DNA of 41,602 bases from Chitinophagaceae bacterium (lineage in GTDB: Bacteria > Bacteroidota > Bacteroidia > Chitinophagales > Chitinophagaceae). Shown here one piece after another: positions 1 to 41,602 of the stretch. Every line of letters starts with the position of its first letter. Positions within the stretch are counted from its first letter, which is position 1. The stretch is taken from positions 1 through 41,602 of the forward strand of contig CANJQU010000029.1 in assembly GCA_947476485.1 (NCBI GenBank), written 5' to 3'. Under the pieces are notes generated by a model that saw only the letters and a list, made by a program, of their open reading frames with translations, was not told the origin of the DNA and did no database searches. The position numbers were made by a program, and so were the translations under genes.

Positions 1-1411
1 ATTTAAATTGCAGGAGTGGAGTTGATATTTCCTCCTCGGTTTTTTTGGTACCGTCAATACACATTTTACCGCCAAAGCCGAGTTTTGAGCAACTGTGATC
101 CAATACATCCATTGGCCCCTGGCTAAAGTAAATGTCGGTGAGCGGGTTTACGTTATTAAACACATACTTTGCAAGAGTCTTATAGTCATCGATCTTAATG
201 CCACTGTTCGCGACTCCATCTGTAAGCACCAGTATCTTGTTGAACATCATTTGTCCCGCTCCCCACATCGCATTCATTACCTTCTGTCCCTGTCCGGCAT
301 ATTCTTTATTAATAGCCGTGATCACCAGGTTATGAAACACACCTTCTACAGGCATATTCATATCGGTGATCTCGGGCACCATGGTCATCTTTATGGGTGC
401 AAGAAATATACGCTCAGTCGCTTTTCCCAGCCATGCATCCTCCTGCGGTGGTATACCTACTATCGTAGCGGGGTATATAGCATCCTTTCGGTGTGTGATA
501 GCTGTAACATGAAACCTCGGGTAAAAGTCAGGCAATGAATAGTAACCGGTATGATCTCCAAACGGGCCTTCCCATATCAGGTCTTCGCCCGGATCCACAT
601 AGCCCTCTATAATGAAGTCCGCGTCAGCAGGCACCTCCAGTTCAGGCTGAGTGATACAGCGCACCAATTCCACTTTCTTTTTCCTGAGGAAACCCGCCAG
701 CATGTATTCATCCACATTTTCCGGCAATGGCGCAGTTGCGGAATAAGTGTATACCGGATCACCGCCAAGCGCCACCGCCACAGGCATGCGCTTACCGAGC
801 TTTTTATATTCGTTAAAGTGCCGGGCGGATACTTTGTGCTTGTGCCAGTGCATGCCCGTCATCGTTGGTTCGAATACCTGCATGCGATACATGCCGATAT
901 TTCGTATCCCGTTATTAGGGTCCTTGGTATGTATAGCAGGGAGCGTGATGAACCTCCCGCCATCCTCCGGCCAGCATTTTAATATGGGCAATTTATCAAG
1001 ATCCGGCTTTTCCATTACTACTTCCTGGCATGCACCCCGACCGTTGATCACTTTAGGCATCCAGGAGGCAAATTTGCCAAGCTGGGGCAACATTGCCAGT
1101 TTTTCCAGTATGCCATTCTTAGGTGCGGATAATTTCTTGAAGAGATCCTCTATATCACGCGTCACATCATCAAGGGTATTTACGCCGAGGGCAATACACA
1201 TGCGCCTTTCGCTGCCCATGGAGTTGATCAGCAAAGGAAAATCTGTTCCGGTATTTTCAAATAACAGCGCCTTATTTCTATCAGGTGTTTTCGAGATACG
1301 GTCTGTTATCTCAGCGATCTCCAGTACAGGGTCCACAAAGGTTTTTATTCTCACCAGTTCACCTGCCTGCTCCAATACCTCTATAAATGCTCGCAGCGAT
1401 TTGTATGCCAT
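1..1411 (-). CDS. ubiD: UbiD-family decarboxylase (3' end beyond window)
   Basis: An open frame of 470 codons starts at ATG 1411 and runs leftward off the window edge without a stop, so the C-terminus is missing. The protein begins MAYKSLRAFIEVLEQAGELV and contains the family signature EGPFGDHTGYYS in its middle, including the conserved acidic residues around the active site. UbiD enzymes are cytosolic (de)carboxylases that use prenylated FMN to act on aromatic or unsaturated acids, classically in quinone synthesis; Bacteroidota usually make menaquinone, so the actual substrate here is uncertain. The cofactor-making partner UbiX is encoded at 18126-18683. A perfect TACCTTTG box lies 4 bases upstream of the ATG, which suggests a leaderless or very short-leader mRNA. 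Family assignment is firm; substrate is not. Confidence 0.93.
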   Translation of the reverse strand, partial: MAYKSLRAFIEVLEQAGELVRIKTFVDPVLEIAEITDRISKTPDRNKALLFENTGTDFPLLINSMGSERRMCIALGVNTLDDVTRDIEDLFKKLSAPKNGILEKLAMLPQLGKFASWMPKVINGRGACQEVVMEKPDLDKLPILKCWPEDGGRFITLPAIHTKDPNNGIRNIGMYRMQVFEPTMTGMHWHKHKVSARHFNEYKKLGKRMPVAVALGGDPVYTYSATAPLPENVDEYMLAGFLRKKKVELVRCITQPELEVPADADFIIEGYVDPGEDLIWEGPFGDHTGYYSLPDFYPRFHVTAITHRKDAIYPATIVGIPPQEDAWLGKATERIFLAPIKMTMVPEITDMNMPVEGVFHNLVITAINKEYAGQGQKVMNAMWGAGQMMFNKILVLTDGVANSGIKIDDYKTLAKYVFNNVNPLTDIYFSQGPMDVLDHSCSKLGFGGKMCIDGTKKTEEEISTPLLQFK

Positions 1412-1415
1412 AAGG

Positions 1416-1423
1416 CAAAGGTA
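1416..1423 (-). promoter_or_regulatory. -7 promoter box of the ubiD gene
   Basis: On the minus strand this reads TACCTTTG, an exact match to the Bacteroidota -7 consensus TAnnTTTG, 4 bases before the ATG of the UbiD gene. The -33 TTG element is not clear at the usual spacing. Confidence 0.45.
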
Positions 1424-1465
1424 AGTAACAGCAAACTGTAATTCGGAAAGCCCCTATAGTCAAAA

Positions 1466-2578
1466 CTAATCTATACCCTTGCCTATAACCAGTGATGGTT
1501 TCATTTTATTCGTTATCCGCTTTCCTAATCGCATGAACGGACGCTCGACACAGTAGTGCAATGCTGCAGACACAGCCACGACACACAGAATACATAACAC
1601 CGTGATCCACGCAAAATTGATCGCCTTATTCGGCCCTGAAAGGTATTTTTCTACGTATATGTACACGGTATTTATTACAACAACATGCACCAGGTAGATA
1701 CCATAAGATATTTTGCCCAGGAACACCAATACCCGGTTTTCAAGAAACCTTTGCACCCGTTTACTATGCAGAATGGCAACAAGGAAAACAAAACAGGACA
1801 GGCATGTATATGTGAAGAAATCTATACCGAGGAAGCCGGCCAAATATTTATACGAGGGGCCCAACGGGGAAATACCGTCTATCTGCCTTATAGAGAACAG
1901 AATAATCGCGGCAATGAGCAGAGGAAACCTGTACTTAAACCAATTTGTTTGCCTGAATGATGCGTCCGTGATCTTTTCATAATTGGCGCTGGCCATGATG
2001 CCGAATAGAAAAAGGTAGCTGAACAGAAGATTATTGCCCAGGATGAGGGTTACCACAATGAAATATGGAATTAGCCTTTTGTTTTTCAAGGCCAGCACTA
2101 TAAAAAAGGGCATTAGGAAAGACCCCATCATTTCCAGCGAAAGTGTCCAGCCGGGATAATAGAATTTATTGTGGAAACGAAGCAAAAAAGCCTCTTCCCA
2201 AAACTCGTGCTTATTGTAAATAAAGAGATCCTTGAATGTCTCGAAATTCCATTCATTCCGGAAAGCAAAAAGTGCGCTCCACAACACGATCAGGAAGTAT
2301 GCCGGGAACAACCTGAAAACCCTGCTCACATAAAATTGCTTTATGTTAAGCGGCTTGCCTAGTACAATATATTTATACGAAAGCACAAAACCACTCAGTA
2401 CAAAAAAGAAAGAAACAGCATCATTGCCATTAAAAAAAAGAAAAATATAATGCATATTCATTTTATCCTGAAAATTGCGGGCCATAAAATGCCCGCCAAA
2501 CACCATTAAAGCAGCAATACCCCTTGCAGAGTCCAGGTATTTAAAATGTTTTTCAGAATTAGCCGGGTTGTCGGGCAT
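1466..2578 (-). CDS. Acyltransferase 3 (OafA/YrhL-type) integral membrane protein
   Basis: 370 residues with about ten hydrophobic segments, the usual size and layout of the acyltransferase-3 family, which transfers acyl groups (often acetyl) onto surface polysaccharides, lipids or other envelope molecules. The N-terminus has the family signature LDSARGIAALMVFGGH, with the conserved R19 and H30 in R-x10-H spacing. A second family-typical stretch, SFFFVLSGFVLSYKY, follows. A positively charged tail after the last membrane segment (HYCVERPFMRLGKRITNK) is typical. The gene stands alone: it is divergent from the lipoprotein at 2748 and follows the UbiD gene by about 50 bases on its far side. The acceptor substrate cannot be read from sequence. 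Confidence 0.9.
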   Translation of the reverse strand: MPDNPANSEKHFKYLDSARGIAALMVFGGHFMARNFQDKMNMHYIFLFFNGNDAVSFFFVLSGFVLSYKYIVLGKPLNIKQFYVSRVFRLFPAYFLIVLWSALFAFRNEWNFETFKDLFIYNKHEFWEEAFLLRFHNKFYYPGWTLSLEMMGSFLMPFFIVLALKNKRLIPYFIVVTLILGNNLLFSYLFLFGIMASANYEKITDASFRQTNWFKYRFPLLIAAIILFSIRQIDGISPLGPSYKYLAGFLGIDFFTYTCLSCFVFLVAILHSKRVQRFLENRVLVFLGKISYGIYLVHVVVINTVYIYVEKYLSGPNKAINFAWITVLCILCVVAVSAALHYCVERPFMRLGKRITNKMKPSLVIGKGID

Positions 2579-2747
2579 GGAAAATAAAAGTATACAATTT
2601 CTAAATGATTACAAATCTCTGCCGCATTTCACTTTTAGCAAAACATTCGCATTGCGGGGCATGAGTTTTATCTCTTTGTTAGCAAGATAGAATGAAAACC
2701 GTAGTTGTTGAAGTAAAAGATAGTTTAACCTTAAAAATCTCCAGATC

Positions 2748-3503
2748 ATGAAAACGATAAAATATTTAATAGCAGCGGTCATTGTTTCCACAGCGTTGTT
2801 TACCGGCTGTAAAAAAGAAGACCGCAATGATAGCCTTACAGCGTACGAGGCTAAGAAGATGGGGCCGAGGGCCAATATCACCTACCGGCTGCAAACTATT
2901 CCGCAAAGACCCGGATATATGTTGCAGTGGAATTCCGGCTCTGTTATCACAACCAATATTGTCTTTAATGGCTCCATAATCAATGGCGATGTTGGCGAAC
3001 TTATGTCATTTGATAGCCCGGGATTAAAGACCATAGACCTCACAAAGGCCTCACTTACCACCTTAGGATCGGTAAATGTCGCCTACAATAAGTATCTGAG
3101 GGGTAATTTCGCGGTCGAGATTGATCCGGTCAATTCAATGACTTCATTGATATTGAATGGCTACTTTTACCCCATTCCACCCCCAACTGGCGCAATTCCG
3201 TTTAGCCCGGTACCTATTGAGATAGCAGTGAGCACGCATGCAGTACTTAACAGTGTGCAGTTGGCCAACCTTTACATAGACAAATCCAACTATATTGCTA
3301 CTATTTCCCTTGATATAAACCAACTTACCCACGGTCTGACTCAGGCAATGCTCAACGGAGCAGCATTGACCGACGGGACCCTACTGATCAGTAATGAGTC
3401 TAATCCGCTTCTTTACGGAATCATCGTTAAGAATATGGAGAACTATATGCTGAACCTACAGTTTTCGGCTCAGTTAATGAACACGGCAAACCCCGTGCAA
3501 TAA
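2748..3503 (+). CDS. Predicted lipoprotein of unknown function
   Basis: 251 residues. The start MKTIKYLIAAVIVSTALFTGCKKED is a clear lipoprotein signal peptide with lipobox L-F-T-G-C at C21, followed by KKED. The rest is rich in beta-prone, Asn/Ser/Thr-containing sequence with no motif I recognise, consistent with an all-beta surface or periplasmic domain. Transcribed alone, divergent from the acyltransferase and followed by a strong terminator. I do not recognise the family. Confidence 0.75.
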   Translation: MKTIKYLIAAVIVSTALFTGCKKEDRNDSLTAYEAKKMGPRANITYRLQTIPQRPGYMLQWNSGSVITTNIVFNGSIINGDVGELMSFDSPGLKTIDLTKASLTTLGSVNVAYNKYLRGNFAVEIDPVNSMTSLILNGYFYPIPPPTGAIPFSPVPIEIAVSTHAVLNSVQLANLYIDKSNYIATISLDINQLTHGLTQAMLNGAALTDGTLLISNESNPLLYGIIVKNMENYMLNLQFSAQLMNTANPVQ

Positions 3504-3523
3504 CTAGCTGAGTTTGAACGGGA

Positions 3524-3553
3524 AACGCCGGGTGAAAACCTGGCGTTTTTTTT
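3524..3553 (+). terminator. Rho-independent terminator after the lipoprotein gene
   Basis: Stem AACGCCGGG / CCTGGCGTT (9 pairs, one G-T) with a 6-base loop TGAAAA, running into eight T residues. It lies 20 bases after the stop at 3503. Confidence 0.85.
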
Positions 3554-3641
3554 ATGCCTGGTAAGCACCCTCTCAATTCATGGAATAGCGCAACTGGTCC
3601 GCAATTCCGGGGCGCCTGGCGAATGAAGTCAATCTACTGCT

Positions 3642-3649
3642 TACCTTTG
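3642..3649 (+). promoter_or_regulatory. -7 promoter box of gltX
   Basis: TACCTTTG, an exact TAnnTTTG match, ends 8 bases before the gltX ATG, implying a transcript with almost no 5' leader. No convincing -33 TTG is visible. Confidence 0.45.
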
Positions 3650-3657
3650 CACTCCTT

Positions 3658-5208
3658 ATGAGTAAAAAAGTACGTGTAAGATTTGCCCCAAGCCCCACCG
3701 GCGGGCTGCACCTGGGCGGTGTGCGCACCGTGTTATATAACTACCTGTTTGCCCGCCGGCACGGTGGTGATTTCGTGCTTCGTATAGAGGATACCGACCA
3801 GACCCGGTTTGTAACCGGAGCTGAGCAGTATATCATGGATTGCCTGAAATGGTGTGGCCTTGAGCCCGATGAGAGCCCGGAAAAAGGCGGGCCTTTTGCA
3901 CCGTACCGCCAGAGCGAACGCAAGCACCTGTACTACGAATACGCACAGAAGCTTGTTGACTCAGGCCACGCTTACTATGCGTTTGATACTACTGAAGAAA
4001 TTGAAAAAATGCGCAACACTTACGGTACCGATGACCATAAAGCGCAGTATGATGAAACCACGCGCGTGCATATGCGCAACTCCCTCACTTTGCCTCCTGC
4101 CGAAGTAATAAAACTACTGGAAAGCGGCACTCCCTACGTGATCAGGATAAAGATGCCACGCAACCAGCAGATCAGGCTCACAGACATGATCAGGGGCGAG
4201 GTCACTTTCGACAGCTCACTGGTTGACGATAAGGTGCTGCTGAAAGCCGATGGTATGCCTACCTACCATCTCGCAGTGGTGGTAGATGATTACCTGATGC
4301 AGATCACACACGCCTTCAGGGGTGAGGAGTGGTTGCCCAGTGCTCCGGTGCATGTGCTGCTTTGGGAATACCTTGGCTGGAAAGAACACATGCCTCTGTG
4401 GGCCCACTTACCGCTGATCCTGAAACCGGACGGCAATGGTAAGCTCAGTAAGAGAGATGGCGATCGACTGGGATTCCCGGTATTTGCTATGAACTGGCTC
4501 GACCCGAAGACCAATGAGATCACCAAAGGCTTCCGCGAAATGGGCTTTATGCCGCAGGCCTTTGTAAACATGCTGGCGCTCCTTGGCTGGAACCCAGGTG
4601 TGGAAAAAGAGGTATTCTCCCTCGATGAGCTGGTGCAAACCTTCTCTATAGAACGTATACACAAGGGCGGCGCCAAATTCGATTTCGAAAAGGCTAAATG
4701 GTTCAATGCGCAATACATTCACCATGCGGATAATGAAACCCTGGCCACCCTTGCAAAACCATACATAGAAGAAGGACTTAAGAACGCTGTGGGCGGAACG
4801 CAGACTTACGACTCACGACTTACTACTCAGGAATACCTTCAAAAGATCGTTGGTCTTGTAAAAGACCGGTGCACGCTGCTGCCCGATCTTTGGGCCCAGT
4901 CGCACTTCTTCTTTGTGACTCCGGAGACAATAGATCTGCAGGCCATCAAGGAGAAGTGGAACGAACAGAAGCAACAGTTCTTCATCAACTGGGCCGCTAT
5001 CCTTGAGTCGCTGCCTGACTGGAATGAACAAGCCATAGAAGCCAGTTTCAATGAGCATGCCCAGCAACATGGCCTTAAAAAGGGCGATGTAATGCTGCCG
5101 CTCCGCATTATGCTGGTTGGCGGCAAGTATGGCCCCGGTGTGTTCATCATAGCAGATATGATCGGCAAAGAGGAAACTATAAAGCGTATAAACGCGGTAC
5201 GTTTCTGA
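3658..5208 (+). CDS. gltX: Glutamyl-tRNA synthetase
   Basis: 516 residues, a class I aminoacyl-tRNA synthetase that charges tRNA-Glu with glutamate in the cytosol. The N-terminus has RFAPSPTGGLHLGGVRT, which holds the HIGH-type ATP-binding motif (HLGG). The second catalytic motif KLSKRDGD sits near residue 262. The anticodon-binding C-terminal half follows (LLPLRIMLVGGKYGPG near the end). It is some 40 residues longer than the E. coli enzyme, in line with Bacteroidota homologues. The start is fixed by MSKKVRVRFAPSPTG and the promoter box immediately upstream. Single-gene transcription unit. Confidence 0.98.
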   Translation: MSKKVRVRFAPSPTGGLHLGGVRTVLYNYLFARRHGGDFVLRIEDTDQTRFVTGAEQYIMDCLKWCGLEPDESPEKGGPFAPYRQSERKHLYYEYAQKLVDSGHAYYAFDTTEEIEKMRNTYGTDDHKAQYDETTRVHMRNSLTLPPAEVIKLLESGTPYVIRIKMPRNQQIRLTDMIRGEVTFDSSLVDDKVLLKADGMPTYHLAVVVDDYLMQITHAFRGEEWLPSAPVHVLLWEYLGWKEHMPLWAHLPLILKPDGNGKLSKRDGDRLGFPVFAMNWLDPKTNEITKGFREMGFMPQAFVNMLALLGWNPGVEKEVFSLDELVQTFSIERIHKGGAKFDFEKAKWFNAQYIHHADNETLATLAKPYIEEGLKNAVGGTQTYDSRLTTQEYLQKIVGLVKDRCTLLPDLWAQSHFFFVTPETIDLQAIKEKWNEQKQQFFINWAAILESLPDWNEQAIEASFNEHAQQHGLKKGDVMLPLRIMLVGGKYGPGVFIIADMIGKEETIKRINAVRF

Positions 5209-5320
5209 TAACGCCACTCCGGTAACAAGTCCCCGTCATTGAGCGAAGGTGGTGGGCCGGGTGAGTGCTCATATACAGGTGTCTCTCCTGCTTCAAAAGT
5301 GTGTGAACACCTATGACCGT

Positions 5321-5587
5321 CTATGGAAAACTCTTATAAATATCTTTCCTATCTGCTATAGTGATAAAGCAGATAGTATCTTTTTTCAATTCTACTCCAA
5401 TACGATAATCGCCAATGCGAATACGGTAAAAGGTCTTGAAACCCTCCATCTTTTTTATGTGTGGTATATGCTGAATATCAACAGCTTCTTCCGCCTGAAG
5501 TATCGATTGTTTTATCTTAATAAGCACCTGGCTGTCTTTGATCCGGATGAGCTTTTTATGGAAGCTCTTATCAAATGATACTTTCAT
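5321..5587 (-). CDS. RelE/ParE-superfamily toxin
   Basis: 88 residues, MKVSFDKSFHKKLIRI at the start and YRIRIGDYRIGVELKKDTICFITIADRKDIYKSFP at the end, which is the usual RelE/ParE fold signature (R-I-G-D-Y-R-I-G followed by the terminal strand and a R-x-D-I-Y-K tail). Such toxins are ribosome-dependent mRNA endonucleases or gyrase poisons. The start codon overlaps the stop of the upstream antitoxin by one base (TAATG), so the two are translationally coupled. RelE- versus ParE-type activity cannot be told from sequence. Confidence 0.85.
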   Translation of the reverse strand: MKVSFDKSFHKKLIRIKDSQVLIKIKQSILQAEEAVDIQHIPHIKKMEGFKTFYRIRIGDYRIGVELKKDTICFITIADRKDIYKSFP

Positions 5588-5784
5588 TAAGCATCCAGGT
5601 GTTTGAATATGTCTTTGCGACTAACTGTTTTCCCGGTTTTTTCTTTCTTCATCAGCATTCCCAGTTGCAGATCTTCGGCTTGCGACGGGGTAAGCTTGCT
5701 TACCGTCTCCCCCAACTGCTTTGCCAGGGCTGTAAGCAACTGCAGGTTTCTGTTGTTATCGCTTTTAATGATTATGGAACCCAT
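5587..5784 (-). CDS. Antitoxin partner of the RelE-type toxin
   Basis: 65 residues (MGSIIIKSDNNRNLQLLTAL...KHLDA), small and charged, directly upstream of the toxin with a one-base stop/start overlap. The N-terminal strand followed by helices, and a C-terminal half rich in Lys that could wrap the toxin, fit small type II antitoxins. The family is not one I can name; the call rests mainly on size and on coupling to the toxin gene. A TAATTTTG promoter box lies at 5798-5805. Confidence 0.75.
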   Translation of the reverse strand: MGSIIIKSDNNRNLQLLTALAKQLGETVSKLTPSQAEDLQLGMLMKKEKTGKTVSRKDIFKHLDA

Positions 5785-5797
5785 AAACTCCTTTTTT

Positions 5798-5805
5798 CAA
5801 AATTA
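5798..5805 (-). promoter_or_regulatory. -7 promoter box of the toxin-antitoxin operon
   Basis: Minus-strand TAATTTTG matches TAnnTTTG and lies 13 bases before the antitoxin ATG at 5784. Confidence 0.4.
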
Positions 5806-5900
5806 CTTAAAATCCGCCCAATCTCAAAGCTGAACCAACGCATACACCCACGGCACGATTGTATTTCCCCACTTATTGTTACCTTCATAAAAACGCAGCT

Positions 5901-6650
5901 ATGAGAAAGTTGATTGTATTTGCAACCTGTATATTGCTCTGCACTGCTGTGCAGGCGCAGGATAAGGGCAACCGGCCAAAAGTGGGCGGCAAACCCGCCG
6001 ATGCTGCACCACTGCCCAACCTGCAAACCTGTGTGCACACCGCCCAGGCCAACCTGCTGCTCTTCACACAGGCGCAACCAAATGATGTGAACTCCATAAT
6101 AAAGGAGATAGAGGTGTATATAGACTCTATGCCCAAAAACAAGTCGGTTGCAGACCAGCAATTGGCCAAACACTTTACACCCCTCCGCCACTTCTTTCTC
6201 ACCACCGCCAACCGCACCAGCGTAGCTACACAGTTTTTTTATACCGTTGCGCCTTATAATTTCTGCATGTACAACGACACGGCACTGGCGCTGAATATAT
6301 GGGCGGTAAAGAACGGCGACCCTTACAACCTCAGCAAGATGACCGATAAGCGCATAGCCAGGCTGGCGCTCACCAACTGCCTCCTGCCCTCTCTTGCCGC
6401 GCTTGATGAGTTTAAGAACGGAGATATAAAGTATGTGGCGCTCAGTGTGTATTTTGGCGCCAAAGACACTCGCGAGGGGGCTCCGCATATGGCTACCGTA
6501 CCCTACTGCCTCACGCTCATTGCACGCCTCTCCGATATCATGCAGTATGCCGATGGCCTTATCACCGACAAGGGCCTCCTCGCTGTTGCAGAGGTGTACC
6601 TCGCTGATGAGGAGGGAGAGAAACGTCTGAACCTTGATCTTCATGAATAA
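5901..6650 (+). CDS. Exported protein of unknown function
   Basis: 249 residues from ATG 5901. The frame is open from 5859, but only via a TTG, and the ATG start gives a proper signal peptide MRKLIVFATCILLCTAVQAQ. The mature part is mostly helical-looking, with four Cys residues (NLQTCVHTA, YNFCMYND, LTNCLLPS, VPYCLTLI) that could form disulfides. I recognise no domain. It stands between the toxin-antitoxin pair (divergent) and a beta-barrel gene 89 bases downstream. Confidence 0.75.
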   Translation: MRKLIVFATCILLCTAVQAQDKGNRPKVGGKPADAAPLPNLQTCVHTAQANLLLFTQAQPNDVNSIIKEIEVYIDSMPKNKSVADQQLAKHFTPLRHFFLTTANRTSVATQFFYTVAPYNFCMYNDTALALNIWAVKNGDPYNLSKMTDKRIARLALTNCLLPSLAALDEFKNGDIKYVALSVYFGAKDTREGAPHMATVPYCLTLIARLSDIMQYADGLITDKGLLAVAEVYLADEEGEKRLNLDLHE

Positions 6651-6698
6651 AGGATTTTCGTGATTCGGGGTTTGTGATTACCGGCTGTGCTCTTTTTT

Positions 6699-6730
6699 TT
6701 GATACCTTTCCCTGCAATATTTTATCTTTA
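6699..6730 (+). promoter_or_regulatory. Promoter of the beta-barrel gene
   Basis: TTG at 6699-6701, a 21-base spacer, then TATCTTTA at 6723-6730, one mismatch from TAnnTTTG. The ATG at 6740 follows 9 bases later. Confidence 0.45.
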
Positions 6731-6739
6731 CTTTATTAA

Positions 6740-7429
6740 ATGGTATTGAAAACAATGCAAACAATCAGCAGGCATCCCTTTTTCTGCATGCTTACACTCC
6801 TTGTTTTACTGGCGGGAGTGCAAAAAGGGTATGCCCAGAATGTTTATAAAGAGCAGAAACTACGCACCTTTTCAGGTGGGTTTGTTGCCGGCGCCAACTT
6901 CTCTACCATAGACGATCATGACTTTATACACTACACCAAGATAGGCGCCAACCTGGGCGGAATAGGGTTTATGCGCTTCTCCTACCGCACCGACCTCAGC
7001 GTGGAAGTGCTCTTTTCCCAGAAGGGGCGGAACACCAGCACCTTCACCGGGACTAACAAACCGGGTCTTGATTTTATAAAGATGTATGACCGGCTCAACT
7101 ATATAGAGGTGCCGGTAATGATCAATTATATTGATGCGATCAAAGACCATTTTGGTGTGGGGCTGTCTTATGGCCGGCTCATGAATTACAGCGAGAAATA
7201 TGTTACCGACCGCAACCTGACCGTTCATCCCTCACCCAAGTATGTCTTTAACCAGGATGATATAGAGCTGCTGGCCGGCGCCGAGGTGCATCTATACAAG
7301 AACATCTATCTCACTGTGCGTTACCAGTATTCGCTCCTGCGCATACGCCAGGAAGGGTTTGGTGGTTTTACTTCTCCCGGGCAGCACAATAATCTCTGGG
7401 CGCTACGGATCGTGTACCTGTTCAATTAA
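6740..7429 (+). CDS. Porin-family outer membrane beta-barrel protein (PorT-like)
   Basis: 229 residues. A signal peptide (hydrophobic run then GVQKGYAQ) is followed by alternating beta strands such as GGFVAGANFSTID, DLSVEVLFSQKGR, LNYIEVPVMINY, FGVGLSYGRLMNY and IYLTVRYQYSLL, ending in an aromatic strand LWALRIVYLF with the C-terminal Phe expected for outer-membrane insertion. This is the common Bacteroidota eight-strand barrel family, which also contains the T9SS component PorT, but the resemblance is not enough to call it PorT. An in-frame ATG at 6755 (MQTISRHPFF) is an alternative start that would still leave a good signal peptide. Confidence 0.85.
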   Translation: MVLKTMQTISRHPFFCMLTLLVLLAGVQKGYAQNVYKEQKLRTFSGGFVAGANFSTIDDHDFIHYTKIGANLGGIGFMRFSYRTDLSVEVLFSQKGRNTSTFTGTNKPGLDFIKMYDRLNYIEVPVMINYIDAIKDHFGVGLSYGRLMNYSEKYVTDRNLTVHPSPKYVFNQDDIELLAGAEVHLYKNIYLTVRYQYSLLRIRQEGFGGFTSPGQHNNLWALRIVYLFN

Positions 7430-7789
7430 TTGAGATAAAAGATTTATTCCCGGCTTTCCTGCTGCTATTTCGCTTCAGTGGTTACCTGCCCTGAGCTTGC
7501 CGAAGGGGCACCATTCATCTTAGGATTATTATTTAGCTAAGGTTTAGCAAGCTTGTTGGGCAACTCTCTCCTTTTTAAAGGATGCGTGCAAAGGCACGAA
7601 CGAAGTTCATCCCGCAGGGGGAGGTGGTTGATGTTCTCTACTCCGTTACCCGCGTCTTTGCGACGAAGGAAGCAACCTTAAACAATATGTTCGAACAACT
7701 TGCGATGGGAAACGGAGATAAAATGGTCGACGGGGCTATAGTGACTAATAAGCGAATGTGCTAGAACTCTCATTGGCTAATTTTGATTC
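7430..7789. other. Gene-free spacer with repeat debris
   Basis: No convincing gene. It holds a CCCTGAGCTTGCCGAAGGG element at 7489-7507 that resembles short repeats common in Bacteroidota spacers, and a TTTGCGACGAAGGAAGCAACCTTA-like element around 7657-7680 that matches, inverted, another at about 11694-11721. A 60-codon open frame at 7582-7764 overlaps the second element and looks like chance. Confidence 0.5.
7778..7785 (+). promoter_or_regulatory. -7 promoter box of the small zinc-ribbon gene
   Basis: TAATTTTG, exact TAnnTTTG match, 4 bases before the ATG at 7790. It supports that start and that the small ORF is expressed. Confidence 0.4.
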
Positions 7790-7954
7790 ATGCCCGATCA
7801 CGAAATTTATTTAATTGGTGACCAACCGACAACTTGCCCAAAATGTGGGGCAAGAACGCATTTTGATCAGTTTGAAGAGGGTCAAGAAATGTATCAAGTA
7901 CACTGTTGCATAAACCCGGAGTGTGGTTTGGCATTTATAGCTGTGGAAAACTAA
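7790..7954 (+). CDS. Small zinc-ribbon protein, 54 residues
   Basis: Translates as MPDHEIYLIGDQPTTCPKCG followed by a 34-residue remainder. Cys16/Cys19 (CPKCG) and Cys39 or Cys40 with Cys45 (HCCINPECG) give two metal knuckles about 20 residues apart, the pattern of a zinc ribbon. The ORF converges on the end of the large helicase gene, with only 9 bases between the two stops, and shares its AT-rich composition, so it may belong to the same cassette although transcribed toward it. A TAATTTTG box sits just upstream. Its partner and role are unknown; it could be a nucleic-acid binding accessory subunit. Confidence 0.7.
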   Translation: MPDHEIYLIGDQPTTCPKCGARTHFDQFEEGQEMYQVHCCINPECGLAFIAVEN

Positions 7955-7963
7955 ACGGCCAAA

Positions 7964-10900
7964 CTAACTTGATGCCATTTTCGCAGTATCCTTCCACATG
8001 TAGGGTGGTAATGGTTCATTTAGTTCCCACTTGATGCTCATTGGTTTTTGATTGTAATGATCGAGATATTTCGCATCTCCTAAAAAGACGTACCCCATAG
8101 TATTCCCAAATGCATCATCATTTTTTTCTCGAACAAACAATAGTATCTTTTTACCTGTCGCTTGTTGTGTAACATAGCCAAGACCTGCGCCAACATCCGG
8201 CCTTGCAGAATTTTGAGTTTGCCAATGAAATAGCTTTTCGCTTATTGCATAGTCATCGTATAGTGTGCTTGGTGAGTATTCTTTCTCCGATTTTTCAAGC
8301 GTAATGAACAACAATTCCGTGTTTTTATCTTTAATGTTAATCACTCCTTCTCTAGAAGACGATTTGCGTTCAAAAGTGTTTTGTCCAAATGCAGAACAAA
8401 TTTGATCTCTCGTATATCTACTGTGAATTTTTAGTGGCATTACATATCCTAAGTCAATGTTCTTTTCTAGAAAATCAATTCTGTCTATTAAAATTTCAAG
8501 AACACCCTTTATTTCTTCCACTAATGTCGGATTCTTACCAATTGCCTGGATGCTCTCTTCAAGATTACTAAATCCGTTGGGCTCTTGCCACACGTCGTAG
8601 TGCAGCATCAAGCACATTATTTTTTCATTCTCATTTAGCTGGCTAGTACTAATTCTAAAATTTTTCGATGCTAAATCAGCGATGAACCGCAAGTAAGAGA
8701 TCGAGTTGCATAAAAGCCATTTTTTGCCAATTGATCTCGATATTTCCTTTTCATATTTGCCATCAAAATCTCTCGTTACTCCTGCCACTGTGCACAATCG
8801 TTGCCAACACATTTCACCTTTTTTGTAAATCAGTGAAAGGGGTACATTATATTCATCAATGAAATTTCTAAGTGTAAGTGGTTTATCAATGTTGTAACTG
8901 AAACTGCGGATTTTATCTAAGAGTTGTTTTTGACTAAAATTTGTGGCGGCGGCAATATTACTAAGGATATATTCTTTCGCCTTTTTTTCGAGAACTATTG
9001 AGCAATTTAAAGGTAAATGTGGGAATTCATCTTGAATTTCCTTTTGCGTTGACGTATTTGTTTTACCAATTAGTGCCCTGAATTTTTTTTCAAAATCATA
9101 CTCGGGCCTGGAGTTACCAACAAAATCTAACACTGTAAGGCATTCCTTTCCGTTTACCTTTCGTAGGCCTCGACCTAGTTGTTGTAAAAAGACAGTTAAA
9201 CTCTCGGTAGGTCGCAAAAAAAGAACAGTGTCGATTTCTGGAATATCAACCCCTTCGTTAAAAATATCGACCACAAATAGATAGTTTATTTCTTTAGCAA
9301 TGAGACTTAAACGCAAGTCCTGCCTTATGTCACTATTGTTGCTAGTCAAGTAATTGGCTTTTAGCCCAGCTTCTTGAAACTTATCAGACATATATTTTGC
9401 GTGTTCTTGCGATACGCAAAATCCTAACGCCTTTACATCATTAATATCGGTTAAATATTTGTCCAGACTTTGTAAGATTTCGCCGACTCGCCTTTTATTA
9501 CTCGTATACAGCGCAGTTAATTCACTTTGCAAATATTTTCCTTTCTCCCATTTCACATTTGATAGATCAATACTATCTGAGATCCCGAAGTATTGAAAGG
9601 GGCATAGGAACTCTTTATTTAGTGCTTCGGGCAATCTTATTTCTGCAGCAATGACATTACAGAAGTCTATTAAAATGTTTTCATTGTCCATCCTTTCTGG
9701 TGTAGCCGTTAAGCCTAAAAGAATGTTTGGTTTGAACCTATTTAATATTGGTCGGTAACTTTTCGCCGCAATATGATGGACTTCGTCTATAACGATGTAA
9801 TCATAGTAATCCTCGGACAGGTTGAGGCTAGGTAGTTGATTATTCAAAGTTTGAACGGAAGCAAAAACACAATCGTTTCTAGTTGGGGAAATTCCGTCAA
9901 CCCACAATTCCCCAAAGTTGTTATCTTTTAAAACACCTCTAAACGTTGCTTGTGCTTGCTCAAGAATTTCTTTTCGGTGTGCGACAAATAGCAAACTTGA
10001 ACGTTTATTGTTTGCTTTGAAGTATTTATAATCGAATGCAGCTAAGACGGTTTTCCCAGTCCCTGTAGCCGCAACAATTAAATTCCTATTCCTGTTATGC
10101 AATCTTCTCTCTGATTCAAGTTTTTCAAGAATTTCCTTTTGATAATGATGCGGTGACAAATCAAAAAGTGCAATTGTGGGAGAATTGCTATTTCTCTGGC
10201 TGTTTATGGAGGTTTGCAGTTTCTCAACATCCTTCGCAACATCGAACATCTCAAAAGTATCATCTTGCCAATAAGTCTCAAATGTTTTCTTGAATTTATC
10301 GATAATGTGACTTACTTCTTTCGTGGTAATTTTAATATTCCACTCCATACCATTTGTCACTGCCGACCTCGAAAGATTTGACGAACCAATGTAGCCTGTG
10401 TGAAAGCCTGTATCTCTGAGAAATAAATATGCCTTTGCGTGGAGCCGTTCGCTTTGAACATTATAGGAAACCTTTACTTCTGTATTTTTAAGGTTAGATA
10501 GAAATTCTACAGCCTTTACGTCTGTGGCACCCATATAGGATGTCGTAATGACCTTTAATCTTCCGCCATTGTTAGTGAACTCTTCCAGTTCCTTTTGAAA
10601 AATTCTTATTCCAGCAAATTTTATGAAAGACACTAGAAAGCAAATTTCATTTGCGGACAAAATCTCTTTTTTTAGTTCACTTTCTAGAGTAACCTTGAGA
10701 TTGGTGGCGCCGCCGGTGAACAATTCACTTTGAGTAAACCTTGTGTATGGTGTTATTTGTTTCAAACGATTATCGATGTTTACAAAATCACTATCCAATC
10801 GCGAAAAAATTGCTGTGAGAATTTTGCCCTGTACATCAATGATGTCTTCATTGAACGAAGTGGTTTTTAATTCCTGATTTAATAAAGCCAAAATTTTGTT

Positions 10901-11113
10901 CGAAAGATCAATTTGCCTTTCAATATTGTCTTCACCGGAAATTGATGACAAAGCACTCTTAATAACTTCAGCTAAATATCTACTCAGATGGAGGGCTGCT
11001 TCAGCCTTATCAAGCTGCGTTTCTTTTATATAGTAATGTGATTTATCTACCGCATTTAGCTTAGATGAAATCAGGTTATTAATTAGTTGTTCGTATAAGC
11101 CTAGTTTAAGCAT
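7964..11113 (-). CDS. HKD (PLD-like) nuclease - DEAD/DEAH helicase - DUF3427-like protein
   Basis: 1049 residues. After a ~110-residue helical N-terminus comes a phospholipase-D-like domain with H225-x-K227 and G243-S-S-N246 (LHAKAYLF...GYIGSSNLS). Next is a superfamily 2 helicase core: Walker A T350-G-T-G-K-T355, DEVHH at 443-447, GLTATPER near 469 and QQLGRGLRK near 645. The last ~350 residues match the DUF3427-type tail often fused to such helicases (FHWQTQNSARPDVGAGLGY). The gene overlaps the upstream Nudix gene by 8 bases, so they form an operon. Proteins of this architecture are found in variable genome regions and are suspected of DNA repair or anti-phage roles. AT-richer than the flanking housekeeping genes, which suggests acquisition. 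Confidence 0.92.
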   Translation of the reverse strand: MLKLGLYEQLINNLISSKLNAVDKSHYYIKETQLDKAEAALHLSRYLAEVIKSALSSISGEDNIERQIDLSNKILALLNQELKTTSFNEDIIDVQGKILTAIFSRLDSDFVNIDNRLKQITPYTRFTQSELFTGGATNLKVTLESELKKEILSANEICFLVSFIKFAGIRIFQKELEEFTNNGGRLKVITTSYMGATDVKAVEFLSNLKNTEVKVSYNVQSERLHAKAYLFLRDTGFHTGYIGSSNLSRSAVTNGMEWNIKITTKEVSHIIDKFKKTFETYWQDDTFEMFDVAKDVEKLQTSINSQRNSNSPTIALFDLSPHHYQKEILEKLESERRLHNRNRNLIVAATGTGKTVLAAFDYKYFKANNKRSSLLFVAHRKEILEQAQATFRGVLKDNNFGELWVDGISPTRNDCVFASVQTLNNQLPSLNLSEDYYDYIVIDEVHHIAAKSYRPILNRFKPNILLGLTATPERMDNENILIDFCNVIAAEIRLPEALNKEFLCPFQYFGISDSIDLSNVKWEKGKYLQSELTALYTSNKRRVGEILQSLDKYLTDINDVKALGFCVSQEHAKYMSDKFQEAGLKANYLTSNNSDIRQDLRLSLIAKEINYLFVVDIFNEGVDIPEIDTVLFLRPTESLTVFLQQLGRGLRKVNGKECLTVLDFVGNSRPEYDFEKKFRALIGKTNTSTQKEIQDEFPHLPLNCSIVLEKKAKEYILSNIAAATNFSQKQLLDKIRSFSYNIDKPLTLRNFIDEYNVPLSLIYKKGEMCWQRLCTVAGVTRDFDGKYEKEISRSIGKKWLLCNSISYLRFIADLASKNFRISTSQLNENEKIMCLMLHYDVWQEPNGFSNLEESIQAIGKNPTLVEEIKGVLEILIDRIDFLEKNIDLGYVMPLKIHSRYTRDQICSAFGQNTFERKSSSREGVINIKDKNTELLFITLEKSEKEYSPSTLYDDYAISEKLFHWQTQNSARPDVGAGLGYVTQQATGKKILLFVREKNDDAFGNTMGYVFLGDAKYLDHYNQKPMSIKWELNEPLPPYMWKDTAKMASS

Positions 11114-11510
11114 TTCTATTTTTTAGGAAATCATTTAATAGGGGGATGTCCGCGGCAGCCCAATCCAAAGTTGCCAGCTCATCCCACCCCAACCACACGG
11201 CGGCTGTATGTTCGGTAGTTAATATAGTACCGCCAACGTATTCGACGACAAATGGAATTAGGTTTATCGTTACCTGATCGTAATCGTGAGGGTAATTTTT
11301 TAGCTTCTCTAAAATTCTAACTGAAATATTCAATTCCTCCATTAACTCTCGTTGAATGCAATTTTCTGCACTTTCATCGCGGTCAATCTTACCTCCGGGA
11401 AATTCCCATTTTAAAGGCAGTGACATTTTTTCACTCCTTTGAGCTACTAAAACCTTGTCATTATCGATTATAATTGCACACGTAACGTCTATAAGAGGCT
11501 TAACGTTCAT
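11106..11510 (-). CDS. Nudix (MutT-like) hydrolase
   Basis: 134 residues. The Nudix box is G40-x5-E46-x7-R54-E-L-x-E58-E59-L-N61; every metal-binding position is kept, only the usual final Gly is Asn. WEFPGGKID before the box and the opening VTCAIIIDNDKVLVAQRS resemble MutT/CTP-pyrophosphohydrolase proteins that clean oxidised or odd nucleotides. It is the first gene of an operon and overlaps the helicase start by 8 bases. This tight coupling makes a shared job likely, such as removal of a nucleotide or nucleic-acid end linked to helicase/nuclease action (inference). Confidence 0.92.
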   Translation of the reverse strand: MNVKPLIDVTCAIIIDNDKVLVAQRSEKMSLPLKWEFPGGKIDRDESAENCIQRELMEELNISVRILEKLKNYPHDYDQVTINLIPFVVEYVGGTILTTEHTAAVWLGWDELATLDWAAADIPLLNDFLKNRNA

Positions 11511-11964
11511 GCAACAAAATATAAAATTATTATCGTAGATGGCAACTAAGGTGAAGGAAAGTTTTCGTGGACTATTTCTGTCGATACACCAACACCATTT
11601 CAGGCTTTGTATCCTTGCCCTTTATGCGGCTCATGTTGTAGCTCCGCGTCTCCTTGCTGTGTACATCCGCCATTCCCCAAATTTACGTATTCCGTGAGGT
11701 TGCTTCGTGCCTCGCAACGACGAACAACGATAAACACATTCCTCGCCTCACATTACTCACCTAAATCAAAAAAATCACAGTTCAGACAGTGAAAATGTGG
11801 ATAACTTTTAAAATTCTTCCCGCACCCCACAAGCCTTTCCCAGCCTCACCCCCCGAGATATCCACAATTTTCATAAGACCCCATTGCCACCTCATTTTCT
11901 CCCCTCAACTTTGCCCTGTAAAACATCTTTGCGACTCCCCGCCTTAGCGGTTAAACCTTTTTGC
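11511..11964. other. Spacer with repeat remnant and DnaA-like boxes
   Basis: No gene seen. It carries a GTGAGGTTGCTTCGTGCCTCG element at about 11694-11714, which is the inverted counterpart of one at 7657-7680, and two DnaA-box-like sites at 11796 and 11858. Composition shifts from AT-rich near the Nudix gene to C-rich near the helix-turn-helix gene. Confidence 0.45.
11796..11866. promoter_or_regulatory. Pair of DnaA-box-like sites
   Basis: TGTGGATAA at 11796-11804 is, on the minus strand, a perfect TTATCCACA DnaA box. ATATCCACA at 11858-11866 has one mismatch and the opposite orientation. They lie 100-170 bases upstream of the helix-turn-helix gene at 11965. Sequence match only; binding is unproven. 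Confidence 0.3.
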
Positions 11965-12882
11965 ATGAAAAACGAACAACAACAACAACAAGCCCGCAAC
12001 CTGTTCTTCCAGACCAGCCTCACCAAAACACAGATCGCGCAGGTCCTCAACGTCAACCGGCGCACCATCTACGAATGGTCGGTACAAGGCAACTGGGAGC
12101 GGATCAAAAAATCCGCCGCCAACCTCCCCTGCATCCTGGCAGAGAAATGTTACTTCCTCATTGGCCACTTCACAGATCACCTCCTTAGCCGCACCAACAC
12201 CGGCGGCGCCCTCTCCCGCAGCGAGGTAGAGTCCATCTACAAGCTCACCCTCAGTATCAACAGGCTCAAGAAAGGCAGCAGCGTCAACGAGAACATGGAA
12301 GCGTTCACCTACTTCCTCGAAAGCATAGAGCGGAAAGACCCCGAACTCGCACACAAGGTCGTGCCCTACTTCGATGCCTATATCCGCACCCGCAAAGACT
12401 TCACCGAAACCTCCTTCCTGCCGGAAGATTATACCCTCGATGGATTTAAGAAACCCATGTTCACCGAGCAATACGAAGCCGAGAAGCAAGCCGATGCACA
12501 GGACCTCGAAGACATGCTCAGGCATCTCGACACCTACGCCAAAGAAGAGGTACCCGTGCCCGCCCCTGCCGCGCAAAACACCCGCCATCAGCCCGACCTC
12601 GAAGACCTCCAGGCCATGTTCACCCACCTCGAAACACTCACTAAAGACCTTCCGCCCACTGCAGGTCCATCGCCTGAGAGACCGGCAACACCTGGTCAAC
12701 AACAACCAAACATCAGCAATACAACCCCCGAAAACGAAACCCCTCCCGAAACCATGACCGGCGGAGAAATGCTACAGCAGCTCGACCTCATCATGCACGA
12801 CCTCCACACCCAATACCCCCACCTCCGCAACCTCGATCCCCGCACCACCACAAACCCCCAATACCCTCCCCGCGCCGCATAG
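11965..12882 (+). CDS. Helix-turn-helix protein resembling phage terminase small subunit
   Basis: 305 residues from ATG 11965; the frame is open further upstream but the ATG start directly precedes the DNA-binding domain. After a poly-Gln stretch (five CAA codons), residues 18-40 form a helix-turn-helix, SLTKTQIAQVLNVNRRTIYEWSV, followed by QGNWERIKK, as in gpP-type terminase small subunits and Helix-turn-helix 'resolvase-like' domains. The C-terminal third is Pro/Thr-rich and carries three related short helices (DLEDMLRHLD, DLQAMFTHLE, GEMLQQLDLI). There are no other phage genes near it, so a domesticated or non-phage regulatory role is as likely as packaging. The coding strand is strongly C-rich, unlike polA next to it. 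Confidence 0.7.
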   Translation: MKNEQQQQQARNLFFQTSLTKTQIAQVLNVNRRTIYEWSVQGNWERIKKSAANLPCILAEKCYFLIGHFTDHLLSRTNTGGALSRSEVESIYKLTLSINRLKKGSSVNENMEAFTYFLESIERKDPELAHKVVPYFDAYIRTRKDFTETSFLPEDYTLDGFKKPMFTEQYEAEKQADAQDLEDMLRHLDTYAKEEVPVPAPAAQNTRHQPDLEDLQAMFTHLETLTKDLPPTAGPSPERPATPGQQQPNISNTTPENETPPETMTGGEMLQQLDLIMHDLHTQYPHLRNLDPRTTTNPQYPPRAA

Positions 12883-12931
12883 ACAACTAGCGAACTAAAC
12901 ATTCAAACATCTATACACACAAAGCAGATTT

Positions 12932-13019
12932 TGAGGGCTGCACAACACCTCCCCTACTGTTTTTAGGAGGGGACGCCAGTCGCCAGCGACTGGCTGGGGT
13001 GGTCGACTCGCGCCGAACA
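12932..13019 (-). repeat. Structured dispersed repeat, copy 1
   Basis: Read on the minus strand it has a conserved left arm (GGCGCGAGTCGACCACCCCAG), an 18-base perfect palindrome (CCAGTCGC TG GCGACTGG), and a conserved right arm (CGTCCCCTCCTAAAAACAG, then TAGGGGAGGTGTT). The right arm holds a second hairpin. Copy 2 is at 19522-19610 in the opposite orientation. Confidence 0.85.
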
Positions 13020-13107
13020 ACGGACGCATCAGCTACCCAAACTATATACCACCCCTTCAGGGTTCCACCAGCAATCACTAAAAACACTATAATAATACCG
13101 CTCAAAG

Positions 13108-13230
13108 ATGAAAGTAAAAACAACCCGAATTTTTGACGATAGCCGCGATGAAGTCGAGCATATGATGGCGCCTTTTTGGGTCGTGAGACGATTGAGTAGC
13201 CTAATCAAAGAACTAAGCAGACACGATTGA
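13108..13230 (+). CDS. Possible 40-residue protein
   Basis: ATG 13108 to TGA 13230. It begins MKVKTTRIFDDSRDEVEHMM and has a mixed charged/hydrophobic composition that would suit a real peptide. No promoter box, homology or neighbour supports it, and it lies in a repeat-rich spacer, so it may be chance. Confidence 0.2.
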   Translation: MKVKTTRIFDDSRDEVEHMMAPFWVVRRLSSLIKELSRHD

Positions 13231-13358
13231 CGAAGGAAAATAGTAGTACTGTGGAGAGTCAAAACCAGCGCCATACAGGGAGTTAGCGAACTGCGACAAC
13301 AGAGTAGGGCTATTTTTTTTCGGGCGGACCCTTTCGAAAAAAATCGCCTTTCTTTTTG

Positions 13359-13393
13359 TTACTTTTTCTTTCGGCGAAGCAAAGAAAAAGTAA
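13359..13393. repeat. Palindromic hairpin repeat upstream of polA
   Basis: Perfect 13-bp inverted repeat TTACTTTTTCTTT / AAAGAAAAAGTAA around the 9-base loop CGGCGAAGC, directly after GAAAAAAATCGCCTTTC. It resembles a spacer repeat common in Bacteroidota genomes. Rich T tracts on both sides mean it might also act as a weak terminator. Confidence 0.7.
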
Positions 13394-13687
13394 AGACAAC
13401 TCCGATCACATAAAACCCGACAACAGCGCTCTTACACTGAAAAAACGGGAGTTTTTTGAGAGCTTTTTGAGAGTTTCTAAAAGGCTTTTTTCACTTAAAC
13501 ACATGATAATCAACAAAACCATGAGAGAAAAAAATAAACGGGAGATTTCCCAAATAACACCCCATTCCTCTGGGCTTTTTGAATTTTGGCTTTTGAATTT
13601 TGAATTACCTTTAGGTCATCTCGAGAAACACTCCTCTTTCGCTGAAATCTGCGGCGGGCGAGGTGCAGTGACAATAAATTACGAAAT

Positions 13688-16579
13688 ATGCAAGAGAATA
13701 ATCCCGAAAAGAAACTGTTTTTACTGGATGCATTTGCGCTGATATTCAGGGCGTATTATGCGCTGATAAAGAATCCCCGCATAACGAGCAAGGGGAGGAA
13801 TACGAATGCACAGTTCGGATTTACGAATACGTTGCTGGAGCTGCTGACGAAGGAGAAGCCCACGCATCTGGCGGTGGTGTTTGACACGAGCGCACCCACA
13901 GAGCGCCACACCGACTTTGCCGACTACAAGGCCAACCGGCAGGAGACGCCCGAAGACCTGAGCGCGGCGGTGCCGGATATAAAGCGCATCATAAAGGGTT
14001 TTAACCTGCCGTGCCTGGAGCTGGATGGCTATGAGGCGGATGACATAATAGGCTCGCTGGCGCTTGAGGCCGCAGACCTGGGCTATACCGTATACATGGT
14101 GACGCCGGATAAGGACTACGGGCAGGTGGTGCGGGAAAAGGTGTTCATCTACAAACCCAAGAGCACATTCAGTGACATGGCGATACTGGGCGAGAAAGAG
14201 GTGTGCGAAAAGTGGGGCATTAAGCGTGTGGACCAGGTGATAGATATGCTGGGCCTGATGGGCGATGCGGTAGATAACATTCCGGGGGTGCCGGGGGTGG
14301 GCGAGAAGACGGCTGCCAAGCTGATAGCCGAGTATGACAATATGGAAAACATCCTTGCCAACGCCGATAAGATAAAGGGCGCGCTGGGCGAGAAGATACG
14401 CAACAACAAGGAGCTGGCGCTGATGAGCAGGAAGCTGGCTACGATCATCACGAATGTGCCGGTGCCGTTTCATGAGGAGGATTTCAGGGTGAAGGAAAAG
14501 AATGTGGAGGCGCTGACTGAGGTATTTAATGAGCTGGAGTTTAAGACAATCGCGAAGCGCATATTTTCGCCGACAGTGGAGACAGAGCTGTTTGGTGGAA
14601 AGAGTGGAGGAGCGAAGAGCGTGGCTGTGGACAACAGCAGAAGTTTGGATCTGTTTGGCAATCCGATAAAGCAGAAACCTGTCCCGGTTAGCGGGAGCGA
14701 AGAGAGTGAACTTCAGAGCGAAGAAACAGAGCGGGAGAGCGAGTTACTTCCGAGCAACCTCACTACCCTTGATCAGGTGCCGCATGTGTATACGCTGGTG
14801 CAGAAGGATGAGGAGATAACGGAGCTGCTGAGTCACCTGGAGGGGAAGAAAGAGATATGTTTTGATACAGAGACGACGAATATAGATGCCAACCTGGCCG
14901 ACCTTGTGGGCATGAGCTTCTGCTTTGAGAAGGGGATAGCGTGGTTTGTGAGTGTGCCGGTGGAGCGCGAAGGGGTGATAAAGGTGCTGGAGCGGTTCAG
15001 GCCGCTGTTTGAAAACCCGGATGTGCTGTGGGTGGGCCAGAACATAAAGTATGATATGATGATGCTGAAGTGGTATGGGTATAGCCTGAAAGGGCCGATA
15101 TACGATACCATGCTGGCCAACTATGTGATAGACCCGGATGGCAAGCGCAGCATGGATATGCTGGCGATGAAGTACCTGGCCTATGAGCCGGTGAGCATAG
15201 AGACACTAATAGGCAAGAAGGGCAAGGGGCAGGGCAATATGCGCGATGCCCCGCTGGAGGCGGTGAAGGAGTATGCGGCTGAGGATGCAGACATAACACT
15301 GCAACTAAAGAAGGCATTTGACCCGCTGCTGATAGAAAAGGATGTGAAGCGGGTGTTTGACGAGGTAGAGAACCCGCTGGTGCCGGTGCTGATAGACATA
15401 GAGTTTGAGGGTGTGGGGCTGGATGTGCCGTTCCTGAGGGACTACTCCAAGGTACTGGAGGTGGATATAAAACAGGCCGAAGAGAATATATACAATCATG
15501 CGGGGGTGAAGTTCAACATAGGCTCGCCGAAGCAACTGGGCGAGGTGCTGTTTGAGGTGATGAAGATAGATGCGGGGCAGAAGAAGACGAAGACGGGCCA
15601 GTATGCCACGGGCGAAGATGTGCTGCAGAAGCTGCGCCTGAAGCACCAGATAGTGGAAGACATACTCGCCTACCGCGAGCTGACCAAACTAAAAAGCACG
15701 TATGTAGATTCGTTGCCGGATCTGATAAATCCGCGCACCGGTAGGCTGCATACGAGCTTCAACCAGTCGGTAGCGGTGACGGGAAGGCTGAGCAGCAACA
15801 ATCCTAACCTGCAGAACATACCGATACGCACAGAGCGGGGCAGGGAGATCAGGCGGGCGTTCATCAGCAGGGGCAATGGTTATACGCTGGTGTCGGCGGA
15901 TTACTCGCAGATAGAGCTGCGCATAGTGGCGGCGATAAGCGGTGATGAGAATATGATATCGGCTTTTAAGGAAAACAAGGATATACATACTGCCACTGCA
16001 GCCAAGGTATATGGCGTGGCAGAGAGCGAGGTGACTGGCGCACAGCGCCGGGCAGCCAAGGCGGTGAACTTTGGTATCATATACGGGCAGAGCGCGTTCG
16101 GGCTGGCAGAGAATATAGGGGTGAGCCGCACGGAGGCAAAGACGATAATAGACAACTACTTCACGCAGTATTCATCGGTGAAGCTGTATATGGATAGGTC
16201 GATAAACTTTGCGAAGGAGCATGGGTATGTGGAGACGGTGATGGGCCGCAAGCGTTGGCTGAAGGATATATACAGCGCTAACTTCACCGTGCGTGGCTAT
16301 GCGGAGCGCAACGCGATAAACATGCCAATACAGGGCACTGCAGCCGATATGATAAAGCTGGCGATGATCACCATTCACCGCGAACTGGTGAAGCGCAACA
16401 TGCGCACGCGCATGATACTGCAGGTGCATGATGAGCTTGTATTTGATGTGCCGCTGGAAGAGGTGGAAGAGGCAAAGGCCCTCATAAAGGCGGGCATGAG
16501 CAACGCCATGAAGCTGCCGCATGATGTGCCACTGAATGTGGAGACGGGTATGGGGAATAACTGGCTGGAGGCACATTAG
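13688..16579 (+). CDS. polA: DNA polymerase I
   Basis: 963 residues with all three domains. Residues ~9-300 are the 5'-3' exonuclease/flap domain (LFLLDAFALIFRAYYAL, ELDGYEADDIIGSLA, GLMGDAVDNIPGVPGVGEKTA). Residues ~370-560 are the 3'-5' proofreading domain with its acidic residues intact: D393 and E395 in FDTET, GQNIKYDMMML, and YAAEDAD. The polymerase domain has motif A (ADYSQIELR, ~738), the O-helix RRAAKAVNFGIIYG and motif C (QVHDELVF). A spacer of ~70 Glu/Ser-rich residues joins the first two domains. It fills Okazaki and repair gaps. No promoter box is seen near the ATG. nth follows 112 bases on. Confidence 0.99.
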   Translation: MQENNPEKKLFLLDAFALIFRAYYALIKNPRITSKGRNTNAQFGFTNTLLELLTKEKPTHLAVVFDTSAPTERHTDFADYKANRQETPEDLSAAVPDIKRIIKGFNLPCLELDGYEADDIIGSLALEAADLGYTVYMVTPDKDYGQVVREKVFIYKPKSTFSDMAILGEKEVCEKWGIKRVDQVIDMLGLMGDAVDNIPGVPGVGEKTAAKLIAEYDNMENILANADKIKGALGEKIRNNKELALMSRKLATIITNVPVPFHEEDFRVKEKNVEALTEVFNELEFKTIAKRIFSPTVETELFGGKSGGAKSVAVDNSRSLDLFGNPIKQKPVPVSGSEESELQSEETERESELLPSNLTTLDQVPHVYTLVQKDEEITELLSHLEGKKEICFDTETTNIDANLADLVGMSFCFEKGIAWFVSVPVEREGVIKVLERFRPLFENPDVLWVGQNIKYDMMMLKWYGYSLKGPIYDTMLANYVIDPDGKRSMDMLAMKYLAYEPVSIETLIGKKGKGQGNMRDAPLEAVKEYAAEDADITLQLKKAFDPLLIEKDVKRVFDEVENPLVPVLIDIEFEGVGLDVPFLRDYSKVLEVDIKQAEENIYNHAGVKFNIGSPKQLGEVLFEVMKIDAGQKKTKTGQYATGEDVLQKLRLKHQIVEDILAYRELTKLKSTYVDSLPDLINPRTGRLHTSFNQSVAVTGRLSSNNPNLQNIPIRTERGREIRRAFISRGNGYTLVSADYSQIELRIVAAISGDENMISAFKENKDIHTATAAKVYGVAESEVTGAQRRAAKAVNFGIIYGQSAFGLAENIGVSRTEAKTIIDNYFTQYSSVKLYMDRSINFAKEHGYVETVMGRKRWLKDIYSANFTVRGYAERNAINMPIQGTAADMIKLAMITIHRELVKRNMRTRMILQVHDELVFDVPLEEVEEAKALIKAGMSNAMKLPHDVPLNVETGMGNNWLEAH

Positions 16580-16582
16580 ACT

Positions 16583-16616
16583 ACAACCCCCCGGCCCCCT
16601 AAAGGGGGAGTTCCCC
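16583..16616 (+). repeat. G/C-rich palindromic repeat, copy R1
   Basis: Contains CAACCCCCCGGCCCCCT-AAA-GGGGGAGTT just after the polA stop. The core CCCCCT/AGGGGG-type hairpin could also act in 3'-end formation. R2 at 16726-16753 is the same element inverted. Confidence 0.85.
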
Positions 16617-16690
16617 ATATTACGTAGCACTCATTTTCCCGCACTTATTTTGGGCACTCATTTAGTGTTCTCATTTTTGACTGAATATCA

Positions 16691-17404
16691 ATGAAAGAGA
16701 AGAAGTTGAAGACAGATTCACAAGTAACTCCCCCTTCAGGGGGGCGGGGGGTACGGGCGCGCTACGCATTTGTTATCGACTGGTTTCAGAAGAATATGCC
16801 GAATGCGGAGACGGAGCTGCATTATGGGAATCCGTATGAGCTGCTGGTGGCAGTGATATTGTCGGCGCAGTGCACGGATAAGCGCGTGAATATTGTTACG
16901 CCGGCGCTGTTCAAGAAGTTTCCGGGGCCGGAGAGCCTGGCCAGGGCGGAGTTTGAAGATGTAGAGCCACTGATAAGGAGTGTGACGTTTGCAAACAACA
17001 AGACGAGGCACCTGATAGGGATGGCGAAGATGCTGATGGAGCAATTCAATGGTGAAGTGCCGGACAATATGGAGGACCTGCAGTTGCTGCCGGGGGTAGG
17101 CCGGAAGACGGCCAATGTGATCGTATCGGTGGTGTTTCATCAGCCGGGGATGGCCGTGGATACGCATGTGTTCCGGGTGGCGGCACGGATAGGGTTGACC
17201 ACTAATGCCAAGACGCCGCTGCAGACTGAGCAGCAACTGGTGGCGAATATCCCCCAAGACTTGCTGCCGATAGCGCACCACTGGCTGATACTGCATGGCC
17301 GGTATATATGTGTTGCGCGCAGACCTAAGTGCGAGGAGTGTGGGTTAACGACTGTCTGTAAATATTTCCAGACGGATATGAGATACATAATTGAGGGCAA
17401 GTAA
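16691..17404 (+). CDS. nth: Endonuclease III (DNA glycosylase/AP lyase)
   Basis: 237 residues. It removes oxidised pyrimidines and cuts the abasic site in base excision repair. The helix-hairpin-helix LLPGVGRKTANVI carries catalytic K139, and D157 lies in AVDTHVFRVAARIG; K-D spacing equals E. coli K120-D138. The iron-sulfur cluster ligands are C207-x6-C214-x2-C217-x5-C223. Compared with E. coli it has 19 extra N-terminal residues, and residues ~12-22 (VTPPSGGRGVR) are encoded by a copy of a dispersed palindromic repeat, so this stretch appears to be an insertion. No other in-frame ATG lies between the repeat and the conserved part. Confidence 0.98.
   Translation: MKEKKLKTDSQVTPPSGGRGVRARYAFVIDWFQKNMPNAETELHYGNPYELLVAVILSAQCTDKRVNIVTPALFKKFPGPESLARAEFEDVEPLIRSVTFANNKTRHLIGMAKMLMEQFNGEVPDNMEDLQLLPGVGRKTANVIVSVVFHQPGMAVDTHVFRVAARIGLTTNAKTPLQTEQQLVANIPQDLLPIAHHWLILHGRYICVARRPKCEECGLTTVCKYFQTDMRYIIEGK
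16726..16753 (-). repeat. G/C-rich palindromic repeat, copy R2, inside nth
   Basis: On the minus strand it reads TACCCCCCGCCCCCCTGAAG then GGGGAGTT, matching R1 apart from a few bases. It lies inside the nth reading frame (codons ~12-22) and in inverted orientation to R1, so the polA-nth spacer is framed by an inverted pair. Confidence 0.85.
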
Positions 17405-17462
17405 AAAGCCCACGAAATGATCGTGAGCTCCCTATATTCCATCCAATATTCAGTATGCGATT

Positions 17463-18056
17463 TTAGTGGCCTGCCGGGGGTGTCATATCAACGGCTGCAC
17501 CGCGGTCCCATCTCGGTTTGTATTCTTTCTGGTAGGCATCCCATGCTTTGTGTTTGTACATACCATCGCCGAGGTAGGAGAGTATGGTCTCCAGTTGGGG
17601 TACGGTCATGTAGCCGGGTACAGCCTGAGGATTTGCGAAGTTCTCCATCATGATGATGGCCGTGGGATAGGACAAATTACCTTTCATCAATTCTACGGCA
17701 AGGGTGTTTGCCTTGAACTGTGGATTGAAGGTATACTCTTTACCCTGAAAGTGGATAACATCTTTAGATTCTGCATTGAAGCGAACAGCGTAAAAATTGT
17801 TGTTCATGTACTTTATCAGGTCAGGATTCTGGAAGGTAGTGGCATCCATTTTTTTGCACCAGCCGCACCAGTCGGTATACATATCGATATAAACTTTGCG
17901 GGGACTCGCCTGCATTTTGGCCTGGAGTTCATCAATGGATGTTATCCAGTGGATCTCTTCAGCGGCGGGGGCCGGAGGGGGCGGGGTTTTCTTCCAGGCA
18001 AGCAATCCAGTGCTTATCATTGCAATAGAGAAAGCAAAAAGCAGTACACGTTTCAT
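17463..18056 (-). CDS. Exported thioredoxin-family protein
   Basis: 197 residues. An N-terminal hydrophobic segment (MKRVLLFAFSIAMISTGLLAW) is followed by a Pro-rich linker and a thioredoxin domain with redox motif W63-CGWC (C64, C67) and the cis-proline loop SYPTAIIM. This is the thioredoxin_7/DUF255-like subgroup that works in the periplasm as a disulfide reductase or isomerase. The lack of a clean cleavage site leaves open whether it is secreted or membrane-anchored. Divergent from ubiX and convergent with nth. Confidence 0.88.
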   Translation of the reverse strand: MKRVLLFAFSIAMISTGLLAWKKTPPPPAPAAEEIHWITSIDELQAKMQASPRKVYIDMYTDWCGWCKKMDATTFQNPDLIKYMNNNFYAVRFNAESKDVIHFQGKEYTFNPQFKANTLAVELMKGNLSYPTAIIMMENFANPQAVPGYMTVPQLETILSYLGDGMYKHKAWDAYQKEYKPRWDRGAAVDMTPPAGH

Positions 18057-18097
18057 TTTTCAGCGATTTAAGAAAACGAATTTACAAATATTCCATG

Positions 18098-18105
18098 TAG
18101 TTTTG
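18098..18105 (+). promoter_or_regulatory. -7 promoter box of ubiX
   Basis: TAGTTTTG, exact TAnnTTTG match, 20 bases before the ubiX ATG. Confidence 0.4.
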
Positions 18106-18125
18106 TCAGGCAGGCAAAGAATTTT

Positions 18126-18683
18126 ATGATAAAAATAGCAGTTGCAGTAACGGGGGCGAGTGGGTCAATATATGCGAAGGTATTACTAGAGCAGCTACAA
18201 CGGCTGAAGGAGCAGGTGGCCGAGGTATCGATAGTGTGGAGCGACAATGCGTTTACTGTATGGCAGACGGAACTTGGCAATACTGATTATAAACAGTTTC
18301 CTTTCAGGGTGTGGGAGAAGACGGATTTTATGGCACCATTTGCATCGGGGTCGTCTTCTTATAGTGCACTGATCATATGCCCCTGCAGTATGGGCACACT
18401 GGGCCGGATAGCCGGGGGCATCAGTAATGACCTGGTGACGCGAGCCGCAGATGTGATGCTGAAGGAGCGCCGCAAGCTGATCTGCGTGGTGCGGGAGACG
18501 CCTTACAATCTCATACATCTGCGGAATATGACCACGGTTACTGAAGCGGGTGGTATCATCTGTCCCGCGACGCCTTCTTTTTACTCCAATCCGAAGACGA
18601 TAGATGATATCGCTTATACCGTTATTCATAGGGTGCTGCAGCTGGCGGGGTTGAATGCTGAGGGATATCGATGGGGGGAGTAG
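18126..18683 (+). CDS. ubiX: Flavin prenyltransferase UbiX
   Basis: 185 residues. It prenylates FMN to give the cofactor used by UbiD decarboxylases. Family marks: AVTGASGSIYA at the N-terminus (FMN phosphate loop), SGSSSYSALIICPCSMGTLGRIAGGISNDLVTRAADV in the middle and the RETPYNLIHLRNM stretch. The length is normal. A matching UbiD gene lies 17 kb upstream in the window. mazG follows after 43 bases, so the two may be co-transcribed. Confidence 0.97.
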   Translation: MIKIAVAVTGASGSIYAKVLLEQLQRLKEQVAEVSIVWSDNAFTVWQTELGNTDYKQFPFRVWEKTDFMAPFASGSSSYSALIICPCSMGTLGRIAGGISNDLVTRAADVMLKERRKLICVVRETPYNLIHLRNMTTVTEAGGIICPATPSFYSNPKTIDDIAYTVIHRVLQLAGLNAEGYRWGE

Positions 18684-18726
18684 GGGGTAAGTTGATAAGG
18701 GAAATGGATAAAATATTATCAAGAAA

Positions 18727-19497
18727 ATGGAATATTCAAAATCAATAGACCGGCTCAGGAAGATAATGGATGAGTTGCGGGAGCAGTGCCCGTGGGATAA
18801 GAAGCAGACGATACACACACTGAGGCCTCAGACGCTGGAGGAGATATATGAGCTGATGGATGACATTACATCAGAGAACTGGCAGGGTATAAAGGAAGAG
18901 CTGGGCGACCTGCTGCTGCACATTATTTTTTACAGCAAAATAGGGGCCGAGCAACAGCAATTCACATTTGATGATGTGATAGAGGGTGTTTGCAATAAGC
19001 TGATAAACCGTCACCCGCACATCTATGGCAGCGTGAAGGTGGAAGATGAAGCGGAGGTAAAGCAAAACTGGGAGAAAATAAAACAGGCGGAAGGGAAGAA
19101 ATCGGTGCTGAGTGGTGTACCACCGTCTATGCCGGCGCTGATAAAGGCATTGCGCCTGCAGGAAAAAACCAAGCAGGTGGGTTTTGAGTGGGAGAATACC
19201 GGCCAGGTGCGCGATAAGGTGAATGAGGAGATACAGGAACTGTATGAGGCGGTGGAAAGCGGGGATCAAAAAGAGATAGAGGGTGAGTTTGGCGATGTGC
19301 TGTTTGCACTGATCAATTATGCGCGCTTTGTGAAGGTGGACCCGGAGCTGGCACTGGAGCAGACGAATAAGAAATTCATTCGTCGTTTTCAGCGGGTGGA
19401 GGATATGGCGCAGGGGCAGGGAAAGTCCTTACATGATATGACGCTGTGGGAAATGGATGAGCTGTGGAACAAGGTGAAGGAGGAGGAGCGGCGTTAG
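18727..19497 (+). CDS. mazG: Nucleoside triphosphate pyrophosphohydrolase MazG
   Basis: 256 residues with two tandem MazG domains, each with the E-E-x-x-E ... E-x-x-D metal-binding pattern: LEEIYELMDD...KEELGDLLLHIIF in the first and NEEIQELYEA...EGEFGDVLFALIN in the second. The enzyme hydrolyses (d)NTPs to monophosphates and cleans aberrant nucleotides. CPWDKKQTIHTLRPQTLEE is the usual family N-terminal block. It follows ubiX closely; a structured repeat lies directly after its stop. Confidence 0.97.
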   Translation: MEYSKSIDRLRKIMDELREQCPWDKKQTIHTLRPQTLEEIYELMDDITSENWQGIKEELGDLLLHIIFYSKIGAEQQQFTFDDVIEGVCNKLINRHPHIYGSVKVEDEAEVKQNWEKIKQAEGKKSVLSGVPPSMPALIKALRLQEKTKQVGFEWENTGQVRDKVNEEIQELYEAVESGDQKEIEGEFGDVLFALINYARFVKVDPELALEQTNKKFIRRFQRVEDMAQGQGKSLHDMTLWEMDELWNKVKEEERR

Positions 19498-19521
19498 TAT
19501 TTGAAAATTGAGTAGCGTGTT

Positions 19522-19610
19522 TGGCGCGAGTCAACCACCCCAGATCGGCGCCAGCGCCGATCGTCCCCTCCTAAAAACAGGAGGGGAGGTGTTTCGCACC
19601 CCTCATTTTC
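19522..19610 (+). repeat. Structured dispersed repeat, copy 2
   Basis: Same left arm (GGCGCGAGTCAACCACCCCAG) and right arm (CGTCCCCTCCTAAAAACAG, then GAGGGGAGGTGTT) as copy 1 with only a few changes, but an unrelated 18-base core ATCGGCGC CA GCGCCGAT that is again a perfect palindrome. Here the right-arm hairpin CCCCTCC/GGAGGGG is perfect. It lies between mazG and the large kinase gene. Confidence 0.85.
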
Positions 19611-19646
19611 GATGAAAATTGATTGGTGAATAATTATAGAAGATAA

Positions 19647-22600
19647 ATGTTCAGGCGATATCCATATTGGGGCTGGCTCGTGTTGAGCGTGTTGCTGTGG
19701 TGCATCAATGGGTATAACTACCACTTGCACCGGCAGGATATGATGCCTGAGCGCATGGCAAGGTCGATCACTGCTGATCTGAGGCAGCGCAATGACGTTT
19801 TTGAGAGCTTCCTGAAGGAGCAGGGTGTTGTTCGCCGGATCTTCAGTGACTCGCTTAGTGAAAAGGAAACAGAAAGGATAAACAAATTCCCGTTCTACGT
19901 TTATGCCTTTGATAAAGACTCCCTGAAGTATTGGAACTCGAACATTTTTGCTCCGGCCTATCACGATTCGTTGCTCGGCAAAACGGTGGTGCTACGGAAC
20001 GAACGTGGCGTGTTTGTCGCCAAGTGCCCTGAGCTGCCATCAGCAGGCAGGGGCAGAAGACTTGTGGCATTGTTCCCGATATTCATTACATACCCACTGG
20101 AGAATGACTACCTGAAAACCCATTTTGCGGCTTCTGAAAATGTACCGGTAACAACAAAGATCTTGTCGCCCGCAGCTATTCATACGGGCACTTTCCCAGT
20201 CTCCCTTCATGGGAACGATGTGGTATTTTATCTCCAGTTCAACGCGGCAGATGTGCAGAAATGGGTGCCGAGCACGCTTTTTATCCTGATGCTGCTTACG
20301 GCGCTGGTGGTAAGCATATCGTGGCTGCAACTGATGGTCATACACCTCACCCGCAATAAGTCGTCACTTACCGGTCTTATCGTTACGCTGTCGCTGGTGG
20401 GTATCTTCCGCGCACTGTTGTATTTATATGGGCTTCCATTTAACCTGGATACCCTCAATTTCTTTTCGCCAAGCTTATACGCATCCAGCAAGTTCCTTTC
20501 ATCGTTTGGCGACCTGTTCATCAATACACTGTGCGTGCTGTGGATCGTTGTTTTCATTACCCGCCACACTCCTTACAAAGCGTATTTCGATGGGCTGAAA
20601 ATAAAACCTCTGAGGTATTTAACTGCTTTGGTACTGGTTTGTGCGCTGTTCATATACATGAACTTCTTCGTGGGCCTGGTGCGCAGCCTGGTGCTGGACT
20701 CCAGTATCTCTTTTGACGTGATCCATTTTTACGCCATCAATATCTATACGATACTGGGATTGCTGGTAATAGGCGCCATGACCGGCATATCGTGCCTCAT
20801 CATCTTCCTGTGCAATGTTCAGTTGAATGCACTGATCAAAAACAACTGGATCAAATTCCTGCTGATCGCTATCGTTGGTATCATACTTCTTAACGTGGCC
20901 GGTGAACTTCAGGATCCCTTCTACTGCTCCCTGGCGATATGGCTGCTGATATTCATCATCATGCTGGATATTCCGGGATTCACACTGGTGTCTGACCTGT
21001 TTGAACCACATATGATCACCTGGGCCGTTTTCATTTGTGCCTTCTGCACAGGTGTTGTTCAATATTTCAACGAAATAAAAGAAATGGGTGCACGCAGGGC
21101 TTATGTGGAACTAAAGTTTACGCCACACCGTGATAACCTGATGGAGTATGATTTTGATAATAAAGCACGTGCGATAGAACGGGATAAAGCATTAAAAACC
21201 TTTTTAAATAAACCCTCTGCCAATGGCCGGAAAAATATAACCGAGCGCTTCAATGCACTTTACTTTACAGGATCAGTGAACAAATACCAGGCATGGCTTT
21301 ACCTGTTTGATGCCGATGGAAAAGGCCTGTTCAACAAAGATACACTCACCTACTCCAACCTGCTGAATAAAAAGAATGAATCATGGGCTACTAATTCGCC
21401 CTACCTTTTTTATATGGAGGATCTGCATGACCGGCATTTTTACTATGCTTATGTGCCGGTATACAGTGATTCTATCAATAGAAAAATAGGAACCGTGGTT
21501 ATAGATCTTGATACAAAAAAGCCGACAACCGAAACGGCTGTGTATCCGGAGCTGCTGAAAACCAATACCAATAAGACCAGCCAGCAAGAGAACGAATATT
21601 CTGTGGGTGTGTATATGGATGGCAAACTAGTATCGCAAACCAAAGAATATCCTTTTACCACGCTGCTAAAGGGAGATAACCTTAAGGACCGGGACTTTGC
21701 ATTTTACGAGAACAAGAACGTATCTGAGCTGCGGTATAAAATAGAAGACAAGCGCGTGGTGGTGGTAGCACATGCGCATGACCGCATACTGGAAATGATC
21801 ACGCTGTTCTCCTACATATTCGTGATACAGGTTTTCATCGCGCTGTTCATTGTGCTCTACCAGCTTTATCTTTCCTATTTCACAGGCGCCATTTCGCCGG
21901 GCAGCTTCCTGAAACTGACGCTGGGCAAGCGTGTGCGGTACTCTATGCTGGCTATTGTGCTCATCTCTTTCGTGGTGGTATGCTCTGTAACTATCTGGTT
22001 CTTTACAGATCAATACCGGATATCAAACACCCGAAAGCTCCAATCGAATATGCAGATAGCAAGGCAGTCAGTAGTTGATGAACTGAAGCTGGCGAATGCG
22101 TTCTCATCTTATGCCCGTTTTGATTCTATATGCAGGTCGAACTGGTTCAAGGACTACATTACAAGAACCGCCAGCCGGCAGAAAATAGACATCAATGTAT
22201 TCCAGGACCGTGGTGTTCTTTTTTCATCGTCGCAGGAAGAGATCTATGACAAGGGGCTGGTATCGAGGATGATGCGACCAGCGGCAATGTACCAGCTTAA
22301 TAAACTCGGAAAATCGATAGTGGTGCAGAATGAACGGGTTGCAGGGCTGTCGTACCTGTCTGCCTATGAGCCGCTAACAGATGATTATGGCAGAACCATG
22401 GGCTATATCAATGTCCCCTTCTTCTCATCAGAAAAAGACCTGAATTTACAGATCTCCAATATCGTTGTAACGCTCATCAATCTATATGCATTTATCTTCC
22501 TTATCTCGAGTGTGATAACCGTGTTCATTACCCGTTGGATAACCAGGACGTTCAATATGATCATCAAACAGTTTGGGCGTATAAACCTGCAGCGCAATGA

Positions 22601-23402
22601 GCGCATACAATGGCCGTATGATGATGAGATAGGACTGCTGGTGACCGAGTATAACAAGATGGTGAACAAGGTGGAAGAGAACGCCGCCAAGCTGGCACAG
22701 AGCGAGCGTGAGAGCGCATGGCGCGAGATGGCCCGCCAGGTGGCCCACGAGATAAAGAACCCGCTGACGCCCATGAAGCTGAATATACAGTACCTGCAGC
22801 AGGCGATGAGAAAAGATGCGGAGAACATAAAGGAGCTTACAGATAAAGTAGCCAACTCTATAGTGGAGCAGATAGACAACCTTTCTTATATAGCCTCTGA
22901 GTTCTCGAACTTCGCAACAATGCCAGAGGCACGGCCTGAGAAACTGGAGCTGGGCGAACTGCTGCACAAAGCTGTGGAGCTGCACCTGGATGATGCGCGG
23001 GTGAAGGTGACGATACTGGATGAACCACAGCAGCTATTTGTGCATTCAGATAAAAGCCAGATGCTGCGTGTGTTTACCAACCTGCTGGAGAATGCACGGC
23101 AGGCGATACCCGAAGACCGCACCGGAAATATACTGGTATCTGTGAGTGTTGAAAATGACGAGGTGATCGTGAAGATCGCCGATAATGGTGCGGGTATACC
23201 GGAGGAAGTAGTGAAGAAAATGTTCCAGCCTTATTTTACGACCAAGTCGTCGGGAACGGGGCTGGGGCTGGCGATGACCAGGAAAATAATAGAGTTCTGG
23301 AAGGGGGCGATATGGTTTGAGACGGAAGAGGGAGTGGGGACGACGTTTTATATAAGGTTGCCCCTTACACCCCTGTCCCCTAAAGGGGCACCAAGCATTT
23401 AG
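19647..23402 (+). CDS. Large multi-domain NtrY-like sensor histidine kinase
   Basis: 1251 residues, far longer than usual kinases. In order: one membrane helix, an extracytoplasmic domain (~30-200), a block of about eight membrane helices (~205-470), a second sensor-like segment, another helix near 735, a third extracytoplasmic region (~800-925), a helix and HAMP linker (~930-1010), then the kinase. The H-box is QVAHEIKNPLTPMKLN with phospho-acceptor H1034; N-box NLLENARQA, DNGAGIPEE and GTGLGLAMTRKIIEFWKG complete the ATPase. No response regulator lies beside it. The last ~11 residues (TPLSPKGAPSI) are encoded by a dispersed repeat, extending the protein past the usual RLPL end. Confidence 0.95.
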   Translation: MFRRYPYWGWLVLSVLLWCINGYNYHLHRQDMMPERMARSITADLRQRNDVFESFLKEQGVVRRIFSDSLSEKETERINKFPFYVYAFDKDSLKYWNSNIFAPAYHDSLLGKTVVLRNERGVFVAKCPELPSAGRGRRLVALFPIFITYPLENDYLKTHFAASENVPVTTKILSPAAIHTGTFPVSLHGNDVVFYLQFNAADVQKWVPSTLFILMLLTALVVSISWLQLMVIHLTRNKSSLTGLIVTLSLVGIFRALLYLYGLPFNLDTLNFFSPSLYASSKFLSSFGDLFINTLCVLWIVVFITRHTPYKAYFDGLKIKPLRYLTALVLVCALFIYMNFFVGLVRSLVLDSSISFDVIHFYAINIYTILGLLVIGAMTGISCLIIFLCNVQLNALIKNNWIKFLLIAIVGIILLNVAGELQDPFYCSLAIWLLIFIIMLDIPGFTLVSDLFEPHMITWAVFICAFCTGVVQYFNEIKEMGARRAYVELKFTPHRDNLMEYDFDNKARAIERDKALKTFLNKPSANGRKNITERFNALYFTGSVNKYQAWLYLFDADGKGLFNKDTLTYSNLLNKKNESWATNSPYLFYMEDLHDRHFYYAYVPVYSDSINRKIGTVVIDLDTKKPTTETAVYPELLKTNTNKTSQQENEYSVGVYMDGKLVSQTKEYPFTTLLKGDNLKDRDFAFYENKNVSELRYKIEDKRVVVVAHAHDRILEMITLFSYIFVIQVFIALFIVLYQLYLSYFTGAISPGSFLKLTLGKRVRYSMLAIVLISFVVVCSVTIWFFTDQYRISNTRKLQSNMQIARQSVVDELKLANAFSSYARFDSICRSNWFKDYITRTASRQKIDINVFQDRGVLFSSSQEEIYDKGLVSRMMRPAAMYQLNKLGKSIVVQNERVAGLSYLSAYEPLTDDYGRTMGYINVPFFSSEKDLNLQISNIVVTLINLYAFIFLISSVITVFITRWITRTFNMIIKQFGRINLQRNERIQWPYDDEIGLLVTEYNKMVNKVEENAAKLAQSERESAWREMARQVAHEIKNPLTPMKLNIQYLQQAMRKDAENIKELTDKVANSIVEQIDNLSYIASEFSNFATMPEARPEKLELGELLHKAVELHLDDARVKVTILDEPQQLFVHSDKSQMLRVFTNLLENARQAIPEDRTGNILVSVSVENDEVIVKIADNGAGIPEEVVKKMFQPYFTTKSSGTGLGLAMTRKIIEFWKGAIWFETEEGVGTTFYIRLPLTPLSPKGAPSI
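23359..23392 (+). repeat. G/C-rich palindromic repeat, copy R3, at the kinase 3' end
   Basis: TTGCCCCTTACACCCCTGTC followed by CCCTAAAGGGGCACC. A CCCCT-AAA-GGGG core like R1, more diverged. It is translated as the last residues of the large kinase. Confidence 0.7.
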
Positions 23403-23403
23403 C

Positions 23404-23433
23404 TTTTGTGCTAATCTGGACATCTTATCTTTG
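23404..23433 (+). promoter_or_regulatory. Promoter of the YdjM-like gene
   Basis: TTTTG at 23404-23408 (-33), 17-base spacer, TATCTTTG at 23426-23433 (-7). Both elements match the Bacteroidota consensus. Confidence 0.55.
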
Positions 23434-23471
23434 ACAGGCCGATTTATTCTACATAGAGATATAAGAGCATT

Positions 23472-24014
23472 ATGGCTACAATCGTTTCACATGCTGTGGT
23501 TGCGTTGGCGATAGGTAAGGCGCTGTCTACCGGGAAGGAGGCGCGTAAGTATTACCTGGCGGGAGCGCTGTGTGCGATAATGCCGGATGCTGATGCGGTG
23601 GGTTACTGGCTGGGCGTGCCTTATAATTCACTGTTCGGGCACAGGGGATTTACGCACTCTTTCTTCTTCGCGGTTTTATTGGCAACGATCATGATGACGA
23701 TATTCTTTGCAAAGAATAAGTTTATGAGCGGGGCTTACCTGAGGATATGGTGTTATTTTTTCCTGGCCACGGCTATGCATCCTGTTGTAGATGCGATGAC
23801 GAGTGGCGGGCTGGGTGTGGCCTTTTTCTCGCCTTTCTCCAACCACCGTTACTTCTTCCCGTTCCGGCCCATCAGAGTTTGTAGTATCGGGTTTGGTGAT
23901 CTGTTCAGCCACCGAGGGGTTGTTATTTTCGCGAGTGAGTTTTTGTGGCTGTGGGTGCCGGCGGGAGTGGTGGCGGGGATAGCAAGTCTATTGACAAAGA
24001 AAAATGTAAATTAA
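23472..24014 (+). CDS. YdjM/DUF457-type membrane-bound metal-dependent hydrolase
   Basis: 180 residues with 3-4 membrane helices. Conserved metal-binding positions of the family are visible: SHAVVALAIG, MPDADAVGYW, GHRGFTHSFFF, AMHPVVDAMTSGG and SNHRYFFPFRPI. Members are inner-membrane hydrolases of uncertain substrate; some are SOS-induced in E. coli. It has its own promoter just after the large kinase. Convergent with the toxin-antitoxin pair. Confidence 0.92.
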   Translation: MATIVSHAVVALAIGKALSTGKEARKYYLAGALCAIMPDADAVGYWLGVPYNSLFGHRGFTHSFFFAVLLATIMMTIFFAKNKFMSGAYLRIWCYFFLATAMHPVVDAMTSGGLGVAFFSPFSNHRYFFPFRPIRVCSIGFGDLFSHRGVVIFASEFLWLWVPAGVVAGIASLLTKKNVN

Positions 24015-24056
24015 ATTCTGGTGCAAATCCCCGGCGATTCCCAGTTCTCTACTTAT

Positions 24057-24500
24057 TCAGACCATTTCCAAAATGTAGTTTCCATCAATGCCAAGCTTTT
24101 CATGAATACCCTTTAGGAAAGAAATATCCGGATCTCGTTTCTTATTCAATATTTGCGAGATCTTGCTGGCTGGCATTTTGAGCATTTCTGCCAGCGCATT
24201 CTGGTTCATTTTTAGCTGATACATTTTAAACTCAATCAGCCCAATCAGATCAGGTTCATAGCCAAGTACTGCTGCTATTTTATCCCTATTATTTTCTTTA
24301 GCCAGATTCTTACTCACGGATACTGGAGTCATTCCATTATGATTTTCATACGCCTCAACCAACTCAGCAATTTTATCAAGTATTTCAATTTCTTCCCGGG
24401 TTAAGTTCTGCTCACCTTTTTTCATTAGCTTATCTATTTCATTAATAGCCTTTTCATACTCCACTGAGTTGCTAATATGTTTTGCGCGTTCTTGTCTCAT
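24057..24500 (-). CDS. higA: HigA-type antitoxin (XRE helix-turn-helix)
   Basis: 147 residues. The N-terminal ~70 residues are helical and toxin-binding in such proteins; the C-terminal half holds a helix-turn-helix, MNQNALAEMLKMPASKISQILNKK, followed by PDISFLKGIHEKLGI. It lies 31 bases after the toxin gene, in the reversed toxin-first order typical of higBA. It is expected to neutralise the toxin and repress the operon. Confidence 0.9.
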   Translation of the reverse strand: MRQERAKHISNSVEYEKAINEIDKLMKKGEQNLTREEIEILDKIAELVEAYENHNGMTPVSVSKNLAKENNRDKIAAVLGYEPDLIGLIEFKMYQLKMNQNALAEMLKMPASKISQILNKKRDPDISFLKGIHEKLGIDGNYILEMV

Positions 24501-24531
24501 ATTATCTAGAATAACTAAATCAAATCAATTT

Positions 24532-24825
24532 TTATAATGTGCTCATGTCAAGTTTATCATATTGAGCATGGGTACCAATAAACCTTATAAATACTATAGG
24601 CTTTTGAAAAAACATTCTCACCACAATCCTGTATTTATTACCGCTTATGTTGAATACGTAAAGGTCATTCCCAACATAATCCACACTATTGAATGTCTCT
24701 TTAACGTCGCGCAGATTTTTCCATACTCTGCTATTAGTTTTCAGATACCATTCTGTCAACGATTCATTCGAATCCGCATGCTTTTCAATGAACATATTAA
24801 TTTCCCTTTTTGTAATAATGCGCAT
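24532..24825 (-). CDS. higB: HigB-type toxin
   Basis: 97 residues with HigB family landmarks: the leading WYLKTNSRVWKNLRDVKETF block, a central YVFNISGNKYRIVVRM and the terminal FIRFIGTHAQYDKLD. These toxins cleave mRNA in the ribosome. First gene of the pair, no clear promoter box seen. Confidence 0.93.
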   Translation of the reverse strand: MRIITKREINMFIEKHADSNESLTEWYLKTNSRVWKNLRDVKETFNSVDYVGNDLYVFNISGNKYRIVVRMFFQKPIVFIRFIGTHAQYDKLDMSTL

Positions 24826-24943
24826 CTAGTTCTATTTTTTTTCATTGTTACGAGATTTAGGAACAAATAATGATTCTTTTATACGATGCTATTTACAAAA
24901 TTAGAATTTTATTTTCAAAAAATGAAAATTAATTCCAAAAAAC

Positions 24944-24975
24944 AAAAAAACCATCAGGGGGCTGATGGTTTTTTT
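24944..24975 (-). terminator. Terminator of nrdJ
   Basis: Stem CCATCAG / CTGATGG with a GGGG loop, flanked by A and T runs on both sides, so it can work in both directions. It lies 40 bases past the nrdJ stop. Confidence 0.85.
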
Positions 24976-25014
24976 GCTGTTTAATGTCTAAATAAACATT
25001 CTATACTCACTATA

Positions 25015-28000
25015 CTAACTACATCCGGTGGTTGTGCCGCAATTGGGGCACATATAGCAGGTGCCGTTGCGGAGGGTGATGTTGCCACAGTTGCGGCAAA
25101 CGGGGGCATCGGCGCTGGTGCCCATCAGCTTTTTCATTTCCAGTGTGGCTTGTGCGCTTACGCCTACTGCTGTTGGCGCTAATGCATTCTTTGGTTTCTG
25201 TACCTGCTGAGATTGCGGCGCTGTAACCCTTACCTGCGACAGCTCCTGTTGAATGGCTTCCATTTCCTGCTGGTGTGTGATGCGGTTAGGGTCTGGTACG
25301 TGCACCAGGTCATCGCGATCGAGATATTCGTAAGCTAGCAGGCGGAAGATATAATCGAGCACCGAGGTTGCATTCTTGATATTCGGATGGTCTACAATGC
25401 CTGATGGCTCGAAGCGGGAGAACGCGAACTTGTCTACATACTCTTCCAGCGGCACACCATATTGCAGGCCTACAGAGATCGCTATAGCAAAGCTGTTGAG
25501 CAGGCTACGCATGGTAGCGCCTTCCTTGGCCATATCAATGAATATCTCACCCAGGGTACCATCACCATATTCACCGGTGCGCAGGAACAATGCCTGGCCG
25601 CCAACTTTACCCTTGATGGTGTAACCACGGCGCTTGGCAGGCAATTGCTTGCGCTCTACTATGCGGCTCAGTTCGCGTTTCAGTTGTGTATCAGGGCTTT
25701 CCTGTACACGCCTGTTCACTTCTTCCAGCAGCTCGCCTACGGTGAGCTTGCTCATGTCTATGATCTGGCTTATTTCCGGCTCTGCGGCAGCTTCTGTTTT
25801 CTTTTCCTTTTTGTCGCTCTTGTTGCTCAGCGGCTGGCTCAGCTTAGAACCGTCGCGGTAGAGGGCGCAGGCTTTGAGGCCAAGTGTCCAACTCAGGTAG
25901 TAGCAGTCTTTTATCTCATCAATGGTTGCCTCGTTAGGCAGGTTGATGGTCTTGGAGATCGCACCGCTGATAAATGGCTGCACAGCACCCATCATACGGA
26001 TGTGGCCATGAGCATGTATGAAACGCTCTCCTTTTTTGCCGCACTTGTTAGCACAATCGAATACGGAAAGATGTTCGTTCTTTAAGAAAGGTGCACCTTC
26101 TATGGTCATTGTACCACATGCGTAATCGTTTGCTGCGTCTATCTCTGCATCAGAGAAGCCTAATGATTCGAGCAGGTTGAACTCAGGAGCAAAGTATTGC
26201 TCGGGTTTAAAGCCGAGGCGCTGCAGGCACTCTTCGCCCAGGTTGTAATGATTGAATACAAATCCTATTTCAAAAGCGCTTTCTACCGAGTTGTCCAGCT
26301 TTTTCAGCTCTTCTGCTATAAATCCTTTTTCGCTGAGGCTCTGGTGATTGATGAAGGGAGCGCCGGCAAATGTACCGTGGCCCTTTGCATACTTCACTAT
26401 CGCATCCTGCTGCTCAGGGGTATAGCCCAGTTTCTTGAGTGCCGCTGGTATAGACTGGTTGATGATCTTAAAGTAACCACCGCCAGAAAGTTTCTTGAAT
26501 TTTACGAGTGCGAAGTCAGGCTCCACACCTGTAGTATCGCAATCCATTACCAGGCCGATCGTGCCGGTTGGCGCTATTACGGTAGCCTGCGCATTGCGGT
26601 AACCATATTGTTCGCCCATCTGCACTGCGTCGTCCCAGGCCTTAGTAGCTGCTTTCAGCAGGTAGTCCGGGCAGTATTTCGCGTTAATGCCAGTAGGTTT
26701 TATTTCTATTCCTTCAAACGCATCTGCAGCATCATATGCAGCAGCCCTGTGATTGCGCATTACGCGCATCATATGCTCTTTGTTTTCTTTATAACGTGGG
26801 AACGCACCAAGACAAGCCGCCATTTCTGCCGAAGTCTTGTATGCAACACCATTCATGATAGCGGTAATAGCGCCTGCAATGCCGCGGGCTTCTTCGCTGT
26901 CGTAAGCAATACCGCTCACCATCAGCATAGAGCCGAGGTTGGCATAGCCGAGGCCGAGTGTGCGGTAGTCGTAGCTCAGTTGCGCTACTTCGGGTGAAGG
27001 GAACTGCGCCATAAGCACAGATACTTCCAGCACCACTGTCCACAGGCGGGTCATGTATTCAAAACCATCAACGTCAAACTTGCCGGTCTCTTCGTTGAAA
27101 AAGCGGCGGAGGTTGAGCGATGCGAGGTTACATGCTGTATTGTCGAGGAACATGTACTCTGAGCATGGATTGGATGCACGAATCTTTCCACCTTCGGGGC
27201 AGGTATGCCACTCGTTGATGGTAGTGTCATACTGTGTGCCCGGATCTGCGCAACGCCATGCGGAGTAAGAGATCTTCTCCCACAGTTCTTTTGCAGGGAT
27301 GGTACGCATTACCTTGCCGGTGCTGCGTGCCGTCATTTCCCAATCAGCATTGTTATCTAATGCATGGAAAAACTCGTTTGGAACGCGAACGGAGTTATTA
27401 GAATTCTGGCCTGATACTGTTTTGTAAGCTTCGCCTTCGTAGTCTGAAGCATAACCTGCAGCTATAAGCGCGGCTACTTTCTTTTCTTCTTCTACCTTCC
27501 AGTCGATGAAGTCTATTACTTCAGGGTGGTCGAGGTCGAGGCAAACCATCTTGGCTGCACGGCGTGTAGTGCCGCCGCTCTTGATAGCGCCCGCTGCGCG
27601 GTCGCCTATTTTCAGGAAGCTCATGAGGCCGCTGGATGTGCCGCCGCCGCTGAGTTTCTCGCCTTCTGCACGTATGTTAGAATAGTTGGTACCAACGCCT
27701 GAGCCGTATTTGAAGATACGCGCTTCACGAACCCAGAGGTCCATGATGCCGCCTTCGTTCACCAGGTCATCGTCCACACTGAGTATAAAGCAGGCATGTG
27801 GCTGAGGACGCTCATAAGCATTCTTAGAGCGCTCCAGTGTGCCGGTCTTAGGATCTACATAGTAATGTCCCTGTGCTTTGCCATCGATACCGTAGCTGCT
27901 GTAGAGGCCGGTATTGAACCATTGCGGGGAGTTTGGTGCGCAGCTCTGCATCATGATGCTGTATACCAGCTCATCATAAAATACCTGTGCGTCGTTCTTA

Positions 28001-28329
28001 CCTTCGAAATAGCCATAGTTCTCACCCCATGTGCGCCAGCAATGGGCAAGACGATGCGCCACTTCCTTTATAGATGTTTCACGGCCAAGGCTGCCATCTT
28101 TTTGCGGCACGCCGGCTTTGCGGAAGTATTTCTGAGCCAATATATCGGTAGCTATCTGCGACCAATGGTTTGGTACTTCTACGTTGGTCATTTCGAAAAC
28201 CTTTTCGCCATTAGGATTACGAATAACTGATGTACGGTAGTCGTACTCAAACATGTCATATGGGCTAACACCATCGCGTGTGTACTGGCGGTGGAAAGAC
28301 AGGCCCTTGTTTTTAGATTTGGCGCTCAT
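25015..28329 (-). CDS. nrdJ: Adenosylcobalamin-dependent (class II) ribonucleotide reductase
   Basis: 1104 residues from ATG 28329 (upstream the frame continues only via a TTG). The enzyme reduces ribonucleotides to deoxyribonucleotides using vitamin B12 and needs no oxygen. Substrate motif N387-P-C-S-E391 has the catalytic Asn, Cys and Glu; NSPQWFNTGLYSSYG and APTGTIGLVMDCDTTGVEPD are family blocks. The C-terminus has Cys pairs for zinc or thiol relay (CRNCGNITLRNGTCYMCPNCG then CS). Single gene with its own terminator. No B12 riboswitch was recognised upstream; a perfect DnaA box lies 95 bases upstream. Confidence 0.97.
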   Translation of the reverse strand: MSAKSKNKGLSFHRQYTRDGVSPYDMFEYDYRTSVIRNPNGEKVFEMTNVEVPNHWSQIATDILAQKYFRKAGVPQKDGSLGRETSIKEVAHRLAHCWRTWGENYGYFEGKNDAQVFYDELVYSIMMQSCAPNSPQWFNTGLYSSYGIDGKAQGHYYVDPKTGTLERSKNAYERPQPHACFILSVDDDLVNEGGIMDLWVREARIFKYGSGVGTNYSNIRAEGEKLSGGGTSSGLMSFLKIGDRAAGAIKSGGTTRRAAKMVCLDLDHPEVIDFIDWKVEEEKKVAALIAAGYASDYEGEAYKTVSGQNSNNSVRVPNEFFHALDNNADWEMTARSTGKVMRTIPAKELWEKISYSAWRCADPGTQYDTTINEWHTCPEGGKIRASNPCSEYMFLDNTACNLASLNLRRFFNEETGKFDVDGFEYMTRLWTVVLEVSVLMAQFPSPEVAQLSYDYRTLGLGYANLGSMLMVSGIAYDSEEARGIAGAITAIMNGVAYKTSAEMAACLGAFPRYKENKEHMMRVMRNHRAAAYDAADAFEGIEIKPTGINAKYCPDYLLKAATKAWDDAVQMGEQYGYRNAQATVIAPTGTIGLVMDCDTTGVEPDFALVKFKKLSGGGYFKIINQSIPAALKKLGYTPEQQDAIVKYAKGHGTFAGAPFINHQSLSEKGFIAEELKKLDNSVESAFEIGFVFNHYNLGEECLQRLGFKPEQYFAPEFNLLESLGFSDAEIDAANDYACGTMTIEGAPFLKNEHLSVFDCANKCGKKGERFIHAHGHIRMMGAVQPFISGAISKTINLPNEATIDEIKDCYYLSWTLGLKACALYRDGSKLSQPLSNKSDKKEKKTEAAAEPEISQIIDMSKLTVGELLEEVNRRVQESPDTQLKRELSRIVERKQLPAKRRGYTIKGKVGGQALFLRTGEYGDGTLGEIFIDMAKEGATMRSLLNSFAIAISVGLQYGVPLEEYVDKFAFSRFEPSGIVDHPNIKNATSVLDYIFRLLAYEYLDRDDLVHVPDPNRITHQQEMEAIQQELSQVRVTAPQSQQVQKPKNALAPTAVGVSAQATLEMKKLMGTSADAPVCRNCGNITLRNGTCYMCPNCGTTTGCS

Positions 28330-28624
28330 TATCAAATATTATTTTAACGTTAAAATTCTGGGGTGCGGGACAGCTAAATTATCATAAACTACTTCCCGAG
28401 AATGAAGAAAAAACTAACATGCCTGTGGATAACTTACACAATGCAAGCAGGTCAATATGAATATTTATTTTTGTCATGCAACTGTAAAACCTATTCTTGC
28501 AATTACGATGCAATTTACTAAATTCTGGCCTGACAGCCATGAAAAATCGTGCTTTGAATCCTAAAGCCGGCGTTAATGTTTTATTTGTAAATATGCGCTG
28601 GTAGCGGATTGCAGGGGAGGATGA
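28330..28624. other. Upstream region of nrdJ
   Basis: About 295 bases with no gene. It holds a perfect DnaA box and presumably the nrdJ promoter, but no TAnnTTTG box is evident on the minus strand. Confidence 0.4.
28424..28432 (-). promoter_or_regulatory. DnaA box upstream of nrdJ
   Basis: Minus-strand TTATCCACA, the perfect DnaA consensus, about 95 bases upstream of the nrdJ start. DnaA is known to regulate nrdAB in E. coli; a role here is inference from one site. Confidence 0.3.
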
Positions 28625-29986
28625 TTAGTGGGCGCGGCCTATCCACTGCTCGGGATTCAGCTTAACGGATTTGCCTTTTACAGCCTTCCATATCTGGAAC
28701 TTTATTGCAGGTATACCGTCGTCATTATTGGCTACCGTGCCTAGTCGCTGCTTTACTGTTACCTGCTGGTCTTTCTTTACCAATACATTGATTAGGTTGT
28801 TGTAAACCGTATAGTAGTTTGCGTGCTGAACCACCACTATAGAATTATCTCCAATTGAGAAAACACTTTTCACGATCCCATCAAAAACAGCGTGCGCTTC
28901 GGATCCCGGTGCCGTTTGGATATCGATGCCGTCGTTGTCGATCATCACCTTGGTCTCTACCGGGTGCGGGTGTACACCAAAATGCCCGGATATATATCCT
29001 TTATCCACCGGCCAGTAAAGTTTGCCCTTATTACCCTCAAAATTGGCGGAAAGCGCTATATCCGTAGGAGTAAGCAGCAGCGGCTGTGTTTCTGCCTTAG
29101 GCTCGCGTGTACGAGGATTAGGAACAGGCGGATTGTTGGTTACCGGCTCATTTGTACCCGGCTTTGCAGGTACGGCAGGCTTCGATGGGGGATTTGGCTT
29201 GGCGGCAAGCGCAGCTTGTTTTTTTCGCTCTTCCTCCTCAGCTTTCTTAATTTCCCTTTCAATTATATTTTGAATGGCATTATCAATTTTTTTTGCATTC
29301 TTCCTGTTCTTTTCTATTTCCTTCAGCAACTGGCTTTCCTTGCTCTTCAATTCCTGTATCACCTTGTTCTGCTCGTCTGTTTCTTTTACCAGCACCTGCT
29401 TTTGCTGCAACTGGCTCGCCTGCATATCTTCCTTCTCCTTCTTTTCTTCATTGAGCACCCCTATTTTATGCTGTAACTGGTTTTGAGTTACGTGTATCTG
29501 TTCCACCTGCTGCTTGCGGAACTCCCTGAATTTTTTCAGGTATTTCATGCGGCGCATAGCATCGTTAAAGCTGTTGGAAGAAAAGAGGAAAGCAAGCATA
29601 TCGTATGAGCTGCGGGTCTCGTAGGCATAGCGGATAGACTGGGCGTACCGCACCTTGAGTTGTTCCAGGTGCTGCTTCAGGGTTACGACCTCGGTAGATG
29701 AGGTTTTGATGGTATTGTCAATGTTATCTAACTGCTGATTGATGTTTCCGATAAGCCTTTGCCGGTCTGCCAGTTTATTCTGCAAAGCCCGCAATTCGCT
29801 CATAGTAGCTTTTTTATCGTTCTTTATGGCGTCAAGCTGCTGCTGGGTTTCATTGATCGCTTCCAGATACTTCTTGCGGTCGGCTTCCAGTTGTTCTTTC
29901 GATATGGTGTAACCCACTACCTGCTTTTGCTGGGCAAGGGCGGTAACCGACAGAAGAACAAATAAAAGAAGAGAAGCTAGACGCAT
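28625..29986 (-). CDS. envC: EnvC-like murein hydrolase activator, degenerate M23 domain
   Basis: 453 residues from ATG 29986. A signal peptide (MRLASLLLFVLLSVTALAQ) leads into a long coiled coil (~25-260), a Pro-rich linker (~265-310) and a LytM/M23 domain. The first metal site survives only in part: GHFGVHPHP is present but the catalytic His before x-G-I-D-I is Asp (DNDGIDI), and the second H-x-H region reads VVQHANYYTVYNNL. Such loss of catalysis with a coiled coil is the EnvC plan, which activates cell-division amidases. The start is set by a TATTTTTG box overlapping the upstream TTG that would extend the frame. Confidence 0.88.
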   Translation of the reverse strand: MRLASLLLFVLLSVTALAQQKQVVGYTISKEQLEADRKKYLEAINETQQQLDAIKNDKKATMSELRALQNKLADRQRLIGNINQQLDNIDNTIKTSSTEVVTLKQHLEQLKVRYAQSIRYAYETRSSYDMLAFLFSSNSFNDAMRRMKYLKKFREFRKQQVEQIHVTQNQLQHKIGVLNEEKKEKEDMQASQLQQKQVLVKETDEQNKVIQELKSKESQLLKEIEKNRKNAKKIDNAIQNIIEREIKKAEEEERKKQAALAAKPNPPSKPAVPAKPGTNEPVTNNPPVPNPRTREPKAETQPLLLTPTDIALSANFEGNKGKLYWPVDKGYISGHFGVHPHPVETKVMIDNDGIDIQTAPGSEAHAVFDGIVKSVFSIGDNSIVVVQHANYYTVYNNLINVLVKKDQQVTVKQRLGTVANNDDGIPAIKFQIWKAVKGKSVKLNPEQWIGRAH

Positions 29987-30004
29987 AGGCCGGTTTGTGT
30001 GAAA

Positions 30005-30012
30005 CAAAAATA
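30005..30012 (-). promoter_or_regulatory. -7 promoter box of the EnvC-like gene
   Basis: Minus-strand TATTTTTG, exact match to TAnnTTTG, 18 bases before ATG 29986. It overlaps the upstream TTG codon at 30007, so translation cannot start there. Confidence 0.5.
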
Positions 30013-30141
30013 ACCAATAAATGTGCTCATTGATGCAGTTGTGGCTGTTTTAAGACGATTTTATCTTGTTTTGCCACAAAATCGGGAGATAAGTTTTTTT
30101 ATTGCCAAACGTTTGTTTTCTTTTGCAACAAACGAAATAAT

Positions 30142-31017
30142 ATGCTGTATTCAATGACGGGGTTTGGACGTGCGGAGGCAATAGTAAGCGGCCGCCAGGT
30201 AGTGGTGGAAGTAAAAGCACTTAATGGCAAACAGTTTGACATTAACACCAAACTGCCCCCGATCCTGCGCTCTTACGAGCTGGATATACGCAATATGATG
30301 AGCCATCTGCTGCAGCGAGGCACCATAGACCTCACCGTGAGCGTGAGGCAGGAAGGAGCATCGAAACCCATGGTGGTGAATACGGACCTCGCTTTGTTTT
30401 ACTACCAGGGCATGAAGCAGATAGCCGAGCAGACCGGCCTGCCGCAGGAAAACATTATCTCCACCCTCATGCGCATGCCCGAAGTGGTGGCGCCCGATAC
30501 AGATGTATTACCAGAAAAGGATTGGGAAAGTGTGAAACTGGTTATAGAACAAGCAGCCAAAGACCTGATGCAGCATCGCCTGCATGAGGGCTCTGCCATG
30601 CTTAAGGACATAATGCTGCGCATAAACAACATAGAACAGCTACACGAAAAGATAGTGCCGCTTGAGCCGGAGCGGGTGGAGCGCGTTCGTGCGCGGCTCA
30701 CTCAATGGCTACAGGATATGGCCAACAAAGATAAAATAGACCCGAATCGTTTTGAGCAGGAGATGATCTACTACCTGGAGCGCATGGATTTTTCGGAAGA
30801 AAAACTCAGGCTACGCCAGCACTGCGACTATTTCAGCGCTACCGTGAACGAGAATGACACTGCCATAGGCCGCAAGCTGAATTTCATATTACAGGAGATA
30901 GGCCGTGAGATAAACACACTGGGCTCAAAAGCCAACCATGCCGAGATACAGCAGATAGTGATCAACATGAAGGACGAGCTGGAAAAGGCTAAGGAGCAGA
31001 TACTGAATATACTTTAG
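30142..31017 (+). CDS. yicC: YicC/YloC-family endoribonuclease
   Basis: 291 residues. N-terminal MLYSMTGFGRAEA and VEVKALNGKQFDINTKLP, and the C-terminal block EEKLRLRQHCDYF...GRKLNFILQEIGREINTLGSKA, are diagnostic. Homologues are ribonucleases that act on structured or small RNAs. It leads a run with gldH (83-base gap) and a histidine kinase (54-base gap). gmk, the common neighbour, is not here. Confidence 0.96.
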   Translation: MLYSMTGFGRAEAIVSGRQVVVEVKALNGKQFDINTKLPPILRSYELDIRNMMSHLLQRGTIDLTVSVRQEGASKPMVVNTDLALFYYQGMKQIAEQTGLPQENIISTLMRMPEVVAPDTDVLPEKDWESVKLVIEQAAKDLMQHRLHEGSAMLKDIMLRINNIEQLHEKIVPLEPERVERVRARLTQWLQDMANKDKIDPNRFEQEMIYYLERMDFSEEKLRLRQHCDYFSATVNENDTAIGRKLNFILQEIGREINTLGSKANHAEIQQIVINMKDELEKAKEQILNIL

Positions 31018-31064
31018 GAAAGTCAAAAGATGAAAGTCAAAACCCAAAAGTGACCTATGTGGTG

Positions 31065-31072
31065 TAGATTTG
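31065..31072 (+). promoter_or_regulatory. -7 promoter box before gldH
   Basis: TAGATTTG, exact TAnnTTTG match, 28 bases before the gldH ATG. It suggests gldH can be transcribed independently of yicC. Confidence 0.4.
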
Positions 31073-31100
31073 TTGACAAAAGAGTAAAAGGCATCAAAAC

Positions 31101-31589
31101 ATGAATAATAAACTCCTCATTGTTTGCTTCTTATTGTTCACTTTTTGCCTGGCAGGATGCCTGCCGGCGCCTTATTACCAGAAAGATGAACCAATGCCGC
31201 AAAACGCATGGACGTATAATTTCAAGCCTAAATTCAGTGTAGACATTACCGATACCGTTTCCAATTACCAGCCCTTTTTCCTGATACGGCATACACAGGC
31301 TTATCCTTACAATAACCTATGGATCTGGGTGTATGTAAAAGGACCGGGCGACAGTGTTGCAAAAAAAGCACGGATCAATGTGCCGCTGGCAGCGGCCAAT
31401 GGGAAATGGCTGGGCCGCGGCATGGGCGAGATATGGGAGCAGCGCATGCCCATGGATCTTGGCGACACCATAAGATTCAACCACAAAGGCACATACGAAA
31501 TATCGCTTGAACAAAATATGCGCATCAACCCGCTGCCTGAGGTACTGCATGTGGGGTTGAGACTGGAAAAGGGAGTGCACAGGCAGTAA
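31101..31589 (+). CDS. gldH: Gliding motility lipoprotein GldH
   Basis: 162 residues. The signal peptide MNNKLLIVCFLLFTFCLAGC ends in a lipobox with Cys at ~20. The body matches GldH in order: a W-x-Y-x-F segment, LIRHTQAYPYNNLWIWV, NGKWLGRGMGEIWEQ, GTYEISLEQNMR and VGLRLEK. GldH is needed for gliding and for stable assembly of type IX secretion-associated proteins in Flavobacterium. It fits with the T9SS cargo genes 3-8 kb away. Confidence 0.9.
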   Translation: MNNKLLIVCFLLFTFCLAGCLPAPYYQKDEPMPQNAWTYNFKPKFSVDITDTVSNYQPFFLIRHTQAYPYNNLWIWVYVKGPGDSVAKKARINVPLAAANGKWLGRGMGEIWEQRMPMDLGDTIRFNHKGTYEISLEQNMRINPLPEVLHVGLRLEKGVHRQ

Positions 31590-31643
31590 GGATAAGCGGC
31601 AAAAATTACCCTGATTTTCAAATTTGCACATTTTCAAATTAAC

Positions 31644-32609
31644 ATGCGTTTCTTCACATCCGTACACCTGATACTGCTCGCGTACATTATAGCTGCTATA
31701 GTGTTTTGGGAGATGAGCCTGCAAAAGCAGAGCGGACGCATCTATGCGCAGGAGGTGATGACGCTGAAGGCGCGCATAGACAGCTCAAAGGATGCCTACA
31801 CATATAACCGGGAGATGGGTGAGCTGCAGCACAGCCTTTCCGTACGCACAACACAGTATACCGGCGAGGGGGCAACTTTTCTTATTGTGATCCTTATTGG
31901 CGCCGCTGTGGTATACAGGTCCATTAACCGTCGCATTATGCTGTCAAGACAGCAAAACAATTTTATGCTCTCGGTGACACATGAGCTGAAATCGCCGCTG
32001 GCGGCAGTGAAGCTGAACCTGCAGACGCTGGAAAAACACCAGCTTGATGAAGAGAAAAGAAAACAACTTATAGACCGCTGCATCAAAGAATCGAACCGGC
32101 TCAACGACCTGTGCAACAATATGCTCTTTGCGTCCCAGATGGAGGGAGGGCAGTACCGGCCGGCGATGGAACATTTCGATCTGTCGGAAATGGTAAGGGC
32201 TACTGTAAACGATTATGCAAACCGCTATCCGAGGAAATTTGAGCAGGAAATTGCTCCCGGCTGCCACCTGTCCGGCGACAAGATAATGCTGCAAATTGCG
32301 GTCAGTAATTTGCTGGAGAATGCGGTGAAATACACCCCTGAGGATAAGCCCGTCAAGGTAGCCCTTCTTATTGCAGGAAATACGGCAGTGCTCCGGGTAG
32401 CAGACCAGGGCGCGGGCATTCCTGAAGCTGAAAAGAAAAAGATATTCAATAAGTTTTACCGCATTGGCAATGAAGAGAGCCGCAAAGCGCGTGGCACCGG
32501 ACTTGGTCTTTATCTTACCAGCAGGATCGTATTGCAGCACAAAGGGCGCATAACGGTGAAGGACAACGTGCCAACAGGATCAGTGTTTGAGATAAGCTTG
32601 CCGGCATAA
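31644..32609 (+). CDS. Sensor histidine kinase, two membrane helices
   Basis: 321 residues. Two membrane segments (~7-25 and ~75-92) frame a short ~50-residue extracytoplasmic loop, then HisKA with phospho-acceptor H113 in SVTHELKSPLAAVKLNLQTL and a full ATPase (NLLENAVKYT, DQGAGIPEAEKK, GTGLGLYLTSRIV). There is no HAMP domain of normal size. The usual response regulator partner is not adjacent in the window. Confidence 0.93.
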   Translation: MRFFTSVHLILLAYIIAAIVFWEMSLQKQSGRIYAQEVMTLKARIDSSKDAYTYNREMGELQHSLSVRTTQYTGEGATFLIVILIGAAVVYRSINRRIMLSRQQNNFMLSVTHELKSPLAAVKLNLQTLEKHQLDEEKRKQLIDRCIKESNRLNDLCNNMLFASQMEGGQYRPAMEHFDLSEMVRATVNDYANRYPRKFEQEIAPGCHLSGDKIMLQIAVSNLLENAVKYTPEDKPVKVALLIAGNTAVLRVADQGAGIPEAEKKKIFNKFYRIGNEESRKARGTGLGLYLTSRIVLQHKGRITVKDNVPTGSVFEISLPA

Positions 32610-32610
32610 A

Positions 32611-32636
32611 AAACGGCATCCTCGCGGATGCCGTTT
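32611..32636. terminator. Bidirectional terminator between kinase and moxR
   Basis: Stem AAACGGCATCC / GGATGCCGTTT with a TCGC loop. It lies between two convergent genes, so it can serve both. Confidence 0.75.
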
Positions 32637-32663
32637 AACTTCTTTACTTATCAACTTATCACC

Positions 32664-33668
32664 CTATGGTACTTCTACCACGTTCAGTATTTCATTCAGT
32701 ATCTGTTCGCTGGTTACGTTTTCAGCTTCGGCTTCGTAGCTAAGGCCTATACGGTGGCGCATTACATCGTGGCATACCGCACGTACGTCTTCGGGTATAA
32801 CATAGCCCCTGCGCTTGATGAAGGCGTATGCCTTGGCTGCAAGCGCCAGGTTGATGCTGGCACGAGGAGAGCCGCCATAACTGATGAATGCTTTCAGCTT
32901 GCCAAGTTTATACTCTTCGGGGAAACGAGTTGCGAAAACGATATCAAGGATGTATTGTTCTATCTTCTCGTCCATATACACCTCACGCACCAACTGGCGT
33001 GCCTTCATGATGTCTTCTACCTTTACGACAGGGTTGATCTTCGGCATGCCGCCGGGATTAAGGTTAGAGCGTATGATGCCGCGCTCCTCTTCTTTCTTCG
33101 GGTAGGTGATCACGATCTTGAGCATAAAACGGTCAACCTGCGCCTCCGGCAGCTCGTAGGTACCTTCCTGCTCTATGGGGTTTTGCGTAGCCAGTACCAG
33201 GAATGGTTCCTCAAGTTTGTATGTGTTGTCGCCAATGGTTACCTGGCGCTCCTGCATGGCTTCCAGCAATGCGCTCTGCACCTTGGCGGGGGCGCGGTTG
33301 ATCTCATCCGCCAGTATGAAGTTGGCGAATATAGGCCCCTTGCGCACCGCAAACTCATGTTTCTGCGGGTTGTAGACCATAGTACCCAGCACATCGGCAG
33401 GGAGCAGGTCGGGTGTGAACTGGATACGTGCAAACCTTGCATCAATAGCCGAGGACAGCGATTTAATAGCGAGTGTCTTGGCCAGGCCGGGCACGCCTTC
33501 GAGCAACACGTGGCCACTTGCCAGCAGGCCTATCAGCAGGCGCTCAACCATGTGCTTCTGGCCTACTACTGTTTTGTTCAGCTCCATGTTCAGCAGCTCT
33601 ATAAAAGCGCTGTTCTGGTGTATGCGTTCGTTAAGTTCGCGAATGTCAACAGATGAAGATATGTCCAT
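32664..33668 (-). CDS. MoxR-family AAA+ ATPase
   Basis: 334 residues. Walker A is G58-V-P-G-L-A-K-T65; Walker B is ILADEINRAPAKVQSALLEAMQE, both typical of MoxR. These ATPases act as chaperones with von Willebrand-type partners, often in a bat/DUF58 operon. Here no such genes follow, because the next gene downstream is convergent, so the partner must be elsewhere. A TAAATTTG box lies at 33697-33704. Confidence 0.95.
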   Translation of the reverse strand: MDISSSVDIRELNERIHQNSAFIELLNMELNKTVVGQKHMVERLLIGLLASGHVLLEGVPGLAKTLAIKSLSSAIDARFARIQFTPDLLPADVLGTMVYNPQKHEFAVRKGPIFANFILADEINRAPAKVQSALLEAMQERQVTIGDNTYKLEEPFLVLATQNPIEQEGTYELPEAQVDRFMLKIVITYPKKEEERGIIRSNLNPGGMPKINPVVKVEDIMKARQLVREVYMDEKIEQYILDIVFATRFPEEYKLGKLKAFISYGGSPRASINLALAAKAYAFIKRRGYVIPEDVRAVCHDVMRHRIGLSYEAEAENVTSEQILNEILNVVEVP

Positions 33669-33696
33669 ACTATTTTAAAGAGATTAAATGAAGTTT

Positions 33697-33704
33697 CAAA
33701 TTTA
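33697..33704 (-). promoter_or_regulatory. -7 promoter box of moxR
   Basis: Minus-strand TAAATTTG matches TAnnTTTG, 28 bases before the moxR ATG. Confidence 0.4.
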
Positions 33705-33815
33705 AAAAACGGAAAAGGAAAAACAACGCCAATACCAGCAGTTTTAACTTTTTTTATAACACTTAGTGAAGATAGCGAATATACAACCTTTTTAGGTTAG
33801 TAGCTTTCTACGTTC

Positions 33816-33823
33816 TACTTTTG
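33816..33823 (+). promoter_or_regulatory. -7 promoter box of the small conserved protein gene
   Basis: TACTTTTG, exact TAnnTTTG match, 17 bases before the ATG at 33841. Confidence 0.4.
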
Positions 33824-33840
33824 AGGCGCAAGAATAGACC

Positions 33841-34224
33841 ATGGAAAATTTTGAACAAAGATGGATAGATACCGAGTTCCTGCTCCGGGAACGTTTTGAG
33901 AAAGTGCCGGATATGGAAGGTATCTTGTTCCTGATAGGCGTAAATGAATTGGGTCGACTGCCCAGGAAAAAATTCTCGAAAGAGCAGAAGCAGGACCTGA
34001 TGCATGTGGCGGTATGCACCCTTTTAAGCCAATTAGGCTATTACGAAATGATGGGCCGGGACGACGATGGATGGCCGCATTTCCGGGAGACAGAGCAGGT
34101 GCCGGTCACCGGCATGCAGGAACAGGAGCGTATGCTTAAAGAGTGTGTGATCCGTTATTTTGAAAACTTACCCCAAACCCCTGAAGGGGGTTTGCCTGAA
34201 CATCCTTCTCAGACTACCGAATAA
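33841..34224 (+). CDS. Small cytosolic protein of unknown function
   Basis: 127 residues (MENFEQRWIDTEFLLRERFE...), acidic and probably helical, no signal peptide or membrane segment. Segments such as GILFLIGVNELGRLPRKKFSKEQKQDLMH look like a conserved Bacteroidota hypothetical, which I cannot name. The last ~18 residues (PQTPEGGLPEHPSQTTE) are low-complexity and are encoded by a copy of the dispersed palindromic repeat, so the ancestral protein was probably shorter. Confidence 0.75.
   Translation: MENFEQRWIDTEFLLRERFEKVPDMEGILFLIGVNELGRLPRKKFSKEQKQDLMHVAVCTLLSQLGYYEMMGRDDDGWPHFRETEQVPVTGMQEQERMLKECVIRYFENLPQTPEGGLPEHPSQTTE
34171..34196 (+). repeat. G/C-rich palindromic repeat, copy R4
   Basis: CCCCAAACCCCTGAAG followed by GGGGTTTGCC, with a CCCCT-GA-AGGGG core like R1-R3. 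It lies within the 3' end of the 127-residue protein gene and is translated. Confidence 0.7.
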
Positions 34225-34236
34225 ACTTAATCATAA

Positions 34237-34270
34237 AAAAAATTCCGCTCAAAATCGAGCGGAATTTTTT
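34237..34270. terminator. Bidirectional terminator between convergent genes
   Basis: Stem AAAAAATTCCGCTC / GAGCGGAATTTTTT (14 pairs) around the loop AAAATC. A and T tails suit use in both directions. Confidence 0.92.
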
Positions 34271-34289
34271 CTTTTAGCAAAGCTAAATA

Positions 34290-35018
34290 TTATTGTTTAG
34301 TGAATTTCCTTGTCAACACTACAGTACCATTTGAATTCATGAGGCGTACAAAGTAAATACCTGATGGCATATTCTCAATGTGCAGGTTAGCGTTGTTGTT
34401 TTCTGTTACCTTGTAGACGGCCATTATTTTGCCAATGATGTTGTAAACAGCTATACTCTTAATATCAGCACTTGCGTTGTAGATAACGTTAACCTCATCA
34501 TGTGCAGGATTTGGATAAAGCACTACATCATCAGATGATTTAGGAATGTACTGAACACCTGTAGTAGAACCCCTGGTAATTACAAATGTAGATAGCGCAG
34601 TATCGGTTGGAACAGCATTGTTGTTAAGCCTTACGGTGAGATAGTGCGAGCCATTGGTTGTAGCTGTAGTGAGATCAACCACCATATGAAAATCACCTAC
34701 GGCACTTGCTGCGTAAGGCATGGAGATATGGTTTGTGCCTGTAGGCCAAAGTGTATTGGCAGTGGGCGGACCATTTGAAATGCAGGTAACGTTGTCGCAC
34801 AGGCTGAACAACGGAAGCCAATCAGCAGGGAAGTCACTGGCAACTACTTTCCAGGCAATTTCGACCGTGGAGGCGTTTGGATTTGTAATGACATCAAGAA
34901 CGGTAGCGTTCCCTATCGGGGTAGACCTTACTGTATCTGCTATTGTAAATGTTTGCGCATTTGAAACAACAGAGAACATCATCAAAAAGGCCACTATTAA
35001 GGTAGATAATCTTTTCAT
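34290..35018 (-). CDS. T9SS-exported protein with type A sorting domain
   Basis: 242 residues. A signal peptide ending SVVSNAQ is followed by a beta-rich domain of ~130 residues of unknown function. The last ~75 residues are a T9SS type A sorting domain: DVVLYPNPAHDEVNV, SIAVYNIIGKIMAVY, MPSGIYFVRL and terminal TRKFTKQ. Such domains direct export across the outer membrane and attachment at the surface. It lies in a cluster with two other T9SS cargo genes. Confidence 0.92.
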   Translation of the reverse strand: MKRLSTLIVAFLMMFSVVSNAQTFTIADTVRSTPIGNATVLDVITNPNASTVEIAWKVVASDFPADWLPLFSLCDNVTCISNGPPTANTLWPTGTNHISMPYAASAVGDFHMVVDLTTATTNGSHYLTVRLNNNAVPTDTALSTFVITRGSTTGVQYIPKSSDDVVLYPNPAHDEVNVIYNASADIKSIAVYNIIGKIMAVYKVTENNNANLHIENMPSGIYFVRLMNSNGTVVLTRKFTKQ

Positions 35019-35065
35019 TGTATGCGTTTTCTTACCTGCAAGTTATATAATGTTTCACATCTCGC

Positions 35066-35073
35066 CAAAAATA
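35066..35073 (-). promoter_or_regulatory. -7 promoter box of the 242-residue T9SS cargo gene
   Basis: Minus-strand TATTTTTG matches TAnnTTTG, 47 bases before the ATG at 35018. Confidence 0.4.
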
Positions 35074-35112
35074 TTATGCTGCGCTTGCATTTTGTGATTT
35101 CTTTAATAAAAG

Positions 35113-35137
35113 CAGGCCATCCGGAGGGGATGGCCTG
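35113..35137 (-). terminator. Terminator of the downstream T9SS paralogue
   Basis: Stem CAGGCCATCC / GGATGGCCTG with loop GGAGG, followed on the minus strand by a T-rich stretch. It lies 25 bases past the stop at 35162. Confidence 0.8.
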
Positions 35138-35161
35138 TTTCTTAAATATACTGATTAATGA

Positions 35162-37078
35162 TTATTTCACAACAGACAAATGCTGTGTAAATGTACCTTG
35201 TTCTGTACGAACAACCACATTATAAATGCCAGTTGCCAGGGCAGAAGTGTTGATCACAACTTTCTGAGCGCCTGCATTCATTGTTTCATTTGCAACCGTG
35301 TTCAATACGCGGCCAAGCTCGTCAACCACCTGTACCTGAACACTTGAAGTGTTTGCAAGTGTAAATGAAAGAGTAGCTTCGTTTACTGCTGGGTTTGGAT
35401 AAACAGCAGCATTTGCAGATGCACTTGTAATTGGTGCTACTGCGGTGGATGCAGCACCTGCATGCATGTTGATATCGTCTATGTAAACGTTATTACCATA
35501 ATCGCTGGTCGCCCTGAAAGCTACAAGAGCGCCTGTTGGAACAGATGTAACATTTACTACTCTTGCAGCCCACTGGCTTGCTGAGGTTGGGCTAAACGCA
35601 GAGGTCGTGGCTGCAGTAGTCGCGAGCGTACTACCTGTCTGGCTCCAAATTGATGTCCAGCTATCTCCGCAATCAGTAGAATAAACTACTTCGAGCTTAT
35701 CGCTATATGAGGAACTGTACTGAGCGTGTGCTAACCAGAACTCAAGTGTTGTTGTACCGGAGATGGTTGGTGTTGGCAGGATACAGTAATTTTCTTCACC
35801 GGCAGCGTAGTTATAGTTGTCATGCTTTATTGCTTTAGAACCACCAGTAGCATGATTTGTAACAGTAGCAGTTGCGAGGTTCTTGCCATTACCGTTTGCA
35901 TCAAATAATGTCCAGTTAGCAGGTATGCCTGATTCAAAACCAGTTGTCAAGGGTAAAGAAGCAGCAGTGTTTGACTGAACAAGGAATGCAGTAGAAGACG
36001 CATTGTTAAGGACATTTACGTCAGCAGCAGCATTTGGATCAGCAACAGAATCATAAAGCGTATGACCGCCAGTTGAAAGTGTAGATGCAGGAAGTGCTAC
36101 AACTTCAGTTGCACCTGCTGCCAATGAGCCGGTCCATGGAGTTGACATCATAGTACCACCATCTATTTTATAATAGATCGTAGCGCTTGTTAAAGCAGTT
36201 GTACCAGTGTTTTTAAGCGTAACAGAAGGTGCTACAGAACCTGAAGTACCGGTAACACAAAAAGTTGATGGCAACGAAGTCATCCCGGCGTCTAATGGTA
36301 AAGTTAATACCGGAGACTGTGCCGCCTGTGCAATTGCCTTTGTAGCAGAGCCATCGTCCTGGATAAATACAACGATACGTGGATTTTCGCTCTTATCAAC
36401 ATAAGAAGGCACAGTACCTGTAATAGTGTAAGTATTGGTTGTGCTTGCCGGCCATGAAGTAGGTATTGATGTACCCCAAGCGCCGCCGCTTGGATAAACC
36501 GCCTGTACTACATTTTCAAAATCAGTTTCGCCGTTAGTGCCGGGAGCTGATGCGAAATGATCAGTTTTTACAAGCATAGTACGCAGGTACGGAGTAGTTC
36601 CGGTCCATGCTGAAGTACTGGTAATGGTAACTACGCTCTGGATAGCGCTGCAGGTAGCATCGGTCCATGTGCTTACTACAGACATATTGAATGAAGTAGG
36701 AACTGCTGCTTCTGCGTCAATATCTGCCTGTGTAAAATAGCCAGGGTGACCAGGGCTCGATGCTGTAGGATTTGGCACATGACCATCGTAACGGCCATAT
36801 GGTGCAAATGGTACGGAATAATAACTGTCGCGCCAGGTGTACATTGCTGTCTGGCGGTTGCAATACCATCCTGCGGAAGGAATTGGCACCATGTAAGAAA
36901 TGTGGATCAGCTTGGAAGGATTAGTACCTCCATTGCACAAGTCCCAGAAACCAGGGTTAGTACTCGCGCACGGTGGACAATTCTCTCCCGTGAATTCTTC
37001 GTGCAGCGTCATGCGTTGTGCATTAGCTGACAGCAATGTTGTAGCCAAAGCTGCAACGGTGAGTAAAATCTTTTTCAT
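35162..37078 (-). CDS. T9SS-exported Omp28-like protein with CPPC thioredoxin-like head
   Basis: 638 residues from ATG 37078; upstream in-frame residues precede the signal peptide MKKILLTVAALATTLLSANAQ. The head RMTLHEEFTGENCPPCASTN (C34, C37) resembles the Omp28/thioredoxin fold. An Ig-like beta region follows (~270-370), then a choice-of-anchor J/MAM-type domain (~375-550, from LPLTTGFESGIPANWTLFD to NVYIDDINM), and a type A sorting domain (AAVYPNPAVNEATLSF to FTQHLSVVK). Predicted to be a surface-exposed redox or binding protein. It is a tandem paralogue of the gene at 37263. Confidence 0.9.
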   Translation of the reverse strand: MKKILLTVAALATTLLSANAQRMTLHEEFTGENCPPCASTNPGFWDLCNGGTNPSKLIHISYMVPIPSAGWYCNRQTAMYTWRDSYYSVPFAPYGRYDGHVPNPTASSPGHPGYFTQADIDAEAAVPTSFNMSVVSTWTDATCSAIQSVVTITSTSAWTGTTPYLRTMLVKTDHFASAPGTNGETDFENVVQAVYPSGGAWGTSIPTSWPASTTNTYTITGTVPSYVDKSENPRIVVFIQDDGSATKAIAQAAQSPVLTLPLDAGMTSLPSTFCVTGTSGSVAPSVTLKNTGTTALTSATIYYKIDGGTMMSTPWTGSLAAGATEVVALPASTLSTGGHTLYDSVADPNAAADVNVLNNASSTAFLVQSNTAASLPLTTGFESGIPANWTLFDANGNGKNLATATVTNHATGGSKAIKHDNYNYAAGEENYCILPTPTISGTTTLEFWLAHAQYSSSYSDKLEVVYSTDCGDSWTSIWSQTGSTLATTAATTSAFSPTSASQWAARVVNVTSVPTGALVAFRATSDYGNNVYIDDINMHAGAASTAVAPITSASANAAVYPNPAVNEATLSFTLANTSSVQVQVVDELGRVLNTVANETMNAGAQKVVINTSALATGIYNVVVRTEQGTFTQHLSVVK

Positions 37079-37196
37079 CGTTTTTTTGTTTTTGTATAAA
37101 ATGGTTATCAATTTGTATAGAGTGTCGAAATTAAGAACTTTTCGAACACGAAATAATAATTTTTTAACTTTTAGCTCACATAGATTATTTAATAAT

Positions 37197-37228
37197 AAAA
37201 GGCTATCCGGGTTTACGGATAGCCTTTT
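37197..37228 (-). terminator. Terminator between the T9SS paralogues
   Basis: Stem AAAAGGCTATCCG / CGGATAGCCTTTT with loop GGTTTA, 35 bases past the stop of the gene at 37263. It separates the paralogues into independent transcripts. Confidence 0.9.
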
Positions 37229-37262
37229 ATATATAATTACTTACTGAAAAGTACCTGACAAC

Positions 37263-39206
37263 TTATTTAACAACAGACAAGTGCTGTGTAAACACACCAC
37301 CATCGGTACGTATGATCACATTGTAAACGCCACTTGCCAATGATTCAGTATTTACAGGAAGACTATGCACTCCTGCATTCATTTTTTCATTTGCAACAGT
37401 CTTTACAACCCGGCCAAGGCCATCAATAACCTGCACCTGAACGTCTGAAGTATTGTCGAGGTTAAATGACAATGTAGCTTCGCCCTTGCTTGGGTTAGGG
37501 AATATACTGATGTCTGAAGAGATCGCAGCGGCGGTCTTAACGTCAGTTGATACAGAAATGGTGATATCATCGACACATATAAAGTTACCACCGCCATCTG
37601 TCATACGGAATGCAAACATCAATGGACCGGCTGGTACGCTGCTTAAAGAAACAGAATACATGTCGTACTGGGTTGGAGAGGTAGGATAGCTAAACCCTGC
37701 AGAAGCAAGCATGGCGGGTAAGGTTGCCATAGCTGCGCCCGAATTGCTCCACAAGGAATTCCATGAGCCGCCGCAATCTGTTGAATAAACGACTTCAAGT
37801 ACATCGCTGCTCGCACTGGTTTGCTGTGAATAAGAAACCCAGAAAGTCAATACAGCGCTGGCGGGAGATGTAACATTAACCTCCTGCAAAATAATGGAAT
37901 TCACTGTGCCCGCAGGATAGTTCTTCAACGGGAACCCTGCAGCATAAGTGCCTGAATGCCCTAAATAAACACCAGAAGTTCCGGTTTGCCAGATACCCCA
38001 TGTGCGGTTATTTGATCCGGCATCGGTATAATAGTATAGTGAATCTGTAAAATGCTCAAAGCTGGTACGGAATGGCATTGGTACGCCCACTGTACTTTCA
38101 ACGAAGAACGTGATACCACTTACATTATTTGCCGGATTGATATCGACAGTTGCATTTGGATTAGCAACAGAATCGGTAATCGTCTGATAGCTGCCTTTAA
38201 CAGCAGGAGTCATAGAAACTGCCGGCATTGTTACGGTTGTAGTTGCACCGGGAGCGAGAGAACCGGTCCAAGGATAACTAGTATATGATCCTCCTGTGGC
38301 TTTATAATAAATGTCTACAGATGTAAGTGTAGTAGTACCAGTATTTTTAAGTGTTGCAGTGTGCGTGGTAGAAAAAGTAGCACCGCCACACACCAGGTCA
38401 TTAACGCCAACCGAAGGATTTGCAGCAACATCAAGAGCTATTCCCGGAAGCGGAGTACCCTGAGCTGCCTGATCGATGTATTTGTCGGCATCGTTCTGTA
38501 TCCACGATACAATGTAAGGAGCGCCGGTTTTGTCAACCCAGCTAGGAACTGCGCCAACAAGCGTATAGGTGTGTGTATCTCCCGGATTCCAGCTACCTGC
38601 CATTACGGTACCGGTTACGTTGGGGTACATAGCCTGCACTACGTTGGCGAAGTGTGTTTCGCCGTTAGTACCCGGAGGCGTGAAGAAATCATTTGTTTCT
38701 ATAAGCGCAGTACGGAGATAGAGCGAGCCTGAGTATGCGGTAACGCAGGTAACAGTAATGCTTGTAGTCACAGAATCATATGTGGCGTTCCAGGCATTGG
38801 TGACCGTCATGTTAAAATGCGAAGGAATAGCAGCTTCTGCGTCGATATCCGCCTGTGTAAAATAACCAGGGTGGCCAGGGCTGGAAGCCGTGGGATTTGG
38901 CACATGGCCATCATAACGGCCATATGGTGCAAACGGAACAGAATAGTAAGCATCCCGCGCTGTGTATATGGCCGTAGTACGGTTACAATAAAAGCCAGCG
39001 GATGGTATCGGCACCATGTAAGAGATGTGTATCAGCTTAGATGGGTTACTGGCTCCGTCGCATAATGCCCAGAAACCGGGGTTCGTACTAGCGCACGGCG
39101 GGCAATTTTCCCCCGTGAACTCTTCGTGCAATGTCATGCGCGTTTGGGCGCTTGCAGACATTGATATTGCCGCCAGGGCAACAGCGCTTAGTAAAAAATT
39201 TTTCAT
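37263..39206 (-). CDS. T9SS-exported Omp28-like protein, tandem paralogue
   Basis: 647 residues. Signal peptide MKNFLLSAVALAAISMSASAQ, then the same head as its neighbour, MTLHEEFTGENCPPCAST (C35, C38), which stays near-identical for ~110 residues. The middle is a diverged Ig-like region and a choice-of-anchor J-type domain (MPFRTSFEHFTDSLYYY to NFICVDDITI). The C-terminus is a type A sorting domain (ISIFPNPSKGEATLSF to FTQHLSVVK). It is the upstream member of the pair, with its own terminator. The role of the CPPC head in a surface protein is not known to me; disulfide chemistry or metal binding are options. Confidence 0.9.
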   Translation of the reverse strand: MKNFLLSAVALAAISMSASAQTRMTLHEEFTGENCPPCASTNPGFWALCDGASNPSKLIHISYMVPIPSAGFYCNRTTAIYTARDAYYSVPFAPYGRYDGHVPNPTASSPGHPGYFTQADIDAEAAIPSHFNMTVTNAWNATYDSVTTSITVTCVTAYSGSLYLRTALIETNDFFTPPGTNGETHFANVVQAMYPNVTGTVMAGSWNPGDTHTYTLVGAVPSWVDKTGAPYIVSWIQNDADKYIDQAAQGTPLPGIALDVAANPSVGVNDLVCGGATFSTTHTATLKNTGTTTLTSVDIYYKATGGSYTSYPWTGSLAPGATTTVTMPAVSMTPAVKGSYQTITDSVANPNATVDINPANNVSGITFFVESTVGVPMPFRTSFEHFTDSLYYYTDAGSNNRTWGIWQTGTSGVYLGHSGTYAAGFPLKNYPAGTVNSIILQEVNVTSPASAVLTFWVSYSQQTSASSDVLEVVYSTDCGGSWNSLWSNSGAAMATLPAMLASAGFSYPTSPTQYDMYSVSLSSVPAGPLMFAFRMTDGGGNFICVDDITISVSTDVKTAAAISSDISIFPNPSKGEATLSFNLDNTSDVQVQVIDGLGRVVKTVANEKMNAGVHSLPVNTESLASGVYNVIIRTDGGVFTQHLSVVK

Positions 39207-39406
39207 TTTTTGTTTGGTATGAGTGGTTAAATAATTTTTAAGAAAATGAAAAGTAAGAAGTTTTTTGAAATAAATAATATTTTTTTCAATCTTTGATAGA
39301 AAATATTTTTCGAAATATCATGTATGCATGTGAAGAGTAGGGATGCATTTTATTTGTGTGTAGCAGGGTTATTTATTGTTTCAGACTAATTGACTTTGTA
39401 AACCAT

Positions 39407-39414
39407 TATTTTTG
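39407..39414 (+). promoter_or_regulatory. -7 promoter box of the rhomboid operon
   Basis: TATTTTTG, exact TAnnTTTG match, with TTG elements upstream but at imperfect spacing. The rhomboid ATG at 39489 follows 74 bases later. Confidence 0.35.
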
Positions 39415-39488
39415 CAAATAGAATTACGACCATCCTTCTAATATTTGTATTGGGAGCATTTGGTCAACCTGCATTAATCCTTTATAAA

Positions 39489-40340
39489 ATGACTGATTTC
39501 AGGCCCCGTGGCTTCCAGCAGATACCTTTAGTTGTAAGAAACCTGCTTATAATAAATGTCCTTGTTTTCCTTACGCAGCTCCTGTTTGAGTCAAGGGGTC
39601 TTAGCTTCGGAGTAAGCCCATCCGGAAACCCGGTTACTTTTGACGATGTTTTTGCGCTGCACTCCTGGCAATCCAATAAATTCCGCTGGTGGCAGATGTT
39701 TACGCATATGTTCATGCACGGAGGGTTTGGCCACATTTTCTTTAACATGTTTGCCCTGTGGATGTTTGGCAGGGTATTAGAAGGGGTGTGGGGACCTCAA
39801 AGGTTTATTATATTTTATCTCGTTTGTGGCCTTGGGGCGGCTCTATGTCACCTGGGCGTATTGTCACTTGAGAACGTTCGCTTGTATAATATGGTGATGG
39901 CTTATCAGGACCATCCAAGCCTGCCTTCGTTTGTTGATTTTCTCGCCAGGCACCATTTAAGAATTAACAATACTTCATTTTTGCCTGCGTGGCAGAGTGA
40001 TCCCAATTCGGTGATGCTGATCAATAAGTCTAAAGATCTTGTCTATTCGGCATATATGGAAATTGTGGGCAACCCTACTGTTGGCGCCTCTGGTGCGGTA
40101 TTCGGTTTGCTGTTCGCATTTGGTTATTTGTTTCCCAATACCGAGTTTATGGTATACCTGATCCCTGTGCCGGTAAAGGCTAAATGGTTAGTAGCTGTTT
40201 ACGCACTAGTTGAGCTTAGCCAGGGGTTGGCTCATTCTGCCGGTGATAATATTGCACATTTTGCGCACCTGGGTGGTATGCTATTTGCGTTCATATTGTT
40301 AAGAATATGGAAGAGCAGAGTAAGGAACGACTTTTATTGA
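39489..40340 (+). CDS. Rhomboid-family intramembrane serine protease
   Basis: 283 residues from ATG 39489; the frame extends upstream only through a TTG at 39450. Six or so membrane helices. The family landmarks are present: HGGFGHIFFNMFALW (H-x3-N in TM2), catalytic Ser ~201 in VGASGAVFGLLFAFG, and catalytic His ~260 in HFAHLGGMLFAF. It cleaves other membrane proteins within the bilayer. A loop of ~60 residues between helices (LYNMVMAYQDHPSLPSF...) is longer than in GlpG. Its stop overlaps the next gene by 34 bases. Confidence 0.95.
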   Translation: MTDFRPRGFQQIPLVVRNLLIINVLVFLTQLLFESRGLSFGVSPSGNPVTFDDVFALHSWQSNKFRWWQMFTHMFMHGGFGHIFFNMFALWMFGRVLEGVWGPQRFIIFYLVCGLGAALCHLGVLSLENVRLYNMVMAYQDHPSLPSFVDFLARHHLRINNTSFLPAWQSDPNSVMLINKSKDLVYSAYMEIVGNPTVGASGAVFGLLFAFGYLFPNTEFMVYLIPVPVKAKWLVAVYALVELSQGLAHSAGDNIAHFAHLGGMLFAFILLRIWKSRVRNDFY

Positions 40341-41266
40341 ATAATTTTACAGCAATGAGCACAGGGCGCAAAAGATCGGCACTATCCTATATACCAGGCC
40401 TTACAAATAACGCAGTACTGAAGCTGATCATTTTTTCAGCGACATTGTATATTATGCTGGCGCTTACCTGGGCCGTTATTATGCTCGTGTACCGAGGCTT
40501 GCCTACTTACGATCAATATTTTGTTCCCAACATCGCATTACCCGCATTGTCCGGAATCAAAAGCCATTGGTGGACTTTATTTACTTACGGATGGTTTTAT
40601 AACATGCCGGGCTTCTGGGAAATGGTGAGCAATATGCTTTGGCTATACTGCTTTGGCTCAGTGGTGCAGATGCTGATCGGGGCAAAGCAAGTAATACCGA
40701 TGTACCTGTATTGCATGTTCATCGGTGGTCTGTTCTACCTGCTTTCACAGGTGCTACCCGGCGAGCTGGGAAAAACGCCTCCTGTTATCGGGCTCTTCGG
40801 CCCGCGAGCCGGACTGATCGGGCTGGCCGCTGCGGCCTTTGCCCTGACACCGAGCTATCGCTTTTATCTTACAGAGACCTTTAGTATACCTATCGCAGTA
40901 GTGGCCGGCGTATTCGCAGTGCTTATGATCATTGGTTCCGGTTTTTACCTGCCGGTGATTTTTATGCTGCTGGGCGGCGGGCTCACCGGGTTTGGTTATG
41001 TAAGGCTGCTGCGCAGCGGGTACAGGCCAGGCGAATGGATGTATACCCTTACCGGTAAAATTGAAGGAATGGTGACACCCGCTGAAGATGCAGCGTGGCA
41101 AAAACATAACAGGAAACGCAGCGAAATACTCGACAAAATATACGAACCTAAAAACGGCATCTCGCAGAAACGCATAGACGACATCCTTGATAAAATAAAC
41201 CAAAAGGGCTACAACTCGCTATCAGCGGAGGAAAAAGATACGCTCATGCGGGCCGGGAAGGAGTAA
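40307..41266 (+). CDS. Rhomboid-like protein lacking catalytic residues
   Basis: 319 residues, or 303 if translation starts at ATG 40355 (MSTGRKRSALSY), which lies just after the stop of the first rhomboid gene. Six membrane segments follow the rhomboid plan, but the Ser motif G-x-S-G is replaced by LFGPRAGLIGLAAAAF and the His motif by MLLGGGLTGFGYV, without His. The C-terminal ~45 residues (SQKRIDDILDKINQKGYNSLSAEEKDTLM) match the small helical tail often found on Bacteroidota rhomboids. It is likely a pseudoprotease, perhaps binding clients or the active neighbour. Confidence 0.85.
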   Translation: MEEQSKERLLLNNFTAMSTGRKRSALSYIPGLTNNAVLKLIIFSATLYIMLALTWAVIMLVYRGLPTYDQYFVPNIALPALSGIKSHWWTLFTYGWFYNMPGFWEMVSNMLWLYCFGSVVQMLIGAKQVIPMYLYCMFIGGLFYLLSQVLPGELGKTPPVIGLFGPRAGLIGLAAAAFALTPSYRFYLTETFSIPIAVVAGVFAVLMIIGSGFYLPVIFMLLGGGLTGFGYVRLLRSGYRPGEWMYTLTGKIEGMVTPAEDAAWQKHNRKRSEILDKIYEPKNGISQKRIDDILDKINQKGYNSLSAEEKDTLMRAGKE

Positions 41267-41293
41267 TGTTTACACCTCTATACGGTTAGTATT

Positions 41294-41322
41294 TTGCCGG
41301 TTTCAAATATTCCCTATATTTG
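41294..41322 (+). promoter_or_regulatory. Promoter of the leader peptide-cysS unit
   Basis: TTG at 41294-41296 (in TTTTG), 18-base spacer, and TATATTTG at 41315-41322; both match the Bacteroidota consensus. Transcription would start close to 41329, about 10 bases before the leader ORF. Confidence 0.6.
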
Positions 41323-41338
41323 CTTTTAAGAACAAATC

Positions 41339-41425
41339 ATGCAACAATACACATCTATACATAATTTCCTTTATTCCCGGACTGAAAGCCATGTTCAGTA
41401 TTCGGGCTGTTGTTGCTGTTGTTGA
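41339..41425 (+). CDS. Cys-rich leader peptide, putative cysS attenuator
   Basis: 28 codons starting MQQYTSIHNFLYSRTESHVQ and ending Y-S-G followed by five Cys codons (TGT TGT TGC TGT TGT) directly before TGA. It lies just downstream of a strong promoter and 102 bases before the cysS ATG. Runs of codons for the cognate amino acid in a short upstream ORF are the hallmark of ribosome-mediated attenuation. A 10-bp hairpin (41376-41406) just before the Cys run competes with a weaker pairing that encloses it (41395-41405 with 41431-41440). The peptide itself is probably not functional. Confidence 0.75.
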   Translation: MQQYTSIHNFLYSRTESHVQYSGCCCCC

Positions 41426-41440
41426 TAGTGCCGATCCTGA
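41376..41440 (+). promoter_or_regulatory. Candidate alternative hairpins around the Cys codons
   Basis: Hairpin A: CCCG-ACTGAA / TTCAGT-CGGG (41376-41406, one internal loop). Hairpin B: TCAG and TCGG (41395-98, 41402-05) with CCGA and CTGA (41431-34, 41437-40), which would loop out the Cys codons. The two share bases and cannot form together. A U-rich tract follows at about 41453-41471, but there is no classical terminator stem next to it. Confidence 0.4.
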
Positions 41441-41527
41441 TAGTTATTCCCATTTCTTTTTAATTATTTTTACATCCGTTTTTGAACACACTTTGAAATG
41501 TGGCTGAAGAACACAATTTAGATACCT

Positions 41528-41602
41528 ATGTCAGAACTTCATTTTTATAACTCATATACAAGACAAAAAGAAAAGTTTGAACCGATAACGCCCGGTTATG
41601 CC
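41528..41602 (+). CDS. cysS: Cysteinyl-tRNA synthetase, N-terminal 25 codons
   Basis: The frame MSELHFYNSYTRQKEKFEPI then TPGYA runs off the window end. It matches the start of CysS, where L-x-x-Y/F-N-T/S-x-T-R-x-K-E precedes the zinc-site Cys and the GMYVCGPTVY block that lie beyond the window. The enzyme charges tRNA-Cys. The short fragment limits certainty, but the Cys-rich leader ORF upstream supports the call independently. Confidence 0.85.
   Translation, partial: MSELHFYNSYTRQKEKFEPITPGYA

Follow-up and report, generated by a model that had tools for sequence, protein, structure and literature searches.

The window (the whole 41,602-nucleotide stretch of DNA analysed here, from genome G000) carries an overlapping pair of rhomboid-family genes (39450-40340 and 40307-41266), both ahead of the leader that concerns us. 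The second of them has GPRAG at the place of the GASG of the first, so that it may lack the catalytic Ser. The window closes with the 5' end of cysS (41528-41602, forward strand); the rest of the gene lies on contig C158 of the same genome, where Pfam identifies it as a cysteinyl-tRNA synthetase. Reading the region 5' of cysS directly, we found a 28-codon open reading frame at 41339-41425 on the forward strand, MQQYTSIHNFLYSRTESHVQYSGCCCCC, with similar leaders in G097 and at L182. It finishes in five consecutive Cys codons, TGT TGT TGC TGT TGT (41408-41422, forward strand), the proposed sensor of charged tRNA-Cys, and the stop TGA (41423-41425) comes directly after the fifth. Between this stop and cysS there is a 102-nt untranslated spacer (41426-41527, forward strand) without a terminator-like site. 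This layout agrees with the first-pass annotation, which had described a 28-codon frame with five Cys codons, a gap of 102 bases and then cysS, and had also placed a consensus promoter ahead of the frame. Such a promoter is present by motif and is of the Bacteroidota type (TTTG-N18-TATATTTG): P1 (41293-41322, forward strand) has the -33 element TTTG at 41293-41296, an 18-nt spacer and the -7 box TATATTTG at 41315-41322, and a search near the leader for a sigma-70 site found none. The consensus TAnnTTTG spans -12 to -5 in Flavobacterium psychrophilum, according to excerpts of PMC9723704, so that transcription from P1 would be expected to start at about 41327, with the ATG ca. 12 nt into the RNA.

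The first-pass annotation had raised the question of whether a Cys-run frame recurs upstream of cysS in relatives, and it does, in 41 of 144 genomes of the family of the window (Chitinophagaceae, which includes Segetibacter); the absence from relatives that the annotation had named as a refutation was thus looked for and did not turn up. The search for cysS covered 147 genomes and gave matches in 145; the two genomes without one, G012 and G043, and G054, whose match was weak, were excluded before counting, and the 144 consist of 143 upstream regions that were read plus G112 (L179), found in a separate search. The starting set was 40 of the 143 upstream regions with at least three Cys among the last eight codons, from which L061 and L088 were dropped (Cys scattered) and to which G112, G023 (L042, where the Cys run is not at the very end) and G103 (L003, with 283 nt between the stop and cysS) were added. 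Examples of the family peptides are MKNFFSYCCCCC, MIHSSIYCCCCCC, MARYSIYTCCCCCC and MNAFYLYSCCFCCC; longer ones are MTLSTNIRSFIESVIQRNGCCACCCCL in G097, which belongs to the genus of the window, and MQSSKHISTGLNKLTFTESVIQHNGCCCYQICC at L182, an uncultured Bacteroidetes MAG that is the closest named relative (83% CysS identity). In Segetibacter aerophilus (L188), placed in the Chitinophagaceae by NCBI, the leader ends in MKFLRINNLPCCCCCC. Among 79 named loci examined (80 less L243, which came without upstream sequence) the leader was present in five, L182, L186, L188, L190 and L237, all of them Chitinophagales or with 65-83% CysS identity. The distant leader of G103, ca. 283 nt from cysS, has a promoter box, the peptide MYLLIHICNSYSCCCC and a GCAG arm past the stop, and may reflect either an insertion or another target gene.

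The distribution is patchy. In the 47 genera with two sampled genomes, the leader was found in both genomes of 11, in one genome of five and in neither of 31, from which we conclude that it was probably lost or gained more than once within the family; since it was not found in 103 of the 144 family genomes, it must also be dispensable. Beyond the family, 58 loci, 28 in the same order and 30 in the rest of the class, showed no leader, and the idea of a general trait of Bacteroidota cysS was rejected on this basis. The order was sampled by the best 29 of 58 matching genomes, one of which (L285) belongs to the window's own family, and the rest of the class by the best 30 of 60. Because the leader was not seen at these 58 loci of other Bacteroidota families, an origin separate from that of the mycobacterial Cys elements appears likelier.

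The first-pass annotation had considered a terminal run of five Cys very unlikely by chance, and this was borne out. Among ATG-initiated frames in the 143 family cysS upstream regions, runs of at least four identical residues (counted within the last 12 codons) numbered 23 for Cys, one for Leu and zero for each of the other 18 residues, and the reverse strand gave none of any residue; a chance origin was rejected by this residue control. When runs of three are admitted as well, some background appears: Cys 36, Leu 9, Ser 3 and a few for other residues, the maximum on the reverse strand being 7, for Ser. The run is also anchored at the stop: Cys occupies the last six codons in 31, 34, 35, 27, 28 and 22 of the 41 leaders, and the seventh in only 8, with TGC and TGT both in use. 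We therefore consider that the frame behaves as coding, its translation being read from frame and stop. A wider search for five TGY codons followed by a stop gave matches in 66 of the 147 genomes, against eight matches of the reversed pattern. When 36 such loci were viewed (30 from this search and six from the window's own genome), no ATG stood in frame with the run in 27, and overlap with a Leu-rich frame was seen in several, so that the search says little beyond cysS. One frame of the window's own genome, MLLRIYSCCCC (L150), was set aside as antisense to another open frame. In G114 (L170) a short frame, MTSAFTAVYYRCCCCC, lies 70 nt upstream of a 434-codon frame, which we take to resemble glutamate dehydrogenase; it is possible that this is a further Cys leader, or else a product of chance.

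Promoters and structure were studied in 43 leaders, i.e., 38 of the family plus L179, L182, L186, L190 and L237; L003 and L042 are not in this set. In 33 of the 43 a TAnnTTYG box lies no more than 25 nt from the start codon of the leader (shuffles: mean 1.2, maximum 5). In 26 the box stands 4-7 nt ahead of the ATG, and with the +1 placed as in F. psychrophilum the 5' untranslated region would measure 0-3 nt (ca. 12 nt in the window), so that many leaders would begin no more than 3 nt from the 5' end of the RNA. Of the F. psychrophilum mRNAs examined, 5.5% were leaderless, and translation starts in Bacteroidota do not rely on Shine-Dalgarno sequences (both from excerpts of PMC9723704). Past the leader stop and ahead of cysS, 20 of the 43 have a second TAnnTTYG box, a candidate for an internal promoter P2 (shuffles: mean 2.8, maximum 8), which begins 9-13 nt past the stop in 12 of these 20. 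The candidate in the window is weak, TATTTTTA at 41465-41472 (forward strand), with one mismatch to TAnnTTYG; its counterparts by alignment are TATTTTTA at L034 and TATTTTTG at L182. It is possible that this second -7-like box is a cysS promoter bypassing the leader, in which case some of the cysS transcripts would be made without the leader.

For the RNA structure, the outcome was different from what the first-pass annotation had imagined, namely two mutually exclusive hairpins whose balance would be shifted by stalling. In the window this is unsupported because there is neither a terminator nor unusual folding: the leader folds no better than its shuffles (z 0.55, with 144 of 200 shuffled versions equally or more stable), the same holds for the spacer (z 0.70; 154 of 200), and a search for terminator-like sites found none, so an intrinsic terminator was rejected there. 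Rfam models, T-box and other leader families included, gave no match to 41000-41602 at E-values up to 1, and an identity with one of these families was likewise discarded. What does recur in the relatives is one hairpin, H1, in which the bases just past the stop pair back to the final Cys codons, the stop itself being in or near the loop. Its arms include the pairs GCTGC/GCAGC, GTTGC/GCAAC, GCCGC/GCGGC, TGCCC/GGGCA and GTTGCTGA/TCAGCAAC. In many relatives H1 is stronger than in the window, where its weak counterpart (TGCTGT/ATAGTG, 41414-41430, forward strand) has six pairs, three of them G-U, and a shuffle p of 0.24.

Summed over the 43 leaders the energy of H1 is -283.5 kcal/mol, against -220.6 +/- 12.2 with the downstream arm shuffled (0 of 200 as low); taken singly, just seven of the 43 reach p 0.05 by the same shuffles. 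Permuting the downstream arms among 41 leaders (without the near-duplicates L143 and L190, which were removed from this set for the H1 and spacer tests) never gave a sum as low as that observed in 5000 trials, and did so once in 5000 in a set of 31 leaders, thinned by hand so that roughly one was left for each genus. The mean fractional rank of the natural pairing, for which 0.5 is expected, was 0.38 when taken by leader (0.40 in the thinned set) and 0.31 when taken by arm (0.32 in the thinned set), and in 11 leaders the own arm was among the ten best of 41, which is about chance. The fit between the arms appears thus to be real on average and modest, because many arms are interchangeable. Spacer structure did not go beyond shuffles in the 41 leaders (an equally low sum in 19 of 100 shuffles), and a second conserved hairpin before cysS was rejected for this reason. 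Terminator-like sites were found in 10 of the 43 cysS leaders (shuffles: mean 1.4, maximum 4), and in seven of the ten the stem holds Cys codons; among these seven, L085 and L143 are near-identical and the site of L064 is inside the frame.

Our main reading, to which we would give a probability of roughly three in four, is that the leader of the cysS mRNA senses charged tRNA-Cys, a shortage of Cys-tRNA opening H1 and raising cysS expression. Transcription would start at P1, just before the short frame ending in the Cys run and the stop. With enough Cys-tRNA the ribosome would reach the stop and leave the leader, and once it had gone the last Cys codons would pair with the bases just past the stop, forming H1. 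With little Cys-tRNA it would stall on the Cys run and cover the 5' arm of H1, which would stay open, and as long as H1 was kept open the expression of cysS would go up. The action of H1 on cysS would be terminator-like in a minority of the leaders and elsewhere possibly by Rho-dependent termination, RNA decay or translation. Comparison of the relatives supports a coding frame before cysS, close to a promoter, with Cys codons next to its stop and a recurrent H1; translation, stalling, the direction of the response and the action of H1 on cysS are steps that we infer. The attenuator reading of the first-pass annotation thus stands in part: a coding-like Cys-codon leader does precede cysS, and the switch between two exclusive hairpins found no support at the locus in the window. 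We are slightly more confident that the Cys run would be the sensor of charged tRNA-Cys than of the whole reading. Occlusion of H1 by the stalled ribosome as the working step is plausible rather than probable for the family, and it deserves less credit in the window itself because H1 is weak there.

The same sensor could have a different output, Rho or RNases acting on the G-poor untranslated spacer and a stalled ribosome protecting it, with H1 only an aid to pausing or release. This would agree with the window and 33 of the 43 leaders having no terminator-like site, and with the C/G ratio of the spacers, 2.07 as compared with 1.30 upstream of the 103 leader-less cysS genes, but the spacers are short (38-114 nt in the 43 leaders) and C makes up just 21% of them. 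A Rho-dependent model has been suggested for the terminator-less Cys leaders of mycobacteria and called weak by its own authors (PMC1262725, in excerpt). Such an output leaves the fit of the H1 arms unexplained, and we regard it as possible though doubtful. Less credible still is a translational output, in which ribosomes would reinitiate at cysS after the leader stop or a stall would alter access to the cysS start. Mycobacterial Cys leaders are cited as translation attenuation in excerpts of PMC13236596. Leader genes near their main genes are common and have been proposed to aid reinitiation, but the gap in Bacteroidetes peaks at 11-14 bp (PMC4833913, in excerpt), against the 38-114 nt of the cysS leaders. 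Moreover, the spacers are no more structured than their shuffles, and a leader serving only for coupling would have no need of Cys codons.

It is very unlikely that the small peptide itself acts, say in metal or redox binding through its cysteines. Four to seven Cys in a row do have a special chemistry, but outside the run the peptides are dissimilar save among close relatives and their length goes from 11 to 33 aa (the 4-aa leader of L076 comes from a rule that picked a TTG start), and the RNA arms around the leader stop fit each other. The notion that the TGY run is a DNA element, e.g., the -33 region of P2, or a simple repeat is strongly disfavoured and was rejected by the frame test. For 12 of the 20 P2-like boxes the -33 region would coincide with Cys codons, but the other eight boxes lie elsewhere, and the runs of at least four TGY codons in the 143 family upstream regions, counted without calling frames, are 23 sense and 0 antisense, all 23 with an in-frame upstream ATG and 20 of them with an immediate stop. 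For the output we favour occlusion of H1 first, Rho-dependent termination or RNA decay next and a translational effect after these.

The family also offers leaders before another cysteine gene. No match passed the TIGR01172 curated cut-off (0 of 24 leader-bearing genomes and 0 of 88 genomes drawn), so that the name cysE rests here on E-values of about 5e-45 or better, which were reached in 18 of the 24; the match was weak in the window's own genome, G000, and in G097, G138, G052, G146 and G066. In these six there was also no cysKM match above the cut-off; their weaker cysKM match we read as CBS-like, and their cysteine may come from transsulfuration or from uptake. A Cys leader precedes the cysE-like gene at eight of 36 family loci examined (L325, L328, L329, L333, L335, L379, L381, where the cysE start is uncertain, and L384), with peptides such as MRICQNCCCCFQLY, MRGKFCCCCGVR and MKNCCCYSFY. 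Eighteen of the 36 came from genomes chosen for their cysS leader (five with a cysE leader) and the other 18 out of 42 matches in the draw of 88 genomes (three with a cysE leader), and as half were so chosen, 8 in 36 is not a family rate. All eight have an intrinsic terminator (shuffles: mean 0.74, maximum 2). The best antiterminator strand starts no more than 4 nt from the leader stop in seven of the eight (shuffles: mean 1.5, 0 of 500 reaching seven), and the summed antiterminator pairing score is 124.5, against 97.9 +/- 6.7 in shuffles. A ribosome that had finished at the cysE leader stop would cover the antiterminator strand. With terminator and antiterminator resembling those of classical attenuators, these look like textbook two-hairpin Cys attenuators, and since they belong to the same family and concern the same amino acid, they support the cysS leader as a sensor of Cys-tRNA and provide a classical control for it.

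A cysS leader is also present in seven of the eight genomes with a cysE leader, half of the loci having been chosen for it; among the 18 unselected loci, the cysE leader was found in two of two genomes with a cysS leader and in one of 16 without. Of 30 cysK/CBS loci scanned, four gave matches that are leaders of a neighbouring cysE, and the remaining matches were longer frames with scattered Cys (L350, L363) or a short frame far upstream (L367). Five of the cysE loci (L325, L328, L333, L379 and L384) have in common a TTAGTCTACTAA-like palindrome, ca. 25-45 nt upstream of the leader ATG and overlapping the -7 box of the cysE promoter, possibly the operator of a sulfur regulator.

In the classical trp and his attenuators a leader frame carries a run of cognate codons, which lie inside the first arm of a hairpin. 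The cysS leaders are similar in their run of cognate codons and in their upstream promoter, recognised by motif, and differ in lacking a conspicuous second hairpin and, in 33 of 43, any terminator-like site. A comparative survey of attenuators was reportedly made by Lopatovskaya (2010). What the Chitinophagaceae could have, and this we put forward tentatively, is a one-hairpin codon-occlusion attenuator, in which the codons at which the ribosome stalls would double as the 5' arm of a single regulatory hairpin, making an antiterminator unnecessary, carried by promoter-proximal and often leaderless mini-frames, often beside an internal promoter, and forming with the two-hairpin cysE attenuators a small Cys regulon.

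A close likeness is to the uORFC-8-2 motif of Rhodobacterales, a Cys-codon frame also ahead of cysS, for which stalling at low Cys-tRNA has been proposed (PMC8632094, here and below as excerpted). Its Cys codons are in the first stem; a comparable placement may hold here, being supported on average among the relatives and weak in the window. However, it belongs to Alphaproteobacteria and has a tandem of two Cys codons, as a rule at positions 14-15, whereas the leaders described here have runs of up to seven Cys by the stop and a promoter-proximal ATG; its consensus includes a terminator U run in all cases, and the Bacteroidota cysS leaders are mostly without a terminator. In mycobacteria, leaderless polycysteine short frames were tested by Canestrari (2020), as cited in excerpts of PMC9031893, PMC9094748 and PMC13236596. 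They are similar in having a short frame, which here too would often lie at or near the 5' end of the mRNA, a Cys run and cysteine genes downstream, but they are from Actinobacteria and precede cysteine biosynthetic genes, while here, in Bacteroidota, we find cysS and a recurring hairpin with the Cys codons. Cys leader peptides have also been described in Mycobacterium, Propionibacterium acnes and Bifidobacterium (PMC1262725), with runs of Cys codons near the stop and, in Mycobacterium, no conserved terminator hairpin; those in the excerpted text concern the cys operons and cbs of Actinobacteria and not cysS. Within Bacteroidota, leader-peptide attenuation has been reported upstream of amino-acid biosynthesis operons in F. 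psychrophilum (PMC9723704, in excerpt), and in the open-access literature searched we found no description of a Cys leader for cysS or cysE. The cysS Cys leader of Chitinophagaceae is then apparently a case separate from those of Actinobacteria and Rhodobacterales. Its versions vary in run length, hairpin, promoter spacing and even in presence between sister species, and this natural variation makes the family a ready test set for how a stall is converted into expression. To the Cys-codon leaders known so far, as far as these sources go, from Actinobacteria and, for cysS, from Rhodobacterales, those of Bacteroidota can now be added.
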